A stretch of 64,000 nt of DNA from Lachnospiraceae bacterium OM04-12BH (GTDB taxonomy: Bacteria; Bacillota; Clostridia; Lachnospirales; Lachnospiraceae), in NCBI GenBank assembly GCA_003490145.1, contig QULQ01000009.1, forward strand, positions 1 to 64,000, in the 5' to 3' direction. The translations under genes and the position numbers were made by a program. The notes under the pieces were generated by a model. It was not told the DNA's origin, did no database searches, and saw only the letters and a program-made list of their open reading frames with translations. Of the stretch, positions 1-64,000 are shown piece after piece; position 1 is the first letter of the stretch; each line of letters starts with the position of its first letter.

Positions 1-21
1 TTATCATAGAAGACCTATTAG

Positions 22-261
22 CTAATACTTATTTACAGAAAAACTTTCACAGACTCGATGCGTTGAAGCATTTTGAAGTGATTTAATGAGGATAGGCGTA
101 TCATTAGAAATAGTGGTACGCTTATTTTTGGTTCCTTTTTGCAGATTTGTCCTTTCCCCTGCTTTCCAATATAATGAAACGAATCCTATCATCACCAAAA
201 GTATAGCTCCCATTATCATTAAAAACATTCTCATCTTTCTTAACCATTTCTTATTTTGCAT
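22..261 (-). CDS. Small single-pass membrane protein, unknown function
   Basis: I do not recognise this 79-residue protein. It has a basic N-terminus (residues 1-11), one strongly hydrophobic segment at about residues 12-32, then a Lys/Thr/Ser-rich tail, so it is probably a membrane-anchored small protein with the tail outside. Its start lies inside the last codons of the upstream membrane-protein gene (11-bp overlap), so the two are almost certainly translated from one transcript. It is the last gene of the regulator/membrane-protein/small-protein cassette visible at the left edge of the window. Confidence 0.55.
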   Translation of the reverse strand: MQNKKWLRKMRMFLMIMGAILLVMIGFVSLYWKAGERTNLQKGTKNKRTTISNDTPILIKSLQNASTHRVCESFSVNKY

Positions 262-1105
262 ATTTTAACAGTTGATAATTTAAAAACAATGCTATGATTC
301 CAAGAATAACAAAGGACACCACCATGCCTGTCATCTGCCCTATTGACAGTACAATTCCAAGCCTCGTCTGTACAACTGTCTGAAAAATCACGCACAATCC
401 AACACAGGCAAAAAGTGTCAACAGTATGGAAGCCAATACATAGGAAAAGTGATGTCTTTTTAGCAATCCAACACCTGCAATCAAGCAAGTAGGCAATATG
501 ATTCCCAAATCAATGGCAAAAGTTGGCTCCGTTGTATAAATTTCAATAAAGCCAGTTGGCGCACCTGTCAAGACAGCCGGAACCAAATTTGTAAGCCAGA
601 CAAGAACGGAGCATCCTCCCACTATCAGGAAAATAGCTGTCCCTTTCAGCTTCTTAGTATACAAAATCTCATCAAAACATGCCTCAATCTTTAATGAGGA
701 AACTGTTAAGATAAAAGCAAACAAAGAAGTCGAAAACAGTACCAAATACAGAGGAAATAAGCGATTAAAGCTTACTCCTGTAATCAGGTATATAGAATTG
801 TATAAAATACAGCTTTGCAGTCCCGCCGCCAATAGTTTTGCATATCGCCTTGAAGATAAACAAAGCACAGTTACCAAAAGTATAAGGGATACTACCAGCA
901 TTACAATATCCGTACCTTTGGTGGCTCCCACCTTCAACAGTGAATTGTAGGAATATATCCCATCTCCAAACAGCTCTATCTGTTGACCATATATATTTGT
1001 CACGAAAAAATGCTCTCCCCCATTTGTATAAAACAATCCTATACAAGCTGATAAAAACATGAATACCGCAACTAGAGCAGACAGCACTTTGATTGCTTTT
1101 GTCAT
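251..1105 (-). CDS. Polytopic membrane protein, unknown function
   Basis: A 284-residue protein with about seven or eight hydrophobic segments. The first is at residues 8-27, followed by a polar extracellular-looking stretch at about 30-65, with the other segments spread to the C-terminus. No catalytic or transport signature is recognisable. The ATG overlaps the stop of the TetR-like gene by four bases (ATGA), which indicates translational coupling. Next to a TetR-type regulator the natural guess is a regulated membrane or efflux-accessory protein, but nothing in the sequence proves a substrate. Confidence 0.6.
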   Translation of the reverse strand: MTKAIKVLSALVAVFMFLSACIGLFYTNGGEHFFVTNIYGQQIELFGDGIYSYNSLLKVGATKGTDIVMLVVSLILLVTVLCLSSRRYAKLLAAGLQSCILYNSIYLITGVSFNRLFPLYLVLFSTSLFAFILTVSSLKIEACFDEILYTKKLKGTAIFLIVGGCSVLVWLTNLVPAVLTGAPTGFIEIYTTEPTFAIDLGIILPTCLIAGVGLLKRHHFSYVLASILLTLFACVGLCVIFQTVVQTRLGIVLSIGQMTGMVVSFVILGIIALFLNYQLLKYAK

Positions 1106-1668
1106 TCGTTTTCTTCCTCCTTACGGATTTTTACCCAAAATGCCTCATATGCCATCTGTAGTTGCTGCTCTAACTCCTTCATGTCCAGCCCAAAGCTACT
1201 GGCTATCTGTATGGACGCAATTCCCGAATTATAGATTATCATGTGCAGATGCAGTTTCTTCGCTGACTCAAGACTAATGGATAATTCTTGTGCCAAATGC
1301 TCTGCCACCGACAGGGAACACTCCTGCTGATACAATTCTTCAAGAGAAGAACATATCCGATTGGGACTTTTTTTCAGAAAATAGAATTCATACAAATGAG
1401 GTTCTTCTTTCGCCAGATAAAGATAGGATTTTCCCGTACTTTGAAAAAAATTGTCTTTCTCCAGATGCGCCGCTACATACTCTCTAAAAAAAGCTCTTGT
1501 TCGTTCATATAAATCAGTTTTCAAGCCTTCCATATTGGAACAATAACTATAAATCGGCTGTACAGAACAACCGATTTTTTCTGCAATATTTTTTACAAGA
1601 ACCTTATCTACACCATACTCTCTTGCAATTTCAAAAGCAGCTTCTACTATGTCAATCCTTTTTATATC
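1102..1668 (-). pseudogene. TetR/AcrR-family regulator, 5' end missing
   Basis: The frame encodes a TetR-type N-terminal helix-turn-helix (IVEAAFEIAREYGVDK, then VKNIAEKIGCSVQPIYSY) followed by a helical ligand-binding domain. No usable start precedes the HTH: an in-frame TAA stands at 1669-1671 and the nearest ATG (1531-1533) lies after the HTH. The coding match begins exactly where foreign-looking sequence starts. TetR proteins normally have a few residues before this point, so the first codons seem to have been replaced. A product started at 1533 would lack DNA binding. The gene is tightly coupled to the downstream membrane-protein gene. Confidence 0.6.
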
Positions 1669-1750
1669 TTATGAGTCCACCCCATAGTCCCTCGTCAAAC
1701 TCAGTCATAACCTCTCCCGTATTTTCCAAGGTTGTAATACTCCCCTTAAG
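1652..1750 (-). pseudogene. Possible serine-recombinase C-terminal remnant
   Basis: Read on the minus strand, this stretch encodes GSITTLENTGEVMTEFDEGL and then WGGL before running out of frame into the TetR gene. The TEFDE-x-LW pattern resembles the C-terminal end of large serine recombinases of Lachnospiraceae mobile elements. That assignment is from memory of the family and is not proven here. An in-frame TAG lies just upstream, so it is a relic. Its abrupt end coincides with the truncated TetR start and suggests an old element boundary. Confidence 0.3.
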
Positions 1751-1883
1751 AGCCTACGCTTTATCTGCTCCGTACTTTGAACCTTATAACGATGAGCACG
1801 GTACAGTTTAACGTTTCTTCACCATGTTCATTTTGGGTTCTGTATGAAATTCATTCCCCCCAGTTGGAATTTATAAGTCATCA

Positions 1884-2219
1884 GTGTTAATGATGTCTGT
1901 AATCCAGATAATCAATAAAGCGTTTTACCGCAATCGATGCGGATTTCTTTTCTCTCAAAGCAAGACCGATACTGTGATATGCAGGAACATCAAGTTCCTT
2001 TCTGTTGATAGAGTCAAATTGATGGTGGCATTGGACACATATATATTTAAAGATGGAACGATGAAGGAAAATACAGGGAATGATATTGTCAGAAGATTAA
2101 AAATAACTTTTAGTGACAAGGGGGACATTGGAAGACTTGACACATCGGACAAGAGATGGATTGATGAAGAAATAAGTGTTGTGACGAATGGTCTTTTGGA
2201 GTTTGTGGCTAAAATTTGA
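1884..2219 (+). CDS. Hypothetical protein or gene fragment, 111 aa
   Basis: I do not recognise this reading frame. The first half is irregular. The second half (from about residue 45) is well behaved, with a charged amphipathic composition ending in a hydrophobic helix-like tail. No convincing ribosome binding site precedes the ATG at 1884. It sits among recombinase-like and phage-like relics, so it may be the 3' part of a larger gene. A hairpin follows about 20 bases after the stop. Confidence 0.3.
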   Translation: MLMMSVIQIINKAFYRNRCGFLFSQSKTDTVICRNIKFLSVDRVKLMVALDTYIFKDGTMKENTGNDIVRRLKITFSDKGDIGRLDTSDKRWIDEEISVVTNGLLEFVAKI

Positions 2220-2237
2220 TAAATTGGAGCAATTGGG

Positions 2238-2280
2238 TAAACCTCGGTAGAAATTATACTTTTATCGAGGTTTATCTTAA
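2238..2280 (+). terminator. Weak terminator-like hairpin
   Basis: A perfect 9-bp inverted repeat, TAAACCTCG at 2238-2246 and CGAGGTTTA at 2266-2274, has a 19-base loop and a short T-containing tail. It lies just after the hypothetical frame ending at 2219. From 2281 to 2554 I see no intact gene, only a short frame with no recognisable product. Confidence 0.35.
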
Positions 2281-2554
2281 ATATTTACGTTGAAACAATG
2301 TTGGAAGCGGAAGTTATCCCTGATTCTAAAATATGAACCGGCTTTAAAACGAAAATGGAATCTAAACGAGTGGATTAGGAATATTCAGGCAGAGAGTCTA
2401 AGGAAAGACATAGCTTGCAAAAGATATCGGCGATATTTTATTTGCATGATGAATATGAAAAATGTTCCTGTATGACAAAATCAAATTGACTAAGTCTGAT
2501 TGGCAATATATAATATGGACAAAACGAAAATGACATGAACGGAGGGACAAAGAA

Positions 2555-2833
2555 GTGGAGAAGGTTATAACACTTGAGGAAGCATTAAAAAGAATTGAAG
2601 AATTAGAAAATGAAAACGCTAAGCTGCGTGAAGAAGTGGAATATTATAAAAATCGTAAATTAAGCGGAAGGCAGAAGCACAATGCAAAATGGATGGCTAT
2701 TTACAATGATTTTGTTGCCGGTTATGAAAATGGAATGACTATGGTAGAGATTGCAAAGCGCAATAATGTCAGTGAGAGAACGATTTACAGGTATAAAGCG
2801 TATTATGACAAAATCACCAAAACAGAACACTAG
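2555..2833 (+). CDS. Small coiled-coil helix-turn-helix protein
   Basis: A 92-residue protein starting at GTG behind a ggaggg ribosome site. Residues 5-33 form a charged heptad-like coiled coil (EEALKRIEELENENAKLREE). Residues 60-85 form a resolvase-type HTH (MTMVEIAKRNNVSERTIYRY). This layout suits a small dimeric DNA-binding protein such as a regulator or transposition accessory. The leader sequence before its start (atgaacggagg) is repeated before the next gene at 2888, so the two may have been assembled or regulated together. Its function is unknown. Confidence 0.6.
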   Translation: MEKVITLEEALKRIEELENENAKLREEVEYYKNRKLSGRQKHNAKWMAIYNDFVAGYENGMTMVEIAKRNNVSERTIYRYKAYYDKITKTEH

Positions 2834-2903
2834 ACCATTTTACTGGCATCAGCAAAATGGTCAGATATGATGCTTTCGGACAAAAAATGAACGGAGGAGT
2901 TTT

Positions 2904-3869
2904 ATGGAAGAAGATAAAAAGAAGGAAATTGATGTTACAGTAATAGAAGTAACCGAAGAATACTTAAAAGAAAAACTCTATGAAATTAGAGGTAAAAGGG
3001 TATTGTTGGATGCTGATTTAGCAGAGATATATGGCTATGATACAAAGGGATTTAATAGACAGGTAAAAAATAATATTGAGAAATTTGATGAAGATTTTAT
3101 GTTTGAACTGACGGATGAGGAATTAGAAGATTTGCGGTACAAAAATTGTACCGCAAATATAAGTTCAAAAAGCCGCTATAATCCTCATGTATTTACAGAG
3201 CAAGGACTATATATGCTGATGACCGTTTTAAAAGGGCCATTGGCTGTTAAACAGAGTAAGGCATTAATAAGAACCTTTAAGAAGATGAAAGATTACATAT
3301 TAGAAAATCGTGATTTAATCGGTCAGAGAGAATTACTGCAGTTAAGTATGGAGACTGCAAATAACAGAATTGAAATCAGCAAAATCAATTCTGATATGAT
3401 ATCTCTTGAAAAGCAGATTTCTGATGTTGCAGAAGGCTTGAAGGATGTAGTGACGAAATCTGAACTTGCGGATATGATGAACAGTTTTATTTCAGATGAT
3501 GATGAAAAATGGCTTATGTTTAATGCAAAATTTAGTAGTGCGGATGAGGTTTACGAGTCTGTTTACAGGCAGGCAAAGTCATCAATATATGTGGTTGATA
3601 ATTACATTGGTTTAAGAACGCTGGTACATCTTAAGAATTCTCCGACAGGAGTAAATATTATTTTATTCAGTGACAATGTTGGAAATAATAAACTTCACAA
3701 CATAGAATATACGGATTTCTGTAAGGAATATCCAACTGTAAAACTGTCAATGAAGAAGACTGGTGGCATATTCCATGATCGGTTTATCGTATTGGATTAT
3801 GGAACAGCCAAATACAACTCTGTTGTTGCAGGATTATTGAAAAATTCGCCATTAGTATTACCGAAATAG
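2904..3869 (+). CDS. ORF6N-domain (phage antirepressor-like) protein with PLD-like tail
   Basis: Residues 12-125 match the ORF6N/KilA-N DNA-binding fold of phage antirepressors (IRGKRVLLDADLAEIYGY, then RYNPHVFTEQGLYMLMTVLK). A helical linker follows, and a C-terminal domain from about residue 205 contains HDRFIVLD, similar to the degenerate phospholipase-D-like half-motif seen in related proteins. After that motif the protein ends quickly (GLLKNSPLVLPK). Relatives usually have a longer stretch there, so an in-frame deletion is likely. Such proteins are typical of prophages and integrative elements. The ATG has a good site (ggaggag). Confidence 0.7.
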   Translation: MEEDKKKEIDVTVIEVTEEYLKEKLYEIRGKRVLLDADLAEIYGYDTKGFNRQVKNNIEKFDEDFMFELTDEELEDLRYKNCTANISSKSRYNPHVFTEQGLYMLMTVLKGPLAVKQSKALIRTFKKMKDYILENRDLIGQRELLQLSMETANNRIEISKINSDMISLEKQISDVAEGLKDVVTKSELADMMNSFISDDDEKWLMFNAKFSSADEVYESVYRQAKSSIYVVDNYIGLRTLVHLKNSPTGVNIILFSDNVGNNKLHNIEYTDFCKEYPTVKLSMKKTGGIFHDRFIVLDYGTAKYNSVVAGLLKNSPLVLPK

Positions 3870-4070
3870 GAGTGTGAGATTATTGAACAGTCTCAAATTG
3901 ATGATGTGCTTGCAAAATTGATTATGGCAATGCCTAGGGAAGGAAAATTCAAGGATGCCATTCAAGACAGAATCGGGGCAACAGTTGATACTTCTGATCT
4001 GGAAAAGCAATTATCTGTATTAAACGCAAATAATGCTATAGAGCCTTCGAACATTGGGAATAAAACCTGA
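3870..4070 (+). pseudogene. Recombinase-like fragment
   Basis: Directly after the ORF6N stop, in the same frame and without a start codon, the sequence encodes a charged helical stretch including MAMPREGKFKDAIQDRIG and DTSDLEKQLSVL. It resembles the coiled-coil part of large serine recombinases, but this is inference from pattern only. It ends inside a terminator hairpin. I read it as a leftover of an excised or decayed integrative element. Confidence 0.35.
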
Positions 4071-4087
4071 TGTTCGGAGGCTTTTTG
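4041..4087 (+). terminator. Rho-independent terminator
   Basis: Inverted repeat AGCCTTCGAACAT (4042-4054) and ATGTTCGGAGGCT (4070-4082), 13 bp with one G-U pair, followed by TTTTTG. It ends the ORF6N/remnant region and separates it from the WYL-GyrI regulator. Confidence 0.65.
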
Positions 4088-4215
4088 TTCATGACAATAG
4101 AATGTTTGCGGAGTGTGCATTCTATTGTATACAGAAAAATTTTTCGCGGATATAATAAACATGACATATAGTTGTCGTGTTGTGTTAGATATGATATGTA
4201 TGGAGAGTGGAAATT

Positions 4216-5817
4216 ATGAAGATAGATAGGCTTATTGGGATATTGTCAATCTTACTGCAGGAAGAAAAGACAACGGCTCCTGAACTGGCGGAAAAATTTG
4301 AGGTATCTCGAAGGACAATAAATCGGGATATTGAAGACCTTTGCAAAGCTGGCATTCCAATAAGGACGGCACAGGGGACCGGTGGCGGTATTAGTATTAT
4401 GGACGGATATCGTATGGATAGGACAATTCTGACATCCAAAGATATGCAGATGATCCTTGCGGGGCTGAGGAGCCTTGATAGTGTGAGTGGGAACCGATAC
4501 TACGGTCAGCTGATGGAGAAAATCCAGACCGGATCATCAGAGTTCATCAGTGGAAGAGACTCTATGCTGATTGACTTATCTTCATGGTATAAAGGCTCTC
4601 TTACTCCGAAGATCGAGGTAATCCAAAATGCAATAGAAAGCAGGCATATCATACAGTTTAAGTATTATGCTCCATCCGGAGACAGCAACCGAAGGGTAGA
4701 ACCATATTATCTGGTTTTTCAGTGGTCAAGCTGGTATGTATGGGGCTGGTGTTTAGAACGTGAAGATTACAGATTGTTTAAGTTGAACCGTATGGATTGT
4801 GTTACAGAAGCAGAGCAGTTTTTTACGTGCAGAAATGTACCAATGCCGGATTTATCAAATGAGAAGATATTATCGGGCGGGATAAAGGTAAAAGTCCTTT
4901 TCGCACAGGATGTGAAGTGGCGGTTGGTTGAAGAATTTGGACCGCATTGCTTTACCGGGACGGATGATGGAAGGCTGCTTTTTTCGGCGGATTATACAGA
5001 TATGGAAAACCTTGTGACATGGCTCATGACATTTGGAGCAAAGGCAGAGGTGCTGGAGCCGAAAGAAGTACGGGACATTATTCGCAGGAATGCGGAAGAA
5101 ACATTAAAAACCTATGGAGGAGTAAGGAGTATGGCATTTGATTATAAAAAAGAATATAAAGAGTTTTATATGCCGAAGGGAACACCGTCTATTGTCAGAG
5201 TCCCGAAAATGAATTATATAGCGGTGAGAGGAAGCGGCAATCCAAATGATGCAGATGGAGAATATAAGCAGGCTATTGGACTTCTGTACGGAATTGCATT
5301 TACAATAAAAATGAGTAAAAAGGAAGACCATCAGATTGGCGGATATTTCGATTATGTGGTGCCACCATTAGAGGGATTCTGGTGGCAAGGTGAGCGGCGT
5401 CCGGGGGACACCATGCTGCGAACCGACCGAGCCGGCAGGCGAGACGGCGTGTCAGGAATCGATTATGCGCGCAAGGAAGATTTCAAGTGGATTTCTGTTA
5501 TTCGCTTGCCTGATTTTGTTAGCAGGGAAGATTTTGACTGGGCAGTGAGAAAAGCTACCGAGAAAAAGAATCAGGATTTCTCCAAGGTTGAGTTCTTTTC
5601 CTATGATGAAGGTCTGTGTGTACAGTGTATGCATATCGGATCGTATGACGATGAGCCTGCTACAGTAGATGCGATGCACAGATTTATGGAAGAACAAGGA
5701 TATGCACTGGATATTACTGATCAGAGAATGCACCACGAAATTTATTTGAGTGATGCACGGAGGGTGGCACCTGAGAAATTGAAGACTGTGGTCAGGCATC
5801 CGATAAGGAGGGCTTAA
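4216..5817 (+). CDS. YafY-type WYL-domain regulator fused to a GyrI-like domain
   Basis: This 533-residue protein joins two modules that are more often separate neighbouring genes. Residues 1-60 are a DeoR/HTH_11 winged helix (TAPELAEKFEVSRRTINRDI). Residues 130-300 are a WYL ligand-sensing domain (IQFKYYAPSG, VEPYYLVFQWSSWYVWGWC). Residues 306-533 are a GyrI-like small-molecule-binding domain. The join contains ggaggagtaaggagtATG (5116-5133), an intact ribosome site and start for a free GyrI protein. This suggests the fusion arose from two overlapping genes and that both forms may be made. A GC-rich insert interrupts the GyrI part near residues 391-413. I chose ATG 4216 (GGAG ten bases upstream) over GTG 4207. 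Confidence 0.8.
   Translation: MKIDRLIGILSILLQEEKTTAPELAEKFEVSRRTINRDIEDLCKAGIPIRTAQGTGGGISIMDGYRMDRTILTSKDMQMILAGLRSLDSVSGNRYYGQLMEKIQTGSSEFISGRDSMLIDLSSWYKGSLTPKIEVIQNAIESRHIIQFKYYAPSGDSNRRVEPYYLVFQWSSWYVWGWCLEREDYRLFKLNRMDCVTEAEQFFTCRNVPMPDLSNEKILSGGIKVKVLFAQDVKWRLVEEFGPHCFTGTDDGRLLFSADYTDMENLVTWLMTFGAKAEVLEPKEVRDIIRRNAEETLKTYGGVRSMAFDYKKEYKEFYMPKGTPSIVRVPKMNYIAVRGSGNPNDADGEYKQAIGLLYGIAFTIKMSKKEDHQIGGYFDYVVPPLEGFWWQGERRPGDTMLRTDRAGRRDGVSGIDYARKEDFKWISVIRLPDFVSREDFDWAVRKATEKKNQDFSKVEFFSYDEGLCVQCMHIGSYDDEPATVDAMHRFMEEQGYALDITDQRMHHEIYLSDARRVAPEKLKTVVRHPIRRA
5390..5455 (+). other. GC-rich in-frame insert in the GyrI domain
   Basis: About 65 bases here are roughly 72% GC (47 of 65 counted), whereas the flanking gene is AT-rich. 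They encode an Arg/Gly/Asp-rich segment (GERRPGDTMLRTDRAGRRDG) between FWWQ and GIDYARKEDF. These two motifs are nearly adjacent in the GyrI-like proteins I know, so this looks like an insertion that kept the frame. Short complementary arms are present (GACAC with GTGTC, CTGC with GCAG). Its origin is unknown. Confidence 0.5.
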
Positions 5818-5821
5818 AGGT

Positions 5822-6568
5822 ATGGAATATATTAGAGTTACGAAAGAAAATCTTGAAAAGGAGCACATTTGCTGTGCCATTTCCAACAATAAAGATATTC
5901 AGGTATCATCAAAGAAGGCATGGCTTGCGGATAGATTTGATGAAGGTCTTGTGTTTCTTAAGAGCGTAGAACGAGGCAAGTGCTTTATTGAGTACATACC
6001 TGCGGAGTGTGCATGGAATCCAATCGAAGCACCTGGTTATATGTATATTAATTGTTTGTGGGTGTCCGGATCTTTCAAAGGTCATGGATATTCAAGTGAC
6101 TTACTTTCCGAGTGTATTGAGGACAGCAAAGAAAAGGGGAAGGAAGGCCTATGTATTCTTGCGGCAGCAAGGAAAAAGCCATTTCTGGCCGATCCGAAGT
6201 TTCTAAAATATAAAGGATTTGAAGCCTGTGATGAGGCTGATAATGGAATCCAGCTATGGTATCTGCCATTTGAAGAGAAAACTGAGCCACCGGTGTTCAA
6301 GGAATGTGCAAAACACCCTCATATAAATGAACGTGGCTATGTTCTTTATTATACAAACCAATGTCCTTTCAATGCAAAGTATGTACCAATCTTGGAAGAA
6401 ACCGCTCAGAAGAATGGCATTCCATTCAAGGCTGTGAAGATCGAAAGTAGGAAGGATGCTCAGAATGTACCAACACCGATCACGACTTATGCGCTATTTT
6501 GCGATGGGGAGTATGTTACGAATGAGCAGATGAATGATAAGAAATTTTTAAAGCTGGTGAGCAGATAG
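5822..6568 (+). CDS. GNAT acetyltransferase with YoaP-like C-terminal domain
   Basis: A 248-residue protein like Bacillus YoaP. Residues 1-150 are a GNAT fold with the acetyl-CoA loop region (WVSGSFKGHGYSSDLLSECI). Residues 160-248 are the YoaP-type thioredoxin-like extension (YTNQCPFNAKYVPILEE, VPTPITTYALFCDGEYVTN). The substrate is unknown. It begins four bases after the WYL-GyrI stop and is most likely co-transcribed with it. Regulators of this class often sit beside an acetyltransferase they may control. Confidence 0.8.
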   Translation: MEYIRVTKENLEKEHICCAISNNKDIQVSSKKAWLADRFDEGLVFLKSVERGKCFIEYIPAECAWNPIEAPGYMYINCLWVSGSFKGHGYSSDLLSECIEDSKEKGKEGLCILAAARKKPFLADPKFLKYKGFEACDEADNGIQLWYLPFEEKTEPPVFKECAKHPHINERGYVLYYTNQCPFNAKYVPILEETAQKNGIPFKAVKIESRKDAQNVPTPITTYALFCDGEYVTNEQMNDKKFLKLVSR

Positions 6569-6717
6569 GAGAAAACAACATGGCATCATGGCAGCTACGA
6601 TGAATGATGGCAGAGCGGAACAGTTGGAACAGGAAATTGTGGGTATGAAGCTGGGAATCATAGGATTGTGACGTATTATAGTGGGCTATGGCATAATAAG
6701 AAATGGGAGAAACTGTT

Positions 6718-6921
6718 ATGGGATTGTTATATGCAATATTTTCAATTTTTATCACGCTATTTTTCCCCAAGCAAATCACGGATGTGATTTGTTATGGAAG
6801 ACATCGTGATAGGGAAAATATAAAGAGTAAAAAAATATATTGTCTTATATATGTTTTTTGGACATTATTTTTTGCTTTGTTTTGTCTTATGATGGGTTCG
6901 GCATCAGGAGTAAATAAATGA
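6718..6921 (+). CDS. Small two-helix membrane protein
   Basis: About 67 residues with hydrophobic segments near residues 2-20 and 42-62 separated by a basic loop (CYGRHRDRENIKSKK). I choose the ATG at 6718 because GGGAGA lies ten bases upstream; an in-frame ATG also exists at 6703. I do not recognise a family. It overlaps the next broken frame, and the whole 6.6-7.4 kb stretch looks eroded. Confidence 0.4.
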   Translation: MGLLYAIFSIFITLFFPKQITDVICYGRHRDRENIKSKKIYCLIYVFWTLFFALFCLMMGSASGVNK

Positions 6922-7183
6922 TTATAAACATGAAGGTAATTTCACTCTTGTATACTATATCAGAAAAAATGAAGACAATTTAGATGATTTAATTAAACAA
7001 ATTGTTCAAGAAAATAATTCTATATACAAAAGATATCAGCTCAGTGAAATTGACGTGGTATATGAAACGAAAGGTATTTATTACATATGTGAAAAGGGGG
7101 AGGTGATTGCAAAGGTGGTAGTAGAAAACGATGGATTGTTAAAAAAAGTAAGTTATCGATGGAGTAGAGAAAAATTAGAATAA
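6914..7183 (+). pseudogene. Start-less frame of 89 codons, unknown
   Basis: An open frame without ATG, GTG or TTG at a sensible position follows a stop at 6911. It encodes a plausible soluble segment (FTLVYYIRKNEDNLDDLIKQ, then GEVIAKVVVENDGLLKKVSY). The even amino-acid composition suggests it was once coding. It may be the remainder of a gene that lost its 5' end. Confidence 0.35.
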
Positions 7184-7184
7184 A

Positions 7185-7364
7185 ATCATCGTAGCAATTT
7201 GTTTCGTTGTATCTCAGTCGCTATCAGTTTATGCGGTCACAAATTCTACACTTACATCACAACAGCTTAATCTGCTATTTCTCTTGTTATTTGTACAACT
7301 GGTGTATGTTGTAATCAGATGGTATGTGAAAGGCTGGCGGGAAACAAGGGAATATTATCGTTAA
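7185..7364 (+). pseudogene. Membrane-protein C-terminal fragment
   Basis: A start-less frame encodes a hydrophobic segment, a short polar turn (NSTLTSQQ) and a second hydrophobic segment ending in a basic tail (WYVKGWRETREYYR). It looks like the last two helices of a membrane protein. It follows another start-less fragment and precedes the Fur-type promoter, so it marks an old junction left of the zinc cluster. Confidence 0.35.
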
Positions 7365-7390
7365 AAGTGATACAAAACTCAGATTTAATA

Positions 7391-7454
7391 TGAAAATGAT
7401 TTCCAAATTATATTGACAAATTTTAATTCTGTGATAAAATGAAAACTGTTTTCA
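7391..7454 (+). promoter_or_regulatory. Promoter with two Fur-family operators
   Basis: TTGACA (7413-7418) and TAAAAT (7435-7440) are 16 bases apart. Two 7-1-7 palindromes flank and overlap them. TGAAAATGATTTCCA (7391-7405, one mismatch between arms) lies upstream of the -35, and TGAAAACTGTTTTCA (7440-7454, perfect) covers the start region. This is the classic layout of a self-repressed Fur/Zur/PerR-type gene, here driving the metal-uptake cluster. Confidence 0.75.
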
Positions 7455-7474
7455 AATTGAAGGAGGTGATTGAT

Positions 7475-7897
7475 TTGGCTAAAGCACCTTATAAGACAAA
7501 GCAAATGACCGAATTACTTACCTTTTTGAAATCAGTTCAAGGCAACCATGTTACGGTAAGTGACATCTGTGACTATTTTCAGACGAAAGGAATAGCAGTT
7601 GGAACAACGACAATTTATCGTCATTTAGAGAAAATGGTTAGGGAAGGTATGGTTGCTAAATATGTTGTAGATGGAACCAGCAGTGCCTGCTTTGAATATA
7701 TAGGCGGTCACGAAAGAGAAACTCAGGCAGTATGTTATCATTGCAAATGTGAAAAGTGTGGAAAATTGATTCACTTGCAGTGCAATGAAGTAGAAAGTCT
7801 GAAGCAACATATGATGGAACATCATGGTTTTGAGATGGATTCGCTGCGTACAGTATTTTATGGAATATGCAGTGAATGCAAAGAAACACAGAATTAG
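7475..7897 (+). CDS. Fur-family metalloregulator, probably Zur-like
   Basis: A 140-residue Fur-family repressor with an N-terminal winged helix (VSDICDYFQTKGIAVGTTTI) and a C-terminal dimerisation domain. That domain has metal ligands HYxC-type HCKCEKCGKLIHLQC, HHGFEMD and a final CSEC, giving the two CxxC pairs of the structural zinc site. The neighbours znuA, znuC and znuB argue for zinc sensing, but iron or manganese cannot be excluded. I use TTG at 7475 because aggagg lies eight bases upstream; an ATG at 7439 would overlap the promoter and operator. Confidence 0.85.
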   Translation: MAKAPYKTKQMTELLTFLKSVQGNHVTVSDICDYFQTKGIAVGTTTIYRHLEKMVREGMVAKYVVDGTSSACFEYIGGHERETQAVCYHCKCEKCGKLIHLQCNEVESLKQHMMEHHGFEMDSLRTVFYGICSECKETQN

Positions 7898-7928
7898 AAA
7901 CACAGTATGTGTGGGAAAGGAGAAACAA

Positions 7929-8228
7929 ATGAATACAAGAACCAAAAGAACTTTTTCTGTAGCAGTATGTATTTTATTTTTATTTGTTACATTTGCTTCT
8001 CTTTTCTATATTGTAAAAGAAGAAAATCATCACTGTACAGGCGAAGACTGTCCGATCTGTGCCAATATTCATCAGGCAGAGCAGACATTAAGGAATGTAG
8101 GTAATAGTACGATTACGATTGCAGCCATAAATCCTATGCCTATATTGTTTGCACTATTGATAACAGGTCAGTTTTTACTTGTTTCTGATACATCTCTTGT
8201 AAGTCAAAAGGTAAGACTAAACGATTGA
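7929..8228 (+). CDS. Small membrane protein with a His/Cys cluster
   Basis: A 99-residue protein. It has an N-terminal membrane helix at residues 9-27, then an outside-facing HHCTGEDCPICANIHQ motif (two His and three Cys within about 14 residues). A further hydrophobic segment at about 68-83 is followed by a short polar tail. The CxxC arrangement suits metal binding or redox. It lies between the Fur-type regulator and znuA with a good ribosome site (aaggag). I recall similar unnamed proteins in firmicute metal-uptake operons. A role in surface zinc capture or sensing is inference. Confidence 0.65.
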   Translation: MNTRTKRTFSVAVCILFLFVTFASLFYIVKEENHHCTGEDCPICANIHQAEQTLRNVGNSTITIAAINPMPILFALLITGQFLLVSDTSLVSQKVRLND

Positions 8229-8247
8229 ATAAAACTTCTTTATAAGG

Positions 8248-8286
8248 CAGAAAGGGTAGTCCTAAGGGTGTACCTTTCTGTTTTTG
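8248..8286 (+). terminator. Terminator or attenuator before znuA
   Basis: CAGAAAGGGTA (8248-8258) pairs with TACCTTTCTG (8271-8280), with one bulged G, and TTTTTG follows. It stands between the small Cys/His protein and znuA. It could reduce transcription into the transporter genes or end a short leader transcript. Confidence 0.55.
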
Positions 8287-8331
8287 TACCCTTTTTTAGA
8301 AAAGTTAAGATAAAAATGGAGGTTTTATTCA

Positions 8332-9330
8332 ATGAAAAAATATATTTCTATTCTTTTAGCGGCAGTTATGGCAGTATGCTGTCTTTCTGCTTGCGGTCAA
8401 AATAATTCCAATACCAATACACAGGCAAAAGATAATAATGATAAGCAGGTTAAAGTTGTTACAACCATATTCCCGGAATATGACTGGGTGAAAGAGATTG
8501 CAGGAGATGAAGTATCTAAAATGGATCTTACGATGCTTCTTGACAATGGAGTAGATTTGCATAGTTATCAGCCTACTGTGGATGATATTATGAAAATTTC
8601 CGATTGTGACCTTTTTATCTATGTTGGAGGGGAGTCAGATGCATGGGTAGAAGATGCATTAAAGGAAGCTGTTAATAAAGACATGAAAGTTATAAATTTA
8701 TTGGATGTGCTTGGAAGCAGTGTAAAAGAAGAAGAGGTTGTTGAAGGCATGGAAGCCGAAGAAGAGGAGGAAGATGGAGCCGGGGAAGAACCGGAATACG
8801 ACGAGCATGTATGGCTTTCTTTAAGAAATGCAAAAGTTCTTTGCAAGGCAATCGCTGATGATCTTGCTGAAATAGATACTGAAAATGCGGATACTTATCA
8901 GGAAAATGAAAAGGCTTATGCAGATAAACTGGATGAACTGGATAAGAAGTATCAGGAAACAGTAGATTTAGCCTCACAAAAGACACTGTTATTTGGGGAC
9001 AGATTCCCATTCCGATATATGGTAGATGATTATGGATTAAGTTATTATGCAGCCTTTGTTGGATGCTCAGCGGAGACAGAAGCCAGTTTTGAAACAATTA
9101 CGTTTTTAGCAGGAAAGACAGATGAACTTGGGTTAAAAAATATCATGACAATCGAAAGGTCTGACCAGAAAATTGCGAAAACAATTATTGAGAATACAAA
9201 AGAAAAAAATCAGGGTATTTTGACATTAGATTCTATGCAGTCAACGACATCTGATGATGTGAAAAAGGGAGCGACTTATTTTTCAATTATGGAAAGCAAC
9301 TTAAGTGTTTTGCAAGAGGCATTGCAGTAG
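8332..9330 (+). CDS. znuA: Zinc/manganese ABC transporter substrate-binding lipoprotein
   Basis: A 332-residue cluster-A1 solute-binding protein. The signal peptide ends in a lipobox (LSAC, Cys21). Metal-ligand motifs include GVDLHSYQPTVDDI (His near residue 76) and DEHVWLSLRNAK (His near residue 162). The usual His-rich loop is replaced by a very acidic run (residues 127-155, mostly Glu/Asp), which may gather metal in another way. It is anchored outside the membrane and hands metal to ZnuB/ZnuC. znuC starts nine bases after its stop. Confidence 0.9.
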   Translation: MKKYISILLAAVMAVCCLSACGQNNSNTNTQAKDNNDKQVKVVTTIFPEYDWVKEIAGDEVSKMDLTMLLDNGVDLHSYQPTVDDIMKISDCDLFIYVGGESDAWVEDALKEAVNKDMKVINLLDVLGSSVKEEEVVEGMEAEEEEEDGAGEEPEYDEHVWLSLRNAKVLCKAIADDLAEIDTENADTYQENEKAYADKLDELDKKYQETVDLASQKTLLFGDRFPFRYMVDDYGLSYYAAFVGCSAETEASFETITFLAGKTDELGLKNIMTIERSDQKIAKTIIENTKEKNQGILTLDSMQSTTSDDVKKGATYFSIMESNLSVLQEALQ

Positions 9331-9338
9331 GAGGAGAT

Positions 9339-10016
9339 ATGGAACAGATTATCTGTCAAAATCTGGCGATCGGATATGATGGAAAAGTGCTACTGCAAGA
9401 TATTAACTTTTCTGTGAAAGAAGGAGATTATCTTTGTATTATTGGAGAAAATGGTTCCGGTAAATCAACTCTGATGAGGACATTACTGAATCTGCAACAG
9501 CCCATTCATGGAAAGATCACGTTTGGAGCTGGAGTAAAGAGTGACGAAATCGGATATTTGCCACAGCAGACAGTAATACAAAAAGATTTTCCTGCATCCG
9601 TGAGAGAAATTGTTCTCTCCGGATGTCAGAATCGTGTGGGGATGCGTCCATTTTATAACCGATCAGAGAAAAAGCGTGCGTGTGAAATGATGGAAAAGCT
9701 GCAGATTACAAACCTGGAAAATCGATGCTACCGGGAATTGTCAGGAGGACAGCAGCAAAGGGTTTTACTTGCAAGAGCACTCTGTGCAACAAAGAAAATA
9801 TTATTATTAGATGAGCCGGTATCTGGTCTTGATCCGAAAGTAACAGATGAGATGTATCGTCTTATTGAGAAAATAAATTGTGAAGATAAAATTACGATTA
9901 TTATGATTTCCCATGACATGAAAGCAGCAATGAACTATGCCAGTCATATCCTGCATATTGGCGAAGAAGTATTTTATGGAACAAGGCAGGAATATGAGAG
10001 CGATGTTACAGTCTGA
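9339..10016 (+). CDS. znuC: Metal ABC transporter ATP-binding protein
   Basis: A 225-residue ABC ATPase with Walker A (GENGSGKST), Q-loop region (GYLPQQ), signature (LSGGQQQRVLLARAL), Walker B (KILLLDEPVSGLD) and H-loop (ISHDMKAAM). It is close in form to ZnuC/AdcC. It powers the ZnuB permease, encoded about 800 bases downstream beyond two broken chaperone genes. Start ATG with aggaggagat upstream. Confidence 0.9.
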   Translation: MEQIICQNLAIGYDGKVLLQDINFSVKEGDYLCIIGENGSGKSTLMRTLLNLQQPIHGKITFGAGVKSDEIGYLPQQTVIQKDFPASVREIVLSGCQNRVGMRPFYNRSEKKRACEMMEKLQITNLENRCYRELSGGQQQRVLLARALCATKKILLLDEPVSGLDPKVTDEMYRLIEKINCEDKITIIMISHDMKAAMNYASHILHIGEEVFYGTRQEYESDVTV

Positions 10017-10027
10017 AAGGAGAAAAT

Positions 10028-10205
10028 ATGTCAAATAGTGCGAGAGTACAAATAGTTTTGGCTTGAAGTGCAGGAACATCCTGAAATTATGGAGGACTGG
10101 GATGAACAATATGGAGACAGAATAAATCAGATTGTTTTTATCGGGAAAAATCTGAATAAAGAGTTGGTTGAAGACAGACTGAAAAAGTGTATTTACAAGG
10201 AGTGA
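10028..10205 (+). pseudogene. COG0523 (CobW-type) zinc chaperone, mostly deleted
   Basis: A start with a good ribosome site (aaaggag) gives MSNSARVQIV, as at the beginning of a COG0523 GTPase, and then stops. In the +1 frame the sequence resumes as WLEVQEHPEIMEDWDEQYGD and RINQIVFIGKNLNKELVEDR, a typical CobW C-terminal end. The whole GTPase core is missing. The gene therefore suffered an internal deletion with a frameshift. COG0523 proteins deliver zinc to client enzymes, so loss inside a zinc-uptake operon is notable. Confidence 0.65.
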
Positions 10206-10210
10206 AAGGC

Positions 10211-10806
10211 ATGAAAAATATATATTTTGTAAATGGCTTTTTGGATGCTGGGAAAACTACTTTTATAAAAGAACTCTTAGAACAGGAGTATTTTGATACT
10301 GGTGAGAAAACACTGTTATTATTATGTGAAGATGGTGATACGGAATGTGGGATTCTCATGAGATATTAAATCGATGGAAAAAAGACAAAGTTCTGGAAAT
10401 TGTGATAATCAATGCAGAGAGTTTTGAATTGTATTTAAGTAACATGAAATCTTATATGACACGTCAGATTAGACGTGCTTATATGACGATATTCAGGTCA
10501 TGTGATGGCATGGAAGATAAGCTGGCAGGGTTTAGAAGAAGTATTAGAGCAGTCAATTCACAAACTAACTTTGTATTAAAAAATAAAGATGGTGAAATAA
10601 ATCCAAGATTGAATGAAGATTTGCCATATGATATACAAGCTGATTTCATTGAACTTAATGATAGAACTTTTGGAATATTCTATATAGATGCAATGGAGTA
10701 TGTAGAGCGATATGTAGGTAAAATAAATTCTGAGATTCCTGTTATCGAAATTATGTGGATAGAAAAATGTAACGCTCCGAATAAAAAAATAATTAGTGTG
10801 AATTAG
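10211..10806 (+). pseudogene. Second COG0523 GTPase with DUF1980-like tail, broken
   Basis: The 5' part encodes a P-loop start (IYFVNGFLDAGKTTFIKEL) up to the CEDGDTE stretch and then stops at 10369. A second frame from 10345 carries later parts: FELYLSNMKSYMTRQIRRA, FRSCDGMEDKLAGFRRSIRA and the DUF1980-type LPYDIQADFIELNDRTFG and FYIDAMEYVERYVGK. The middle of the GTPase (including the switch regions) is gone and the frames do not join. This family usually reads through as one GTP-dependent metallochaperone. It lies 17 bases before znuB. Confidence 0.65.
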
Positions 10807-10822
10807 AAGGGAGATAAGATAA

Positions 10823-11665
10823 TTGATTGATAAATTGATTTTTTATTTTCAATACCCATTTGTGAGGTATGCTCTTATTGTTGGGGTATTGATTGCGCTT
10901 TGTTCTTCTCTGCTGGGAGTTACTTTAGTATTGAAGCGTTTTTCCTTTATAGGAGATGGTTTATCACACGTTGCTTTTGGAGCTATGGCGGTAGCATCGG
11001 TTCTGAATTTTACAAACAATATGATATTCATTTTACCTGTAACCGTTATTTGTGCCGTTTTGCTGTTGCGGACAGGACAGAATACAAAAATTAAAGGGGA
11101 TTCAGCGATTGCTATGATTTCTGTAGGGGCATTGGCAATCGGTTATCTGCTTATGAATCTGTTTGCCACGGGACCGAATCTTTCAGGAGATGTGTGTAGT
11201 ACACTGTTTGGCTCAACATCCATATTGACATTGGCAAGAGGGCAGGTGGTATTGTGCAGCATTTTATCAGTAGCAGTTGTGGTCGTTTTTGTTACATTTT
11301 ATCACAAAATTTTCTGTGTTACCTTTGATGAAACATTTGCAAAAGCTACAGGAATGAAAACAGATTTCTATAACTTGTTGATAGCTATTATTACAGCAGT
11401 AATCATTGTACTTGCCATGAATTTGGTTGGATCTTTGCTGATTTCGGCACTGGTAATATTTCCGGCATTGTCAGCTATGCGTGTATATAAGACATTTTTT
11501 GGAGTTACTGTCTGCTCAGTTGTGTTATCGGTAATCTGTGCTGTTATCGGTATTTTACTATCCATTTTGGCAGGAACTCCGGTAGGTTCAACGATTGTAG
11601 CAACGGACATTGTTGCATTTATGGCTAGTTGTGCCATAGGAAAAGTGGCAGGAGGAAGAACATGA
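10823..11665 (+). CDS. znuB: Metal ABC transporter permease
   Basis: A 280-residue ABC-3 family permease with about eight or nine membrane helices (motifs such as SFIGDGLSHVAFGAMAV near residue 37 and the coupling region FDETFAKATGMKTDFYN near residue 170). It pairs with ZnuC to import zinc or manganese. It starts at TTG 10823 with aagggag upstream, and its stop overlaps the next ATG by four bases. Confidence 0.9.
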   Translation: MIDKLIFYFQYPFVRYALIVGVLIALCSSLLGVTLVLKRFSFIGDGLSHVAFGAMAVASVLNFTNNMIFILPVTVICAVLLLRTGQNTKIKGDSAIAMISVGALAIGYLLMNLFATGPNLSGDVCSTLFGSTSILTLARGQVVLCSILSVAVVVVFVTFYHKIFCVTFDETFAKATGMKTDFYNLLIAIITAVIIVLAMNLVGSLLISALVIFPALSAMRVYKTFFGVTVCSVVLSVICAVIGILLSILAGTPVGSTIVATDIVAFMASCAIGKVAGGRT

Positions 11666-12276
11666 AAAAATTAAAAAAATATGCAGCTTTATTCTTATGT
11701 ATTCTGCTGATAACCGGATGTAGCGATAGAAAAAGTAGTGGTGGGAAAGGTGTCGGCACTGCAAACTCTGTCGATAAAGTAATAAGCAATCAGATAAATA
11801 ATGAAAATAGTAAAACAGAGACAGCAGAAAGTGAGGAGCCTTCAGTCAATGACGAATCGAATGAAGATATCGAAAGCACAATAAATAGTACAGAAGATGT
11901 TCAGAGAACAGAAAGGACAGTTGACTATGACCTGACGCAAATGAGCAGTGATATGGTTTATGCTATTATATATCAGATGATGGTTGCTCCAAAGGAATAT
12001 GAAGGAAAAACATTTCGTATTGATGGAAATTTTTATGCAACCTATTATGAAGCTACAAAAAAATATTACTTTTATTGTGTGATTCAGGATGCAACAGCCT
12101 GCTGTGCTCAGGGAATGGAATTTGTGTGGGAAGATGGATCACACATTTATCCGGATGAGTATCCAAAAGACAATGCGGAGATTGTCGTTGAAGGGACTAT
12201 TGGGACATACAGGGAAGATGGTGATGAAAATTTGTATTGCAGGTTGTCTGATGCAACATTACAGCAGAAAAATTAA
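11662..12276 (+). CDS. Lipoprotein with DUF1980-like domain
   Basis: A 204-residue lipoprotein with lipobox LITGC (Cys20). A low-complexity Ser/Glu/Asn linker covers residues 22-90. The C-terminal domain contains MMVAPKEYEGKTFRIDGNF and DATACCAQGMEFVW, as in DUF1980/TIGR03943 proteins, whose paired Cys may bind metal. The four-base overlap with znuB shows coupling. DUF1980 proteins often accompany COG0523 chaperones, so this extends the zinc-handling theme. A role as surface zinc buffer or receptor is inference. Confidence 0.75.
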   Translation: MKKLKKYAALFLCILLITGCSDRKSSGGKGVGTANSVDKVISNQINNENSKTETAESEEPSVNDESNEDIESTINSTEDVQRTERTVDYDLTQMSSDMVYAIIYQMMVAPKEYEGKTFRIDGNFYATYYEATKKYYFYCVIQDATACCAQGMEFVWEDGSHIYPDEYPKDNAEIVVEGTIGTYREDGDENLYCRLSDATLQQKN

Positions 12277-12424
12277 AAATGTAAATCTTTTAGTTTTAGG
12301 TAGGAAACATGGCAGGAATCTCTAAAGCCCATGTTTCATATAGCAGAGGACTGGTTGAAATTGAATTTTTATAATGAATCTAATTAAGCAGCCTGTATGT
12401 AACAAAGCATACTGGCTGCTTGTG

Positions 12425-12862
12425 GTGTGCGCCTAGCGGCGCACATTTCTAACGGGTCAAAGTCCCGAATCCGCCCGGTAGTGGGAAGGATATAGCCGAA
12501 GGCCAGGGTGCCCATCGTGAGATGGAATTTGAAGGAAGCTGGATGTGAGGAACATACTAACTCATGGGCAAATCTCTGGTCTGACGGATAGAAATCTTAT
12601 ATGCATAAGATATGCAGATGACATTGTGCTTCTTGCAAAGAGTAAGCGGGCATCAGAGAGACTCTTGGAAAGCAGTTCAAAATATCTTGAGAAGAGGTTG
12701 AAACTTACAGTCAACCAAGAAAAGAGTCGTACGGTCAGCGTGTTTGCAACCCGAAATTTTAAATTCCTTGGCTTTGCATACGGAGTTGCAAGTATAAAGA
12801 ACAACATAGACGACATACCTTCAGATTACAAGTTGATTCTGAAATACATGGAATCTATATAA
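12425..12862 (+). mobile_element. Group II intron remnant with RT fragment
   Basis: The sequence begins GTGTGCGCC, the usual bacterial group II intron 5' end. Domain-I-like sequence follows to about 12540 (blocks such as aacgggtcaaagtcccgaat and cgaaggccagggtgcccatc). It then jumps into a reverse-transcriptase palm fragment at about 12590-12790 encoding CIRYADDIVLLAKSK, with the catalytic YADD, and KFLGFAYG. The first RT domains, maturase and endonuclease parts and intron domains V-VI are absent. It is an inactive relic at the right side of the zinc island. Confidence 0.7.
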
Positions 12863-12867
12863 GTGAA

Positions 12868-13146
12868 TTATTTCAGTTGGCTTCAAGAGAAAATAGTTTT
12901 TATGCACAAATATCTACGCAGACAATTCCGTATACGGGAACATTTGTGGCAGAAACAGTAGACGAGCCACAAATGTCTGTGTACAGCAGTTATAATGGTA
13001 ATTTACCAAGTTCTGATACTGTTCAAAAAGAGCGTCTAGAAAAAATATATGGAGTTGCATTACAGTATTTCCATTCCGATTATTATGAGGGAAGTGATGC
13101 CAATGGTGAAATACAGAAATTTATAAAAGTCCCTGGATCAGGATGA
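12868..13146 (+). CDS. Orphan ORF at island boundary
   Basis: An open frame with its first ATG at 12877, ending inside the 3' end of the opposite-strand NSS symporter gene. The product (about 90 residues, polar, e.g. ETVDEPQMSVYSSYNGNLPS) matches no family I know. It has no convincing ribosome site and its last codons run over the symporter, so it looks like a gene fragment cut by the island/core junction near 13120. Confidence 0.25.
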   Translation, partial: LFQLASRENSFYAQISTQTIPYTGTFVAETVDEPQMSVYSSYNGNLPSSDTVQKERLEKIYGVALQYFHSDYYEGSDANGEIQKFIKVPGSG

Positions 13147-14476
13147 TCAGGATCAGTACAGGCAGAATAAACTGGAAGTAAGGCTTTAGAAAACGACCAA
13201 GCTTAATGCCTTTTCCTGTATTAGCTTCTTCAAGATAATTGTCAAAACCCCAGCCCCACCTCGTGACGCAGAAGAGCAGATAAACAAGAGAGCCGAGGGG
13301 AAGGAGCAGGTTGCTGACAAGGAAATCCTCGCTGTCAAGGACATCCCTTCCGCCGATCAGGTGGAGATCACTCCAGAGATTATATCCGAGTACACAGGGC
13401 AGGCTGGCGATGAGGATGATAATACAGTTGATCAGTGCGGCTTTCCTGCGGCTGATACCAAACATGTCCATACAGAAGGACATGATATTTTCAAATACAG
13501 CGATCACAGTTGAGAAGCTGGCAAAGGTCATAAACAGGAAAAACAGGGATCCCCAGATACGACCGCCAGCCATATTGACAAATACATTTGGTAATGTAAT
13601 AAAGATAAGCTGCGGACCTGCATTGACCTCAACACCGTAGCTGAAGCAGGCGGGAAAAATGATAAGACCTGCCATAATGGCAACAAAGGTATCAAGGGCA
13701 CAGATGCGGATTCCCTCACCTGCCAGGGTATTATCCTTACTCATATAGCTTCCAAAGATCTCCATGGCAGCAACCCCAAGGCTTAATGTGAAAAAGGCCT
13801 GGTTCATGGCAGCGGAAATAACATTGCCAAGACCGACATTCTGTACTGTGGAAAAGCTTGGGATCAGATAGAAGGAAAGACCCTCGGAGGCCCCTGAAAG
13901 AGTCAGGCTGTGGGCAGCCAGTATAATGATCAGAAAAAGCAGGGCGATCATCATGAACTTGCTGATCTTTTCAAGCCCATCCTGCAGACCCTTACTGCAG
14001 ATCAGAAAGCCAGCAACGACAGTAAGGATCATGAAAAAGCCCATCTGCAGAGGACTGGAAAGAAGCGAAGAAAAAACAGCACCGGTATCCTCTGTACTCA
14101 TGCCGGACCGGAAGGTACCGGTTACAAACTTTACGCAATAGGAGATCATCCATCCGGAAACAGTGGTGTAGTACATCATCAGCAGATAACAGCCAAGAAT
14201 GGCAAACCATCCGTGAATATGCCACTTACTGCCGGGCTTCTCAAGTGCCTGGTAAGCCTGTACAGCGCTCCTGCGGCTGGCACGTCCTACAGCCAGTTCC
14301 ATGGTAAGGACAGGGAGACCCATAAGGATCAGGAAAACGAGGTACAGAAGTACAAAAAGGCCACCACCATTTTCTCCGGCAACATAGGGAAAACGCCAGA
14401 CATTTCCAATACCGATGGCGCAGCCGGCACTGACCAGTAAGAAGCCAAGCCGGGATTTGAAAGATTCACGATTCAT
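13121..14476 (-). CDS. Sodium:neurotransmitter-symporter family transporter (LeuT-like)
   Basis: A 451-residue NSS/SNF transporter with 11-12 membrane helices. The helix-1 signature is intact (GFLLVSAGCAIGIGNVWRFP, then YVAGENGGGLFVLLY), holding the sodium and substrate sites of LeuT-type proteins. It probably takes up an amino acid with sodium. The start at 14476 is supported by AAGGAGAGC before MNRESFKSR. Its 3' end marks the left edge of the core-like sequence. Confidence 0.85.
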   Translation of the reverse strand: MNRESFKSRLGFLLVSAGCAIGIGNVWRFPYVAGENGGGLFVLLYLVFLILMGLPVLTMELAVGRASRRSAVQAYQALEKPGSKWHIHGWFAILGCYLLMMYYTTVSGWMISYCVKFVTGTFRSGMSTEDTGAVFSSLLSSPLQMGFFMILTVVAGFLICSKGLQDGLEKISKFMMIALLFLIIILAAHSLTLSGASEGLSFYLIPSFSTVQNVGLGNVISAAMNQAFFTLSLGVAAMEIFGSYMSKDNTLAGEGIRICALDTFVAIMAGLIIFPACFSYGVEVNAGPQLIFITLPNVFVNMAGGRIWGSLFFLFMTFASFSTVIAVFENIMSFCMDMFGISRRKAALINCIIILIASLPCVLGYNLWSDLHLIGGRDVLDSEDFLVSNLLLPLGSLVYLLFCVTRWGWGFDNYLEEANTGKGIKLGRFLKPYFQFILPVLILIILIQGLL

Positions 14477-14648
14477 AACAGCTCTCCTTTGTTTCAGCAA
14501 ATTAACCTTATTCTACAGGAAGAGGATAGAAACTGCAATGCGCCGCTTTGACGCAGTGAACCGGGAAATACAGTGCAGCAGATCACAGGAAAAGGGGTTT
14601 GGACAGAGGACGGAGAAGGGAAGATCAGGACACGGATGACAGGAGCAA

Positions 14649-14680
14649 AAAAATCCCCATCTGCAAAGATGGGGATTTTC
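14649..14680 (-). terminator. Bidirectional terminator
   Basis: AATCCCCATC (14652-14661) and GATGGGGATT (14668-14677) flank a short loop, with A-run on one side and TTTT on the other. It can serve the cold-shock gene on the minus strand. The stretch 14477-14783 contains no other feature I can support. Confidence 0.75.
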
Positions 14681-14783
14681 CTTAATTCCTTAAAACAATA
14701 GCAAATCCTAAATAAAATATAACATTTATATTTAAGAACAGGCACATCGTGTTACTGAATTAATGCGTTATAAATCTCTCGGA

Positions 14784-14984
14784 TTATAACTTGGTTACGT
14801 TTACGGCCTGAGGTCCTTTTTCACCATTTACTACATCAAACTCTACAGAAGCGCCTTCTTCAAGAGACTTGAAGCCTTCCATATTCAGTCCTGAGTAGTG
14901 TACGAATACGTCATTTCCAGATTCGTCAGAGATGAAACCGTATCCTTTCTGATTGTTGAACCACTTAACTGTACCTTTGTTCAT
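14784..14984 (-). CDS. cspA: Cold-shock protein, CspA family
   Basis: A 66-residue OB-fold RNA chaperone with both RNA-binding motifs (KGYGFI near residue 13 and VFVHYS near residue 27) and the usual length. It melts RNA structure at low temperature and in stationary phase. The start at 14984 has a good site (ggaggtat) upstream. An AT-rich upstream region of about 150 bases, typical of csp leaders, separates it from the divergent EIIC-like gene. Confidence 0.95.
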
Positions 14985-15204
14985 CGTAGATACCTCCACA
15001 TATAAATAAAAAATATAAATTTTTGCAGCCCTGTGCTGCAACAAATTCAGAATAGCACAACTACTTTAAAAAGTAAAGAAATTTGTAGGATTTGTGAAAG
15101 TTTTGTGAATTCTAAAAAAGATACTTTTGTGATTGAAATATCATGGCGGGTAAAATATGCTAAAAGGCGGAGTAAAAGGAATTTCAGAAAGGAATAGAAT
15201 ATAT

Positions 15205-16272
15205 ATGAAACAATGGAAAAAATATCTGAATGAAATTTTTATCGATGGACTCAGCGGTATGGCATCTGGGCTTTTTGCTACGCTGATCATTGGAACGATC
15301 ATCCAGCAGATTGGCAGCCTGATCCCGGGTGCAGCAGGAAGCATGCTGTTTATGATGGGGAAGTTTGCAGCAGCGGTGACAGGAGCAGGCATAGGCTGCG
15401 GAGCAGCGATCCGGCTGAAGGCAGATCCTCTCGTGATCATTTCCAGTGGAACAGCAGGAATGGCAGGTGCATTTGCTTCCAAAATCCTGGCAGGGACAGT
15501 ACTCATAGATGGAGCCATGGTACTGCAAGGGCCAGGAGAACCACTCGGTGCTTTTATTGCAGCAATGGTATGTATTTATATAGGAAGAATTGTTTCCGGC
15601 AGGACGAAGGTGGATATCCTCGTCACACCGTTAGTATGTATTGTTTCAGGAAGCAGTGTGGGATTGATCCTGGGACCTCCTATTTCGGCCTTCATGACAT
15701 GGCTTGGCAGCATGATCAACTGGGGAACGGAGCAGGCACCTTTCCTGATGGGGATCGTAGTATCTGTTCTGATGGGAATGATCCTGACGCTGCCGATCAG
15801 CTCAGCGGCACTTGGGATCATCCTTGGTCTGAATGGAATCGCAGCCGGAGCAGCAACTGTTGGATGCTGTGCGAACATGATCGGCTTCGCTACGGCATCC
15901 TTCAGGGAAAATAAGGTAAATGGCCTGCTGGCCCAGGGACTTGGAACCAGTATGCTGCAGATTGGGAATATTGTGAAAAATCCCCTGATCTGGCTTCCTG
16001 CGATCATTACAAGTGCAGTTTTAGGTCCGGTATCGACCATGGTACTGCATATGACTAATAATGCTACAGGCTCCGGTATGGGAACGGCCGGTCTTGTAGG
16101 ACAGATCAATGCCTATCAGACCATGGTTTCCGAAGGCGTGTCTCCTGTGATCGTCCTGCTTGAAATTGCAGTCATGCACTTTTTACTGCCCGGTATCATG
16201 GCTTTTGGGATCAGTGAATTTATGAGGAAAAAAGGTCTGATTTGTGAAGGAAGTATGAAGCTTTCTGTGTAA
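15205..16272 (+). CDS. PTS EIIC-like integral membrane permease (PfoR/PTS_EIIC_2 type)
   Basis: About 355 residues with ten or so hydrophobic segments rich in Gly, Ala and Met (MGKFAAAVTGAGIGCGAAIR, GPVSTMVLHMTNNATGSGMG). The pattern matches the PTS_EIIC_2 family that includes PfoR. No EIIA or EIIB gene is nearby, so a phosphotransferase role is uncertain. I prefer ATG 15205 (gaaagga upstream) to 15157, which has no site. Confidence 0.7.
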   Translation: MKQWKKYLNEIFIDGLSGMASGLFATLIIGTIIQQIGSLIPGAAGSMLFMMGKFAAAVTGAGIGCGAAIRLKADPLVIISSGTAGMAGAFASKILAGTVLIDGAMVLQGPGEPLGAFIAAMVCIYIGRIVSGRTKVDILVTPLVCIVSGSSVGLILGPPISAFMTWLGSMINWGTEQAPFLMGIVVSVLMGMILTLPISSAALGIILGLNGIAAGAATVGCCANMIGFATASFRENKVNGLLAQGLGTSMLQIGNIVKNPLIWLPAIITSAVLGPVSTMVLHMTNNATGSGMGTAGLVGQINAYQTMVSEGVSPVIVLLEIAVMHFLLPGIMAFGISEFMRKKGLICEGSMKLSV

Positions 16273-16366
16273 AACTTGTGTAAATCCGCCATCTGTGCTA
16301 AAATAACGCTTATGTAACGTTTTTTTGTCATGCTATCATAACAGATCCGGAGGTGACACGGAAGTA

Positions 16367-17080
16367 ATGGAACAGCAAAATAAAAAGAGAAAAAGTAAAT
16401 TTGCCCTTCTTCTTGTAACAGAAAATGAAGAGGGTGTCATGAAACAGAGACATATCAGCTCAGGGATCGTAGAGGTGGCTGCCATTGTTCTTTTCTTGAT
16501 GATCGTTGGTGTGATCTGCAGATTTATCTATGATTCGATCACATTGAAGGATGCAAGAAGCCAGTTGGTGGATCAGCTTGTGACGATCAATAATCTGACG
16601 GATGAAAATGAAGCCCTGAGTGTAGAGAACAGTACGCTTTCCAACAAGGTTACTGTCCTGAGTGAGACTGTCAGCAAGAAGGCAGCTACAGAAGATGCGA
16701 TTTCACAGGAAACCGTAGAAAATGCACTGCCCAAGGGATTCCCCTTAAGTGGATCCGCTACCATGGAAGAGGCCACAGAGGGTGATCCGATGCTGGTCTT
16801 TACGGCTGCTGCAGGTATCAATGTCCTGACAACAGGTACAGGTGTTGTCCTGAGTGTGGATGCGGATACAGAGTATGGAACCAAGATCGTGGTAGATCAC
16901 GGAAATGGTTACTGCTCAGTGTATCGTAACAATGGCACAGCGCTTGTTAAGGCAGGAGAAGAACTGGGAAAGGGTTATATTCTCTTTACCATAGGGGAGG
17001 ATAACCAGAAGCTGGGTTATCAGATCATGAAGGATGATGCTTATATCGATCCCATGACGATGATCGATATCAATGGTTAG
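16367..17080 (+). CDS. Membrane-anchored coiled-coil protein with LytM/M23-like domain
   Basis: A 237-residue protein. It has a short basic cytoplasmic tail, a membrane helix at about 32-52, a coiled coil at 60-105 (DQLVTINNLTDENEALSVEN) and a C-terminal beta domain (GTGVVLSVDADTEYGTKIVV, HGNGYCSVYRNNG). The C-terminal part resembles LytM/M23 folds but lacks the HxxxD and HxH zinc ligands. It is therefore probably a non-catalytic activator or binding protein of the cell wall, like other degenerate LytM proteins. The ATG at 16367 follows ggaggtg. Confidence 0.7.
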   Translation: MEQQNKKRKSKFALLLVTENEEGVMKQRHISSGIVEVAAIVLFLMIVGVICRFIYDSITLKDARSQLVDQLVTINNLTDENEALSVENSTLSNKVTVLSETVSKKAATEDAISQETVENALPKGFPLSGSATMEEATEGDPMLVFTAAAGINVLTTGTGVVLSVDADTEYGTKIVVDHGNGYCSVYRNNGTALVKAGEELGKGYILFTIGEDNQKLGYQIMKDDAYIDPMTMIDING

Positions 17081-17107
17081 ACCGGCAGAGAACAGAAGAA
17101 GGTAATA

Positions 17108-17140
17108 AAAGGGACATTCCTTACTCAGGACTGTCCCTTT
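17108..17140. terminator. Shared bidirectional terminator
   Basis: AAAGGGACA (17108-17116) and TGTCCCTTT (17132-17140) form a perfect 9-bp stem between the convergent M23-like gene and yerC. It overlaps the last codons and stop of yerC. Confidence 0.7.
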
Positions 17141-17418
17141 AATCTTTCAAAAACAAGCTCATAGCCATCATTTCCATAGTTGAGAGAACGGTTTACACGG
17201 CTGATCGTAGCTGTGGAGGCTCCTGTTTTTTCAGCAATTTCCAGATAGGTTTTTTTGTCACGCAGCATGGAGGCAACTTCATAACGCTGGGATAGGGAGA
17301 GCAGCTCATTGATGGTGCATAGATCCTCAAAGAAACTGTAACACTCTTCTTTGGACTGCAGGCTTAAGATCGCATCAAACAGCTCATCTACAGCTGGTGT
17401 CATTATTTTCTTATTCAT
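17125..17418 (-). CDS. yerC: YerC/YecD-type TrpR-related regulator
   Basis: A 97-residue Trp-repressor-superfamily protein with the HTH KTYLEIAEKTGASTATISRV at about residues 55-75. The family is common in Firmicutes, usually next to pcrA/purD in Bacillus, and its role is still poorly defined. It is convergent with the M23-like gene and shares its terminator. The start is ATG 17418 with ggagaa upstream. Confidence 0.9.
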   Translation of the reverse strand: MNKKIMTPAVDELFDAILSLQSKEECYSFFEDLCTINELLSLSQRYEVASMLRDKKTYLEIAEKTGASTATISRVNRSLNYGNDGYELVFERLKGQS

Positions 17419-17588
17419 AAAAGGGAATTCTCCTTTCTAATCTCCTGATCAGTAAGATTTTAACATATTAAAGTTTTAAAGTAAAGAAAATTGTAAAAAT
17501 ACAGCCTTCTACTTGCTATGTGGTTTTAAATACTATATAATATAGAGAATGGAAGCACTTATACAGAGGCTTGCGAGGTGACGATAAA

Positions 17589-18203
17589 ATGACAATAGAT
17601 AAAGATGATCTGCTAAACAGTATTATGGAAAGCCTTGACAGGATACAGCATATCAAGTCAGAGGACATACCGGGTATTGATCTGTACATGGATCAGGTTA
17701 CTACCTTCATGGAAAGCCGTTTGAAAAATACATCAAGGAATCCGGAGAGTGACAAGGTTCTGACCAAGACCATGATTAATAATTATGCCAAGAATGATCT
17801 TCTGCCGCCGCCGGTAAAGAAGAAGTACAGTAAGGAACATGTACTGATGCTGATCTTTATTTACTATTTCAAGGGGATTCTTTCCATCAATGATATACAG
17901 ACTCTTCTGGAGCCTGTATCCAGGAAGTATTTCCAGACTGATGGGAATATAGATATAAGCCGGATCTATGATGAGGTTTTCAGTCTTGAAAAATCTCAGG
18001 TAGAAGTACTGAAGGAGGATATCCTGCATAAATTTGAGACGGCACAGGGAATCTTTGAAGATGCACCGGAGGAGGACAGGGAATTTTTGAGAATGTTTTC
18101 TTTTGTAGGTCTGCTGGGCTTCGATGTTTATATTAAGAAGCTTCTGATCGAGAAGATGGTGGATGAGCTCCGTAAAAGCGGGGAGCAGGAGAAGGGAAAA
18201 TAA
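17589..18203 (+). CDS. DUF1836 domain protein
   Basis: A 204-residue protein whose residues about 45-140 match DUF1836 (LTKTMINNYAKNDLLPPPVK, YSKEHVLMLIFIYYFKGILS), a MerR-like winged-helix type domain of unknown function in Clostridia. It is probably a DNA-binding regulator. The start at 17589 has aggtga upstream and no closer alternative. A strong terminator follows, so it is a single-gene transcript. Confidence 0.85.
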   Translation: MTIDKDDLLNSIMESLDRIQHIKSEDIPGIDLYMDQVTTFMESRLKNTSRNPESDKVLTKTMINNYAKNDLLPPPVKKKYSKEHVLMLIFIYYFKGILSINDIQTLLEPVSRKYFQTDGNIDISRIYDEVFSLEKSQVEVLKEDILHKFETAQGIFEDAPEEDREFLRMFSFVGLLGFDVYIKKLLIEKMVDELRKSGEQEKGK

Positions 18204-18224
18204 AACAGGACAGAGAGCAGAGAG

Positions 18225-18254
18225 AAAAGATCAGGCAAAGGCCTGGTCTTTTTT
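18225..18254 (+). terminator. Rho-independent terminator
   Basis: AAAAGATCAGGC (18225-18236) pairs with GCCTGGTCTTTT (18241-18252) through a tight loop and is followed by a T run. It ends the DUF1836 gene before the ECF sigma operon. Confidence 0.85.
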
Positions 18255-18288
18255 GATAAAAAATATTTTTTTAGAAATATAAAATTCC

Positions 18289-18318
18289 TGAAGAAAACGG
18301 AAGGGCTGCTGCGTTATA
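18289..18318 (+). promoter_or_regulatory. Candidate ECF-type autoregulated promoter
   Basis: TGAAGA (18289-18294) and CGTTATA (18312-18318) are 17 bases apart, close to the TGAAAC/CGTATA pattern of ECF sigma factors such as SigW. It lies 57 bases before the sigma gene start. A sigma-A reading (TATACT at 18315-18320) is also possible, without a good -35. Confidence 0.5.
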
Positions 18319-18374
18319 CTGTATAGAAGGGCAGCGGAAGCTGCGCTGTTACTAAACAGAGGAGGAAACAGGCC

Positions 18375-18902
18375 ATGCAGGGAAATGGATCCATATGTTC
18401 AAAAAGCCGGCTTTCAGAGCTGATCGATACCTATCAGAAGCTTGTTTTTTCCATTTGTTATAAAGTAACCGAAGATTACTTTGCAGCAGAGGATCTTTCG
18501 CAGGAAACCTTTCTTTCTGTTTATCAGAAGTATGATACCTTTGACGGCAATAATGAAAAGGCGTGGATCTGCAGGATAGCGGTCAACAAGAGTATTGATT
18601 ATGTCAGAAGTTCAGCCAAAAGGAATGTCCCGACAGAAGACAGCTTTTTTGAGGTGATAACGGAAGGGCGGGACGGGCCGGAAGAGCAGTGCGTGGAAAC
18701 GGAGATCAAAAGCGGCTTTGCACAGATCTGCGATTCCCTGAAGCCACCCTATGATGAGATTGCCAGAGCCTATTATCTGCAGGAAAAGACCGTTGCAGAG
18801 ATTGCCAGAGACAGAAGCATGAACAGCAAGACCATACAGACTCAGATTTACCGGGCAAGGGATATGCTGAAGAAGAAGTACCGAAGGGAGGATCTGAAAT
18901 GA
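18375..18902 (+). CDS. ECF-subfamily RNA polymerase sigma factor
   Basis: A 175-residue sigma-70 ECF factor. Region 2 is at about residues 15-85 (DTYQKLVFSICYKVTEDYFA, AEDLSQETFLSVYQKY, AWICRIAVNKSIDYVR). Region 4 is at about 115-170 (EIARAYYLQEKTVAEIARDR, TIQTQIYRARDMLKKKYR). It directs polymerase to stress promoters. The next gene overlaps by four bases and encodes a membrane anti-sigma candidate, so this is a classical sigma/anti-sigma pair. Confidence 0.9.
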   Translation: MQGNGSICSKSRLSELIDTYQKLVFSICYKVTEDYFAAEDLSQETFLSVYQKYDTFDGNNEKAWICRIAVNKSIDYVRSSAKRNVPTEDSFFEVITEGRDGPEEQCVETEIKSGFAQICDSLKPPYDEIARAYYLQEKTVAEIARDRSMNSKTIQTQIYRARDMLKKKYRREDLK

Positions 18903-19300
18903 AAAATTATCCAACAGATGAGGAATTAAATGCTTTCCTTGAGAAACTGGAGCAGCAGGAGTTGTATGCACCGGAGCATCTGAAGGAAGAGATCATGAAG
19001 AAGGTCTTTTTGCCGGAACTGTCAAAGACAGAAGAAAAAAGGACGGTTCCCTTCGCCGTATATGTCCTGAAGGTGGCAGCAGGCATGGCGGCAGCGCTTA
19101 CCCTTCTGATCGTCAATCCTTTCCGGGATGGCAGTGATATCAGCCGGGCTGGAGTGCTTCAGGAGGAGGACAGACCAAGGATCACAAGAGAAGACCTGAA
19201 TGATCCCGAATATCGTGCAAAGAAGCCGGAAACGCTTTTTGACAGGCTGAATAACAGTGTGCGGGAAGCAAAAGAAAAGATATTAGCAAATGATCTGTAG
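18899..19300 (+). CDS. Probable anti-sigma factor, single-pass membrane protein
   Basis: A 133-residue protein. Its N-terminal charged cytoplasmic part (residues 1-48, DEELNAFLEKLEQQELYAPE) would bind the sigma factor. One membrane helix covers about 52-72, and an extracytoplasmic tail of 60 residues follows. There is no zinc-binding HxxxCxxC motif, so it is not a ZAS-type anti-sigma. The ATGA overlap with the sigma gene supports the pairing. The assignment rests on position and topology. Confidence 0.7.
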   Translation: MKNYPTDEELNAFLEKLEQQELYAPEHLKEEIMKKVFLPELSKTEEKRTVPFAVYVLKVAAGMAAALTLLIVNPFRDGSDISRAGVLQEEDRPRITREDLNDPEYRAKKPETLFDRLNNSVREAKEKILANDL

Positions 19301-19327
19301 CAGACAGGATAAAATGGAGGAAAAAGA

Positions 19328-19933
19328 ATGAAAACAAAGAAAAAGAACAGATTTTTGACATTTTGTTTTTCACTGATGCCGGGAGCGGCAGAAATGTATA
19401 TGGGGTTTATGAGGACAGGAACAGAGCTGATGCTGTTTTTCCTTGGAATGATCATGATCCCGTCATTCCTTGGACTGGAAGGACTTTCCATTCTGGCGGT
19501 TGTGATATGGGCATACGGATTTTTTCATGCCAATCATCTGGCATCCTTAAGTGACGAGGAATTTGCACAGGTGGAGGATAATGATATCCTTGGCATGGAG
19601 CTGTTCCAAAAAGGAAAAAAGAAGCTGCTGGGAAATTCCAGGGGAATTGCAGTACTGCTGATCGTGCTCGGTGTATGGCTTTTGTGGGGAACAGGTGTAG
19701 ATATGCTCTGGGCTTACAGGGTACTACCGGAATATATCTATGAGCTGCTGTTTACGATCAGTGATTATGTGCCGAGGCTCACAGCCTCTGTTCTGATCAT
19801 TGTACTTGGTGTGCACATGATCCGTGGAAAGAAGAAAGAACTGTACAGGGAAGAACCCATAAAGGACAGAGAACAGGAAGCTGCTGATCAGAGTGCAGCA
19901 TCGGAGAACCCTGACAGGGAGGGGGAAGCATAA
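19328..19933 (+). CDS. Polytopic membrane protein of the sigma operon
   Basis: A 201-residue protein. Two N-terminal hydrophobic segments follow FCFSLMPGAAEMYMGF, as in TM2/DUF-type proteins. A cytoplasmic loop (SLSDEEFAQVEDNDILGMEL) leads to two more segments (about 102-120 and 150-165), and the tail is Glu/Asp/Ala rich. The function is unknown. It lies 28 bases after the anti-sigma gene and abuts the next gene, so it is part of the same stress-response transcript. Confidence 0.7.
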   Translation: MKTKKKNRFLTFCFSLMPGAAEMYMGFMRTGTELMLFFLGMIMIPSFLGLEGLSILAVVIWAYGFFHANHLASLSDEEFAQVEDNDILGMELFQKGKKKLLGNSRGIAVLLIVLGVWLLWGTGVDMLWAYRVLPEYIYELLFTISDYVPRLTASVLIIVLGVHMIRGKKKELYREEPIKDREQEAADQSAASENPDREGEA

Positions 19934-20263
19934 ATGGGCAGAAAGACGGTTTATATCCACCGGGTGGGAACCATTACGGCAGGCATCACACTGGTGCTGA
20001 CGGGTGTCCTGTTTCTGGGAAGACTTTTCTTTCCGTTCTTTGACCCTTACGAGGTGATCCGTTTCTGGCCGGTGCTCCTGATTATGCTTGGCATAGAGGT
20101 GCTTCTTGCAAGCAGAGGGAAAACCTGCCGGGTGATGAATGAAGAGGGAGGAATGGAAGAGCAGCAGAAAATGGTATATGATTTTCCGGCAATTCTGCTG
20201 ATGATAATGGTAGCATGCTTTTCCATGTGCATGGGAATCCTGGAGAGAGTACAGCTTTGGTAG
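19934..20263 (+). CDS. Small membrane protein, LiaI/DUF5668-like
   Basis: A 109-residue protein with three or four hydrophobic segments. Its first half (GTITAGITLVLTGVLFLGRL, FDPYEVIRFWPVLLIMLGIE) matches the LiaI-LiaF-like TM region/DUF5668 found in cell-envelope stress operons. It starts directly at the end of the previous gene and is followed by a strong terminator that closes the four-gene ECF operon. Confidence 0.75.
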   Translation: MGRKTVYIHRVGTITAGITLVLTGVLFLGRLFFPFFDPYEVIRFWPVLLIMLGIEVLLASRGKTCRVMNEEGGMEEQQKMVYDFPAILLMIMVACFSMCMGILERVQLW

Positions 20264-20287
20264 GCTGTACTCTCTTCGGGATTTTTT
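20244..20287 (+). terminator. Rho-independent terminator of the ECF operon
   Basis: AGAGAGTACAGC (20244-20255) and GCTGTACTCTCT (20264-20275) form a perfect 12-bp stem, and TTTTTT follows seven bases later. The stem overlaps the last codons of the preceding gene. Confidence 0.85.
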
Positions 20288-20372
20288 CATGTTTCTTTCC
20301 TGAGGTCACATTTTCTGAGACACTCTCATAGGATAAAGCAGTGAAAATTTTATCCGGAAAAGGGAGAAAATC

Positions 20373-21401
20373 ATGAAAAGAAAACTGATTCGGAAAGGTG
20401 TGTCCCTGCTTCTTTTGGCAGGCATGGTCTTATCGGTGCTGATTGGCTGTGGAAAAGGAGAAAAGACAGATGCCGGGGCAGGGAAAAGAATAAGTGTGAC
20501 ATTGAATGAGGTAGCACACAGTATCTTTTATGCGCCTATGTATGTGGCGATCGAAGAGGGATATTTTGAGGAACAGGGGATAGATCTGACACTGGTTACC
20601 GGCTTTGGCGCAGATAAGACCATGACAGCAGTGCTGACCAAGGAAGCAGACATTGGCTTTATGGGAAGTGAAGCAACAATTTATACTTATGCAGGAGGGA
20701 CACAGGATTATGTAGTGAACTTTGCACAGCTTACCCAGCGTGCAGGAAATTTCCTCGTAGCAAGGGAGGAAATGCCAGACTTTGACTTTTCCATGCTGAA
20801 AGGGAAGACAGTGCTTGGCGGTCGTGCAGGCGGTATGCCGGAGATGGTATTTGAATATATTCTGAAAAAGAACGGCCTTGATCCGAAGGCTGATCTTACG
20901 ATCGACCAGAGTATCGATTTTGGGTCTACAGCAGCTGCCTTTTCCGGAAGTGACACAGCGGATTTTACGGTAGAGTTTGAGCCGCATGCGACAGCACTTG
21001 AGACGAAAGGGGATGGCTATGTAGTGGCTTCCCTTGGTGAAGCATCCGGCTATGTGCCTTACACGGCATTCAGCGCAAGAAAAAGCTATATCGAAGAGAA
21101 CCCGGATGTGATCCAGGCATTTACCAATGCTCTGCAAATGGGGATGGATTATGTGAACAGCCATACGCCGGAGGAAATTGCAGCGGTGATCGCCCCTCAA
21201 TTTGAGGAAACAGAGGTGGAAACGCTGGAAAGGATCGTGAAGCGATATTACGATCAGGATACCTGGAAAACAGATCTGGTCTTTGAGGAGGATGCCTTTA
21301 TACTGCTGCAGAATATCCTGGAAGAAGCCGGGGAGCTGCCGGAAAGAGTGCCCTATGAGGCTCTGGTGACAACTGAATTTGCAAAGAAAGCATGCAGGTA
21401 A
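20373..21401 (+). CDS. ABC transporter substrate-binding lipoprotein, NMT1/SsuA-like
   Basis: A 342-residue periplasmic-binding-type lipoprotein (lipobox VLIGC, Cys26) of the nitrate/sulfonate/thiamine-precursor group (FYAPMYVAIEEGYFEEQGID, GFMGSEATIYTYAGG). No permease or ATPase gene is adjacent, so it is an orphan receptor that must dock with a transporter encoded elsewhere. The ligand cannot be told from the sequence; a pyrimidine precursor or an alkyl sulfonate is possible. The start is ATG with gggaga upstream. Confidence 0.85.
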   Translation: MKRKLIRKGVSLLLLAGMVLSVLIGCGKGEKTDAGAGKRISVTLNEVAHSIFYAPMYVAIEEGYFEEQGIDLTLVTGFGADKTMTAVLTKEADIGFMGSEATIYTYAGGTQDYVVNFAQLTQRAGNFLVAREEMPDFDFSMLKGKTVLGGRAGGMPEMVFEYILKKNGLDPKADLTIDQSIDFGSTAAAFSGSDTADFTVEFEPHATALETKGDGYVVASLGEASGYVPYTAFSARKSYIEENPDVIQAFTNALQMGMDYVNSHTPEEIAAVIAPQFEETEVETLERIVKRYYDQDTWKTDLVFEEDAFILLQNILEEAGELPERVPYEALVTTEFAKKACR

Positions 21402-21466
21402 GGAATAAGCAGGGAAGAAGGAAATAGAATGCTGTCAGGAATAGCAATGACAGGACGGAAAGTGTA

Positions 21467-21495
21467 TAGACAGGAGCTTTCAAAATAGATATAAT
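21467..21495 (+). promoter_or_regulatory. Sigma-A promoter of the SPFH operon
   Basis: TAGACA (21467-21472) and TATAAT (21490-21495) with a 17-base spacer. They give a leader of about 105 bases before the SPFH gene. I see no ECF-type motif here, unlike the sigma-W control of the Bacillus counterpart. Confidence 0.65.
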
Positions 21496-21553
21496 AATAT
21501 AAGACATACAGGGGGACATACCGGACATAAGATAAAACGGAATGTCGAATGCG

Positions 21554-21584
21554 TGGGGAAGTCAGTGAATCGCCGGCTTCCCCA
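21554..21584 (+). other. Leader hairpin before SPFH gene
   Basis: TGGGGAAG (21554-21561) and CTTCCCCA (21577-21584) form a perfect 8-bp stem in the 5' leader, 12 bases before the ribosome site. No T run follows, so it is not a simple terminator. It may affect stability or translation. Confidence 0.4.
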
Positions 21585-21608
21585 TAATACAAAACGGAGG
21601 ACTGTAAA

Positions 21609-22964
21609 ATGGGATTAATCAAAGCAATCAAAGGTGCAGCAGGAGGGGTTCTGGAGGATCAGTGGCGTGAGTATTTCTATTGTGATGCACTGGAGTCAGA
21701 TGTACTGGTAACCAAGGGACACAGAAGAACTAAGGGGCGTGCTGCCAATAACAAGGGGGATGAAAATATCATTTCCAACGGTTCCGTGATCGCTGTCAAT
21801 GAAGGACAGTGTATGATCATCGTGGATCAGGGTAAGGTCGTTGAGATCTGTGCGGAGGCAGGAGAATTTACCTATGATGCTTCTATAGAGCCCAGTATCT
21901 TCTATGGCAAGCTGGGAGATAATATTGTGAATTCCTTTAAGACCTTTGGAAAGCGTATCACCTTTGCCGGAGATACAGCCAGGGATCAGAGGGTATATTT
22001 CTTTAATACCAAGGAAATTATGGGAAATAAATACGGTACGGCAAGCCCGGTACCGTTCCGTGTAGTAGACAATAACATCGGTCTTGATATTGATATCGCC
22101 ATCCGCTGTAATGGTGAATATTCCTATCATATTACAGACCCTATTCTTTTTTATACCCATGTCTGTGGCAATGTGACAGAGGATTATGAGAGAAGAGAGA
22201 TTGACAGCCAGTTAAAAACAGAGCTTATGACAGCACTGCAGCCTGCATTTGCAAAGATTTCCGCCATGGGTGTCCGTTACAGTGAAGTACCCGCACATAC
22301 CATGGAGCTGGCAGATGCCCTGAATGATGTCCTTTCTGAGAAGTGGGCACAGCTCAGAGGTATTGAGATCGTTTCCTTCGGTGTCAATTCCATGAAGGCA
22401 TCTGAGGAAGATGAGAAGATGATCAAGGATCTGCAGAAGAGTGCAGTCCTTCGTAATCCCAATATGGCAGCAGCAACGCTTGTCGGTGCACAGGCAGAGG
22501 CTATGAAGGCAGCAGCGTCCAATACCTCCACAGGGCCCATGATGGCATTTGCAGGTATGAATATGGCGACCCAGGCAGGCGGCATGAATGCACAGCAGCT
22601 GTTCCAGATGGGAGCAGCACAGCAGGCAGCACCCACGCAGCAGGCAGCTCCGGCTCAGGCAGCACCTGCACAGACAGCTGCAGCTTCACAGACGGGTGAC
22701 AGCTGGACCTGCAGCTGTGGGGCAGTCAATACTGGCAGGTTCTGTGTAGAGTGCGGAGCCAAAAAGCCGGAAGAGAATGGCTGGACCTGCAGCTGTGGTA
22801 CCTTGAATAAAGGCAAGTTCTGCAGCAACTGCGGCGCAAAGAAGCCTGCAGGCGTACCGCTTTACAAGTGTGACAAATGCGGCTGGGAGCCGGAAGATCC
22901 TAAGAATCCCCCGAAATTCTGTCCGGAGTGCGGAGATCCTTTTGACGATAACGATATCCATTAA
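21609..22964 (+). CDS. SPFH-domain protein with C-terminal zinc ribbons (YdjI-like)
   Basis: A 451-residue protein. Residues about 1-300 are an SPFH/virion-core-like domain (ALESDVLVTKGHRRTKGRAA, DYERREIDSQLKTELMTALQ). An Ala/Gln/Pro linker (about 337-365) follows, then three zinc ribbons (CSCGAVNTGRFCVECG, CSCGTLNKGKFCSNCG, CDKCGW...CPECG). The architecture matches Bacillus YdjI, a membrane-microdomain protein recruited by YdjG/YdjH in the PspA stress system. It is first in a three-gene operon whose other members resemble YdjG and YdjH. No pspA is present. Confidence 0.85.
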   Translation: MGLIKAIKGAAGGVLEDQWREYFYCDALESDVLVTKGHRRTKGRAANNKGDENIISNGSVIAVNEGQCMIIVDQGKVVEICAEAGEFTYDASIEPSIFYGKLGDNIVNSFKTFGKRITFAGDTARDQRVYFFNTKEIMGNKYGTASPVPFRVVDNNIGLDIDIAIRCNGEYSYHITDPILFYTHVCGNVTEDYERREIDSQLKTELMTALQPAFAKISAMGVRYSEVPAHTMELADALNDVLSEKWAQLRGIEIVSFGVNSMKASEEDEKMIKDLQKSAVLRNPNMAAATLVGAQAEAMKAAASNTSTGPMMAFAGMNMATQAGGMNAQQLFQMGAAQQAAPTQQAAPAQAAPAQTAAASQTGDSWTCSCGAVNTGRFCVECGAKKPEENGWTCSCGTLNKGKFCSNCGAKKPAGVPLYKCDKCGWEPEDPKNPPKFCPECGDPFDDNDIH

Positions 22965-22985
22965 GCCATCAGAGAAAAGGGGAGA

Positions 22986-24092
22986 ATGATGAGTGGATTT
23001 GAAGAGAACCTGGAAGTAAGGGAAACCAAAACACTGGAAGAAACAGATAAAAAATGTCCAAGCTGTGGTGGCGTCATGGAATTTGACCCCACCACAGGGG
23101 GACTTGCCTGTCCGTATTGCGGACATACAGAAGAGATCAGGAAGGAAAAAACACAGCCTGCAAAGGCACAGGAGCTTGATCTTGACAAGGCAGAGCAGAC
23201 GGAAAACTGTAACTGGGGTACAGAGAAGAAAACGGTGATCTGTAAGGCCTGCGGCGCAGAAACGGTTTATGATGCACTGGAGATCTCCGGAGTATGTCCG
23301 TTCTGCGGATCCAATCAGGTTATGGAGGCCTCTGATCAGAAGACAATGGCGCCGGGAGGTGTCGTGCCGTTCCAGGTAACAGACGAAAAAGCAGCTGGTT
23401 TATTTAAAAACTGGATCAAAAAGAAATGGTTCTGTCCGAAGCTTGCAAAAGAGAGTGCAAAGGCAAAGCGTTTTAAAGGGGTTTATCTTCCCTACTGGAC
23501 CTTTGATGCTAAGACGGAGACGGAATACCATGGAGAATATGGTAAGGATCGTACCGTGCGCAATGGGGATAAGGAAGAAACGGTCACAGACTGGTATCCG
23601 ACAAAGGGCATATACAGGGAAACGATCGATGATGAGCTTGTCTGTGCAACGACCAATCATAATCAGTCCATGCTTCAGGGACTGGAGCCTTACAAGACAG
23701 AAGAGAATAAGAGCTATAAGCCGGAGTATGTAGCAGGTTTTGCAGCAGAACGGTACGCAGTTGGTTTAAAGGAAGCCTTCCAGATGGCAAAGGATAGCAT
23801 TAAGTTTAAGCTGAGAGAAGCCATTGAAAGCAAGATCCGGACAGAGAAGAACGCAGATCATGTGAAAAATCTGAAATTATCTACCAGATATTATGATGTG
23901 ACCTACAAGTATCTGCTCCTCCCGGTATGGATCTCCAGCTACAAGTACAAGGATAAGGTATACCAGTTTATGGTCAACGGACAGACCGGCAAGGTATCCG
24001 GCAAGACTCCGATTTCTATACCAAAGGTGATTATCACTGTGGCAGGTATTATTGCTATCTGCGTACTTATCTGGCTGCTTGCTAATTCATAA
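22986..24092 (+). CDS. TFIIB-type zinc-ribbon membrane protein (YdjG-like)
   Basis: A 368-residue protein with two N-terminal zinc ribbons (CPSCGGVMEF...CPYCGH at 18-40; CKACGAET...CPFCGS at 76-100). A large cytoplasmic domain follows (FKGVYLPYWTFDAKTETEYH, AERYAVGLKEAFQMAKDSIK), with one C-terminal membrane helix at about 345-365. This is the layout of Bacillus YdjG. It probably anchors the SPFH protein at the membrane. It begins 21 bases after the SPFH gene and is followed by the Tim44-like gene. Confidence 0.8.
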   Translation: MMSGFEENLEVRETKTLEETDKKCPSCGGVMEFDPTTGGLACPYCGHTEEIRKEKTQPAKAQELDLDKAEQTENCNWGTEKKTVICKACGAETVYDALEISGVCPFCGSNQVMEASDQKTMAPGGVVPFQVTDEKAAGLFKNWIKKKWFCPKLAKESAKAKRFKGVYLPYWTFDAKTETEYHGEYGKDRTVRNGDKEETVTDWYPTKGIYRETIDDELVCATTNHNQSMLQGLEPYKTEENKSYKPEYVAGFAAERYAVGLKEAFQMAKDSIKFKLREAIESKIRTEKNADHVKNLKLSTRYYDVTYKYLLLPVWISSYKYKDKVYQFMVNGQTGKVSGKTPISIPKVIITVAGIIAICVLIWLLANS

Positions 24093-24117
24093 AAGATATG
24101 GGAAGGAAAAGACAGCT

Positions 24118-24882
24118 ATGAACATGACGCTGATAATGACAGCAGTGGTTCTGATATTGCTGCTCTGTGTGATCGGTGCAGCTGCATACGGGATCAGCCG
24201 TCTGAAAAGAGGAATCCGGGAATTTTCCAGACAGGTATTTGGAACAGATTCCCTGAAGGAAGGATTTGACAGAGTCGAGGAGGAGTATCAGGAAACCCCG
24301 AAATCGGTGTCGGCAATGACAGGTCTTTATCTTCCAAAAATTAAGAAAGATTTTCCACAGTTTCAATATGATGATATGAGGGTCAGGGCTGAAAATGTCC
24401 TGACCTCTTATCTGATGGCGGTTTCTGCGGCAGATCAGGGACTTTTGAAGGAAGGAAGCCAGGAACTGAGGGATCAGCTTGAAATGAAGATCATCCAACA
24501 GAAGAATAGCGGGGAAAGAGAACATTTTGAGAAGGTCAGGATTCATCGTACAGAGATCACAGATTACAAGAAAAGAGAAGGAAGATGTACTGTCATGTTT
24601 CAGACGTCCCTGCAATACCGGTATTATGTGACTGCAGAAACCGGTGAGCTTGTAAGGGGCAGCCGGGACAGGGAAAAGCAGACAAGGTACAACACAGAGC
24701 TTGTGTATATACAGGACAGGGAGAAGGTGCAGGATGAAAGGGATCTGTCTCTTGGCATCAACTGCCCGAACTGTGGAGCGCCCATATCAGGGCTTGGAGA
24801 AAAGGTGTGCGCTTATTGCGGGACACCGGTTGTGGAATTGAATTTATATGCGTGGACATTCCATCGGGTTACAGAAGTTTAA
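24118..24882 (+). CDS. Tim44-like domain membrane protein with zinc ribbon (YdjH-like)
   Basis: A 254-residue protein with an N-terminal membrane helix at residues 5-25. A Tim44/calcium-channel-like helical-beta domain covers about 75-210 (DMRVRAENVLTSYLMAVSAA, RCTVMFQTSLQYRYYV). A C-terminal zinc ribbon (CPNCGAPISGLGEKVCAYCG) follows. It most resembles YdjH of the Bacillus pspA-ydjGHI operon. The start at 24118 is chosen because the N-terminal helix directly follows. pcrA starts 15 bases after its stop, so read-through is likely. Confidence 0.75.
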   Translation: MNMTLIMTAVVLILLLCVIGAAAYGISRLKRGIREFSRQVFGTDSLKEGFDRVEEEYQETPKSVSAMTGLYLPKIKKDFPQFQYDDMRVRAENVLTSYLMAVSAADQGLLKEGSQELRDQLEMKIIQQKNSGEREHFEKVRIHRTEITDYKKREGRCTVMFQTSLQYRYYVTAETGELVRGSRDREKQTRYNTELVYIQDREKVQDERDLSLGINCPNCGAPISGLGEKVCAYCGTPVVELNLYAWTFHRVTEV

Positions 24883-24897
24883 GCAGGAGTTTTTGGA

Positions 24898-27168
24898 ATG
24901 AGTATTTATGATACATTAAATGAACAGCAGAAGCAGGGGGTATTTACGACAGAGGGACCAGTTCTTCTGCTGGCAGGTGCCGGGAGCGGAAAGACCCGTG
25001 TGCTGACACACAGGATCGCTTATTTAATAGAAGAAATGGGTATTAATCCCTATCAGATCATGGCGATCACCTTTACCAATAAGGCTGCCGGAGAGATGAA
25101 GGAAAGAGTGGAGAGCCTGGTTGGTTTTGCAGACAGTGCATGGATCACCACCTTTCACTCTACCTGTGTCAGGATCCTCAGGAGGTATATTGACAGGATC
25201 GGCTATGATACAAATTTCGTCATTTACGATGCAGATGACCAGAAATCGGTGATCAAGGATATATGTAAACGGCTGAATGTGGATACTAAGGTATTAAAGG
25301 AGAGAACGGTGTTATCAGCAATCTCCTCTGCAAAGGATGAACTGATCTCCCCGAATGAATACAGCTTGAGTGCGGCAGGAGATTATCATAAGCAGAAAAT
25401 TGCCGCTTTGTACCAGGAGTACCAGCAGACACTGAAAAAGAACAATGCAGTGGACTTTGATGATCTGATCATGAAGACGGTAGAGCTTTTTAAGGACTGC
25501 CCGGATGTGCTGCAGAGCTATCAGAACCGGTTCCGGTATATTATGGTGGATGAGTATCAGGATACTAACAGTGCCCAGTTTGAGCTGATCCGGCTGCTTG
25601 CCGGAGACAGACATAATCTGTGTGTGGTTGGTGATGATGATCAGTCTATCTACAAATTCCGGGGAGCCAATATCCGCAATATACTGGATTTTGAAAAATA
25701 CTATCCGGAAGCAGCAGTGATCCGGCTTGAGCAGAATTACCGCTCTACCCAGAATGTGCTGGATGCAGCAAATGCCGTGATCCGGAATAATATAGGCAGA
25801 AAGGAGAAAGCTCTCTGGACAGATCAGGGAGCTGGAGAGAGGATCCATTTCCGGCAGTTTGACAATGCCTACGAAGAGGCTGAATTTGTTGCAGATGATG
25901 TGGCAAGGAAGAAGCGGAATGGCAGCTATCAGTATAAGGACTGTGCAGTGCTTTACCGTACCAATGCGCAGGCTCGTCTTCTGGAAGAGAGGTTTATCGT
26001 AGAAGGTATTCCCTATGATGTGGTAGGCGGTGTGAACTTCTATTCCAGAAAAGAGATCAAGGATCTTCTGGCATATCTGAAGACGATTGATAATGGACGG
26101 GATGATCTTTCCGTAAAGCGTATCATCAATATCCCGAAGAGAGGGATCGGTGCTGCGACGATTGCCAAAGTACAGGATTATGCAGATGAAAAAGGGATCA
26201 GCTTTTATGATGCACTGAAGCAGGCGGATGAGATCAGCACCATAGGAAGAAGCGGTGCAAAGCTGAGGCCCTTCGTGGATATGATAAAGGTGTTCCGCAG
26301 TAAGCTCCAGGTGTATACGCTGACGGATCTGATCAAGGATATTATTGAAACGACAGGATATGTCAGGGATCTGGAGGCAGACAGTGAGGAAGAGGCACAG
26401 ACGAGGATTGAAAATATCGATGAGCTGGTCAGCAAGGTGGCATCCTATGAAGAAACCCATGATGAGCCTTCTCTGAGTGAGTTCCTGGAGGAAGTGGCGC
26501 TGGTGGCGGATATTGATGGTGTGGATGAGGATGATGACAGAGTCCTTCTGATGACACTTCACAGTGCCAAGGGGCTGGAATTCTCCCAGGTTTACCTGAC
26601 AGGCATGGAGGATGGTCTTTTTCCGAGCTATATGAGCATCGTAGCAGATGGAGATGCTGAGATTGAAGAGGAAAGGCGGCTTGCCTATGTGGGAATAACA
26701 AGGGCAAAGAAGGAGCTGACAATCTGCTGTGCTAAAATGAGAATGATACGGGGCGAGACGCAGTATAACGCAGTGAGCCGCTTTGTGAAGGAGATTCCGC
26801 CGGAGCTTCTGGATAACCGGATGCCAAAGCCGGCCTACCGGGATGATGATCTGCTGCAGCCTTCGAGGACAAAGCCGGCAGCGGTGCTGACTAAAAAGAG
26901 AACCGCTGCAGAAAATAAACCTTATATCGCAAGTGCCGGAACCAAAATGGGAATAAGCTCTTTTGGATCACTTGGAATCACCAAGGGAGGAAATGCTGCA
27001 GGAAAACCGGATTATGATGCAGGGGACAGGGTTTCCCATATCAAATACGGAGAAGGAACTGTGCTTGCTATGGAGCCGGGACCGAGAGATTACAAGGTAA
27101 CGGTAGATTTTGATGAAGCCGGACAGAAGATCATGTATGCAGGATTTGCAAAACTCAAAAAATTATAA
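24898..27168 (+). CDS. pcrA: ATP-dependent DNA helicase PcrA (UvrD family)
   Basis: A 756-residue SF1A helicase with all motifs: Walker A LLAGAGSGKTRVLTHRIAYL, motif Ia ITFTNKAAGEMKERV, motif II MVDEYQDTNSAQ, motif III VGDDDQSIYKFRGA, motif IV LEQNYRSTQNVL, motif V TLHSAKGLEF, and motif VI YVGITRAKKEL. The C-terminal tail (about 660-756) ends in the PcrA RNA-polymerase-interacting Tudor-like domain (DYDAGDRVSHIKYGEGTVLA). It unwinds DNA in repair, plasmid replication and removal of recombinase filaments. Confidence 0.95.
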   Translation: MSIYDTLNEQQKQGVFTTEGPVLLLAGAGSGKTRVLTHRIAYLIEEMGINPYQIMAITFTNKAAGEMKERVESLVGFADSAWITTFHSTCVRILRRYIDRIGYDTNFVIYDADDQKSVIKDICKRLNVDTKVLKERTVLSAISSAKDELISPNEYSLSAAGDYHKQKIAALYQEYQQTLKKNNAVDFDDLIMKTVELFKDCPDVLQSYQNRFRYIMVDEYQDTNSAQFELIRLLAGDRHNLCVVGDDDQSIYKFRGANIRNILDFEKYYPEAAVIRLEQNYRSTQNVLDAANAVIRNNIGRKEKALWTDQGAGERIHFRQFDNAYEEAEFVADDVARKKRNGSYQYKDCAVLYRTNAQARLLEERFIVEGIPYDVVGGVNFYSRKEIKDLLAYLKTIDNGRDDLSVKRIINIPKRGIGAATIAKVQDYADEKGISFYDALKQADEISTIGRSGAKLRPFVDMIKVFRSKLQVYTLTDLIKDIIETTGYVRDLEADSEEEAQTRIENIDELVSKVASYEETHDEPSLSEFLEEVALVADIDGVDEDDDRVLLMTLHSAKGLEFSQVYLTGMEDGLFPSYMSIVADGDAEIEEERRLAYVGITRAKKELTICCAKMRMIRGETQYNAVSRFVKEIPPELLDNRMPKPAYRDDDLLQPSRTKPAAVLTKKRTAAENKPYIASAGTKMGISSFGSLGITKGGNAAGKPDYDAGDRVSHIKYGEGTVLAMEPGPRDYKVTVDFDEAGQKIMYAGFAKLKKL

Positions 27169-27265
27169 ATTCAGGTAGTAAAAATGTTCACAAAATGCTA
27201 TACTAATGGCATGAATTGGAATGGGATATGATTTTGTGCCCGCATAGGAAAGAGAGGTATCTTTT

Positions 27266-27592
27266 ATGAACAGAGTGGAAGAAATGATGGATCTTATGAA
27301 AGCTCACGATCTCAGGGAGTTGAAAGAATTTTTTAATAAGAAGGAAGAGGAGCAGAAGAAAAATAATACACTGGTATGGGTATTTGCCATTATCGGTATT
27401 GTTGCTGCTGTAGCAGGAATCGCATTCCTTGTATACCGTTACTTCACACCGGATTATCTGGAAGATTATGATGATGATTTCGATGATGATTTTGAAGATG
27501 ATTTCTTTGAAGAGGATGATGGGGATGCAGAGAAGAAGCCTGCTAAACAGGTATCTGAAAATGCAGCATCTGAGGAAGATTTCGCTGAATAA
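27266..27592 (+). CDS. Small membrane protein with acidic tail (DUF4366-like)
   Basis: A 108-residue protein. It has a charged amphipathic N-terminus (residues 1-35), a membrane helix at about 37-57 (WVFAIIGIVAAVAGIAFLVY), then a strikingly acidic run dominated by Asp, Glu and Phe (about 62-88) and a Lys/Ala/Glu tail. Similar conserved proteins are widespread in Lachnospiraceae with no known role. It is probably a single transcript, with ggaaagagaggt before the start. Confidence 0.7.
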   Translation: MNRVEEMMDLMKAHDLRELKEFFNKKEEEQKKNNTLVWVFAIIGIVAAVAGIAFLVYRYFTPDYLEDYDDDFDDDFEDDFFEEDDGDAEKKPAKQVSENAASEEDFAE

Positions 27593-27747
27593 TCCGGGAA
27601 GTCTGCAAAGAAAGGATTGTTTTGCGGGGAATACCTTCCAGGTATATTCAGGAGAGGTGCTTTCTCTGGCAGAAGGATATGCATAAATGAGATCATGAAT
27701 AGGATGTGCAGCTTTTGCATGTCCTATTTTGCTGTGGAGGAACAGAT

Positions 27748-29139
27748 TTGAAAAAAGGACAGATCATAGAAGGAACAGTAGAAAGAATTGATTTTCCCAA
27801 TAAGGGTATCGTGGTGACTGAAGAGGGAAGCTGCACGGTAAAGAATGCCCTGCCGGGACAGAAGATAAAGGCAGTGATCCAGAAAAACAGAAAGGGAAAG
27901 GCTGAGGGCAGACTGCTTTCTGTAGAAGAAAATTCACCTCTTGAAACGAGCCGGATATGTCCTCACTTTGGAACCTGTGGTGGCTGTACGTATATGTCGC
28001 TGCCCTATGAAGAAGAGGTGAAGATCAAGGAAGGACAGATCCGAAAGCTTCTTACAGGTGCTCTTGCCAGACAGGAGAGACCATGGATCTTTGAAGGGAT
28101 CAAGAAGAGTCCGGAATGCTATGGCTACCGGAATAAGATGGAATTTTCCTTCGGAGATGAAGTAAAAGACGGTCCCCTGGCTCTTGGCATGCATAAGAGA
28201 GGCAGCTTTTATGATATTGTGACTGTAGATCACTGTCAGATCGTAGATGAAGATTACAGGAAGATCCTTTCCTTTACGAGAGATTATTTTGCAGAGCGGA
28301 ATATCAGCTTTTTCCACAGATTAAGACATACCGGATATCTGCGTCATCTTCTTGTGAGAAAGGCAAAGCGTACCGGAGAGATCCTGGCTGCCCTTGTGAC
28401 AACCTCCCAGGAGGAAGTGGATCTGACAGCATATAAGAAGGGACTGCTTGCACTTTCCCTGGATGGCGGTCTGGCAGGAATTCTCCATATCACAAATGAT
28501 GCGGTGGCAGATGTGGTACAGAGTGACAGAACAGAGATCCTGTATGGACGGGATTTTTTTGAGGAGGAGCTTCTGGGACTCAGGTTCAAGATTTCTGTAT
28601 TTTCCTTTTTTCAGACCAATTCCCTGAGTGCCGAGGTGCTGTACCAGACAGTAAGGGACTACGTGGGAGACCTGACAGACGGAGAGGGAAAAGCAGATAA
28701 GGTTGTATATGATCTTTACAGCGGTACGGGAACAATCGCCCAGCTCCTGTCTCCGGTGGCGAAGAAGGTGATCGGCGTGGAAATCGTGGAAGAGGCGGTA
28801 GAGGCAGCAAGGGAAAATGCGAAGAGAAACGGTCTGACCAACTGCGAATTTATTGCAGGCGATGTGCTGAAGGTACTGGATCAGATCAAAGAGAAGCCGG
28901 ATATGATCGTGCTGGATCCCCCACGTGACGGTATTCACCCGAAGGCACTTACGAAGATCATCAGCTATGGGATTGACAGGATTGTTTATATTTCCTGCAA
29001 ACCCACCAGCCTTGTGAGGGATCTGGAGGTTTTCCTTGAAGAAGGATATTACGTGGAAAAGGCAGTGGCTGTGGATCAGTTCCCATTTACCACAGGAATT
29101 GAGACGGTGTGCCTCTTGAGCAACACCCAAAGACCCTAA
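27748..29139 (+). CDS. rlmD: 23S rRNA (uracil-C5)-methyltransferase, RlmD/RumA type
   Basis: A 463-residue TrmA-family enzyme. It has an N-terminal TRAM domain, [4Fe-4S] cysteines (ICPHFGTCGGC plus a later Cys in SPECYGY), the SAM motif VYDLYSGTGTIAQLL, LDPPRDG, and the catalytic-Cys region IVYISCKPTSLVRDLE. It makes m5U in 23S rRNA. It starts at TTG 27748 (tggagg upstream). The C-terminus stops at SNTQRP, and removing one T at the stop would let the frame continue. The 3' end of this gene family is a known integration target for ICEs and prophages, and relics follow here. Confidence 0.9.
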   Translation: MKKGQIIEGTVERIDFPNKGIVVTEEGSCTVKNALPGQKIKAVIQKNRKGKAEGRLLSVEENSPLETSRICPHFGTCGGCTYMSLPYEEEVKIKEGQIRKLLTGALARQERPWIFEGIKKSPECYGYRNKMEFSFGDEVKDGPLALGMHKRGSFYDIVTVDHCQIVDEDYRKILSFTRDYFAERNISFFHRLRHTGYLRHLLVRKAKRTGEILAALVTTSQEEVDLTAYKKGLLALSLDGGLAGILHITNDAVADVVQSDRTEILYGRDFFEEELLGLRFKISVFSFFQTNSLSAEVLYQTVRDYVGDLTDGEGKADKVVYDLYSGTGTIAQLLSPVAKKVIGVEIVEEAVEAARENAKRNGLTNCEFIAGDVLKVLDQIKEKPDMIVLDPPRDGIHPKALTKIISYGIDRIVYISCKPTSLVRDLEVFLEEGYYVEKAVAVDQFPFTTGIETVCLLSNTQRP

Positions 29140-29221
29140 GAAAGAATCCTATATTACGCTTGATGTGGAGATGGAAGATTACTATCGCATCAAGAATAAG
29201 GGAAGGGGCTTCACCACCTAA
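29138..29221 (+). pseudogene. Frameshifted continuation after rlmD
   Basis: In the +2 frame directly over the rlmD stop the sequence reads KKESYITLDVEMEDYYRIKN and then KGRGFTT before TAA. A single-base insertion (the T of CCCTAAG) would explain the split from ...SNTQRP. It may be the old C-terminal extension of rlmD or coding sequence brought by an integrated element. Confidence 0.4.
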
Positions 29222-29257
29222 GTTCAGCCTCACAATCGAATAGGAATTTGAATAGAT

Positions 29258-29304
29258 AAGCTGCAGATGAGGAGGTGATCCGGAATCTGCAGCTTGTTTT
29301 GTTT
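29258..29304 (+). terminator. Rho-independent terminator
   Basis: AAGCTGCAGAT (29258-29268) and ATCTGCAGCTT (29285-29295) are a perfect 11-bp inverted repeat followed by GTTTTGTTTC. It probably ends the rlmD transcript before the phage relics. Confidence 0.65.
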
Positions 29305-29339
29305 CAAGCCAAAATAGTCGATTGAAAAGTATCGTATTT

Positions 29340-29466
29340 GCCGCATTGAATGAGCTGATGTTTGACAGCTTAGAAGTGACGAAGGTTCTGATCATAGCGC
29401 CGTTACGTGTGGCAAAGCATACATGGTCTGCGGAAATACAGAAGTGGGATCATCGAAAGGCTGCCT
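29340..29466 (+). pseudogene. Phage SNF2-type helicase fragment
   Basis: A start-less frame encodes AALNELMFDSLEVTKVLIIA followed by PLRVAKHTWSAEIQKWDH. This is very like motifs Ia-Ib of phage and ICE SNF2 helicases. Nothing before or after belongs to that gene. It is a short relic downstream of rlmD. Confidence 0.6.
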
Positions 29467-29488
29467 TTTATCTACGGAAGGAAACGTG

Positions 29489-29657
29489 ATCCGCTACGAT
29501 TTTATTGAGCATTTCATCAATGAACTGGCTGAAAAGTATCACATTCTGGAGATCGCTGTGGACAGATGAACGCAACACAGATGATTCAGAACCTTGAAGG
29601 TGATCGATTCACGATGGTTCCCTTCGGACAGGACTTCGGGAAATATGGTAAACAGGT
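29489..29657 (+). pseudogene. Phage terminase large-subunit fragment
   Basis: Two frames joined by one missing base encode IRYDFIEHFINELAEKYHIL, EIAVDR and then NATQMIQNLEGDRFTMVPFG. This matches the nuclease region of phage large terminases (usual pattern DRW-A-QM-QNLEG). The lost base falls in the expected Trp codon. Together with the helicase relic it shows that a prophage or similar element once sat at this rlmD site. Confidence 0.6.
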
Positions 29658-30560
29658 TTACAGAAAGTGCTTCTGTTTCCGGTATTCCGTTGGGGTTAAT
29701 TTGTAGCGTTTTTTGAATAATCTGCAAAAATAGTCAACGTTATGAAATCCTGTCTCAGAAGAAATGAGACTGACTTTTTTCTCAGTTTTTGAAAGCAACT
29801 GACCGGCCTGTTTTAAACGGTAGTTAATGAGATAGTTAACCGGCGTTATATGTAAATATTTCCGAAACAGATTCAAAGTGGTACTCTTACTGACCATTGC
29901 CTGTTCTGCAATGTCATCTAATGAGATATTCCTTGAGTAATTTAGGTGGATAAATTGCATCATGAGCTGTAACCGGGCTTGAGAAGCGGTTGAATGCTCC
30001 TTGTGTTCTTCCTGGTATGAAATGTCTGTGTTTTCAAATATTTCCAGCCAGAGATTCTGAAGGAGAGAACTGGTAAGGAGTTCTTTGGATAAAACGGAAT
30101 CCTGTGCAGAAATAATTTGCAGCATGATAGATAAAACCTTTGCCTGCCAGCATACTTCTTTATGAAATATGAGAAATGGCAATGGGTAAGAAATGATCGG
30201 CAGAATATATTTCTGATAGATCAGGCTGTCGCAGGGGGCAATAAAAGAAGGCATAAATACAAAATTGGGAATGAGGGCTTTTGAGGGAGAATAAAGGCGA
30301 TGGAGTACCTTTGTATTAATGAATATACCATTTCCTTCGGTTAAATTAAATTGGTCTTCTCCAATCCACAAAGTAACGGTTCCGGATTCAATATAAATAA
30401 ACTCCAATTCTGTATGCCAGTGCCATTCGATACAGTTGAAATCAAAAACTGACAGATCTTCATAATAAAACTGGAAAGGATAGAGATTGTTTCCGTGCTG
30501 AACTGTCTCCATCAAATCTTCATCTGTAATGATTTTAGTATAGGTTGTATTTATATTCAT
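29658..30560 (-). CDS. AraC-family regulator with cupin sensor
   Basis: A 300-residue regulator. The N-terminal cupin (about 20-110; NCIEWHWHTELEFIYIESGT) would sense a small carbohydrate-like ligand. The C-terminal double HTH (about 205-300) holds ISLDDIAEQAMVSKSTTLNL and ISSETGFHNVDYFCRLFKKR. It is divergent from a DUF1349/small-protein/MFS cassette that it probably controls. The start at 30560 follows aaggaag. Its last codons border the terminase relic, so this cassette may have come in with a mobile element. Confidence 0.85.
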   Translation of the reverse strand: MNINTTYTKIITDEDLMETVQHGNNLYPFQFYYEDLSVFDFNCIEWHWHTELEFIYIESGTVTLWIGEDQFNLTEGNGIFINTKVLHRLYSPSKALIPNFVFMPSFIAPCDSLIYQKYILPIISYPLPFLIFHKEVCWQAKVLSIMLQIISAQDSVLSKELLTSSLLQNLWLEIFENTDISYQEEHKEHSTASQARLQLMMQFIHLNYSRNISLDDIAEQAMVSKSTTLNLFRKYLHITPVNYLINYRLKQAGQLLSKTEKKVSLISSETGFHNVDYFCRLFKKRYKLTPTEYRKQKHFL

Positions 30561-30675
30561 AGAAACTTCCTTCTTTGAAAAATACTTTACGATATTATAC
30601 AATAAATTTCATAAATAAATCAATGAAAACAATAATATTATGTTATATAATTCAATAAAAGCGAGGTGAAAGAAC

Positions 30676-31263
30676 ATGATATTTAAATGGTTAAATGAAA
30701 GTGAAATGATGATGGAGGGGGATAAAATTGAAATATTCGCTCCGGCTAAAACAGATTTTTTCTGCGGAAGCACAGACGAGTGTGAAGAAGGATTTTTACC
30801 GGAATCACTTTGTAACGCACCTTACTATTATACGGAGATAGAAGGGGATTTTGTTCTTAAAGTAAAAGTATCGCATGGTTTTAAGGATACATATGATTCT
30901 GCTTCAGTAATGATTATGAAGGATCTGAACTGCTGGGCGAAGTGTTGTTTTGAATTGACGGATTTCGGAACTCATGCTGCTGTAAGTGTTGTTACAAAAG
31001 GGGATTCAGATGATGCAAATGGGTGCAATCTTGAAGGAAATACAGCATGGCTCCAGGTTTGCAGGGTTGGAAATAATTTCGCCTTCCATTATTCCTTAGA
31101 TGGTGTCAATTTCTATATGATGAGATATTTCCATATGCCCGTTATGCCTGTTATAAAGGTCGGTCTGCTGGCTCAGGCTCCTACAGGGACGGGGGGAAAA
31201 CGTGTATATGAAAATTTGTCTATTGAGAGAAGGACAGTAAAAAATATCAGAGCTGGAAAATAA
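30676..31263 (+). CDS. DUF1349 (concanavalin-A-like) protein
   Basis: A 195-residue beta-sandwich protein of the DUF1349 family (YYTEIEGDFVLKVKVSHGFK, YDSASVMIMKDLNCWAKCCF, GNNFAFHYSLDGVNFYMMR). No signal peptide is present, so it is cytoplasmic. Family members accompany sugar-use genes and probably bind or process carbohydrates, though no activity is proven. It is the first gene of a likely three-gene transcript with a small protein and an MFS transporter, divergent from the AraC regulator. The ATG follows gaggtg. Confidence 0.8.
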   Translation: MIFKWLNESEMMMEGDKIEIFAPAKTDFFCGSTDECEEGFLPESLCNAPYYYTEIEGDFVLKVKVSHGFKDTYDSASVMIMKDLNCWAKCCFELTDFGTHAAVSVVTKGDSDDANGCNLEGNTAWLQVCRVGNNFAFHYSLDGVNFYMMRYFHMPVMPVIKVGLLAQAPTGTGGKRVYENLSIERRTVKNIRAGK

Positions 31264-31286
31264 GGATTGGTGATTCCTAATATCTT

Positions 31287-31505
31287 ATGAAAATAATGGT
31301 GAAAATAGAAAATTCCATATCAGGAAAGAGTCTCTCTCTGTATGTTGACAGTAAGAGTAAGGTAAATAAATTAATGATCAATCTGATAGAAGCGGGATTT
31401 ACCGTTAATTATGAGCCTCGTTATATATCGGGAAATTATGAAGGATGCTTTCTGTGTGAGGATGGAAATGTGATTAAAATATGTTGTAGAAAACAAAAGG
31501 AGTGA
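31287..31505 (+). CDS. Small protein of unknown function
   Basis: A 72-residue alpha/beta-looking protein (MVKIENSISGKSLSLYVDSK, then KVNKLMINLIEAGFTVNYEP). I do not recognise it. It lies between the DUF1349 gene and the MFS gene. Its stop lies just before the MFS start, so it is probably co-translated with them. The ribosome site is weak. Confidence 0.5.
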   Translation: MKIMVKIENSISGKSLSLYVDSKSKVNKLMINLIEAGFTVNYEPRYISGNYEGCFLCEDGNVIKICCRKQKE

Positions 31506-31510
31506 TGACC

Positions 31511-32689
31511 ATGCCAAATTACCGAAAAACAAAAAGAGCCTGTTATATGGGATTTATTACACAGGCAATTGCAGCTAATTTTGCCCCATTGTTATTTTTA
31601 AAATTTCATAATGATTATCAGATTACACTTGGAAAAATCGCATTGATTTCAACCTGCTTTTTCCTTACACAGTTGTTGGTAGATCTGTTTTGTGCAAAGT
31701 TTGTGGACAAAATAGGGTATCGTATCTGTATTGTTGCTTCTGAGGTATGTTCCACAGCAGGATTGGTTGGTCTGGCTTTTTTGCCGGATCTTTTGCCGGA
31801 ACCGTTTGTTGGAATTATCCTGAGTGTGATTGTATATGCAGTCGGAAGTGGTCTGATTGAAGTGCTTTGCAGCCCGATAGTGGAGGCGTGTCCATTTGAT
31901 AACAAAGAGGCAACGATGAGTCTGCTTCACTCTTTTTATTGCTGGGGGGCAGTGGGAACGATTGCGATCTCCACACTGTTTTTTGCGGTGTTTGGCATGG
32001 ACAGCTGGAAATGGCTGGCTGTTTTATGGGCACTTGTTCCGGCCATAAATATCTATAATTTTGCAACCTGTCCGATCGAGCATTTGGTAGATGAGGGTGA
32101 AGGAATGGGAATAAAGGAACTGTTTCGAAAACCTCTTTTCTGGCTTTCCGTATGTTTAATGATCTGCTCTGGCGCATCAGAACTGGCTATGGCACAATGG
32201 GCATCTGCTTATGCGGAGGCTGCTCTGGGGCTGTCAAAGACAGTTGGTGACCTGGCCGGTCCCTGCATGTTTGCTGTTACAATGGGGATCAGTCGTGTAA
32301 TTTTCGGAAAATATGGTGATAAAATGGATCTGGTGAAATTTATGATCGGATCTGGAATTTTATGTGTGATATGCTACCTGCTTGCCTCTGTATCGTCGAA
32401 TCCGATATCAGGTTTGATTGGATGTATTATCTGTGGCTTTTCTGTTGGGATTATGTGGCCCGGCACAATCAGTATTTCATCAGAAAGATTTCCGGCAGGT
32501 GGAACGGCTATGTTTGCTTTGCTTGCTATGGCGGGGGACCTGGGTGGAAGCATAGGTCCGGGGATTGTCGGACGTGTTACACAAAGTGCAGGAGACAATA
32601 TTCGTGCAGGTATGGGAGTCGGACTTTTGTTCCCGGTTACTTTATTAATCATGCTTTTTATTTTTGCAAGGCAAAAAAATAATAAATGA
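31511..32689 (+). CDS. MFS transporter, probably sugar type
   Basis: A 392-residue major facilitator with about 12 helices and the loop 2-3 signature (FCAKFVDKIGYRICIVASEV). The second half has QSAGDNIRAGMGVGLLFPVT. The shape is that of FucP-like or general sugar/unknown MFS proteins. With the AraC/DUF1349 neighbours, carbohydrate import is the most likely role. I prefer ATG 31511 (aaggag nine bases upstream) to GTG 31502. Confidence 0.8.
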   Translation: MPNYRKTKRACYMGFITQAIAANFAPLLFLKFHNDYQITLGKIALISTCFFLTQLLVDLFCAKFVDKIGYRICIVASEVCSTAGLVGLAFLPDLLPEPFVGIILSVIVYAVGSGLIEVLCSPIVEACPFDNKEATMSLLHSFYCWGAVGTIAISTLFFAVFGMDSWKWLAVLWALVPAINIYNFATCPIEHLVDEGEGMGIKELFRKPLFWLSVCLMICSGASELAMAQWASAYAEAALGLSKTVGDLAGPCMFAVTMGISRVIFGKYGDKMDLVKFMIGSGILCVICYLLASVSSNPISGLIGCIICGFSVGIMWPGTISISSERFPAGGTAMFALLAMAGDLGGSIGPGIVGRVTQSAGDNIRAGMGVGLLFPVTLLIMLFIFARQKNNK

Positions 32690-32761
32690 CATTTGATAAA
32701 ATAGGTTTCAAAAAAGCAGATATTATCAGCCTGTGCGGTACGATGGCTGAATCAGATAATT

Positions 32762-34060
32762 TCATTCTGAAGGTGTAATTTCTTTTTTCTGGGTCAGCAG
32801 GAAAAGAACTGCCAGTACGGACAGGACGATCTGTACGCAGGGCATGGTAAACCATACGCCATCAAGCTTAAGGACGATTGGCAGTGTCAGGATGGTACCG
32901 ACTGTCAGCAGAACCTCTCCATAAACAAGAGTACTGGACTGCTTCAGATGCTCTGTTGCATAGAAGTAGGAAACAGAGGGCTTGGTCAGTCCATAAAGAG
33001 CCATAACAAGAGAAAAGGCAGGTGCAGCATGGACGATCAGCTCTGCTGCTGCATCAGAGGTACCGTAGAAAACGGGGATCTGATGACGCAGAAGGAACAT
33101 AAGGGAGCCACTCAGGATACCAACGCCGATCCCAAGAGCAAAGGTAAGCAGTGTATAGCTACGCAGTGTTTTTTTATCATTCTGACCCTTACTCAGGCTT
33201 AAGAGTGGCTGCGCACCATCACTGATACCCTGAACGAGAAGCTCCATGAAGGAAACCAGATAGGCAAGGACAGCATAGGCACTGACAGCTTCATCACCAC
33301 CATATTTGGTGCACTGCAGATTCATCAGTATAATGGTGACGGAAGGCAGATAAGTCAGTCCGAAAGGGGAGGCTGCTACCTTAAGGATGGATTTGACTGC
33401 GGATCCGGAGGGCTTTATATTGGTAAGGGAGATCCGGTTTTCTTTCTTTGAATAGAAGAAAAGGGCAAAGATCAGAGTGACAAGCTGCCCAAGCACTGTT
33501 GCAATGGCAGCACCCATCAGACCTAATGGAAATACAAGTATCAGAACATAATCAAGGATGATGTTCAGGATACAGCCGCAGGCCATGGCACACATGGAGT
33601 AAACGGCAGCACCACGGTTACGCATCAGCGGTGTCAGACCACTGGCAACTGTCTGGATCACAGCACCATACAGAATATAGTGAAGATAGGTCATGGCATG
33701 GGTATGTACCTCTCCTGCAGCACCCAGAAGCGTCATCAGGGGAGAACCAAAGAAATAGAGAATCCCGGTCAGGATGAGAGAGGAAACGACAAGAAGAAAC
33801 AATGCATTTCCCTCCATTTGGTCTGCCGCATTATCACGGCCGGCACCCCGGTTTAAAGACACCATAACAGAAGCCCCCATACCGATACCGGTACCAAGGG
33901 CGATGATGAGTGCTACAAGCGGCCAGGCAATATTAATAGCAGCCAGTCCCATGTCACCCATGGCTCTGCCTACGAAAATGCCGTCAATAATGGAATAAAT
34001 TCCTGTTAATAAAAAAGATAACGTAGAGGGGAGAATAAATCCCCAGTATTTTTTCTGCAT
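32762..34060 (-). CDS. MATE-family efflux transporter
   Basis: A 432-residue MATE protein with 12 hydrophobic segments and the usual family stretches (PSTLSFLLTGIYSIIDGIFV, GIGMGASVMVSLNRGAGRDN, ISDGAQPLLSLSKGQ). It exports drugs or metabolites using a sodium or proton gradient. The start at 34060 follows ggaggt. It is divergent from the Rrf2 regulator at 34182, which may control it. Confidence 0.9.
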   Translation of the reverse strand: MQKKYWGFILPSTLSFLLTGIYSIIDGIFVGRAMGDMGLAAINIAWPLVALIIALGTGIGMGASVMVSLNRGAGRDNAADQMEGNALFLLVVSSLILTGILYFFGSPLMTLLGAAGEVHTHAMTYLHYILYGAVIQTVASGLTPLMRNRGAAVYSMCAMACGCILNIILDYVLILVFPLGLMGAAIATVLGQLVTLIFALFFYSKKENRISLTNIKPSGSAVKSILKVAASPFGLTYLPSVTIILMNLQCTKYGGDEAVSAYAVLAYLVSFMELLVQGISDGAQPLLSLSKGQNDKKTLRSYTLLTFALGIGVGILSGSLMFLLRHQIPVFYGTSDAAAELIVHAAPAFSLVMALYGLTKPSVSYFYATEHLKQSSTLVYGEVLLTVGTILTLPIVLKLDGVWFTMPCVQIVLSVLAVLFLLTQKKEITPSE

Positions 34061-34131
34061 AAAAACCTCCATTTCCCATAAAAAGGGGAACATTATCTAT
34101 GGTAACCCATCCATACAGGAAAAGTCAACTA

Positions 34132-34161
34132 TTGCAATTCCTAGTAAACTAGTAGTATAAT
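34132..34161 (+). promoter_or_regulatory. Promoter with palindrome upstream of the Rrf2 gene
   Basis: TTGCAA (34132-34137) and TATAAT (34156-34161) are 18 bases apart. The spacer contains the perfect palindrome CTAGTAAACTAG-type arms (CTAGT at 34141-34145, ACTAG at 34148-34152). A palindrome here suits autoregulation by the Rrf2 protein and possibly control of the divergent MATE gene. Confidence 0.55.
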
Positions 34162-34181
34162 GGGGGAAAAGGAGGTTTTGT

Positions 34182-34616
34182 ATGAAGATTTCAACCAAGG
34201 GAAGATATGCCCTGCGTCTGATGCTGGATCTGGCACTGCATGACAGCGATGCCCCGGTAAGGATCAAGGATATTGCTGCGAGACAGGACATTTCTGATAA
34301 ATATCTGGAACAGATCATTTCCAGCTTGAATAAAGCGGGTTATGTGAAAAGCATCCGCGGTCCGCAGGGAGGCTATAAGCTTGCCAGAGATCCGGAAAGC
34401 TATACAGTTGGGATGATACTCCGCCTTACGGAAGGCTCTCTTGCACCGGTAGCCTGTCTGGATGATGAGGTCAATACCTGTGACAGGCAGGAAACCTGTG
34501 CTACGCTGAAGCTCTGGCAGATGCTGGATGAGGCGATCAAGGGAGTCGTAGACAGAGTAACGCTGGCAGATCTGGTCGAGTGGCAGACGGAGATGATTGA
34601 TAATTATGTGATCTGA
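34182..34616 (+). CDS. Rrf2-family regulator with three conserved cysteines
   Basis: A 144-residue winged-helix protein (MKISTKGRYALRLMLDLAL, IRGPQGGYKLAR) with Cys92, Cys100 and Cys106, spaced much as in IscR-type Fe-S Rrf2 proteins (Cys-X7-Cys-X5-Cys here). It is thus a likely Fe-S or redox-responsive repressor. It has a strong site (aaggagg). Its last 13 bases overlap the opposite-strand symporter gene end. Confidence 0.85.
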   Translation: MKISTKGRYALRLMLDLALHDSDAPVRIKDIAARQDISDKYLEQIISSLNKAGYVKSIRGPQGGYKLARDPESYTVGMILRLTEGSLAPVACLDDEVNTCDRQETCATLKLWQMLDEAIKGVVDRVTLADLVEWQTEMIDNYVI

Positions 34617-35914
34617 ATTTCCCTGCGGAGAAGAAAAAGGGCAAGAACGTTTGGGATGACCATACAGGCATTGATCAGATCTGTACATTCCCAGACAGTC
34701 TGCAGTGGAAGGATCGCACCTATGTAGATCATAACGATATAAGCTACCTTATAAAGAAAGAGACCTCTGCCGCCAGTCAGATAGGTGACAGCGCTTTCAC
34801 CAAGATAGGACCAGCCGATGAGGGTGGTCAGTGCAAAGGCAATCAGACAGACAGAGAGGAAGCCATTCCCCAAAAATGGAAGAGAAGAAAAGGCCGCATC
34901 CGTAAGGGTACCCTGAGAGGCATGGAGTACGGATTGTGGTCTTTTTAATATATTAGTGACAATGACAAGTCCACTCAGCAGGCACATGACGACGGTATCC
35001 CAGAATACCGCAGTCATGGACACATAGGCCTGTCTGGAGGGACTTTCCTCGCTGGAAGCGGCAGCCATAATGGAAGAGGTTCCGATGCCGGCTTCGTTGG
35101 TAAATAATCCACGGGCAATCCCATAGCGGAGGACATTCATCAGGCTGCCGGCGGACAGACCACTTCCAACCGCTTTTCCGGTAAAGGCATCCTTCAGGAT
35201 CAATGCGACTGCCGGAAACAGGCAGGTGCGGTTCAGAAAGAGCAGAAGAAGGCAGCTGCCGGTAAACAGGATGGCCAGAACGGGAACCAGCCGGACACAG
35301 ACCTTTCCGATAGATCTGATGCCGCCAACAATGACAAGGCCTGCCAGGATGGCGGCCAGGAATCCGGTCAGGGAGGGTGCAAGGTGAAAGCTGCTTTTTC
35401 CTGTCTCAGCCATGGAATTTGACTGCGTTGTGCAGCCGACAAAGAGAGCAGCAAGCAGTGTCAGAACAGCGTAAAAGCTGCCAAGAAGAGGCATATGGAG
35501 TCCGTTCTGGAACACGTACATGGGTCCTCCAGCATGTGTACCGGCTTTATCCCTGCTGCGGTAGCGTACGCTGAGATAGCATTCAGCATAGGAGGTAGCC
35601 ATGCCAAGTACACCGGTGATCCAGCACCAGAAGACAGCACCGGGACCACCAAGGGCAACTGCAGTAGAAACACCTACGATATTGCCGGTACCGAGCGTTG
35701 CGGCAAGTGTGGTGGACAATGTGGCAAAAACGGAAAGGTTATTCTGGTCAGCATCTTTGCCTTTAAAGGACATCCGGACGGCTTTCCAGGTTTTTCCCTG
35801 AGGAAAATGGAGGTAAAAGGAAAAGAACAGATGCGTTCCCATAAGCAGCAGAAGGAGGGGGCCACCCCATAGAAATGAATTACATTTTTGGATAATAGCA
35901 AGCACAGCAGACAT
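34604..35914 (-). CDS. Sodium:alanine/glycine symporter (AGCS family)
   Basis: A 436-residue AGCS transporter with about 11 helices and the family signatures ATLSTTLAATLGTGNIVGVS, GGPGAVFWCWITGVLGMATS and GLFTNEAGIGTSSIMAAASS. It takes up alanine or glycine with sodium. The start is ATG 35914, with a modest site; an ATG two codons upstream is possible. It converges with the Rrf2 gene and overlaps it by 13 bases. Confidence 0.9.
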   Translation of the reverse strand: MSAVLAIIQKCNSFLWGGPLLLLLMGTHLFFSFYLHFPQGKTWKAVRMSFKGKDADQNNLSVFATLSTTLAATLGTGNIVGVSTAVALGGPGAVFWCWITGVLGMATSYAECYLSVRYRSRDKAGTHAGGPMYVFQNGLHMPLLGSFYAVLTLLAALFVGCTTQSNSMAETGKSSFHLAPSLTGFLAAILAGLVIVGGIRSIGKVCVRLVPVLAILFTGSCLLLLFLNRTCLFPAVALILKDAFTGKAVGSGLSAGSLMNVLRYGIARGLFTNEAGIGTSSIMAAASSEESPSRQAYVSMTAVFWDTVVMCLLSGLVIVTNILKRPQSVLHASQGTLTDAAFSSLPFLGNGFLSVCLIAFALTTLIGWSYLGESAVTYLTGGRGLFLYKVAYIVMIYIGAILPLQTVWECTDLINACMVIPNVLALFLLRREIQIT

Positions 35915-36060
35915 GGGCAATAAGTCCTGCTTTTTTATGATTATATGTATATTTTGAGAAAATTATGAGAAATGTTACTTTCTTTTTCTGACAGAAAAAG
36001 GTATACTGACATATAGAATGACAGCGGAAGGGTATGATTTCATACAGAAGAGGGAAGCAT

Positions 36061-37713
36061 GTGAAGTACAATAATGAGGGGTTGGAAAATATTTTTTTTG
36101 AATCAGTCTGCAAGCTCAGGGAAGACTACTATTTTATGCAGAATATATCGGGAAGGGTCAGATGGTCGCCCAAGGCAGTAAATGATTTTGAACTGCCCGG
36201 GGAATATGTGGATGGATTTGCCGGGATGTGGAGGAGCTTTATCCATCCGGAGGATCTGGCTTATTTCGATGAAGAAATGGAGCGTATACGGACTGGCAAA
36301 ACAGATTATATGCTGCTGGAATACAGGGTCAGAAAACGGAATGGAGAATATGTCAGGGTACGCAGCCATGGTGTTATGAACAGGGACACAGAAATCAGCC
36401 CTGTCTGTTGTATGGGGATTCTGGAAAGGGTCGATGATACAACTGATGAGCTGACCCATGTGCCTAACATTTATGTGGCAGTAAAGGACATCGCAGATAC
36501 CTTTGAAAATGAAAATGCTTCGGGCTGTCTGATGATCGTAGGCATTGATGACTTTAAAAGAATCAATGACCTGTATACCTATAGCGGTGGTGACGAGATC
36601 ATCAAGAATTTTGCCTTGCGGATAAGCAAATGCATTCCACAGTCAGCGACATTGTACCGGCTTGAAGGTGATCAGTTTGCAGTTCATTATCCATATGGTA
36701 CGCTGCAGGATATGAAGGATATTTATGCGAGGATGGCGGATGAGGCAATGGATATCTCACTGTCCAATGATATTAAGGTATCGCTTCAGCTGTCAGCCGG
36801 TGTATGTAAGTATCCGGATCAGGCGGAAAAGCCGGATATACTAAGAAAAAATGCACGGTATGCTTTTGAGCGTGCCAAGAGACAGGGGAAGGGGCAGTTA
36901 GCTGTCTTTACCAGGGAGATCCGGGAGCAGTATTTGGAGCATCTGCGTCTGATCGAAGAGCTGAAACGCTGTGTCAGAAATGATTTTGAAGGGTTTGAGC
37001 TGTATTATCAGCCGATCGTAGAGCCGAAATCCATGCAGATCGTGGAATGTGAGGCACTGCTCCGGTGGAAAAATGGCAGATTTCCAGGAATTGGACCAGC
37101 CAAATTTATTCCGATCCTGGAAGAAACAGGTATGATGAAGGAAGTAGGAGCATATGCTGTAAGAACGGCGATCAGCCAGGTTATGGATTTTTCTGACAGC
37201 CTGATCGTTAATGTAAATGTATCCTACAAACAGCTGAAGGATGATGATTTTGCTGAATATGTACTGGGAATCCTGAAGGAGTATCAGTTCCCGCCGGAAA
37301 GACTGATGATGGAGCTGACGGAAAGCTGCAAGGCACATGATCTTCCGGTATTGATGCGTACCATGAATAAGCTGCGCGAACATAGGGTACTGGTAGCACT
37401 GGACGATTTCGGAACAGGTTATGCCTCTCTTGATATTTTACAGGATATTTCAGTAGACTGCCTGAAGATAGAGCAGTGCTTTGTGGCAGAGTGTGAAAAA
37501 AATAATGTAGACAGGAATATCATCAAGCATATTATCCTGCTGGCACATTCCCTCGGACTGAAGGTCTGCATGGAAGGCGTGGAGACAGAAGGCATTTATG
37601 ATGTGGCAGTGGAAGAACAGGCAGATATATTGCAGGGTTATTATTTCAGCAGGCCCGTCCCGGCAGGGGATTTTCAGAAGATGTTAAGAAGATCTGCCGG
37701 GCATGAAGCATGA
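36061..37713 (+). CDS. PAS-GGDEF-EAL cyclic-di-GMP protein with degenerate GGDEF
   Basis: About 550 residues: a PAS-like sensor (35-130; YVDGFAGMWRSFIHPEDLAY), a GGDEF fold (about 135-290) and an EAL phosphodiesterase (about 310-545). The cyclase signature reads RLEGDQF instead of GGDEF, so cyclase activity is probably lost and the domain may only bind GTP. EAL motifs are intact (ECEALLRW, LMMELTES, ALDDFGTGYASL, CMEGVETEG), so it should degrade c-di-GMP. No transmembrane segment is seen. GTG 36061 (agggaag upstream) looks better than ATG 36034. Confidence 0.85.
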   Translation: MKYNNEGLENIFFESVCKLREDYYFMQNISGRVRWSPKAVNDFELPGEYVDGFAGMWRSFIHPEDLAYFDEEMERIRTGKTDYMLLEYRVRKRNGEYVRVRSHGVMNRDTEISPVCCMGILERVDDTTDELTHVPNIYVAVKDIADTFENENASGCLMIVGIDDFKRINDLYTYSGGDEIIKNFALRISKCIPQSATLYRLEGDQFAVHYPYGTLQDMKDIYARMADEAMDISLSNDIKVSLQLSAGVCKYPDQAEKPDILRKNARYAFERAKRQGKGQLAVFTREIREQYLEHLRLIEELKRCVRNDFEGFELYYQPIVEPKSMQIVECEALLRWKNGRFPGIGPAKFIPILEETGMMKEVGAYAVRTAISQVMDFSDSLIVNVNVSYKQLKDDDFAEYVLGILKEYQFPPERLMMELTESCKAHDLPVLMRTMNKLREHRVLVALDDFGTGYASLDILQDISVDCLKIEQCFVAECEKNNVDRNIIKHIILLAHSLGLKVCMEGVETEGIYDVAVEEQADILQGYYFSRPVPAGDFQKMLRRSAGHEA

Positions 37714-37765
37714 GCATGGGGCTTTAGGATGGGAAGCATAACAGAATACAGGAAAGGAAACAGGA

Positions 37766-38869
37766 ATGGGAAACATCATCGATTATGTTCGGGAGCATGG
37801 AGATATCAGCTTTTTACAGGAACCATTAAATGAAGTGGATTCTCTTGTGCTGTGCCAGATGGTGTATATGAATTTCGGACGTTTTGTACCGGGACTGGAG
37901 GAGAGGAATCAGCTGATAAGTATCCAGGATATTTATCACCATCCAGACAGGGATCATCTCCTGGATGATTACTGGTATAAGCAGTATAATAAAGAGCTTT
38001 TTGAGGCGGCAGCGGATTCCAGACGATTCGGGACGCTGAAAATGAATTATTATGTCAACGTGATCAATGTGGATGATGAAACGCAGTTCTCGGCGATCAC
38101 CTATATACTCGAGAATAAAGAAACCTATATCGCCTACAGAGGAACGGATGCTACAATCATTGGCTGGAAGGAAGATCTGAATCTTGCTTTTTCAAAGCCG
38201 CTGTCCAGCCAGCATTTAAGTGTTGCCTATATGGATAAGGTATCCTCATGGATTGCCGGTTCCTTTTATGCCGGAGGTCATTCCAAGGGAGGAAATCTGG
38301 CAGTTTATGCGGCTATGAACTGCTCGGAAAGGGCAAGAGGAAAGCTTCTTCATGTTTATAATAATGATGGCCCGGGATTCCGGCCGGAAATCCGTGCAGA
38401 GGGACACTACGAGCAGATTGCAGACAGGGTTTCCAAATTTATACCGAGATCTTCGATTGTAGGTATGATCCTGGAGGATCACAGCAGCTACGAGGTGGTG
38501 GAGAGCCGTGGGATCGGTATGCTGCAGCACAATGCATACAGCTGGAAGGTTGAGGACAGATCCTTTGTGCGTGCCAGAAATATGAGCAGCGGCAAGCTCA
38601 TCAGGGATGCGGCCATGAATGAATGGATCCTGTCACTGACAGATGAAGAAAAGCATGTGTTCATTGATACGCTCTATGAGGTAGTGTCTGCGTCGGAGGC
38701 TTCCAATGTATTTGAGTTCGGTGCTGATATACGGAAGTCTGTGCAGAATGTACTGGAAGCAGCAAGGGAGGTAGATGAACCTACCCGGAAGGCGATTCAG
38801 CGGATCATGAAGTCACTGGTGGAGATCACACTGGAGAATTTCATGACACAAAGGAACAGCGATAAATAG
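37766..38869 (+). CDS. DUF2974 (Mbeg1-like) alpha/beta-hydrolase
   Basis: A 367-residue protein of the DUF2974 family: YIAYRGTDATIIGWKEDLNL precedes the nucleophile elbow GGHSKGGNLAVYAA (Ser near residue 173), and NDGPGF follows. It is a lipase-like serine hydrolase, cytoplasmic by lack of signal. The substrate is unknown. It lies 53 bases after the EAL gene and may share its transcript. Confidence 0.85.
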   Translation: MGNIIDYVREHGDISFLQEPLNEVDSLVLCQMVYMNFGRFVPGLEERNQLISIQDIYHHPDRDHLLDDYWYKQYNKELFEAAADSRRFGTLKMNYYVNVINVDDETQFSAITYILENKETYIAYRGTDATIIGWKEDLNLAFSKPLSSQHLSVAYMDKVSSWIAGSFYAGGHSKGGNLAVYAAMNCSERARGKLLHVYNNDGPGFRPEIRAEGHYEQIADRVSKFIPRSSIVGMILEDHSSYEVVESRGIGMLQHNAYSWKVEDRSFVRARNMSSGKLIRDAAMNEWILSLTDEEKHVFIDTLYEVVSASEASNVFEFGADIRKSVQNVLEAAREVDEPTRKAIQRIMKSLVEITLENFMTQRNSDK

Positions 38870-38918
38870 TGGCAATTATCGTAAATATTTAAAATTTTAA
38901 AAAAATTTAAAAAACCTG

Positions 38919-38947
38919 TTGACGAATGAAAAGAAAGCAGATATAAT
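38919..38947 (+). promoter_or_regulatory. tRNA-Leu promoter
   Basis: TTGACG (38919-38924) and TATAAT (38942-38947) with a 17-base spacer, 12 bases before the tRNA gene. Confidence 0.85.
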
Positions 38948-38958
38948 AACATTTGTTC

Positions 38959-39042
38959 GCAGGAATGGCGGAATTGGCAGACGCGCACGGTTCAGGTCCG
39001 TGTGGTAGCAATACCATGAGAGTTCAAGTCTCTTTTCCTGCA
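38959..39042 (+). tRNA. tRNA-Leu (CAG)
   Basis: A class II tRNA of 84 bases. Acceptor GCAGGAA pairs with TTCCTGC, the D-arm is GGCGGAATTGGCAGACGC, the anticodon loop is TTCAGGT with anticodon CAG, a long variable arm is present, and the T-loop is TTCAAGT. No CCA is encoded. It has its own promoter and terminator. Confidence 0.95.
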
Positions 39043-39046
39043 CGTG

Positions 39047-39077
39047 AAAACCTCAGTCGATGTACTGAGGTTTTTTG
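39047..39077 (+). terminator. tRNA-Leu terminator
   Basis: AAAACCTCAGT and ACTGAGGTTTT form a perfect 11-bp stem with a six-base loop and end in TTTTTT. Confidence 0.9.
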
Positions 39078-39202
39078 TTTTACGAGTTTTACAGGGAAGG
39101 TTACTTGTAATCAGCAGGAAACAGTGCTATTATAAAAGTAACCTAAAGTGAAGTTATCAGCGGGTACACGGAGGTACCTGTGAAGGTCAAGGGAGTGAGA
39201 AT

Positions 39203-39973
39203 ATGGGGATCAGAATTAATGTAAATGCAAGGCAGGACTATTCCTATCTGTTCCAGAGTATGACGACAAGCAGGGGAAACAGTCTTGGTAATTTAAATTT
39301 CCTTTCCGATTATGCCAGCATTAAGAATGGCAGTTACGGGAAGCTGATGAAGGCTTATTATGCAAAGGATGCTGCAGATAAGACTGCTTCCAAAGGCAAG
39401 GATACAGAGACAAAGAAAAATTCCATTTCTACGGCAGCCGATTCTGCAAAGACGCTTTCGGAGATTGAGAAGGCGGCTGATGCCATGAAGGAATCAGCAG
39501 ACAGTCTGCTGGTGAAGGGAAGTAAATCCGTTTTTCGGAAAAAGAACGAAAAAGCAACTGTTTCAGAAGAATATGATACTGATGCAATCTATAAGGCTGT
39601 TTCCGGTTTTGTGACAGATTATAATGATCTGCTCAGTAAAACATCAGCAGCTTCTTCCAAAAATCTGCAGAGTAAGGCAGATACGCTTGCAGCTGTCACC
39701 AGCGCCAATGCGAAGCTTCTTTCGAGGGTTGGAATTACCGTGAACAGCGACAGCAGCCTTTCTCTTGATGAGGAAGCCTTTAAGAAGTCTGATATGGGTA
39801 CGGTGAAGAATCTGTTTGGAACGACCGGTGCCTACGGATATAAGGTATCTGCACAGGCCTCCATGATCGACTATACAGCAGCCAAGGAGAGCACCAAGTC
39901 CAATACCTATACAGCAAACGGTACCTACAGCAATGTGTACAGTGCCGGAAATATCCTGAACTCATTTTTCTAA
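39203..39973 (+). CDS. FliD-like protein of unknown function
   Basis: A 256-residue secreted-looking or filament-like protein without a signal peptide. Its second half (FVTDYNDLLSKTSAASSKN, LLSRVGITVNSDSSLSLDEE and then FKKSDMGTVKNLFG) follows the C-terminal pattern of flagellar cap protein FliD. The first half is Lys/Ser/Ala-rich. No other flagellar gene is in the window. It could be a FliD relative used in another surface structure or a motility leftover. It starts at ATG behind gggagtgag. Confidence 0.6.
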   Translation: MGIRINVNARQDYSYLFQSMTTSRGNSLGNLNFLSDYASIKNGSYGKLMKAYYAKDAADKTASKGKDTETKKNSISTAADSAKTLSEIEKAADAMKESADSLLVKGSKSVFRKKNEKATVSEEYDTDAIYKAVSGFVTDYNDLLSKTSAASSKNLQSKADTLAAVTSANAKLLSRVGITVNSDSSLSLDEEAFKKSDMGTVKNLFGTTGAYGYKVSAQASMIDYTAAKESTKSNTYTANGTYSNVYSAGNILNSFF

Positions 39974-40049
39974 GAGATGTTAAGAAGATGACAGAGGACT
40001 TTTCTTTCGCTTCAGAATATGGAAAGTGATATAGTATGAGGATCAGAAG

Positions 40050-40082
40050 GGATGCACCCGGAAAACGGGGGCATCCTTTTTT
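40050..40082 (+). terminator. Rho-independent terminator
   Basis: GGATGC (40050-40055) pairs with GCATCC (40071-40076) around an inner CCCG/CGGG stem, followed by TTTTTT. It ends the FliD-like gene. A second small hairpin (CGGGTA and TACCCG) follows at about 40084-40105. Confidence 0.85.
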
Positions 40083-40214
40083 ACGGGTATCCTTTTTTGT
40101 ACCCGGTATGTTGAAATTTATATTGGAAAATGGTATTTTAGAAGTACCGCACAAAGCCCGGAAAGGGTTCCGGCAGAGAATGAAAGGAAGCCTTTGCAAG
40201 GCTGTGGTCGGCAT

Positions 40215-40802
40215 ATGGCAGCAAAATTTTATGCAGTAAGAAAAGGAAGAAAAACCGGTATTTTCAGAACCTGGGATGAATGCAGGGCAAGTGTCCATGG
40301 CTTTTCGGGACCGGAGTACAAGAGCTTTGGTACGCTTGAGGAAGCACAGACCTTTCTGCAGGGAGTCCAGAAGGAAGAGGTGGAAGAGGACAGACTGCGG
40401 ATTTATGTGGATGGCAGCTTTCATGCAGGAACCGGGGAATTTTCTTACGGAATGGTCGTATTATTAAAAGAAGGGATACAGACCTTCCATAAGAAATATG
40501 ATGATAAAGAGCTGGTAGCCATGCACAATGTTGCCGGTGAGATCAAGGGAGCAGAGGCGGCCATGCGTTATGCCATGGAGCATGGGATCAGAAAGATTGC
40601 CATTTACCATGATTATGAGGGAATTGCCAAGTGGTGTCTTGGACTGTGGAAGACGAACAAAGAGGGAACCAGAGCCTACAAGTCTTTCTATGATGAGGCC
40701 AGCAGACAGGTTGATATCCAATTTGTGAAAGTTGCCGGACATTCTGGGGATACTTATAATGAAATGGCTGACCAGCTGGCAAAGGAAGCACTGGGGATCT
40801 GA
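40215..40802 (+). CDS. rnhA: Ribonuclease H with viroplasmin-type N-terminal domain
   Basis: A 195-residue RNase HI. An N-terminal RNA/DNA-hybrid-binding domain (MAAKFYAVRKGRKTGIFRTW) is followed by the catalytic domain with its acidic residues (YVDGSFHAGTGEFSYGMV, GEIKGAEAAMRYAMEHG, VAGHSGDTYNEMADQLAKEA). It removes RNA from RNA-DNA hybrids. A TTG at 40194 with aaggaag is an alternative start. Confidence 0.9.
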   Translation: MAAKFYAVRKGRKTGIFRTWDECRASVHGFSGPEYKSFGTLEEAQTFLQGVQKEEVEEDRLRIYVDGSFHAGTGEFSYGMVVLLKEGIQTFHKKYDDKELVAMHNVAGEIKGAEAAMRYAMEHGIRKIAIYHDYEGIAKWCLGLWKTNKEGTRAYKSFYDEASRQVDIQFVKVAGHSGDTYNEMADQLAKEALGI

Positions 40803-40849
40803 AAGAGAACAGAAGAAAAAAACAGCAAGGCAGCCGGGAGGAGATAGAA

Positions 40850-41818
40850 GTGATTCAGAAATTTTTAGTACAGGACAGTCCGATGGTAGCAGCAGTCGGG
40901 CTTTTACTTGCATTTGCACTGACATGTATGCTGCTTACAAAGCTAAGCAGCTTTTTACCAAAGGATGCAGGCCGGGCATTTGCCCATGATGGAAGCCTGT
41001 CAGCAGGAAAACCAAGAGGAGCAGGCATTATTTTTGTGCTGGTGTTTATCGCAGCAGCGATTCTCTTTGCGCCGGTTTCGGTGGAGACTATGATCTATCT
41101 GATGCTGATCGCAGGAGAAATGCTGACCGGTTATATGGATGATGCAGCCGAGCATCCCTGGAATGAATATAAAAAGGGGCTGCTTGACCTGATCATCGCG
41201 ATCATACTGGCAGTGACTTATCTGAACCATAATGAAAGCAGCTTTACACTGGCAACAATGGGTATTACCGTGACGGTGCCACCGGTAGTTTTTGCAGTGC
41301 TGACAGTGATACTGGTATGGACATCGATCAATGTGACAAACTGTGCAGATGGTGTAGATGGTCTTTCCGGTACACTGGTGCTGGTCACCCTGACTACCAT
41401 TTATGTGATCGATGGGATTCTTGGGAAGGGAAGTGATTTCCGGTATCTGATCCTGCTATTTGGCATCTGTATCCTCGGATATCTGTGGTACAATGCCACA
41501 CCGAGCCGCCTCCTGATGGGAGATGCGGGTTCACGGGCAATGGGTATTTTCATCAGTATTGCTATTTTAAAAACGGGATCCCCCTTTCTTTATATTCCAG
41601 CAGCGATCGTGCTGATCCTGGATGGGGGACTTGGACTGGTAAAGGTGGCACTGCTGCGTTTTCTGAAGATCGGAATTCTGAAGCATACAAGAACACCGCT
41701 TCATGATCATGTGCGCAAGGTGATGGGATGGTCCAATACGCAGACCGTATTCCGTTTTGCTATCATACAGATTGTTGTTTCAGCAGCAACAGTTTATCTT
41801 CTGCTGATGAGAAAGTAA
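40850..41818 (+). CDS. MraY/WecA-type phospho-sugar transferase
   Basis: A 322-residue polytopic (about nine helices) member of glycosyltransferase family 4 with motifs NCADGVDGLSG, LLMGDAGSRAMG and LHDHVRK. It moves a phospho-sugar from a UDP donor to undecaprenyl phosphate. It may be the sole or a second MraY: the usual cell-wall cluster (murE, murD, ftsW) is absent here. It starts at GTG with ggaggag upstream. The neighbours rnhA, dCMP deaminase and a deacetylase form a tightly spaced run. Confidence 0.85.
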   Translation: MIQKFLVQDSPMVAAVGLLLAFALTCMLLTKLSSFLPKDAGRAFAHDGSLSAGKPRGAGIIFVLVFIAAAILFAPVSVETMIYLMLIAGEMLTGYMDDAAEHPWNEYKKGLLDLIIAIILAVTYLNHNESSFTLATMGITVTVPPVVFAVLTVILVWTSINVTNCADGVDGLSGTLVLVTLTTIYVIDGILGKGSDFRYLILLFGICILGYLWYNATPSRLLMGDAGSRAMGIFISIAILKTGSPFLYIPAAIVLILDGGLGLVKVALLRFLKIGILKHTRTPLHDHVRKVMGWSNTQTVFRFAIIQIVVSAATVYLLLMRK

Positions 41819-41851
41819 GGAAACAGGGGGATTTACGGAAGGAGAAGGGAT

Positions 41852-42343
41852 ATGAAGGAGAGAAGAGATAAGGTAAATTATTATTTGGATCTGGCAGAAA
41901 GTGTATCGCACAGGGGTACCTGTCTTCGAAGAAACTATGGGGCAGTGATCGTTAATAATGATGAAGTAATTTCTACCGGTTATGTGGGAGCGCCAAGGGG
42001 CAGGAAAAACTGCTCCGACCTTGGAACCTGTATCAGGCAGCAGCTTAATATCCCAAGGGGAGAGCGTTATGAGCTGTGCAGGAGTGTCCATGCGGAGGCC
42101 AATGCGATCATCAGTGCTTCCAGGGATAAGATGATTGGAAGCAGTATTTATCTTGCGGGAACCGATGCACAGACAGGAGAATATATTGCCAATTCCAACA
42201 GCTGTTCCATGTGTAAGCGTATGATCATCAATGCCGGGATCGTTAAGGTATATGTCCGGGATGACAGGGATCATTACAGGGAGATCCTGGTGCAGGACTG
42301 GATTGACAATGATGAGTCATTAGAGGGCATCATGGGCTATTGA
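41852..42343 (+). CDS. comEB: dCMP deaminase, ComEB type
   Basis: A 163-residue zinc cytidine-deaminase-family protein with the catalytic HAEANAI (His/Glu) and the zinc motif CSMCKRMI. It converts dCMP to dUMP for thymidylate synthesis. It has the normal length and a good site (ggaggag). The next gene starts 15 bases after its stop. Confidence 0.9.
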   Translation: MKERRDKVNYYLDLAESVSHRGTCLRRNYGAVIVNNDEVISTGYVGAPRGRKNCSDLGTCIRQQLNIPRGERYELCRSVHAEANAIISASRDKMIGSSIYLAGTDAQTGEYIANSNSCSMCKRMIINAGIVKVYVRDDRDHYREILVQDWIDNDESLEGIMGY

Positions 42344-42358
42344 TGAAGGAGAAGGAAA

Positions 42359-43204
42359 ATGGATTATGAGATCAGTATGCTTTTTCCGGAGGGAAAAAGA
42401 AAAGCGCTGACTTTCAGCTATGATGATGGAACTATACATGACAGAAGGCTGGCAGCGCTGTTAAACGAATATGGGATGAAGGGAACCTTTAACCTGAATT
42501 ATGGTCTTCTTGGCAAAGGGGGGATGGAGACTGTAAATGGGATTGAAACTGATTTTTCCAGGGTGGAAGCAGAAGAGGTGCGTTGTCTTTATCAGGGGCA
42601 TGAGATCGCATCCCATGCCTACAGTCATGCGTCCCTGACAGGACTGCCAAAGAATATGGCTGCAACAGAAGTATTGAAGGACCGCTATAATCTGGAACAG
42701 CTTACCGGGGAGCTGATCCGTGGGTTTGCCTATCCATACGGGGCATATAACAGCCAGATCGAGGAGATACTGGATGCCTGTGGCATTGAATATGCCAGAA
42801 CTGTAGAAAGCACCGGGGATTTTTGTCTGCCAGAGGACTTTCTTGCATGGCACCCCACCTGTCATCATGAGGATGAAAGGCTGATGGCGCTTGCAGAGAA
42901 ATTCTGCAGGGAAGAGAAGGATGGTCCCTTTGTTTTTTATCTTTGGGGACACAGCTATGAATTTGCACAGAAAAATAACTGGGAGCTGATGGAGAACTTC
43001 CTGAAATATATGGCACAGTACAAGGAGGATATCTGGTGTGCCACCAATATTGAAATCCTGGATTATGTGAAGGCATACCGGGAGCTGAAGCGCTCTACGG
43101 ATGGAAAGATCCTGATGAATCCAAATGCCACACCGCTTTATGTGGCTATGAATGGAAGGAAGTACTGTATTCATGGCAATGAAAAGCTGGAGCTGCCAAG
43201 CTGA
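42359..43204 (+). CDS. Polysaccharide deacetylase (NodB-like), cytoplasmic
   Basis: A 281-residue CE4-like protein. TFSYDDGTIHD carries the catalytic/metal Asp pair, GHEIASHAYSHASL the His-x-x-x-His metal site, and GFAYPYGAYNSQIE the groove motif. No signal peptide is present, so the product acts inside the cell or is released otherwise. The neighbouring MraY-like gene hints at envelope-sugar chemistry, but the substrate is unknown. Confidence 0.85.
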   Translation: MDYEISMLFPEGKRKALTFSYDDGTIHDRRLAALLNEYGMKGTFNLNYGLLGKGGMETVNGIETDFSRVEAEEVRCLYQGHEIASHAYSHASLTGLPKNMAATEVLKDRYNLEQLTGELIRGFAYPYGAYNSQIEEILDACGIEYARTVESTGDFCLPEDFLAWHPTCHHEDERLMALAEKFCREEKDGPFVFYLWGHSYEFAQKNNWELMENFLKYMAQYKEDIWCATNIEILDYVKAYRELKRSTDGKILMNPNATPLYVAMNGRKYCIHGNEKLELPS

Positions 43205-43274
43205 CAGGGTATAAAGGGGAAGCACTCCGAAAAGAACAAAAGTCCGTTTCGGACTTACAGGAAAGGATTAGAAA

Positions 43275-44066
43275 ATGAAGGTTGATTTATTTTCCATCGG
43301 ACCATTTACGGTACATGGATATGGACTGATGATTGGAATTGGTGTTCTCTGTTGTGTCTTTATGGCAATGAAGAGGGCAAAGAAGTACGGACTTATCGAG
43401 GATGCGATCGTAGATATTGCGATCTGGGGGCTGATCGGCGGCTTTCTTGGTGCCAAGCTGCTGTTTCTGATCGTGGAGTGGAAGCAGTTCCTTAAGAATC
43501 CGCTGGCACTACTAGGCTCAGAGGGCTTTGTGGTATATGGCGGTATTATTGCAGGTGTGGTGGCAGCGATTCTTTATTGTAAAAAGAAGAAGCTGATTTT
43601 TCTGGATTATTTTGACCTGGCTGCACCTTCGATCGCTATGGCACAGGGCTTTGGCCGTATCGGATGTTTTCTGGCAGGCTGCTGCTACGGAAGAGAAACA
43701 GATCTGCCGATCGGTGTGATATTTCCGGAAGGTGCGCTTGCTCCTGCCGGGATAAGGCTTCTGCCAACGCAGCTTATTTCCTCTGCAGGAAATTTCCTGA
43801 TCATGGCGATTCTCCTTGCTGCTTATCCCAGGCGGAAAAGAAAGGGAGATACAGGCTTTTTGTATATGCTGCTTTATGGAGTAGGGCGTTTTCTGATAGA
43901 GTTTCTCAGGAATGATGAAAGAGGAGCAGTGGGAGGACTTTCCACTTCCCAGTTTATATCCCTGTTTATTGTGGCAGCAGGAATCCTGCTGATGTGTAAT
44001 AAAAGGCGGGCACTGGTGGAAGCTGCAGGTCAGACAGGGGCGGATGGAAAGACCGATACGGAATAA
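43275..44066 (+). CDS. lgt: Prolipoprotein diacylglyceryl transferase
   Basis: A 263-residue membrane enzyme with about seven helices and the Lgt signatures HGYGLMIG, GGIIAGVVAA and GRIGCFLAGCCYG, and EFLRNDERG near the C-terminus. It adds the diacylglyceryl group to the lipobox cysteine of preproteins such as the lipoproteins encoded in this window. The start is ATG with aggaaagg upstream. Confidence 0.95.
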   Translation: MKVDLFSIGPFTVHGYGLMIGIGVLCCVFMAMKRAKKYGLIEDAIVDIAIWGLIGGFLGAKLLFLIVEWKQFLKNPLALLGSEGFVVYGGIIAGVVAAILYCKKKKLIFLDYFDLAAPSIAMAQGFGRIGCFLAGCCYGRETDLPIGVIFPEGALAPAGIRLLPTQLISSAGNFLIMAILLAAYPRRKRKGDTGFLYMLLYGVGRFLIEFLRNDERGAVGGLSTSQFISLFIVAAGILLMCNKRRALVEAAGQTGADGKTDTE

Positions 44067-44089
44067 AATAATCAGATGAGGAGAAGAGC

Positions 44090-46894
44090 ATGAAAAAAAT
44101 GGTTCTGGATCATAAAGCGTATGAAGAAACAGCCAGACAGGCGGTTGCGGAAGGACAGGTTCTTCTGATCAATGAGGAGCATACGCTGCCTTTGCAGGAA
44201 GGTACAAGACTTGCCATGTTTGGCAGAATGCAGTTCCATTATTATAAAAGTGGGACCGGTTCGGGAGGCATGGTGAATGTAAGTAAGGTGACTGGTATCC
44301 TGGATGCCCTGAAGGAATCAGGGCAGGTGATACTTGATCCCCAGGTTCTTTCTGCCTATGAGGCATGGGTAAAGGAGCATCCCTTTGACGCTGGTGTCGG
44401 CTGGGGAAATGAGCCATGGTGCCAGGTGGAAATGGAGCTTCCGGAGGAGCTTGTCAGTGAGGCGGCAGCCAGAAACGATGCGGCGCTTGTGATCATTGGA
44501 AGAACAGCCGGAGAGGATCAGGACAATAAAAACCAGGAGGGCTCTTATCTGCTGACAGAGAAGGAAAAAGATATGCTTTCCAAGGTCAGAAAGCATTTTG
44601 AAAGGCTGATCCTTGTACTGAATACCGGAAATATCATGGATATGGATTTCATAGAAGAATATCATCCGCAGGCACTTCTTTACGCATGGCAGGGCGGTAT
44701 GGTCGGTGGCTATGGAACCGCAGATGTACTGCTTGGTAAGACCTGTCCGAGCGGCAGGCTGACAGATACCATTGCTTATAAGATCACGGATTATCCTTCT
44801 GATGCCAATTTTGGCAACAGGGACAGGGATCTTTATGAGGAGGATATTTATGTAGGCTACCGTTACTTTGAAACAGCAGCGAAGGAAAGGGTCCGTTATC
44901 CCTTTGGCTTTGGTCTTTCCTATACAGATTTCAGGATCTGGGACGTCAGCTTCAGCGCAGGGGAAAAGGATGCGGAGATTACCTTTACCGTTCAGAATAT
45001 CGGGACTGTGCCCGGAAAAGAGGTAGTGCAGGTTTATGTGACAGCTCCTGAGGGAGCACTTTCCAAGCCGGAAAAGGTGCTGGCTGGCTTTGCCAAGACC
45101 AGGGAATTAAAGCCGGGGCTTAAAGAGCAGATGAGGATTGCTATTCCCTATGAGAGCTTTGCTTCCTATGATGAAACAGGGACAAGCGGCTTTGCGTCCT
45201 CCTATATTCTGGAAAAGGGTGAGTATTTGTTCCATATCGGAAGGAATGTCAGGGAGACTGAGGTGGCAGGAAGCTTTACTCTTGAGGAAACGGTATGTCT
45301 TGCCTCCCTGTCACAGGCACTGGCTCCGGTGACACCCTTTGAGAGGATGCGTTTTATAAGAGAAAAAGACGGAGCTGTACATAAGGTAATGGAGGCTGCT
45401 CCGCTCAGAAAGAAGAATCCGGCAGAGAAGAGAAAAGAGCTGCTGCCGGAGGAACTTCCATTTACCGGAGATCAGGGATACCGTCTGATCGATGTAAAAG
45501 AAGGAAGGGTATCCATGGATGCCTTTGTGGCACAGTTTAATGATGATGACTTAAGCTGTATCATCCGCGGAGAGGGTATGGGAAGCCCAAAGGTAACACC
45601 TGGAACGGCAGCAGCCTTTGGCGGTGTATCCGAGGAACTTGCACATTTTGGCATCCCCTGCGGCTGCTGCTCTGACGGGCCATCCGGTATGCGGCTTGAC
45701 AGCGGCATGAAGGCATTCAGCCTTCCTAACGGTACACTGCTTGCCAGCACCTTCAATACAGCACTGGTGGAGAAGCTGTATTCCTTTACCGGAATTGAGA
45801 TGGTGAAGAACAAAATAGATGCTCTTCTGGGACCTGGTATGAATATCCACAGACACCCGCTGAATGGAAGAAACTTTGAGTATTTTTCGGAGGATCCTTT
45901 TGTTACGGGAAAGATGGCAGCAGCCATGATCCGTGGCTTAAAGAGTGCAGGAGTGACAGGAACTGCCAAACATTTCTGTGCCAACAATCAGGAGACCGGA
46001 AGATCTACGGTTGATTCTGTTATTTCGGAAAGAGCACTCCGTGAGATTTATCTGAAGGGCTTTGAAATGGCAGTCAGGGAAGCCGGGGCAGATTCCATTA
46101 TGACGACCTATGGAAGCGTAAACGGACTTTGGACAGCCGGAAGCTATGACCTGAATACTACGGTCCTGCGAGGAGAGTGGGGCTTTCAGGGTATCGTGAT
46201 GACCGACTGGTGGGCCAAGATCAATGATGAAGGAGAAGAGCCAAGGATCAACAACTTTGCGGCAATGGCAAAGGCGCAGAACGATCTTTATATGGTCTGT
46301 ACAGATGCTTCAATCAATGACAGTGATGATAATACCCTTTCATCCCTTAAGGCGGGAACACTGACAAGGGGAGAGCTGCAGAGAAATGCAGCAAATATCT
46401 GCGGATTCCTGATGAATACCCATGCTCTTGAAAGAATGGAGGGCATACAGACCAGTGTGGAGGTGATCGGAGAAACAGATCAGGAGATCACTTCAGATGC
46501 AGAGGTTACTTATTATAAAGTCGAAGATGAGATCAGTATTTCTCTGGATGGAGTGGATACCGGCAAGGATAAGGACTTCGTTTTTGCACTGGATCTGCAG
46601 AAGCTTGGCGGGTATCGTGTGGAAGTAACAGCAAAGTCAGACTTATCAGAGCTTGCGCAGCTTCCGGCGACACTGATCTATCAGAGCGTACCGATGGCAG
46701 TCTTTTCCTTTAATGGAACTGGCGGAGAGTGGAAGACGATAAAGAGAAAGGTGGTATTCCATAATAAATACGCGGTACTTCGTCTTTACTTTGCACAGAA
46801 CGGTCTGGAGGTACAGAAGATCACCTTCCGATTCGACAGGGAACTGGAGAGAAAGAATGATGTTATCGAGGCTTATGTAAACAGTAACGACTAA
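44090..46894 (+). CDS. Glycoside hydrolase family 3, domain-permuted
   Basis: A 934-residue GH3 enzyme with permuted order. The alpha/beta (GH3_C) domain comes first (about 15-285; NTGNIMDMDFIEEYHP), then a fibronectin III-like domain (about 290-405; EVVQVYVTAPEGALSKPEKV). The TIM-barrel is C-terminal (about 480-790; GRNFEYFSEDPF, GTAKHFCANNQETGR), with nucleophile Asp in IVMTDWWAK, and a final beta domain follows. There is no signal peptide, so it is cytoplasmic. A beta-glucosidase-like or related activity is likely; the exact sugar is unknown. Confidence 0.9.
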   Translation: MKKMVLDHKAYEETARQAVAEGQVLLINEEHTLPLQEGTRLAMFGRMQFHYYKSGTGSGGMVNVSKVTGILDALKESGQVILDPQVLSAYEAWVKEHPFDAGVGWGNEPWCQVEMELPEELVSEAAARNDAALVIIGRTAGEDQDNKNQEGSYLLTEKEKDMLSKVRKHFERLILVLNTGNIMDMDFIEEYHPQALLYAWQGGMVGGYGTADVLLGKTCPSGRLTDTIAYKITDYPSDANFGNRDRDLYEEDIYVGYRYFETAAKERVRYPFGFGLSYTDFRIWDVSFSAGEKDAEITFTVQNIGTVPGKEVVQVYVTAPEGALSKPEKVLAGFAKTRELKPGLKEQMRIAIPYESFASYDETGTSGFASSYILEKGEYLFHIGRNVRETEVAGSFTLEETVCLASLSQALAPVTPFERMRFIREKDGAVHKVMEAAPLRKKNPAEKRKELLPEELPFTGDQGYRLIDVKEGRVSMDAFVAQFNDDDLSCIIRGEGMGSPKVTPGTAAAFGGVSEELAHFGIPCGCCSDGPSGMRLDSGMKAFSLPNGTLLASTFNTALVEKLYSFTGIEMVKNKIDALLGPGMNIHRHPLNGRNFEYFSEDPFVTGKMAAAMIRGLKSAGVTGTAKHFCANNQETGRSTVDSVISERALREIYLKGFEMAVREAGADSIMTTYGSVNGLWTAGSYDLNTTVLRGEWGFQGIVMTDWWAKINDEGEEPRINNFAAMAKAQNDLYMVCTDASINDSDDNTLSSLKAGTLTRGELQRNAANICGFLMNTHALERMEGIQTSVEVIGETDQEITSDAEVTYYKVEDEISISLDGVDTGKDKDFVFALDLQKLGGYRVEVTAKSDLSELAQLPATLIYQSVPMAVFSFNGTGGEWKTIKRKVVFHNKYAVLRLYFAQNGLEVQKITFRFDRELERKNDVIEAYVNSND

Positions 46895-47042
46895 AGACAG
46901 GGAAAGAGCAGTCAATGCTGTGTGAGATACGTGATATTGGATATTTTGCGACAGCTGCTTCATGGCAGATGCTGGATTTTTGAATTTTTCAGAACTTTTT
47001 GATTAAAAGGAAAAATTCAGATAATAAAAATTGAAAAATGTG

Positions 47043-47084
47043 TTGACAAGCCACTTTGAACATGGTATATTAGCAAAGTGGCTT
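47043..47084 (+). promoter_or_regulatory. tRNA-Val/Met promoter spanned by an inverted repeat
   Basis: TTGACA (47043-47048) and TATATT (47066-47071) have a 17-base spacer. The perfect 11-bp inverted repeat AAGCCACTTTG (47048-47058) and CAAAGTGGCTT (47074-47084) flanks the -10 and covers the start region, so it looks like an operator or a stem in the initial transcript. Confidence 0.75.
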
Positions 47085-47103
47085 GGGTAAACAAGCAGTG
47101 GAC

Positions 47104-47176
47104 GGGATCTTAGCTCAGCTGGGAGAGCATCTGCCTTACAAGCAGAGGGTCACAGGTTCGAGCCCTGTAGGTCCCA
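47104..47176 (+). tRNA. tRNA-Val (TAC)
   Basis: Acceptor GGGATCT pairs with AGGTCCC (one G-U), the anticodon stem is CTGCC with loop TTACAAG and anticodon TAC, and the T-arm is ACAGGTTCGAGCCCTGT. There are 73 bases and no encoded CCA. It is first in a two-tRNA transcript. Confidence 0.95.
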
Positions 47177-47204
47177 CTTCTCTGAAAAGAGAAAAACTGA
47201 ATAT

Positions 47205-47278
47205 GGCGAGATAGCTCAGTTGGCTAGAGCACACGGTTCATACCCGTGGTGTCGAGGGTTCAAATCCCCCTCTCGCTA
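47205..47278 (+). tRNA. tRNA-Met (CAT), elongator type
   Basis: Acceptor GGCGAGA pairs with TCTCGCT (terminal G-U), the anticodon stem is CACGG/CCGTG with loop TTCATAC and anticodon CAT, and the T-arm is GAGGGTTCAAATCCCCC. The first base pair and the sequence fit elongator tRNA-Met better than initiator. A lysidine tRNA-Ile is less likely. Confidence 0.9.
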
Positions 47279-47292
47279 CTATGAGAAAATGG

Positions 47293-47325
47293 GAAATGCT
47301 GAAGAAGACAGCATTTCTTTTTTTC
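47293..47325 (+). terminator. Terminator of the tRNA pair
   Basis: AAATGCTG and CAGCATTT form an 8-bp stem around a 7-base loop, followed by CTTTTTTTTC. Confidence 0.85.
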
Positions 47326-47332
47326 TATCAAA

Positions 47333-47353
47333 GTCGGGGCTTTTGACCCCGAC
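47333..47353 (+). other. Compact GC-rich hairpin
   Basis: GTCGGGG (47333-47339) and CCCCGAC (47347-47353) form a perfect 7-bp stem with a 7-base loop just after the tRNA terminator. No T run follows. It could be a leader element of the next gene 100 bases downstream. Confidence 0.35.
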
Positions 47354-47452
47354 ATCATGAAATCATGCTGTAAACAAAAGTGAGAATCATACTGGAGTTG
47401 TTATAGCTGATCAGTGAGAATACGGATATCATAAAAAGAGAGAGGAACTATT

Positions 47453-47692
47453 ATGGGGTATTTGATTTCGGAAACCACTAGGGAAGAACGTGAGGCGATT
47501 GTTGCCAGGTCACTTGGAAACATATCAGCTAACTGCGATGGCTGTATGTCAGGTCTTGCAGAGATGTATCAGGAATATATTGACGGTCAAAAGGAGCTGA
47601 GGGAGATCAATATGGAGTTCAATGCCCGCTATGTGAGCGGTAAGGAAGTGCCGGGCAGGGAAGGATGTGGTATGAATGTATTTTTCAGATAA
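47453..47692 (+). CDS. Small conserved-looking protein, 79 aa
   Basis: A small soluble protein beginning MGYLISETTREEREAIVARS, followed by a motif NISANCDGCMSGLAEMYQ with a Cys-x-x-Cys. I have the impression that it is conserved in Lachnospiraceae but know no function. The helical middle and CxxC could suit metal or redox binding. It has a good site (gaggaac) and overlaps the next small gene by 17 bases, so the two are co-translated. Confidence 0.65.
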   Translation: MGYLISETTREEREAIVARSLGNISANCDGCMSGLAEMYQEYIDGQKELREINMEFNARYVSGKEVPGREGCGMNVFFR

Positions 47693-47903
47693 GAGTGAGT
47701 ATCAGGATATCAGGGAAAAGTCCCTGATGCAGTGGCTGGATGAGATGGAGCAGCATGAGGATATTGCAGTCCGGGGAGGTGTGAAGCTTGCCAGAGAATA
47801 CGTGCAGTCTCTTCAGAAAGAAATTGAGAATTTAAAGAGCGAGAATGAACTGAAGAAGGAGTATATGAAGAAACTAATGGCCGGTAAAAGAGCCAGAGAG
47901 TGA
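47676..47903 (+). CDS. Small coiled-coil protein, 75 aa
   Basis: An acidic/basic helical protein with a coiled coil over about residues 40-70 (YVQSLQKEIENLKSENELKK). The ATG lies inside the previous gene in another frame with ggaagg upstream. The function is unknown. Coupling with the CxxC protein suggests that the two products act together. Confidence 0.6.
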   Translation: MYFSDKSEYQDIREKSLMQWLDEMEQHEDIAVRGGVKLAREYVQSLQKEIENLKSENELKKEYMKKLMAGKRARE

Positions 47904-47912
47904 AAGAAAAGA

Positions 47913-47956
47913 AAAAAGAAAGAAGCCTGCTGATTTTTATTTACAGCAGGCTTTGG
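47913..47956. terminator. Bidirectional terminator
   Basis: AGCCTGCTG (47924-47932) and CAGCAGGCT (47944-47952) form a perfect 9-bp stem. A-rich sequence lies on the left, giving a T tract for the minus strand, and TTT lies on the right. It serves the small gene pair and the convergent SGNH hydrolase. Confidence 0.7.
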
Positions 47957-47977
47957 CTGTGGTGTGGGGGTTGTTGA

Positions 47978-49210
47978 TTACAGGCTTCTGAATGCCAGTC
48001 TTCCCATGGCTTCATAAGCGGCCGCACTGGGGTGCAGATGATCGCCACTGTCATACCCTGCACGGAAAGCGGCAGGGTGAGCAGGATCACGTACTTCTTT
48101 GTCAAAATCAATACAGGTATCGATCAGGTCTGTACTTCGGATGAAGTCATTGACCTGATTTTTTAATGTTTCCCGGAAGGGAGCATAGGTACGCCAGCCT
48201 TCAATGGGAAGCAGAGTACCCATGAAAATGTGATAACCCAGCTTACGGGCTTCCTGAATGTACCAGATAAGTCCTTCGGTCAGTTCATCAATGGTTGGCA
48301 GATCACTCATGGGACGGAAGGGATTCACGTCTGTGCCTACCGGGTGAATGATGTCGTTGATTCCCTGCTGGATGATGATCGTATCGGCACCGGCAACAGG
48401 AAGCTCGTGAGGGAAACGGACCTTTCCCATCAGTCCATAGGATTCATAAGTGATATTGTCATACTGGCGCAGGATCCTGGTGCCGCTGGCGGCTTTTCGG
48501 ATAATGGCAGTATGGTTATCAGGTACCTTCAGGCATTCTGCCAGCATGTAATCTGGCCAGTCCTGTGAGGTAATGGAATCACCATAGCAGATAACTGCAT
48601 GATTGCAGCTGTCTGTATAGAGGCTGATGTCACTTAAAAAATAAAAGCAGTTTGTCTTTCTTGTTTCATTCAGAGGAAGAACCTCAGCAGTTGAGTGGTT
48701 GTGAACTGAATAAAAGCCTTTTGAAAAAGGCCCGGTTGCAATGACACCTGAACGCATCAGGGTAAATTCTTTCAGATAAAAGCTGACAGAGACGGAATCA
48801 CCCTGGCTGACAGGAAAAGGAAGAGGATCACTGAGGATACGCTTCCCGGCGGGAATAGTAATGGAGACATTACCGTCAAAGGTAATCTGCCTCGAAGTTT
48901 CTTTTATTATGGATTCGGGAGTGTTTCCGGTCATGGCCACGAAGGCAGCAGAAATCGTAATAGATTCTGTGCCACAGAAATTATCAAAGGTAAATCGAAG
49001 GGCACTTCCTGCAAAAGGAACTTTGACAGGATAGCGCAGCGTGAGATCTTTGCTGTAGGTTTCTACTTTATGGTCTGTAATGGACATGGCATTTCCATAA
49101 ATGGCACACCAGTGCCTGCCAGCCTCTGCTTTGTATGTTGAATCTGCGTTGCTTCTGTTGTCTGGAGCTGCGATACTTCTTTTATCTATAGCTGTATTTG
49201 TTGTATTCAT
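47978..49210 (-). CDS. SGNH/GDSL hydrolase with N-terminal beta domain
   Basis: A 410-residue protein. An N-terminal beta-sandwich-like domain (about 35-175; VPFAGSALRFTFDNFCGTES) precedes the SGNH domain with block I CYGDSITSQDW, block III QQGINDI and the catalytic DHLHPSAAAYEAMG near the C-terminus. No signal peptide is seen. It is probably a cytoplasmic carbohydrate esterase. The start at 49210 follows gaaaggaac. It has its own promoter at 49291-49319, next to the 83-bp repeat array. Confidence 0.85.
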   Translation of the reverse strand: MNTTNTAIDKRSIAAPDNRSNADSTYKAEAGRHWCAIYGNAMSITDHKVETYSKDLTLRYPVKVPFAGSALRFTFDNFCGTESITISAAFVAMTGNTPESIIKETSRQITFDGNVSITIPAGKRILSDPLPFPVSQGDSVSVSFYLKEFTLMRSGVIATGPFSKGFYSVHNHSTAEVLPLNETRKTNCFYFLSDISLYTDSCNHAVICYGDSITSQDWPDYMLAECLKVPDNHTAIIRKAASGTRILRQYDNITYESYGLMGKVRFPHELPVAGADTIIIQQGINDIIHPVGTDVNPFRPMSDLPTIDELTEGLIWYIQEARKLGYHIFMGTLLPIEGWRTYAPFRETLKNQVNDFIRSTDLIDTCIDFDKEVRDPAHPAAFRAGYDSGDHLHPSAAAYEAMGRLAFRSL

Positions 49211-49290
49211 CTGTGTTCCTTTCCAAGACGGGTATGTAATCTCTAACAGGGTGACTTTCCGAAAGGTTTGATAACCCATATAATACAGGT

Positions 49291-49319
49291 ATTATACAGC
49301 GGAGCAGAATTCCTGACAA
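49291..49319 (-). promoter_or_regulatory. Promoter of the SGNH hydrolase gene
   Basis: Read on the minus strand, TTGTCA (49319-49314) and TATAAT (49296-49291) have a 17-base spacer. The first array unit begins about 35 bases upstream of the -35. Confidence 0.75.
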
Positions 49320-49350
49320 GAATCACAGAGGAAGCAATCTGAGAAAGCAG

Positions 49351-50150
49351 AGCCGAGCGGGGCATGGGAGAGTGAAAAGGAGCCATCATGCCCCGCAGGC
49401 AGGGAAAAGTGAAGAGGAAAAAAGGGAAAACAGAGCGGAGCGGGGCATGGGAGAGTGAAAAGGAGCAAACATGCCCCGCGGGCAGGGAAAAGTGAAGAGG
49501 AAAAAAGGGAAAACAGAGCGGAGCGGGGCAGGGGAGAGTGAAAAGGAGCAAACATGCCCCGCGGGCAGGGAAAAGTGAAGAGGAAAAAAGGGAAAACAGA
49601 GCCGAGCGGGGCATGAGAGTGAGAAAAGGAGCAATCATGCCCCGCAGGAAGGGGAAAATGAAGAGGAAAAGAAGGAAAACAGAGCCGAGCGGGGCATGGG
49701 AGAGTGAAAAGAGGCAAACATGCCCCGCGGGCAGGGAAAAGTGAAGAGGAAAAGCATGAAAAACAGAGCGGAGCGGGGCATGGGAGAGTGAAAAGGAGCA
49801 AACATGCCCCGCGGGCAGGGAAAAGTGAAGAGGAAAAAAGGGAAAGCAGAGCGGAGCGGGGCAGGGGAGAGTGAAAAGGAGCAAACATGCCCCGCGGGCA
49901 GGGAAAAGTGAAGAGGAAAAGAAGGAAAACAGAGCCGAGCGGGGCATGAGAGTGAGAAAAGAGGCAAACATGCCCCGCAGGCAGGGAAAAGTGAAGAGGA
50001 AAAGAGGGAAAGCAGAGCGGAGCGGGGCATGGGAGAGTGGAAAGAGGCAATCATGCCCCGCGGGCAGGGAAAAGTGAAGAGGAAAAGAAGGAAAACAGAG
50101 CGGAGCGGGGCATGGGAGAGTGGAAAGAAGCAATCATGCCCCGCAGGCAG
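49351..50150. repeat. 83-bp tandem array, ten units, each with an inverted repeat
   Basis: Ten units have left arms GCGGGGCATG starting at 49357, 49440, 49523, 49606, 49689, 49773, 49856, 49939, 50022 and 50105. All spacings are 83 except one of 84. Each has a right arm CATGCCCCGC exactly 30 bases after the left arm start, a 40-base footprint in every unit. Units 3 and 7 change the left arm to GCGGGGCAGG. Units 4 and 8 share a CATGAGAGTGAG variant, so units 2-5 and 6-9 look like a duplicated 333-base block. The arms are joined by purine-rich plus-strand spacers. The array fills the divergent intergenic space between the SGNH gene and the purine permease. The rest of 49211-50297 holds only the two promoters and A-rich sequence. 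Confidence 0.97.
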
Positions 50151-50297
50151 AGAAAGCTGTGAGAATAGGAGAAAAATCAGGACTGACAGGCAGAAAAAGA
50201 AGGAAAAAGAGCTGAAAAAGAAAAAAAGAATCCCACAGATATAAATTATATGATACACTGGTTTTGTCTGTTAACAAAATGAGAAGGAGAGATAGAA

Positions 50298-51656
50298 ATG
50301 GACAAATTTTTCAAGCTGAAAGAGCGTGGAACTGACGTAAGGACAGAGTTTATTGCCGGTATCACGACTTTCATGACAATGGCCTATATCCTTGCCGTTA
50401 ACCCCAGTATTCTGGGAGCAGCCGGTATGGATACAGGCGCAGTTTTTACAGCAACCGCATTAGCATCTGCGCTTGCATCAATCTGTATGGCACTGTTTGC
50501 CAACCTGCCTTTCGTACTTTCTGCAGGAATGGGACTGAATGCCTATTTTGCCTACACAGTTGTGCTGGGAATGGGATACAGCTGGGAGGTTGCCCTGACA
50601 GCCGTATTTGTTGAAGGTATTGTTTTCATCCTGCTTTCCCTGACCAATGTCAGAGAGGCAATTTTCAATGCAATTCCAGGAGGTCTTAAGGTAGCAGTTT
50701 CCGTTGGTATTGGATTATTCATCACCTTCATCGGACTGCAGAATGCACACATCGTAGTAGACGGTTCTACCCTGGTTGGACTGTTTTCTTTTAAGGGATC
50801 TATTCAGGCAGGAACCTTTAATTCTGAAGGAATTACTGTCGTACTGGCACTGCTTGGCATTCTGATCACTTCATTCCTTGTTATCAAGAATGTAAAGGGA
50901 AATATTCTCCTTGGTATTCTGATCACATGGGTACTGGGAATTATCTGCCAGCTTACCGGATTATATGTACCAGCACCGGATGCAGGCTTCTACAGCCTGA
51001 TCCCCAGTGGCATCGTATCTGCACCGGCTTCCCTTGCACCGACACTGTTCAAGATGGATTTCTCTGTGATCGGATCACTGAACTTCCTGGTGGTTGTATT
51101 TGCATTCCTGTTCGTAGATATCTTTGATACCCTTGGAACACTGATCGGATGTGCGACCAAGGCTGATATGCTGGATAAGGATGGCAAGCTTCCTGGAATC
51201 AAAGGCGCTCTGATGGCAGATGCTGTAGGTACTACTGTAGGTGCGTGCTTTGGTACATCTACAATTACAACCTTTGTAGAATCTTCATCAGGTATTGCAG
51301 AAGGCGGACGTACCGGACTTACTTCTATTGTATCAGGAGCACTGTTCCTGCTGGCACTGTTCTTCTCACCTATTTTTCTTGCAATTCCTTCCTTTGCAAC
51401 AGCACCGGCACTTGTCGTTGTTGGTTTCTTTATGATGCAGCAGGTAGCAAAGATTGCATGGAATGATATGCTGGAAGCAATTCCCGCATTTATCTGTATC
51501 TTTGCTATGCCTTTTATGTATTCTATTTCAGAAGGTATCGCATTTGGCGTTATCTCCTATGTAGTTCTTCATGCAGCTGCAGGCAAGGCAAAGAAGATCA
51601 CCCCGCTTATGTGGGTACTGGCAGTACTGTTTATTCTGAAGTACATCTTCCTGTAA
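50298..51656 (+). CDS. NCS2-family purine permease (AzgA-like)
   Basis: A 452-residue permease with about 12 helices and AzgA-type signatures (GITTFMTMAYILAVNPSILG, LPFVLSAGMGLNAYFAYTVV, TFVESSSGIAEGGRTGLTSI). It imports adenine, guanine or hypoxanthine with protons. I see no purine riboswitch in the 150 bases upstream. The gene follows the 83-bp array, which could influence its expression. The ATG has gaaggagag upstream. Confidence 0.9.
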   Translation: MDKFFKLKERGTDVRTEFIAGITTFMTMAYILAVNPSILGAAGMDTGAVFTATALASALASICMALFANLPFVLSAGMGLNAYFAYTVVLGMGYSWEVALTAVFVEGIVFILLSLTNVREAIFNAIPGGLKVAVSVGIGLFITFIGLQNAHIVVDGSTLVGLFSFKGSIQAGTFNSEGITVVLALLGILITSFLVIKNVKGNILLGILITWVLGIICQLTGLYVPAPDAGFYSLIPSGIVSAPASLAPTLFKMDFSVIGSLNFLVVVFAFLFVDIFDTLGTLIGCATKADMLDKDGKLPGIKGALMADAVGTTVGACFGTSTITTFVESSSGIAEGGRTGLTSIVSGALFLLALFFSPIFLAIPSFATAPALVVVGFFMMQQVAKIAWNDMLEAIPAFICIFAMPFMYSISEGIAFGVISYVVLHAAAGKAKKITPLMWVLAVLFILKYIFL

Positions 51657-51675
51657 AAGGAGTACCTGTATAATA

Positions 51676-51751
51676 AGCACAGAAAGCCCAGGCAGACAGG
51701 AGAGGGATAAGGCAGAAATTCCTGTCAAAGCGGGGTTTCTGTGCTTTTTTT
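51676..51751 (+). terminator. Long-loop terminator of the permease gene
   Basis: AGCACAGAAA (51676-51685) pairs with TTTCTGTGCT (51736-51745), extended inside by CCC/GGG, and TTTTTTT follows. Confidence 0.7.
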
Positions 51752-51766
51752 ACTACAAAATGTCCT

Positions 51767-51796
51767 TTGAAATTTTTCACTGAAAAGTGGTACACT
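51767..51796 (+). promoter_or_regulatory. Promoter of the carD gene
   Basis: TTGAAA (51767-51772) and TACACT (51791-51796) are 18 bases apart, giving a leader of about 45 bases to the TTG start at 51848. Confidence 0.6.
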
Positions 51797-51847
51797 AATA
51801 GTATAAACGTAAGAAATGACGGAAAAATTGGAAAGGATGTGATTATT

Positions 51848-52369
51848 TTGTATCAGATCGGAGATTATGTGATCAAATTTAACAATGGTGTCTGCAGAGT
51901 GGAAGATATCATGCACCTGGACATGCCAGGGACGGACAGAAACAGATTATATTATCTGCTGATCCCGAAGGACTGCCAAAGCGCGAAAGTGTATGTGCCG
52001 GTTGATGCGGAGAGCAGGAGCCTTCGGAAAGCGCTGAGCAAAGAAGAAGCTTGGGAGATCATCCGCAAAATACCGGAAACAGAAAAGAAATGGAGTACTA
52101 ACGACAAGCAGCGGGAACAGGAGTATAAGGCGGCTATCCAGAGCTGCAATCCGACAGAGCTTGTCGGAATCATCAAAAACCTGTATAGTAGAAAGCAGAT
52201 CCGCAGAGCGCAGGGAAAGAAAAGCACCTCTACAGATGAGAGATATTTCAAACTGGCAGAGGACAGCCTGTATTCAGAGCTTGCTTTTGCCATTGGCAGG
52301 GAAAAGCAGGAAATGAAACAGATCATTGCCAAAACCATTGCGGAAATACAGGAAAAGACAGAAGGATAA
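51848..52369 (+). CDS. CarD-family RNA polymerase-binding regulator
   Basis: A 173-residue CarD/CdnL-type protein. The N-terminal Tudor-like RNA polymerase interaction domain (YQIGDYVIKFNNGVCRVED) is followed by a helical DNA-binding region (SKEEAWEIIRKIPETEKKW, RAQGKKSTSTDERYFKLAED). It stabilises open promoter complexes. I choose TTG 51848 because it restores the usual family start and because an ATG at 51767 lies on the -35 box. It is followed closely by the ABC-F gene. Confidence 0.85.
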   Translation: MYQIGDYVIKFNNGVCRVEDIMHLDMPGTDRNRLYYLLIPKDCQSAKVYVPVDAESRSLRKALSKEEAWEIIRKIPETEKKWSTNDKQREQEYKAAIQSCNPTELVGIIKNLYSRKQIRRAQGKKSTSTDERYFKLAEDSLYSELAFAIGREKQEMKQIIAKTIAEIQEKTEG

Positions 52370-52372
52370 TTT

Positions 52373-54211
52373 ATGAATATACTGACAGCCTCTAAAATCA
52401 GCAGATCGTTTGGAGAAAAGACAATTTTGAGGGATGCTTCCTTGTATCTGGAGGAAGGAGAAAAGGTCGGCATCATCGGGATCAACGGAACGGGAAAATC
52501 CACGCTGCTGAAAATGATCGCAGGACTGGAGGAGTCAGACAGTGGAACGATCACCAGAGCCTCGCATCTGGTGATCAGTTTTTTGCCGCAGCATCCTTTA
52601 TTTCCGGAAGAACAGACTGTTATAGAGGCAGTCTTGCAGAAATGCCGGGAGAGCAGCAGATCAGGGCATACAGACCAGGAGCTGGAGACAGAGGCAAAGC
52701 GGATGCTGACAAGGCTTGGTGTAACAGATTTCACGGCAAAGTGTGGGATCCTTTCCGGAGGACAGCGTAAGAAGCTGGCACTTGTGGCAGCTCTTCTGAC
52801 AAGGCCAGATCTGCTGATCCTGGACGAGCCTACGAACCACCTGGACAATGACATGGCGGAATGGCTGGAGGAAGAACTGAAAAAGCTGCCGGGAGCACTG
52901 ATCATGGTGACCCATGACAGATATTTCCTGGACAGTGTGGCTACAAGGATCATAGAGATCGACAGAGGCAGTATTTATTCCTATGATGAGAATTATTCCG
53001 GATACCTGGAACGAAAAGCGGAGCGGGAAGAAGCACTGGCAGCAGGAGAGAGAAAGCGGAAAACCATTCTGCGTAAAGAGCTGGAATGGGTGAAGCGTGG
53101 TGCCAGGGCAAGAAGCACCAAGCAAAAGGCGAGACTGCAGCGTTATGAGGAGTTGAAAAACAGGGAGACACTGGCAGCAGGCAGCCAGATAGATATTGGC
53201 AGCAGTGCCACAAGACTTGGCAGAACCACTGTGGAGATCAGCCATCTTTCCAAGGCATACGGGGATAAAGTGCTGATCCGGGATTTTTCCTATATCTTTT
53301 TAAAGGGTGACAGAGTTGGCTTCGTTGGCAGGAACGGGTGTGGCAAGACAACACTTGTAAAGCTGATCACCGGGCGGGTTGAGCCGGATGAGGGCAGTAT
53401 TGTGATCGGACAGACAGTGAAGATCGGCTGCTATGATCAGGAGCTGACAGAGAAGGAAATGCTGCCAGAGCAGCGTGTGATCGATTATATCAGAGATGTG
53501 GCGGAATTTGTACAGACTGAGGAAGGACCGGTTTCGGCAGCCAAAATGCTGGAGAGGTTCTTATTTGAGGGAGAAGCACAGTACGGACTTCTGAAGAAGC
53601 TTTCCGGAGGAGAAAAGCGGAGACTGAACCTGCTCCGGGTACTGATGGATTCACCGAATGTCCTGATCCTGGACGAACCGACCAATGACCTTGATATTGA
53701 AACACTGACGATCCTGGAGGATTATCTGGACAGCTTCCCTGGAATCGTGATCATGGTGTCCCATGACAGATATTTCCTGGACCGCTGTGCAAGGAGGATA
53801 TTCGCCTTTGAGGAAGGTGGAAATATCAGGCAGTATGAGGGCGGTTATACGGATTACCGTGACCGGGTTCAGATGGAAAGGGAAGGATTTTCAGAACAGA
53901 CAGGTAGCAGTGAAAATACAGGCGGTGCAGGTAAGGTAAAAACAGAATCAGGAAAATCCTGGAAGCTGCCGTCTGCAAAGCTGAAATTCAGTTATAAGGA
54001 GCAGAGGGAATATGAAACCATAGAAGATGATATTGCTGCACTGGAAGAGAAAATAGAAACTTTGGAGGCCGGGATCCTGAAGGCGGCGACTGATTTTGTG
54101 AAGCTGAATGAGCTGACGAAGGAGAAGGAAGAGACAGAGAAGCTTCTGGAAGAAAAAATGGAACGATGGGAATATTTGGAGGAATTAGCTGAGAGAATTG
54201 CAGAGCAATAA
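52373..54211 (+). CDS. ABC-F family ATP-binding protein
   Basis: A 612-residue soluble tandem ABC protein. Walker A boxes are GINGTGKST and GRNGCGKTT, signatures LSGGQRKKLAL and LSGGEKRRLNL, and Walker B boxes LLILDEPTNHLDNDM and LILDEPTNDLDIETL. A charged inter-domain linker (RGARARSTKQKARLQRYEEL) acts on the ribosome. A coiled-coil C-terminal tail (about 535-612) is present, as in Uup/YdiF-like members. It is a translation factor or a resistance-type protein, not a transporter; which of the two cannot be told. It starts four bases after carD. Confidence 0.9.
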   Translation: MNILTASKISRSFGEKTILRDASLYLEEGEKVGIIGINGTGKSTLLKMIAGLEESDSGTITRASHLVISFLPQHPLFPEEQTVIEAVLQKCRESSRSGHTDQELETEAKRMLTRLGVTDFTAKCGILSGGQRKKLALVAALLTRPDLLILDEPTNHLDNDMAEWLEEELKKLPGALIMVTHDRYFLDSVATRIIEIDRGSIYSYDENYSGYLERKAEREEALAAGERKRKTILRKELEWVKRGARARSTKQKARLQRYEELKNRETLAAGSQIDIGSSATRLGRTTVEISHLSKAYGDKVLIRDFSYIFLKGDRVGFVGRNGCGKTTLVKLITGRVEPDEGSIVIGQTVKIGCYDQELTEKEMLPEQRVIDYIRDVAEFVQTEEGPVSAAKMLERFLFEGEAQYGLLKKLSGGEKRRLNLLRVLMDSPNVLILDEPTNDLDIETLTILEDYLDSFPGIVIMVSHDRYFLDRCARRIFAFEEGGNIRQYEGGYTDYRDRVQMEREGFSEQTGSSENTGGAGKVKTESGKSWKLPSAKLKFSYKEQREYETIEDDIAALEEKIETLEAGILKAATDFVKLNELTKEKEETEKLLEEKMERWEYLEELAERIAEQ

Positions 54212-54239
54212 TAGAGGGATAGTGCAACAGAAAAACAAA

Positions 54240-54293
54240 TTGTTAACCACGCGATAAAATAAGGTTGACAATCAAAAGCTGTCATGTTATTCT
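54240..54293 (+). promoter_or_regulatory. BirA operator and bioY promoter
   Basis: TTGTTAACC (54240-54248) and GGTTGACAA (54263-54271) are 14 bases apart, the usual firmicute BirA box. It overlaps the -35 TTGACA (54265-54270). An extended -10 (TG-T-TATTCT, 54285-54293) is 17 bases downstream. BirA with biotinyl-AMP should repress bioY when biotin is plentiful. Confidence 0.85.
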
Positions 54294-54340
54294 GTCTAAG
54301 GTTCCTGAAGGAACATACTACAGAAAGGCTGGATTTTCAA

Positions 54341-54898
54341 ATGACAACACAGACAGCAACAAGAAGTAAAACTTATGACATGGTATACATAGCAGTATTT
54401 GCGGTTCTGATCGCAATCTGCTCCTGGATATCCATTCCCACCACGGTTCCTTTTACCCTGCAGACCTTTGCCGTATTTCTGGCAGTAGGTGTTCTCGGCG
54501 GCAAGAGAGGAAGTCTTTCCGTACTGATCTATATTCTGCTTGGTGCAGTAGGGATTCCTGTATTTGCAGGATTTTCAGGGGGCTTTGGCATCCTGCTTGG
54601 CAGTACCGGTGGTTATATTATCGGATTCCTGTTTTCCGCACTTCTGATGTGGGGCATGGAAGCACTCCTTGGTAAGAAGACCTGGGTGCTTGGCTTATCT
54701 ATGGTACTTGGACTGATCGTATGCTACGCGATCGGAACCGTATGGTTCATGGCAGTATATACGAAAAATTCCGGACCGGTTGGACTGGCAGCAGTTCTTT
54801 CCTGGTGTGTGATCCCCTTCATTATTCCGGATCTGATCAAGATTGCACTTGCACTTGTCCTGAGTAAGCGGTTTTCCGTAATCCTGAAGCTGAACTGA
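54341..54898 (+). CDS. bioY: Biotin transporter BioY
   Basis: A 185-residue S-component of ECF-type transport with about six helices (TVPFTLQTFAVFLAVGVLGG, GFGILLGSTGGYIIGFLFSA). It captures biotin from outside, alone or with the shared energising module encoded elsewhere. The start at 54341 is supported because an upstream ATG at 54284 lies in the promoter. The BirA box upstream confirms biotin control. Confidence 0.92.
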   Translation: MTTQTATRSKTYDMVYIAVFAVLIAICSWISIPTTVPFTLQTFAVFLAVGVLGGKRGSLSVLIYILLGAVGIPVFAGFSGGFGILLGSTGGYIIGFLFSALLMWGMEALLGKKTWVLGLSMVLGLIVCYAIGTVWFMAVYTKNSGPVGLAAVLSWCVIPFIIPDLIKIALALVLSKRFSVILKLN

Positions 54899-54903
54899 TT
54901 TTT

Positions 54904-55308
54904 ATGGATTTTACGGATATTACAGAAAAGAAAGAATTCAGACTGCGTCCCCATCATGGCATGTGTCTTTCCTTTTTTGAGGGAAAGGGCTACAGCAGCA
55001 AATTTACAGCACACATGGCAAAGATGAAGGAAATTCTGACAGAGCAGAATCCGATGATCACGCTTGTAAGGGAAACGGACGATATCTGCTGTGCCTGTCC
55101 CCATAATAAAGAGGGGGTCTGCGATGCGGCACAGAAGGTTTATGAGTATGACACAGGAGTACTGGAAAGCTGCGGCCTTGAGGAAAATGAGAAACAGCCC
55201 TTCCTCACTTTCTATAGACAGGTGGCAGAGCAGATTCTGGAGAAGGGAATCGGAGAGAAAATCTGTGGGAATTGTCAGTGGCGCAGGATTTGTTACAGAT
55301 CGGTATAA
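54904..55308 (+). CDS. DUF1284 protein with cysteine clusters
   Basis: A 134-residue protein of DUF1284 (FRLRPHHGMCLSFFEGKGYS). It has CCACPHNKEGVC in the middle and CGNCQWRRIC at the end, suggesting an Fe-S or zinc site. The function is unknown. It lies five bases after bioY and is probably in the same transcript, so it too may be biotin-regulated. The ribosome site is weak. Confidence 0.8.
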   Translation: MDFTDITEKKEFRLRPHHGMCLSFFEGKGYSSKFTAHMAKMKEILTEQNPMITLVRETDDICCACPHNKEGVCDAAQKVYEYDTGVLESCGLEENEKQPFLTFYRQVAEQILEKGIGEKICGNCQWRRICYRSV

Positions 55309-55317
55309 ATTCCCCTT

Positions 55318-55965
55318 TTATACAAATTTATAATGATGCAGAAATGCATCGAGAAGAAGCGAACCGTTTACGGCTTCGCTTTTTTCTTTATCAGAAAGCC
55401 GTTCCGGGTGCCACTGCACACCAACGATAGGGAGATAGTGGTGGCACAGTCCCTCCACTACACCATCGTCGCAGTACTGGATATAGGACAGAGAGGGAGC
55501 CTTCAGATCCACGCCCTGATGATGCGCGCTGTTTACCACAAACCGCTCCCCGTAAAGCCGGTAGAGGACAGTGCCAGGCAGGGCAAAGGTCTCATGGTAC
55601 TGATCTCCATTCGTGTACTGATGGCGGTCAGCGGATGGCAGATCCTGATGGATGTCACCACCGAAGAAAATATTGATGAGCTGCATTCCCCTGCAGATAC
55701 CAAGAACCGGCTTTTTTTCAGATACAAAGGCTTTCAGGACAGAAAGCTGCAGTCTGTCAAGAACCGGATCAAAAAAACGGGAACCGCAGTTAAGCTGACC
55801 AAACAGGACTGGATCAATGTCACCGCCGCCGGGAAGGAGAAGGGCATCATAGGATGAGGTTTCCGGAACATGAAGAGAGGTGGTACAGGAGGCACCGAGC
55901 CTTCGGAGGGTGTTTTCATAATTAAAGGTTTTTCCGGTTTCTCCGGCAACGAGAATTTTTTTCAA
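55318..55965 (-). CDS. Gamma-glutamyl hydrolase, peptidase C26 family
   Basis: A 215-residue class I glutamine-amidotransferase-like hydrolase related to PuuD. It has the oxyanion region [11 protein letters not shown], the nucleophile [17 protein letters not shown] (Cys) and the catalytic VGVQWHPE (His, Glu). It likely cleaves gamma-glutamyl amides. It starts at TTG 55965 behind gggag. It converges on the DUF1284 gene, whose terminator lies in its 3' end. Confidence 0.85.
55357..55387 (+). terminator. Terminator for the bioY-DUF1284 transcript
   Basis: AAGCGAA (55357-55363) pairs with TTCGCTT (55375-55381), with an inner CCG/CGG, followed by TTTTT. It lies within the 3' coding end of the opposite-strand hydrolase. 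Confidence 0.6.
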
Positions 55966-56034
55966 TGGAGCTCTCCCAAAAAAGTGATATTTCTGTTATG
56001 CTGTAGTAGAATATATGAGGAAGGAAAGAAAGAT

Positions 56035-56583
56035 ATGAGAATTGGAATGGGATATGATGTTCATAAATTAACAGAGGGAAGAGACCTGATCATCGGAGGT
56101 GTTACGATTCCTTATGAAAAGGGACTTCTTGGCCATTCGGATGCGGATGTGCTTCTGCATGCCATTATGGATGCCCTGCTTGGAGCAGCAGCCCTTGGAG
56201 ACATTGGCAAGCATTTCCCGGACAGTGACCCGGCTTATAAAGGTATTTCCTCGTTAAAGCTTCTTTCCCATGTGGGAGAGCTGCTGCAGGAGAATGCCTT
56301 TTTTATAGAAAATATTGATGCTACGATCATTGCGCAGGCACCGAAGATGCGCCCTTATATTGATACCATGCGAAAGAATATTGCAGATACCCTGCAGATT
56401 TCCATAGATCAGGTCAATGTAAAGGCGACCACAGAGGAAGGTCTTGGCTTTACCGGCAGTGGAGAAGGGATCTCGTCCCAGGCTATCTGTCTGCTGACAA
56501 GCCCGCTTTCTGTGGGAGCAATTGATGTGATGCAGGAGCAGAGAGGATGTGCCGGCTGCAGTGGATGTATCGGAAGACAGTAA
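56035..56583 (+). CDS. ispF: 2-C-methyl-D-erythritol 2,4-cyclodiphosphate synthase with Cys-rich tail
   Basis: A 182-residue Isp[13 protein letters not shown] with metal Asp/His, [20 protein letters not shown] with the third ligand, and [20 protein letters not shown] for the CMP/diphosphate site. It makes MEcPP in the non-mevalonate isoprenoid pathway. After the normal end the protein carries an extra tail [12 protein letters not shown] with three Cys. The start is ATG 56035 (aaggaaag). hydG follows 19 bases later, so the two appear to be co-transcribed. Confidence 0.92.
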
Positions 56584-56602
56584 GAAAGAAGGATGACATA
56601 AG

Positions 56603-58018
56603 ATGTACAACAGTAAATCCATGAAGGCAGAGGAGTTTATCTGCCACGAGGAAATCGAGGACACACTTGCTTTTGCAGATGAGAACAGAAACAATAAGGA
56701 AATGATCCGTCAGATCCTTGACAAGGCCAGAGAATGTAAGGGACTTTCCCACAGAGAGGCATCGGTTCTGCTTGCCTGTGAAGATCCGGAGGTGCTTGAC
56801 GAGATGGAAGCACTTGCCAGAGAGATTAAAAAGAAATTCTATGGAAACAGGATCGTATTGTTTGCTCCGCTGTATCTCTCAAACTATTGTGTGAATGGAT
56901 GTGTTTACTGTCCGTACCATCATCAGAACGGACATATTCCGAGAAAGAAACTGACTCAGGAAGAGATCCGTCAGGAAGTGATTGCCCTGCAGGATATGGG
57001 ACATAAGAGATTGGCGATTGAGACCGGAGAGGATCCGGTGAACAATCCTATCGAATATGTGCTGGAAAGTATCAAAACGATCTATTCCATCCAGCATAAA
57101 AACGGGGCGATCCGCCGTGTAAATGTCAACATTGCGGCGACGACTGTAGAGAATTACCGGAAATTAAAGGAAGCAGGAATCGGAACCTATATCCTTTTTC
57201 AGGAAACCTACCATAAAGAAAGCTATGAACAGTTACATCCTACGGGTCCGAAGCACAATTATGCCTACCATACGGAAGCCATGGACAGAGCCATGGAGGG
57301 TGGCATTGATGATGTGGGACTTGGCGTATTGTTCGGACTTGAGCTGTACCGCTACGAATTTGCAGGACTTCTGATGCATGCTGAGCATCTGGAGGCAGTG
57401 CATGGCGTAGGACCGCATACGATCAGTGTACCGAGGATCAAACGTGCAGATGATATCGACCCGGATACCTTTGACAATGGTATCAGCGATGAGATCTTTG
57501 CGAAGCTCTGTGCCCTGATCCGGATCAGCGTACCCTATACCGGCATGATCATTTCCACGAGAGAGAGCCAGCAGGTCAGGGCGAAGGTGATCGACCTTGG
57601 TGTATCCCAAATCAGTGGTGGTTCAAGGACAAGTGTTGGCGGTTATACAGAAGAGCTCCGTCCTACTGATACAGAGCAGTTTGATGTATCCGATCAGCGT
57701 ACACTGGATGAGGTAGTCCGCTGGCTGATGGAGACAAAGCATATCCCGTCCTTCTGTACAGCCTGCTACCGGGCAGGAAGGACAGGTGATCGTTTTATGA
57801 GCCTGTGTAAGAGCGGGCAGATCCAGAACTGCTGTCATCCCAATGCCCTGATCACACTGAAGGAATTCCTGGAGGATTATGCCAGTGCAGAGACAAGGGC
57901 GATCGGTGAGAGGATGATCAAAGAGGAGCTTTTAAATATTCCGAAGGAACAGGTACGGAAAATAACAGAGGAATATCTGGTGAAGATCGGGCAGGGAGAA
58001 AGAGATTTCCGCTTCTGA
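56603..58018 (+). CDS. hydG: [FeFe]-hydrogenase maturase HydG (radical SAM tyrosine lyase)
   Basis: A 471-residue radical SAM enzyme with the SAM-cluster motif CVNGCVYC (Cx3Cx2C) and the C-terminal cluster CTACYRAGRTGDRFMSLC followed by NCC, giving the Cx2Cx22C of HydG. TIM-barrel regions such as QETYHKESYEQLHPTG are present. It cleaves tyrosine to give CO and cyanide ligands of the H-cluster. hydF follows directly. hydE and the hydrogenase are not in the window. Confidence 0.95.
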   Translation: MYNSKSMKAEEFICHEEIEDTLAFADENRNNKEMIRQILDKARECKGLSHREASVLLACEDPEVLDEMEALAREIKKKFYGNRIVLFAPLYLSNYCVNGCVYCPYHHQNGHIPRKKLTQEEIRQEVIALQDMGHKRLAIETGEDPVNNPIEYVLESIKTIYSIQHKNGAIRRVNVNIAATTVENYRKLKEAGIGTYILFQETYHKESYEQLHPTGPKHNYAYHTEAMDRAMEGGIDDVGLGVLFGLELYRYEFAGLLMHAEHLEAVHGVGPHTISVPRIKRADDIDPDTFDNGISDEIFAKLCALIRISVPYTGMIISTRESQQVRAKVIDLGVSQISGGSRTSVGGYTEELRPTDTEQFDVSDQRTLDEVVRWLMETKHIPSFCTACYRAGRTGDRFMSLCKSGQIQNCCHPNALITLKEFLEDYASAETRAIGERMIKEELLNIPKEQVRKITEEYLVKIGQGERDFRF

Positions 58019-58051
58019 CCGGAACAGACGCAAAGGAAGGAGATGCACAGC

Positions 58052-59266
58052 ATGGCGGCACTGAATCAGACACCGGGGGCTGACCGGATCCAGATCGCAT
58101 TCTTTGGAAGAAGGAATGCAGGTAAATCAAGTCTGGTCAATGCAGTGACCGGTCAGGAGATGTCCATTGTATCAGAGGTAAAGGGAACGACCACGGATCC
58201 CGTGACGAAATCCATGGAGCTCCTTCCTTTAGGGCCGGTAGTGATCATTGACACACCGGGGCTTGATGATGAAGGAACTGTCGGGGAGATGCGTGTTCGG
58301 AAGGCCAGACAGGTGCTGAACAGGGCGGATATCGCTGTCCTTGTGGCAGATATCACCAGAGGGCTTACCGGAATGGAAGAGGAACTGATCACCCTTTTTC
58401 AGAAGAAAAGGGTTCCCTATCTGATCGTATATAATAAGAAGGATCTCGTGAGGGAAGAGTGTTCCTGCCTGAAGGATCTGAAAGAAAACGAAATTGCAGT
58501 CAGTGCCCTGAAAAGGGAAAATATAGAGCAACTGAAGGAAAGAATCGGAAGCCTTGCAGGGAAAATGGGAAAAGAGAAACCGATCGTTGGCGAGCTTCTT
58601 GAAGCAGGGGATCACGTGGTACTGGTAACGCCCATTGATACCTCTGCACCAAAGGGCAGAATGATCCTCCCACAGGTGAAGGTGATCCGTGATATACTGG
58701 ATGCGCACGGAACCTTAAGCGTGACACAGACAGGGGAACTGCCAGCACTGCTTTCCTCCTTAAAGGAAAGGCCAAGGCTTGTGATCACTGACAGTCAGGC
58801 CTTTGAATGTGTAAAGCAGATGGTGCCAAAGGACATCCCATTGACATCCTTTTCTATTCTGTTTGCCAGGTATAAGGGCGTACTTGCAGGAGCTGTGCAG
58901 GGGGCGGCAGCACTTGACAGATTAAAGGAAGGGGACAGGATCCTGATCTCCGAGGGCTGTACCCATCACAGACAGTGCGAGGATATCGGGACAGTGAAGC
59001 TGCCGGGCTGGATCGAAAAGCATACGGGCAAAAGGTTTGTATATGAGTTTACTTCGGGCGGAGGCTTCCCGGAGGATCTTTCCGGTTATGCACTTGTAGT
59101 GCACTGCGGCGGCTGTATGCTGAATGAAAGAGAGATCAGAAGCCGGGAAAGGATGGCAGCAGAGAGCAGCATCCCTTTCACCAATTATGGAATTCTGATC
59201 GCCTATATGAATGGGATCCTGAAAAGAAGCCTCCAGCCATTTAAAGAGCTGGCAGAATACTTGTGA
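58052..59266 (+). CDS. hydF: [FeFe]-hydrogenase maturation GTPase HydF
   Basis: A 404-residue scaffold. The N-terminal GTPase has the P-loop FFGRRNAGKSSLVNA, the G2/G3 stretch TTTDP/DTPG and the G4 NKKD. A dimerisation domain and C-terminal Fe-S domain (EGCTHHRQCED, VVHCGGCMLN) follow. It carries the [2Fe] precursor to the hydrogenase. I choose ATG 58052, nine bases after aaggag, over the ATG at 58043, which touches the site. Confidence 0.95.
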   Translation: MAALNQTPGADRIQIAFFGRRNAGKSSLVNAVTGQEMSIVSEVKGTTTDPVTKSMELLPLGPVVIIDTPGLDDEGTVGEMRVRKARQVLNRADIAVLVADITRGLTGMEEELITLFQKKRVPYLIVYNKKDLVREECSCLKDLKENEIAVSALKRENIEQLKERIGSLAGKMGKEKPIVGELLEAGDHVVLVTPIDTSAPKGRMILPQVKVIRDILDAHGTLSVTQTGELPALLSSLKERPRLVITDSQAFECVKQMVPKDIPLTSFSILFARYKGVLAGAVQGAAALDRLKEGDRILISEGCTHHRQCEDIGTVKLPGWIEKHTGKRFVYEFTSGGGFPEDLSGYALVVHCGGCMLNEREIRSRERMAAESSIPFTNYGILIAYMNGILKRSLQPFKELAEYL

Positions 59267-59295
59267 AAACCACACAGCAAGAGACGATTTAGCAG

Positions 59296-59324
59296 TTGAC
59301 AAAACCGCTTCTTCTTCATATTCT
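59296..59324 (+). promoter_or_regulatory. Promoter of the cysE operon
   Basis: TTGACA (59296-59301) and TATTCT (59319-59324) with a 17-base spacer. A small imperfect hairpin in the leader (TTTTCCG near 59342 with CGGAAAA near 59362) precedes the cysE start. No T-box is visible. Confidence 0.75.
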
Positions 59325-59390
59325 GTTATAGAAAGAGAATTTTTCCGGTCCGTATTTTTGACGGAAAAGAATACATGACAGGAGCAAAAA

Positions 59391-60083
59391 ATGGGACTGA
59401 TTCAGAGTGTGAAAGAGGAGATGGCCATTATTAAGGAACGGGATGCGGCGATCCACTCTTCTATGGAAGTTTTTTTATATCCGAGCTTTAAGGTAATGCT
59501 GCGATATCGTGTTGCCCATAAGCTTTATCTGAAAAAGCATTACTTTCTTGCCAGATGGGTTTCCCAGAGGGCAGTAAGGAAAACGGGAATTGAAATCCAC
59601 CCGGGTGCACAGATCGGCAAGGGCTTCTTTATCGATCATGGATCCGGAGTTATCATAGGAGAAACCACGATTATCGGTGATAATGTAACCTTATATCAGG
59701 GGGTGACCCTTGGAGGAACTGGAAAGGAAAAGGGAAAGCGTCACCCTACGCTTGGCAGTAATATCATGATCGGAGCCGGAGCCAAGGTACTTGGTTCCTG
59801 TACGATTGGTGATAATTGTAAGATCGGAGCCGGCAGCGTGGTGCTTGAGAATGTACCGGCCGGCAGCACAGTTGTTGGTGTACCGGGACGTGTCGTGAAG
59901 CGGATCAATCCTGATCATCCCCAGGATGAGCTGGATCAGATCCATTATCCTGATCCGGTATGGGAGGCGATCACATCCCTACAGCACAGCAATGCAGAGA
60001 TCACCAATCAGCTCATTGACCTGGAGCAGAAGATGCGTACCAGTGAGAGAGCACAGAAAAAGCAGAGTCAGAATGCAGAATAA
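59391..60083 (+). CDS. cysE: Serine O-acetyltransferase
   Basis: A 230-residue SAT. A short helical N-terminal domain precedes the left-handed beta-helix hexapeptide domain (IHPGAQIGKGFFIDHGSGVI, NVTLYQGVTLGGTGKEKGKR, PTLGSNIMIGAGAKVLGSCT), with catalytic His in IDHGSG. It makes O-acetylserine for cysteine. It starts the cysE-cysS-mrnC-rlmB operon, the same order as in Bacillus. Confidence 0.93.
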   Translation: MGLIQSVKEEMAIIKERDAAIHSSMEVFLYPSFKVMLRYRVAHKLYLKKHYFLARWVSQRAVRKTGIEIHPGAQIGKGFFIDHGSGVIIGETTIIGDNVTLYQGVTLGGTGKEKGKRHPTLGSNIMIGAGAKVLGSCTIGDNCKIGAGSVVLENVPAGSTVVGVPGRVVKRINPDHPQDELDQIHYPDPVWEAITSLQHSNAEITNQLIDLEQKMRTSERAQKKQSQNAE

Positions 60084-60103
60084 AAGGAAGGACGTAAGCG
60101 GAA

Positions 60104-61510
60104 ATGAAGATTTACAATACCCTGACAAAAAGGAAGGAAGAGTTTGTACCTCTTACCGAAGGAAAGGTGAAGATGTATGTCTGCGGACCTACAGTATATA
60201 ATCTGATCCATATTGGAAATGCAAGGCCCATGATCGTATTTGATACAGTAAGACGCTATATGGAGCATAAGGGTTACGAGGTTAATTATGTATCCAACTT
60301 TACCGATGTGGATGATAAGATCATCAAGAAGGCAATCGAGGAAGGTGTGGAAGCATCTGTGATCTCCGAACGTTATATTGCAGAGTGCAGGAAAGACATG
60401 GCTGCCATGAATGTAAAGCCGGCTACTACACATCCCAAGGCTACCGAAGAGATCTGCGGCATGCTGGATATGATCGGTACCCTGATCGAAAAGGGTCATG
60501 CTTATGTGGCAGAGGATGGTACTGTTTACTACCGTACAAGAAGCTTTAAGGATTATGGTAAGTTATCCCATAAGAATCTGGATGATCTGCAGGGAGGAAA
60601 CAGATCTCTCCTTGTAACCGGAGAGGATCAGAAGGAGGATCCCCTTGATTTCGTACTTTGGAAACCAAAGAAGGACGGAGAGCCTTACTGGGAGTCACCC
60701 TGGTGCCAGGGACGTCCCGGCTGGCATATTGAGTGCTCTGTCATGAGCAAGAAGTATCTTGGGGATGAGATCGATATCCATGCAGGCGGCGAGGATCTGA
60801 TCTTCCCTCACCATGAGAACGAGATCGCTCAGTCTGAGGCTGCCAATGACAAGCCGTTTGCGAAATACTGGATGCACAACGCATTTCTGAATATTGATAA
60901 TAAAAAGATGTCCAAATCTGCCGGCAATTTCTTTACTGTCAGAGACATCAGTGAAAAGTATGATCTGCAGGTTCTTCGTTTCTTCATGCTTTCCGCACAC
61001 TACAGAAGTCCCTTAAACTTCAGCAGTGAGCTGATGGAAGCAGCACAGAACGGTTATGACAGGATCGTGACCAGCGTCAGCAATCTGGATTATCTGTTAA
61101 AGAGCGCAGAGGGCTCCATGACAGAGGAAGAAAAGAAGCTGGCAGAGGAAGCGGCTGTCTACAGGACACGTTTTGATGAAGCTATGGATGATGACTTCAA
61201 TACAGCGGATGCACTTTCCGTTATTTTCGAGCTGGTGAAGTTTGCCAATACCAACGCAGGAGAGGGAAGCAGCCAGGAATTTGTACAGTATCTGAAGGAT
61301 GAGATCACAGAGCTTTGTGATGTATGCGGTCTGATTGTAGAGAAAAAGGAAGAGATCCTGAACAGCGATATTGAGGCATTGATCGCAGAGCGTCAGGCAG
61401 CAAGAAAAGAGAAGAACTTCAAAAGGGCGGATGAGATCAGAGATGAGCTCCTTGCCAAAGGAATTGTTCTCGAGGACACCAGAGAGGGCGTAAAATGGAA
61501 GAGAGCCTGA
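60104..61510 (+). CDS. cysS: Cysteinyl-tRNA synthetase
   Basis: A 468-residue class I synthetase with the HIGH-like IHIGNARP, zinc ligands around CGPTVYN and [20 protein letters not shown] and the KMSKS motif [11 protein letters not shown]. It charges tRNA-Cys. It is placed after cysE so that cysteine synthesis and use are co-expressed. Its end overlaps mrnC by 16 bases. Confidence 0.96.
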
Positions 61511-61923
61511 GTCTTTCAAGCAGGATCAGAGAATTATTTGGGTTAAAAGAGGTGGATATGAAGGCATATTCACCTCTTACGCTTGCCTATATCGGAGATG
61601 CTGCCTATGAGCTTGTGATCCGCACCATGGTGGTGGAGAAGGGAAACCGTCAGGCCAGCCAGCTTCACAGGCTCACCACATCCTATGTGAAGGCACAGGC
61701 ACAGGCAGCTATGATCGAAGCACTGGAGCCGGAGCTGACAGAGGAAGAGCTTGCCATATACAAAAGAGGCAGGAATGCCAAGTCCTATACCAGTGCAAAG
61801 AATGCATCCATTCTGGATTACCGGAAGGCGACAGGACTGGAAGCACTGATCGGCTACCTGTATCTCTCCGGCAGGGAAGAACGGGTACTTTTTCTTATCA
61901 AAGAAGGAATCAGTAGGATCTGA
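61495..61923 (+). CDS. mrnC: Mini-ribonuclease III
   Basis: A 142-residue RNase III-type catalytic domain without dsRBD (LTLAYIGDAAYELVIRTM holds the signature Asp/Glu; KRGRNAKSYTSAKNASILDY). It matures the 23S rRNA ends in Firmicutes. The start lies inside cysS, consistent with coupling. Confidence 0.93.
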   Translation: MEESLSLSSRIRELFGLKEVDMKAYSPLTLAYIGDAAYELVIRTMVVEKGNRQASQLHRLTTSYVKAQAQAAMIEALEPELTEEELAIYKRGRNAKSYTSAKNASILDYRKATGLEALIGYLYLSGREERVLFLIKEGISRI

Positions 61924-62017
61924 TCCTCGAAAAAGCTGCTGAAGGAGACAGGCGGAGCTGCAGTGTAGGGACGAGTCTGATGGAAGTGTATAAGGGAACA
62001 GAGAAGGGAAAGAATGT

Positions 62018-62785
62018 ATGATGAATGCAGAAGAAAAGACATATGAAGAAATGCTCATAGAAGGAAGAAATGCTGTGATCGAGGCGTTCCGTTCTGAACG
62101 TGAGATTGACAGGGTATATATTCTGGATGGCTGTCAGGACGGACCTGTTGCCACCATTAAAAGAGAGGCCAAAAAGAGAGGAACCATGATCAGGTTCGTG
62201 GATAAGGAGCGTCTTGATCATATGTCAGAAACCGGACACCATCAGGGTGTGATCGCTGTGGCTGCCGCCTATCATTATGCAGAAGTAGAGGATCTGTTTG
62301 CGGAAGCAGAAAAAAAGGGAGAGGATCCTTTTTTTATCCTGCTTGATAATATTGAGGATCCTCATAATCTGGGAGCTGTCATCCGTACTGCAAACCTTGC
62401 AGGAGCCCACGGAGTGATCATCCCCAAGAACCGGGCAGTCGGGCTGACGGCAACTGTGGCAAGAACCTCGGCAGGTGCCCTGAATTATACTAAAGTGGCA
62501 AGGGTGACAAATCTGGTAAGAACCATGGAGGATCTGAAGAAGAGGGGTATGTGGTTTGCCTGTGCAGACATGGATGGGACATGTATGTATGACCTGAACC
62601 TTACAGGACCGCTTGGACTTGTGATCGGAAATGAAGGAGCCGGAGTAGGACGCCTCGTAAAGGAAAAATGTGATATGGTGGCATCCATTCCCATGAAAGG
62701 AGATATTGATTCCCTGAATGCTTCGGTGGCAGCAGGCATACTTGCCTATGAGGTGGTAAGACAGAGAATGAAGGCAGGAAGATAA
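62018..62785 (+). CDS. rlmB: 23S rRNA 2'-O-ribose methyltransferase, RlmB/TrmH family
   Basis: A 255-residue SPOUT methyltransferase. It has an N-terminal substrate-binding domain (LIEGRNAVIEAFRSEREIDR) and a C-terminal knot with motifs LLDNIEDPHNLGAVIRTANL, VIGNEGAGVGRLVKEKCD and IPMKGDIDSLNASVAAGILA. It methylates G2251-type guanosine in 23S rRNA. Two adjacent ATGs (62018, 62021) are equally possible. Confidence 0.92.
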   Translation: MMNAEEKTYEEMLIEGRNAVIEAFRSEREIDRVYILDGCQDGPVATIKREAKKRGTMIRFVDKERLDHMSETGHHQGVIAVAAAYHYAEVEDLFAEAEKKGEDPFFILLDNIEDPHNLGAVIRTANLAGAHGVIIPKNRAVGLTATVARTSAGALNYTKVARVTNLVRTMEDLKKRGMWFACADMDGTCMYDLNLTGPLGLVIGNEGAGVGRLVKEKCDMVASIPMKGDIDSLNASVAAGILAYEVVRQRMKAGR

Positions 62786-62804
62786 GGGAGCAATCAGTAA
62801 TTTT

Positions 62805-64000
62805 ATGAATAAGCTGAATCGTGTGATGCTGATGCTGATCGCTATGGCTGCTATCATGCTGCTGGCTGTAGGGATTGACAAAGGGCTGCAACGGCACGAA
62901 AGAAAAATGTGGGAAATAAAAAGAGAAGCCGTTTATGAAGAAGCAAGGGCGGATATTGCCAGTATGCAGGCGAATATCCAGACTTTATCTGAGGATCCGG
63001 AGGCTCTTATTTCCTATATAGAAGAAAATGAGCTGAATTACACAGAAAAAAAGGAAGTTTTTCTGGAAGAACCGGATAGAGCAGAAGGCGATGGTTCTGT
63101 GTCAGACAATGAAGCATATAAAGGAGAAGCTGGAAATCTGGTATCCGGGAATTCTGTACCGGGGAATTTGGTATACGGGAATTTCGTATCTGGAAATTCC
63201 GTATCTGGAAATTCTGAATCTGAGGATTCTATATCCGGGAATTCCATATCCGGAAATCTGGAATGGGGGAGCTTTCTGCCGGGCGGTCTTGTATCCGGCA
63301 ATCTGCTTTTTCTCGGAGAAGAGAGGGAGATCTGTGCTTCCTACGAAAATACCATGAAGATCAACAGACAGGATAAAAAGATCATTGCTGACAGTGAGGT
63401 GGATTTTTCAGACTGTAAGATTACCTGTCTTGGAGATAGTATTACGGCAGCATCTAATCTGGATACCATAGAGAATTATCAGTCTATGTCCTATCCGTCC
63501 CAGCTGGGAGAAATACTTGGCGCAGAAGAGGTAGTGAATCTCGGGATCGGAGGTTCTTCCATCGGGCGGTACTGGGAGAATGCTTTCGTAGACAGATACC
63601 AGGAGATCCCGGAGGATACAGATGTGATCCTTGTCATGGGAGGAACCAATGACGGGTTCTGTGCTTCTGAAAAGGAGCTTGGGAGCCTGGAGAAAAGAGA
63701 AAAGGATACCTTTACAGGAGATCTGGATGAGCTTCTCTTTGGACTGCAGAAGGATTATCCGGATGCGCAGATCGTACTGATCACGCCTCTTCCAAATGTA
63801 TTGCATGATCTGCTGAGGAAAAGCAGGGATTATCTTCTGCCGCAGTCAGCCTTTGTCAGGGTGATGAAACAGCTTGGAGAAGAGCATGGGATACCGGTGA
63901 TTGATCTGTACAATTCCAATTTTCTGGATACGCATGATGCAGCAGTGATCCACGCACTGATGCCGGACGGCGTTCATGGTAACGAAACCGGTTACCGTAT
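62805..64000 (+). CDS. Membrane-anchored SGNH hydrolase with VSGN repeats, 3' cut by window
   Basis: The frame is open from ATG 62805 to the window end (398 codons seen). An N-terminal signal anchor (about 6-24) is followed by a charged helical stalk (30-85). A low-complexity linker at about 107-165 holds repeated five-residue units such as VSGNS and ISGNS. The SGNH domain comes next: ITCLGDSITAASN (nucleophile Ser), LVMGGTNDGF and PDGVHGNETGY with the catalytic Asp/His. It probably removes acetyl or acyl groups from surface polysaccharide. It begins 20 bases after rlmB. Confidence 0.85.
   Translation, partial: MNKLNRVMLMLIAMAAIMLLAVGIDKGLQRHERKMWEIKREAVYEEARADIASMQANIQTLSEDPEALISYIEENELNYTEKKEVFLEEPDRAEGDGSVSDNEAYKGEAGNLVSGNSVPGNLVYGNFVSGNSVSGNSESEDSISGNSISGNLEWGSFLPGGLVSGNLLFLGEEREICASYENTMKINRQDKKIIADSEVDFSDCKITCLGDSITAASNLDTIENYQSMSYPSQLGEILGAEEVVNLGIGGSSIGRYWENAFVDRYQEIPEDTDVILVMGGTNDGFCASEKELGSLEKREKDTFTGDLDELLFGLQKDYPDAQIVLITPLPNVLHDLLRKSRDYLLPQSAFVRVMKQLGEEHGIPVIDLYNSNFLDTHDAAVIHALMPDGVHGNETGYR

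Follow-up and report, generated by a model that had tools for sequence, protein, structure and literature searches.

The ten interrupted palindromes arrayed in the window (the whole stretch of 64,000 nucleotides from Lachnospiraceae bacterium OM04-12BH that was analysed) are understood as a strain-variable, dispersed palindromic satellite, probably forming a helically phased row of DNA sites; for this reading as a whole we would put the probability at around 0.4. It builds on the anatomy of the array, its relatives in other genomes, the covariation of the palindrome arms, the fidelity of length at this locus, the change of copy number and the clustering of periods. We propose that the array is the local, copy-variable member of a dispersed intergenic satellite class present in some Lachnospiraceae-type genomes. 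Its unit would be an interrupted palindrome of ~36-45 bp whose arms change yet remain complementary and whose purine-rich loop, in the sets examined, contains an A-run; the units would follow one another head to tail, spacer length being kept better than spacer sequence, and successive palindromes would be spaced at close to 5, 6, 7 or 8 full turns of the helix and so share one face of the DNA. Such arrays may work as double-stranded DNA that offers phased sites to a dimeric or structure-reading protein, and their copy number would change by slippage or unequal recombination. Arms that change and stay complementary suggest a folded or two-fold-symmetric site; near-integer helical steps suggest double-stranded DNA.

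The array in the window and its flanks

Tandem repeat analysis of the window with TRF returned an array of period 83 with 9.8 copies and 90% matches, within which a dyad scan tolerating at most 3 mismatches located ten 40-bp interrupted palindromes of the form GCGGGGCATG-N20-CATGCCCCGC, all in a single orientation (Table 1). Eight are perfect and two carry one mismatch; the steps between them are 83 bp eight times and 84 bp once, and 100 shuffles of the window yielded no such dyad. The ten-unit array with a period of 83 bp, once 84, that had been read from the sequence is thus confirmed. Of the invariant 40-base footprint claimed for it, the length stands and the sequence does not, since the loop varies as much as the spacer. 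Likewise, the claim that dyads are almost unchanged while spacers vary holds for the arms alone (arms vs rest, p=0.0015) and not for the whole 40-bp dyad against the spacer (p=0.20). Counted over nine of the ten units, the last being without a full spacer, the variable columns number 1/20 in the arms, 8/20 in the loop and 17/43 in the spacer, with mean pairwise diversities of 0.039 and 0.000 in the two arms, 0.156 in the loop and 0.121 in the spacer. Units differ by at most 19 of 83 aligned bases, partly owing to the single 84-bp unit, and a block duplication is visible in that units 2 and 6 differ by 1 base and units 3 and 7 by 2, with a 416-bp period reported by TRF. The window holds further tandem repeats at 63141-63257 and 22641-22846 (periods 15 and 78).

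Table 1. Coordinates of the array, its flanking features and related loci
Feature	Sequence or locus	Coordinates	Strand	Basis or remark
Whole tandem array	window	49343..50155	+ (purine-rich strand)	TRF; dyads span 49357-50144
Dyad 1	window	49357..49396	+	dyad scan
Dyad 2	window	49440..49479	+	dyad scan
Dyad 3	window	49523..49562	+	left arm GCGGGGCAGG, one mispair
Dyad 4	window	49606..49645	+	dyad scan
Dyad 5	window	49689..49728	+	only 84-bp step comes after (to dyad 6)
Dyad 6	window	49773..49812	+	dyad scan
Dyad 7	window	49856..49895	+	left arm GCGGGGCAGG, one mispair
Dyad 8	window	49939..49978	+	dyad scan
Dyad 9	window	50022..50061	+	dyad scan
Dyad 10	window	50105..50144	+	dyad scan
SGNH/GDSL hydrolase gene	window	47978..49210	-	PF13472/PF00657
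NCS2-family permease gene	window	50298..51656	+	PF00860
Promoter-like site for SGNH gene, TTGTCA-17-TATAAT	window	49291..49319	-	11/12 consensus match only
Promoter-like site, would transcribe array purine strand towards permease	window	49268..49295	+	10/12 consensus match only
Promoter-like site, would transcribe array pyrimidine strand	window	50245..50274	-	11/12 consensus match only
Loci with the ten G299 arrays	L472, L473, L476, L483, L240, L241
Array behind comEC	L205	2963-3320
Array behind comEC	L245	2358-2805
Array behind comEC	L289	3176-3400
Stand-alone PD-(D/E)XK-type gene	L205	3320-4102
Stand-alone PD-(D/E)XK-type gene	L245	2805-3596
Stand-alone PD-(D/E)XK-type gene	L240	1425-2207
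Stand-alone PD-(D/E)XK-type gene	L424	17863-18654

ORF calls and Pfam bear out the location between two divergent genes, the array filling the gap between the GDSL/SGNH gene and the permease gene. For the SGNH ORF (433 aa with the longest start at 49279), the eight best relatives align only from residue 43-56, and the ATG at 49210 would be the preferred start. The SGNH promoter that had been placed about 35 bases from the array corresponds to the promoter-like site 37 bp from the first dyad, an 11/12 consensus match only. There is no Rfam match in 48500-51000, hence no known purine riboswitch before the permease gene. GC skew is positive in 16/16 blocks of 4 kb in the window and, if it is a guide, the purine-rich (+) strand of the array is the leading strand. 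Several long minus-strand ORFs (207-296 aa) run over the array; given that their frames differ where they overlap and that 83 is not divisible by 3, we take them for composition artefacts of the pyrimidine-rich strand, and Pfam gave no match for the three tested. No array of the window type lies upstream of the best 30 permease relatives, 29 SGNH loci have neither this dyad nor any dyad array, and 0/7 genomes of the genus of the best permease match have one.

Copy number, relatives and the changing palindrome

A protein search with one of the minus-strand artefact ORFs, in which scoring was confined to the 7994 candidates with most words in common, yielded 20 proteins of other assemblies. In 11/20 both ends match the window flanks, so these represent the same locus, probably in other strains; the matching flanks suggest strains of one species. 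Judged by length, the 11 hold 9, 9, 9, 7.5, 6.1, 6.1, 5, 5, 5, 5 and 5 units. The comparison between strains called for by the original prediction thus gives 5-9 units in other assemblies vs 10 in the window, which is the behaviour of a satellite or VNTR (tandem repeats differing in copy number between assemblies) and makes the array a ready strain marker. The 105 steps decoded in all 20 ORFs comprise 83 bp (95 times), 84 (three), 82 (two), 167 (two) and 43, 92 and 125 (once each), a count possibly biased by a similarity search that may favour regular arrays. The 167-bp steps are probably two steps with one missed dyad, and the 92-bp step is off helical phase. As 83 is no multiple of 3, the ORFs already read several frames, so a change of length need not have closed them. 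Over the 124 units of these ORFs, residue diversity is 0.065 in the arm not used for detection, 0.292 in the loop and 0.358 in the spacer; the arm value is about five times below the others, with 0/20000 permutations as extreme. At this locus, arms and step are kept, and loop and spacer drift. When two other arrays were translated, the database returned 0 and 1 match.

Beyond the locus, an exact-arm scan of 84,980 species genomes produced 116 stretches, three of which are relatives (L057 and L116 from one genome, and L059). The two genomes concerned, whose dyads are built in the same way, are Lachnospiraceae bacterium SUG216 (G001) and G002, the latter recorded as uncultured Bacteroides yet included in the family set around G001. 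Of the remaining 113 stretches, loci of other bacteria amounting to 870 kb, seven read by eye looked like unrelated hairpins, and the whole set contained 6 tandem repeats, 0 with a significant dyad. Seven other family genomes carry relatives, six of them as arrays, which answers the proposed search of related genomes in the affirmative. A loose pattern matched 7/397 family genomes (reversed control 0), model R1 matched 5/397, and model R2 matched 8/392 order genomes at E<=0.01, five of them weakly (G457, G496, G514, G608, G709; best E 0.0006-0.007). At E<=0.1 the rows number 27 in G001, 20 in G359, 10 each in G088 and G002 and 3 in G373, some being one site on both strands. G726 was found among the relatives of a permease carrier (1/83).

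The arrays of G001 step by 72 bp at several loci, with 51 bp at one further locus; elsewhere the steps are 72-73 bp at five loci in G359, 52 and 51-52 bp in G088, 74 bp in G373, 63-64 bp in G299 (from dyad-based searches) and 51-52 bp in G726, where one array steps 51, 62, 52 and 51. G002 shows scattered singles and one opposite pair (C2), no array; G319, not among the seven, has two single dyad-like sites and no array. Ten array loci touch a contig end, so the true arrays are longer there. A 284-bp stretch, array included, recurs at 94% identity in G001 (L196 1985-2267 and L203 2839-3122), so a larger segment has been copied there. Neither the seven congeners of G001 nor the one congener of G359 carry any, which leaves only G001 and G359 themselves positive in their genera (1/8; 1/2). 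Viral contigs gave 0 matches for the strict pattern and 26 single matches, no array, for a looser one; tandem-pattern matches there (at least 120 stretches) were taken, uninspected, as noise from GC-rich contigs. The spread over genomes is patchy and speaks against wide conservation. Still, the marks by which a passive minisatellite was to be recognised, no trace in relatives and decayed arms, are contradicted on both counts: relatives exist, and the arms are conserved in 124 units.

A dyad-blind survey (TRF and a stem search with no fixed dyad) of stretches from three positive and four other genomes revealed seven arrays at 63-65 bp in 278 kb of G299, one 75-bp array in G001 and one 53-bp array in G359. 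Together with three found before, the ten G299 arrays fall into five dissimilar groups with the common 63-65 bp step and with arms CGGGGAAA, GC/GTAGGCA, AGACATACC, CCCCATGCAT and ACGTGGC; 7/45 pairs match, all within groups, and no similarity is detectable between groups. The stem is clearly longer than in shuffled units in 4/9 new arrays (L472 7005 and 15582, L483, L442); in the other five it does not exceed the longest stem among 30 shuffles, or the automatic search had picked another stem. By a crude test, 3/7 of the G299 survey arrays overlap open frames. In this period range, the four control genomes (100 kb each) contained one coding repeat and otherwise no tandem array, and a further 80 kb from G726 and G088 was free of tandem arrays. 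Not taken as dyad arrays were several tandem repeats whose period falls outside the clusters, namely L439 (100 bp, tRNA-like), L478 (46 bp, two copies), L122 (45 bp), L108 (40 bp) and L244 3829-3915 (23/46 bp), as well as those inside open frames.

The palindrome is maintained by compensation, its arms varying yet staying complementary. An outer GCGGGG/CCCCGC is common to the dyad set, partly through search design; the inner arms differ (CATG/CATG, CCTG/CAGG, TACA/TGTA, TATA/TATA, CCT/AGG, AA/TT). With one representative per locus (25 loci from the window and seven genomes), inner pairs 7-8 match in 44/50 cases against a permuted mean of 24.2 and a maximum of 36 in 5000 permutations, and pairs 7-10 match in 77/100 (permuted mean 45.9, maximum 63); part of the set came from stem-based searches, and loci of one genome are related. 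The representative of G359 C27 was taken out of register, and the observed match is lower for it. The analysis used 75 of the copies found, leaving out three edge units of G001 C42, all units of G359 C146, C244 and C37, G002 C1, C7 and one of C2, and one unit each of G088 C23, G299 C113, G373, G726 C1 and G726 C17. With a pattern that ignores the inner arms (24 distinct matches), pair 7 is formed in 22 by three pair types, pair 8 in 17, pair 9 in 16 and pair 10 in 15. An A-run of at least 3 in the loop is present in 67/67 distinct dyads, a feature that the searches favour.

Helical steps, genomic surroundings and rival explanations

The periods of the dyad arrays cluster at 51-53, 62-65, 72-75 and 83-84 bp, near 5, 6, 7 and 8 helical turns, 62 occurring as one step only; with 10.5 bp to the turn, the phases extend from -0.14 (51, 72) to +0.14 and +0.19 turn (75, 65). 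Against periods drawn evenly from 48-88, the phase test gives p=0.00005 when each genome and class contributes one value (n=11), p=0.025 when only the four clusters are counted and p=0.0037 when any fitted period of 6 to 25 bp is allowed; the earlier six-class set had given p=0.007. The best-fitting repeat is 10.5-10.6 for six classes and 10.7-10.8, a little long, for n=11. The same-face phasing suggested for the window gains support from these step clusters near whole turns in other genomes (p 0.00005 to 0.025), within the limits of a post hoc test designed after the data were seen and of inherited periods that reduce the independent evidence. Spacers measure 12, 23, 27-28, 33, 34 and 43 bp, and the 33-bp length is common to G001 and G359 without common sequence, as identities of 0.09-0.42 are within the shuffled range.

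The surroundings were compared at 28 loci (window, arrays and single copies, G002 C1 and C2 left out), genes being counted as long ORFs, some of them doubtful. The purine strand is that of the nearest ORFs in 34/46 cases (p=0.0016), agrees with 10/11 co-directional ORF pairs and is the leading strand by local GC skew at 23/28 loci (p=0.0009); effects of gene strand and leading strand cannot be told apart. Among the 18 loci with both neighbours called, window included, 11 are co-directional, 4 convergent (all single copies) and 3 divergent, so the divergent setting is real at the window and not typical of the class. An array lies directly behind comEC in G001, G359 and G726, with steps of 51, 72-73 and 51-52 bp and differing dyads; the gene was recognised by PF03772 in L245 and L205 and by alignment to comEC at E 3e-87 in L289, and the three ComEC proteins are about 32-42% identical. 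At L289 3386-3400 in G726, the array ends inside a dyad arm and is followed by an apparent membrane acyltransferase fragment (named by eye), as if a rearrangement had broken at the dyad.

In G001 and G359 the comEC array is followed by a gene for one and the same protein of 261-264 aa (51% identical between the two). The second half of this protein is similar to the C-terminal end of PADLOC PDC-S68 (E 3e-30 to 1e-28), HEAT_CxxC_PDDEXK is also matched by two of three relatives (E 2e-5, 2e-6), and by these similarities it would be a PD-(D/E)XK nuclease. A third relative adjoins the G299 C55 array; for the fourth, a 53-bp, 7.3-copy array ends 77 bp upstream. The array lies on the upstream side of the gene at 4/4 loci seen, three of which were found through the array and only the fourth independently of arrays, in a tblastn search over 732 kb of G359 and G001 chosen by contig number, from which three G001 contigs already known to carry arrays were excluded. 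No further relative occurs in 80 sampled stretches (G359, G001, G299), the array loci and the window, so most arrays have no such gene nearby. Viral contigs gave no confirmed relative; 7 plasmid records match roughly the last half of the protein, 5 inside AAA family ATPases and 1 in a RecQ-type gene. The association is a lead, not proof. It feeds a bolder conception that we regard as quite unlikely, a genome-wide system in which tandem palindromes of any sequence, set at a genome-specific, helically quantised step, would be produced or recognised by a protein that senses structure; the candidate is the stand-alone PD-(D/E)XK-type protein.

The main rival of the phased-site reading, doubtful in our view and still to be taken seriously, is a satellite that is neutral or amplifies itself: because slippage in replication and unequal exchange are promoted by palindromes, these would multiply of their own accord, concerted evolution would keep arms and step, the periods would be inherited, and helical clustering would be chance or a by-product. 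Variable copy number at the window locus, the block duplication within the window array, the G001 arrays within larger repeated segments and the patchy spread all agree with it, but arms conserved well beyond loop and spacer and covarying between loci do not, nor do a step that hardly changes among units differing by up to 19 of 83 bases and five dissimilar G299 groups with one step; it explains most facts except the step rule. Phased sites, for their part, are weakened by the post hoc test, the possibly inherited periods, the off-phase 92-bp step, the patchy spread and a dyad significant in only 4/9 new arrays, and arms that vary freely are easier to reconcile with a folded hairpin than with a sequence-specific DNA site. 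In an RNA-level rival, the purine strand would be transcribed with the neighbour gene and the unit hairpins would stabilise or regulate the message. The strand agreement with neighbours (34/46; 10/11 co-directional pairs), arms that stay complementary though their sequence is not conserved, promoter-like sites flanking the window array and a folding of that array that surpasses 20 shuffles by a wide margin (z -18.2 on +, -13.0 on -) are all as this would predict. The leading strand, however, would lead one to expect the same orientation, mispairs are not biased overall towards wobble on one strand, Rfam has no match around the window array, and RNA gives no reason for helical steps. Explaining arms and orientation and not the steps, an RNA hairpin array appears unlikely.

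The other explanations fare far worse. A cluster of intrinsic terminators, suggested by the single copies between convergent ORFs at four loci and by TTTTCTC after one single copy, is very improbable given loops of ~20 nt, most of the units inspected without a T-run directly after the stem, and many arrays between co-directional ORFs; a GC-rich hairpin with a direct T-run fits a few units only, and the 16 terminator-like matches inside the window array use other pairings. Even less credible are REP/BIME elements spread by RAYT transposases: dispersed intergenic palindromes are common to both and Y1 transposase genes occur in 3/6 positive genomes tested, but the other 3/6 have none, GTAG, CGTC or their complements are near at most 7/67 dyads, and arrays run head to tail instead of alternating. 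Coding repeats, with the minus-strand ORFs of 207-296 aa and the 20 database proteins taken as real proteins, have a practically negligible chance, as the frame changes from unit to unit, the ORFs overlap in different frames without a Pfam match, and arm complementarity has no coding reason. We retain the phased satellite as the best explanation. If the steps do follow such a rule, the distance in helical turns would be a mechanical code of the intergenic repeats of gut-type bacteria, kept while the letters drift, and the rule would point to an unknown DNA-organising or DNA-processing protein.

Comparison with known repeat families

A CRISPR array is rejected because the nine window spacers are near copies of one another (mean 3.3, maximum 7 mismatches over 35 bp). 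REPs and BIMEs, as described in the parts of the sources consulted, are short intergenic palindromes, single and clustered, and in this resemble the present dyads (PMC3733652, PMC2817692). According to the same parts, REPs bear a GTAG or CGTC tag, and BIMEs combine alternating orientation with a linked RAYT (PMC3733652, PMC2817692); the main text of PMC3733652 is without the words Firmicutes and Clostridi. Here, by contrast, tags are rare: within 8 nt of 67 distinct dyads, GTAG occurs once, CTAC once, GACG five times and CGTC 0 times, on which REP membership is rejected. A cognate RAYT is lacking as well in half of the six genomes tested, the Y1 transposase domain PF01797 being found in G001, G299 and G373 and absent from G002, G088 and G359, all draft genomes; its matches lie on contigs other than those of the known arrays, except in G373, where it is ~39 kb away. 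BIME membership is rejected since the arrays run head to tail, with the one opposite pair in G002 C2.

Stem-loop families of low-GC Firmicutes are likewise intergenic and often near gene 3' ends, with a repeat family in Enterococcus, but the portion of that source consulted describes no tandem, evenly spaced arrays and mentions no Lachnospiraceae (PMC1590033). Dispersed non-coding satellite families with long repeats were, in the part consulted of a survey of 119 bacterial reference species, found only in Leptospira interrogans; they share with our arrays the dispersed families of non-coding tandem repeats and differ in that neither a palindrome rule nor a helical step is described there (PMC6749651). 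In the literature as far as it was accessible, subscription titles being largely outside the scope, no description of this array design was found among the results listed. The original prediction that no described system has this design stands to that extent, whereas the kind is not wholly new, STAR and REP being comparable. Taken overall, the interpretation first read from the sequence is partly supported: its phasing gains support, its refuting marks are absent, and its invariant footprint does not hold.

MIRU of mycobacteria are intergenic tandem repeats that serve as variable-number markers. STAR of staphylococci is a 14-bp direct repeat with one consensus, T(G/A/T)TGTTG(G/T)GGCCC(C/A), in the excerpts consulted (PMC3532100). 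That consensus occurs 0 times in 11 arrays and the window, and membership in the family is rejected; the motif here is a ~40-bp palindrome whose arms change between arrays. In other respects the two are alike: STAR is equally intergenic and dispersed, alternates a GC-rich motif with recurring sequence of at least 40 bp, varies in copy number between strains, has other neighbours in each species and, in the same excerpts, is of unknown function (PMC3532100). By kind, the array of the window is accordingly best classed, on these comparisons, as a dispersed satellite with copy-number change, like STAR.
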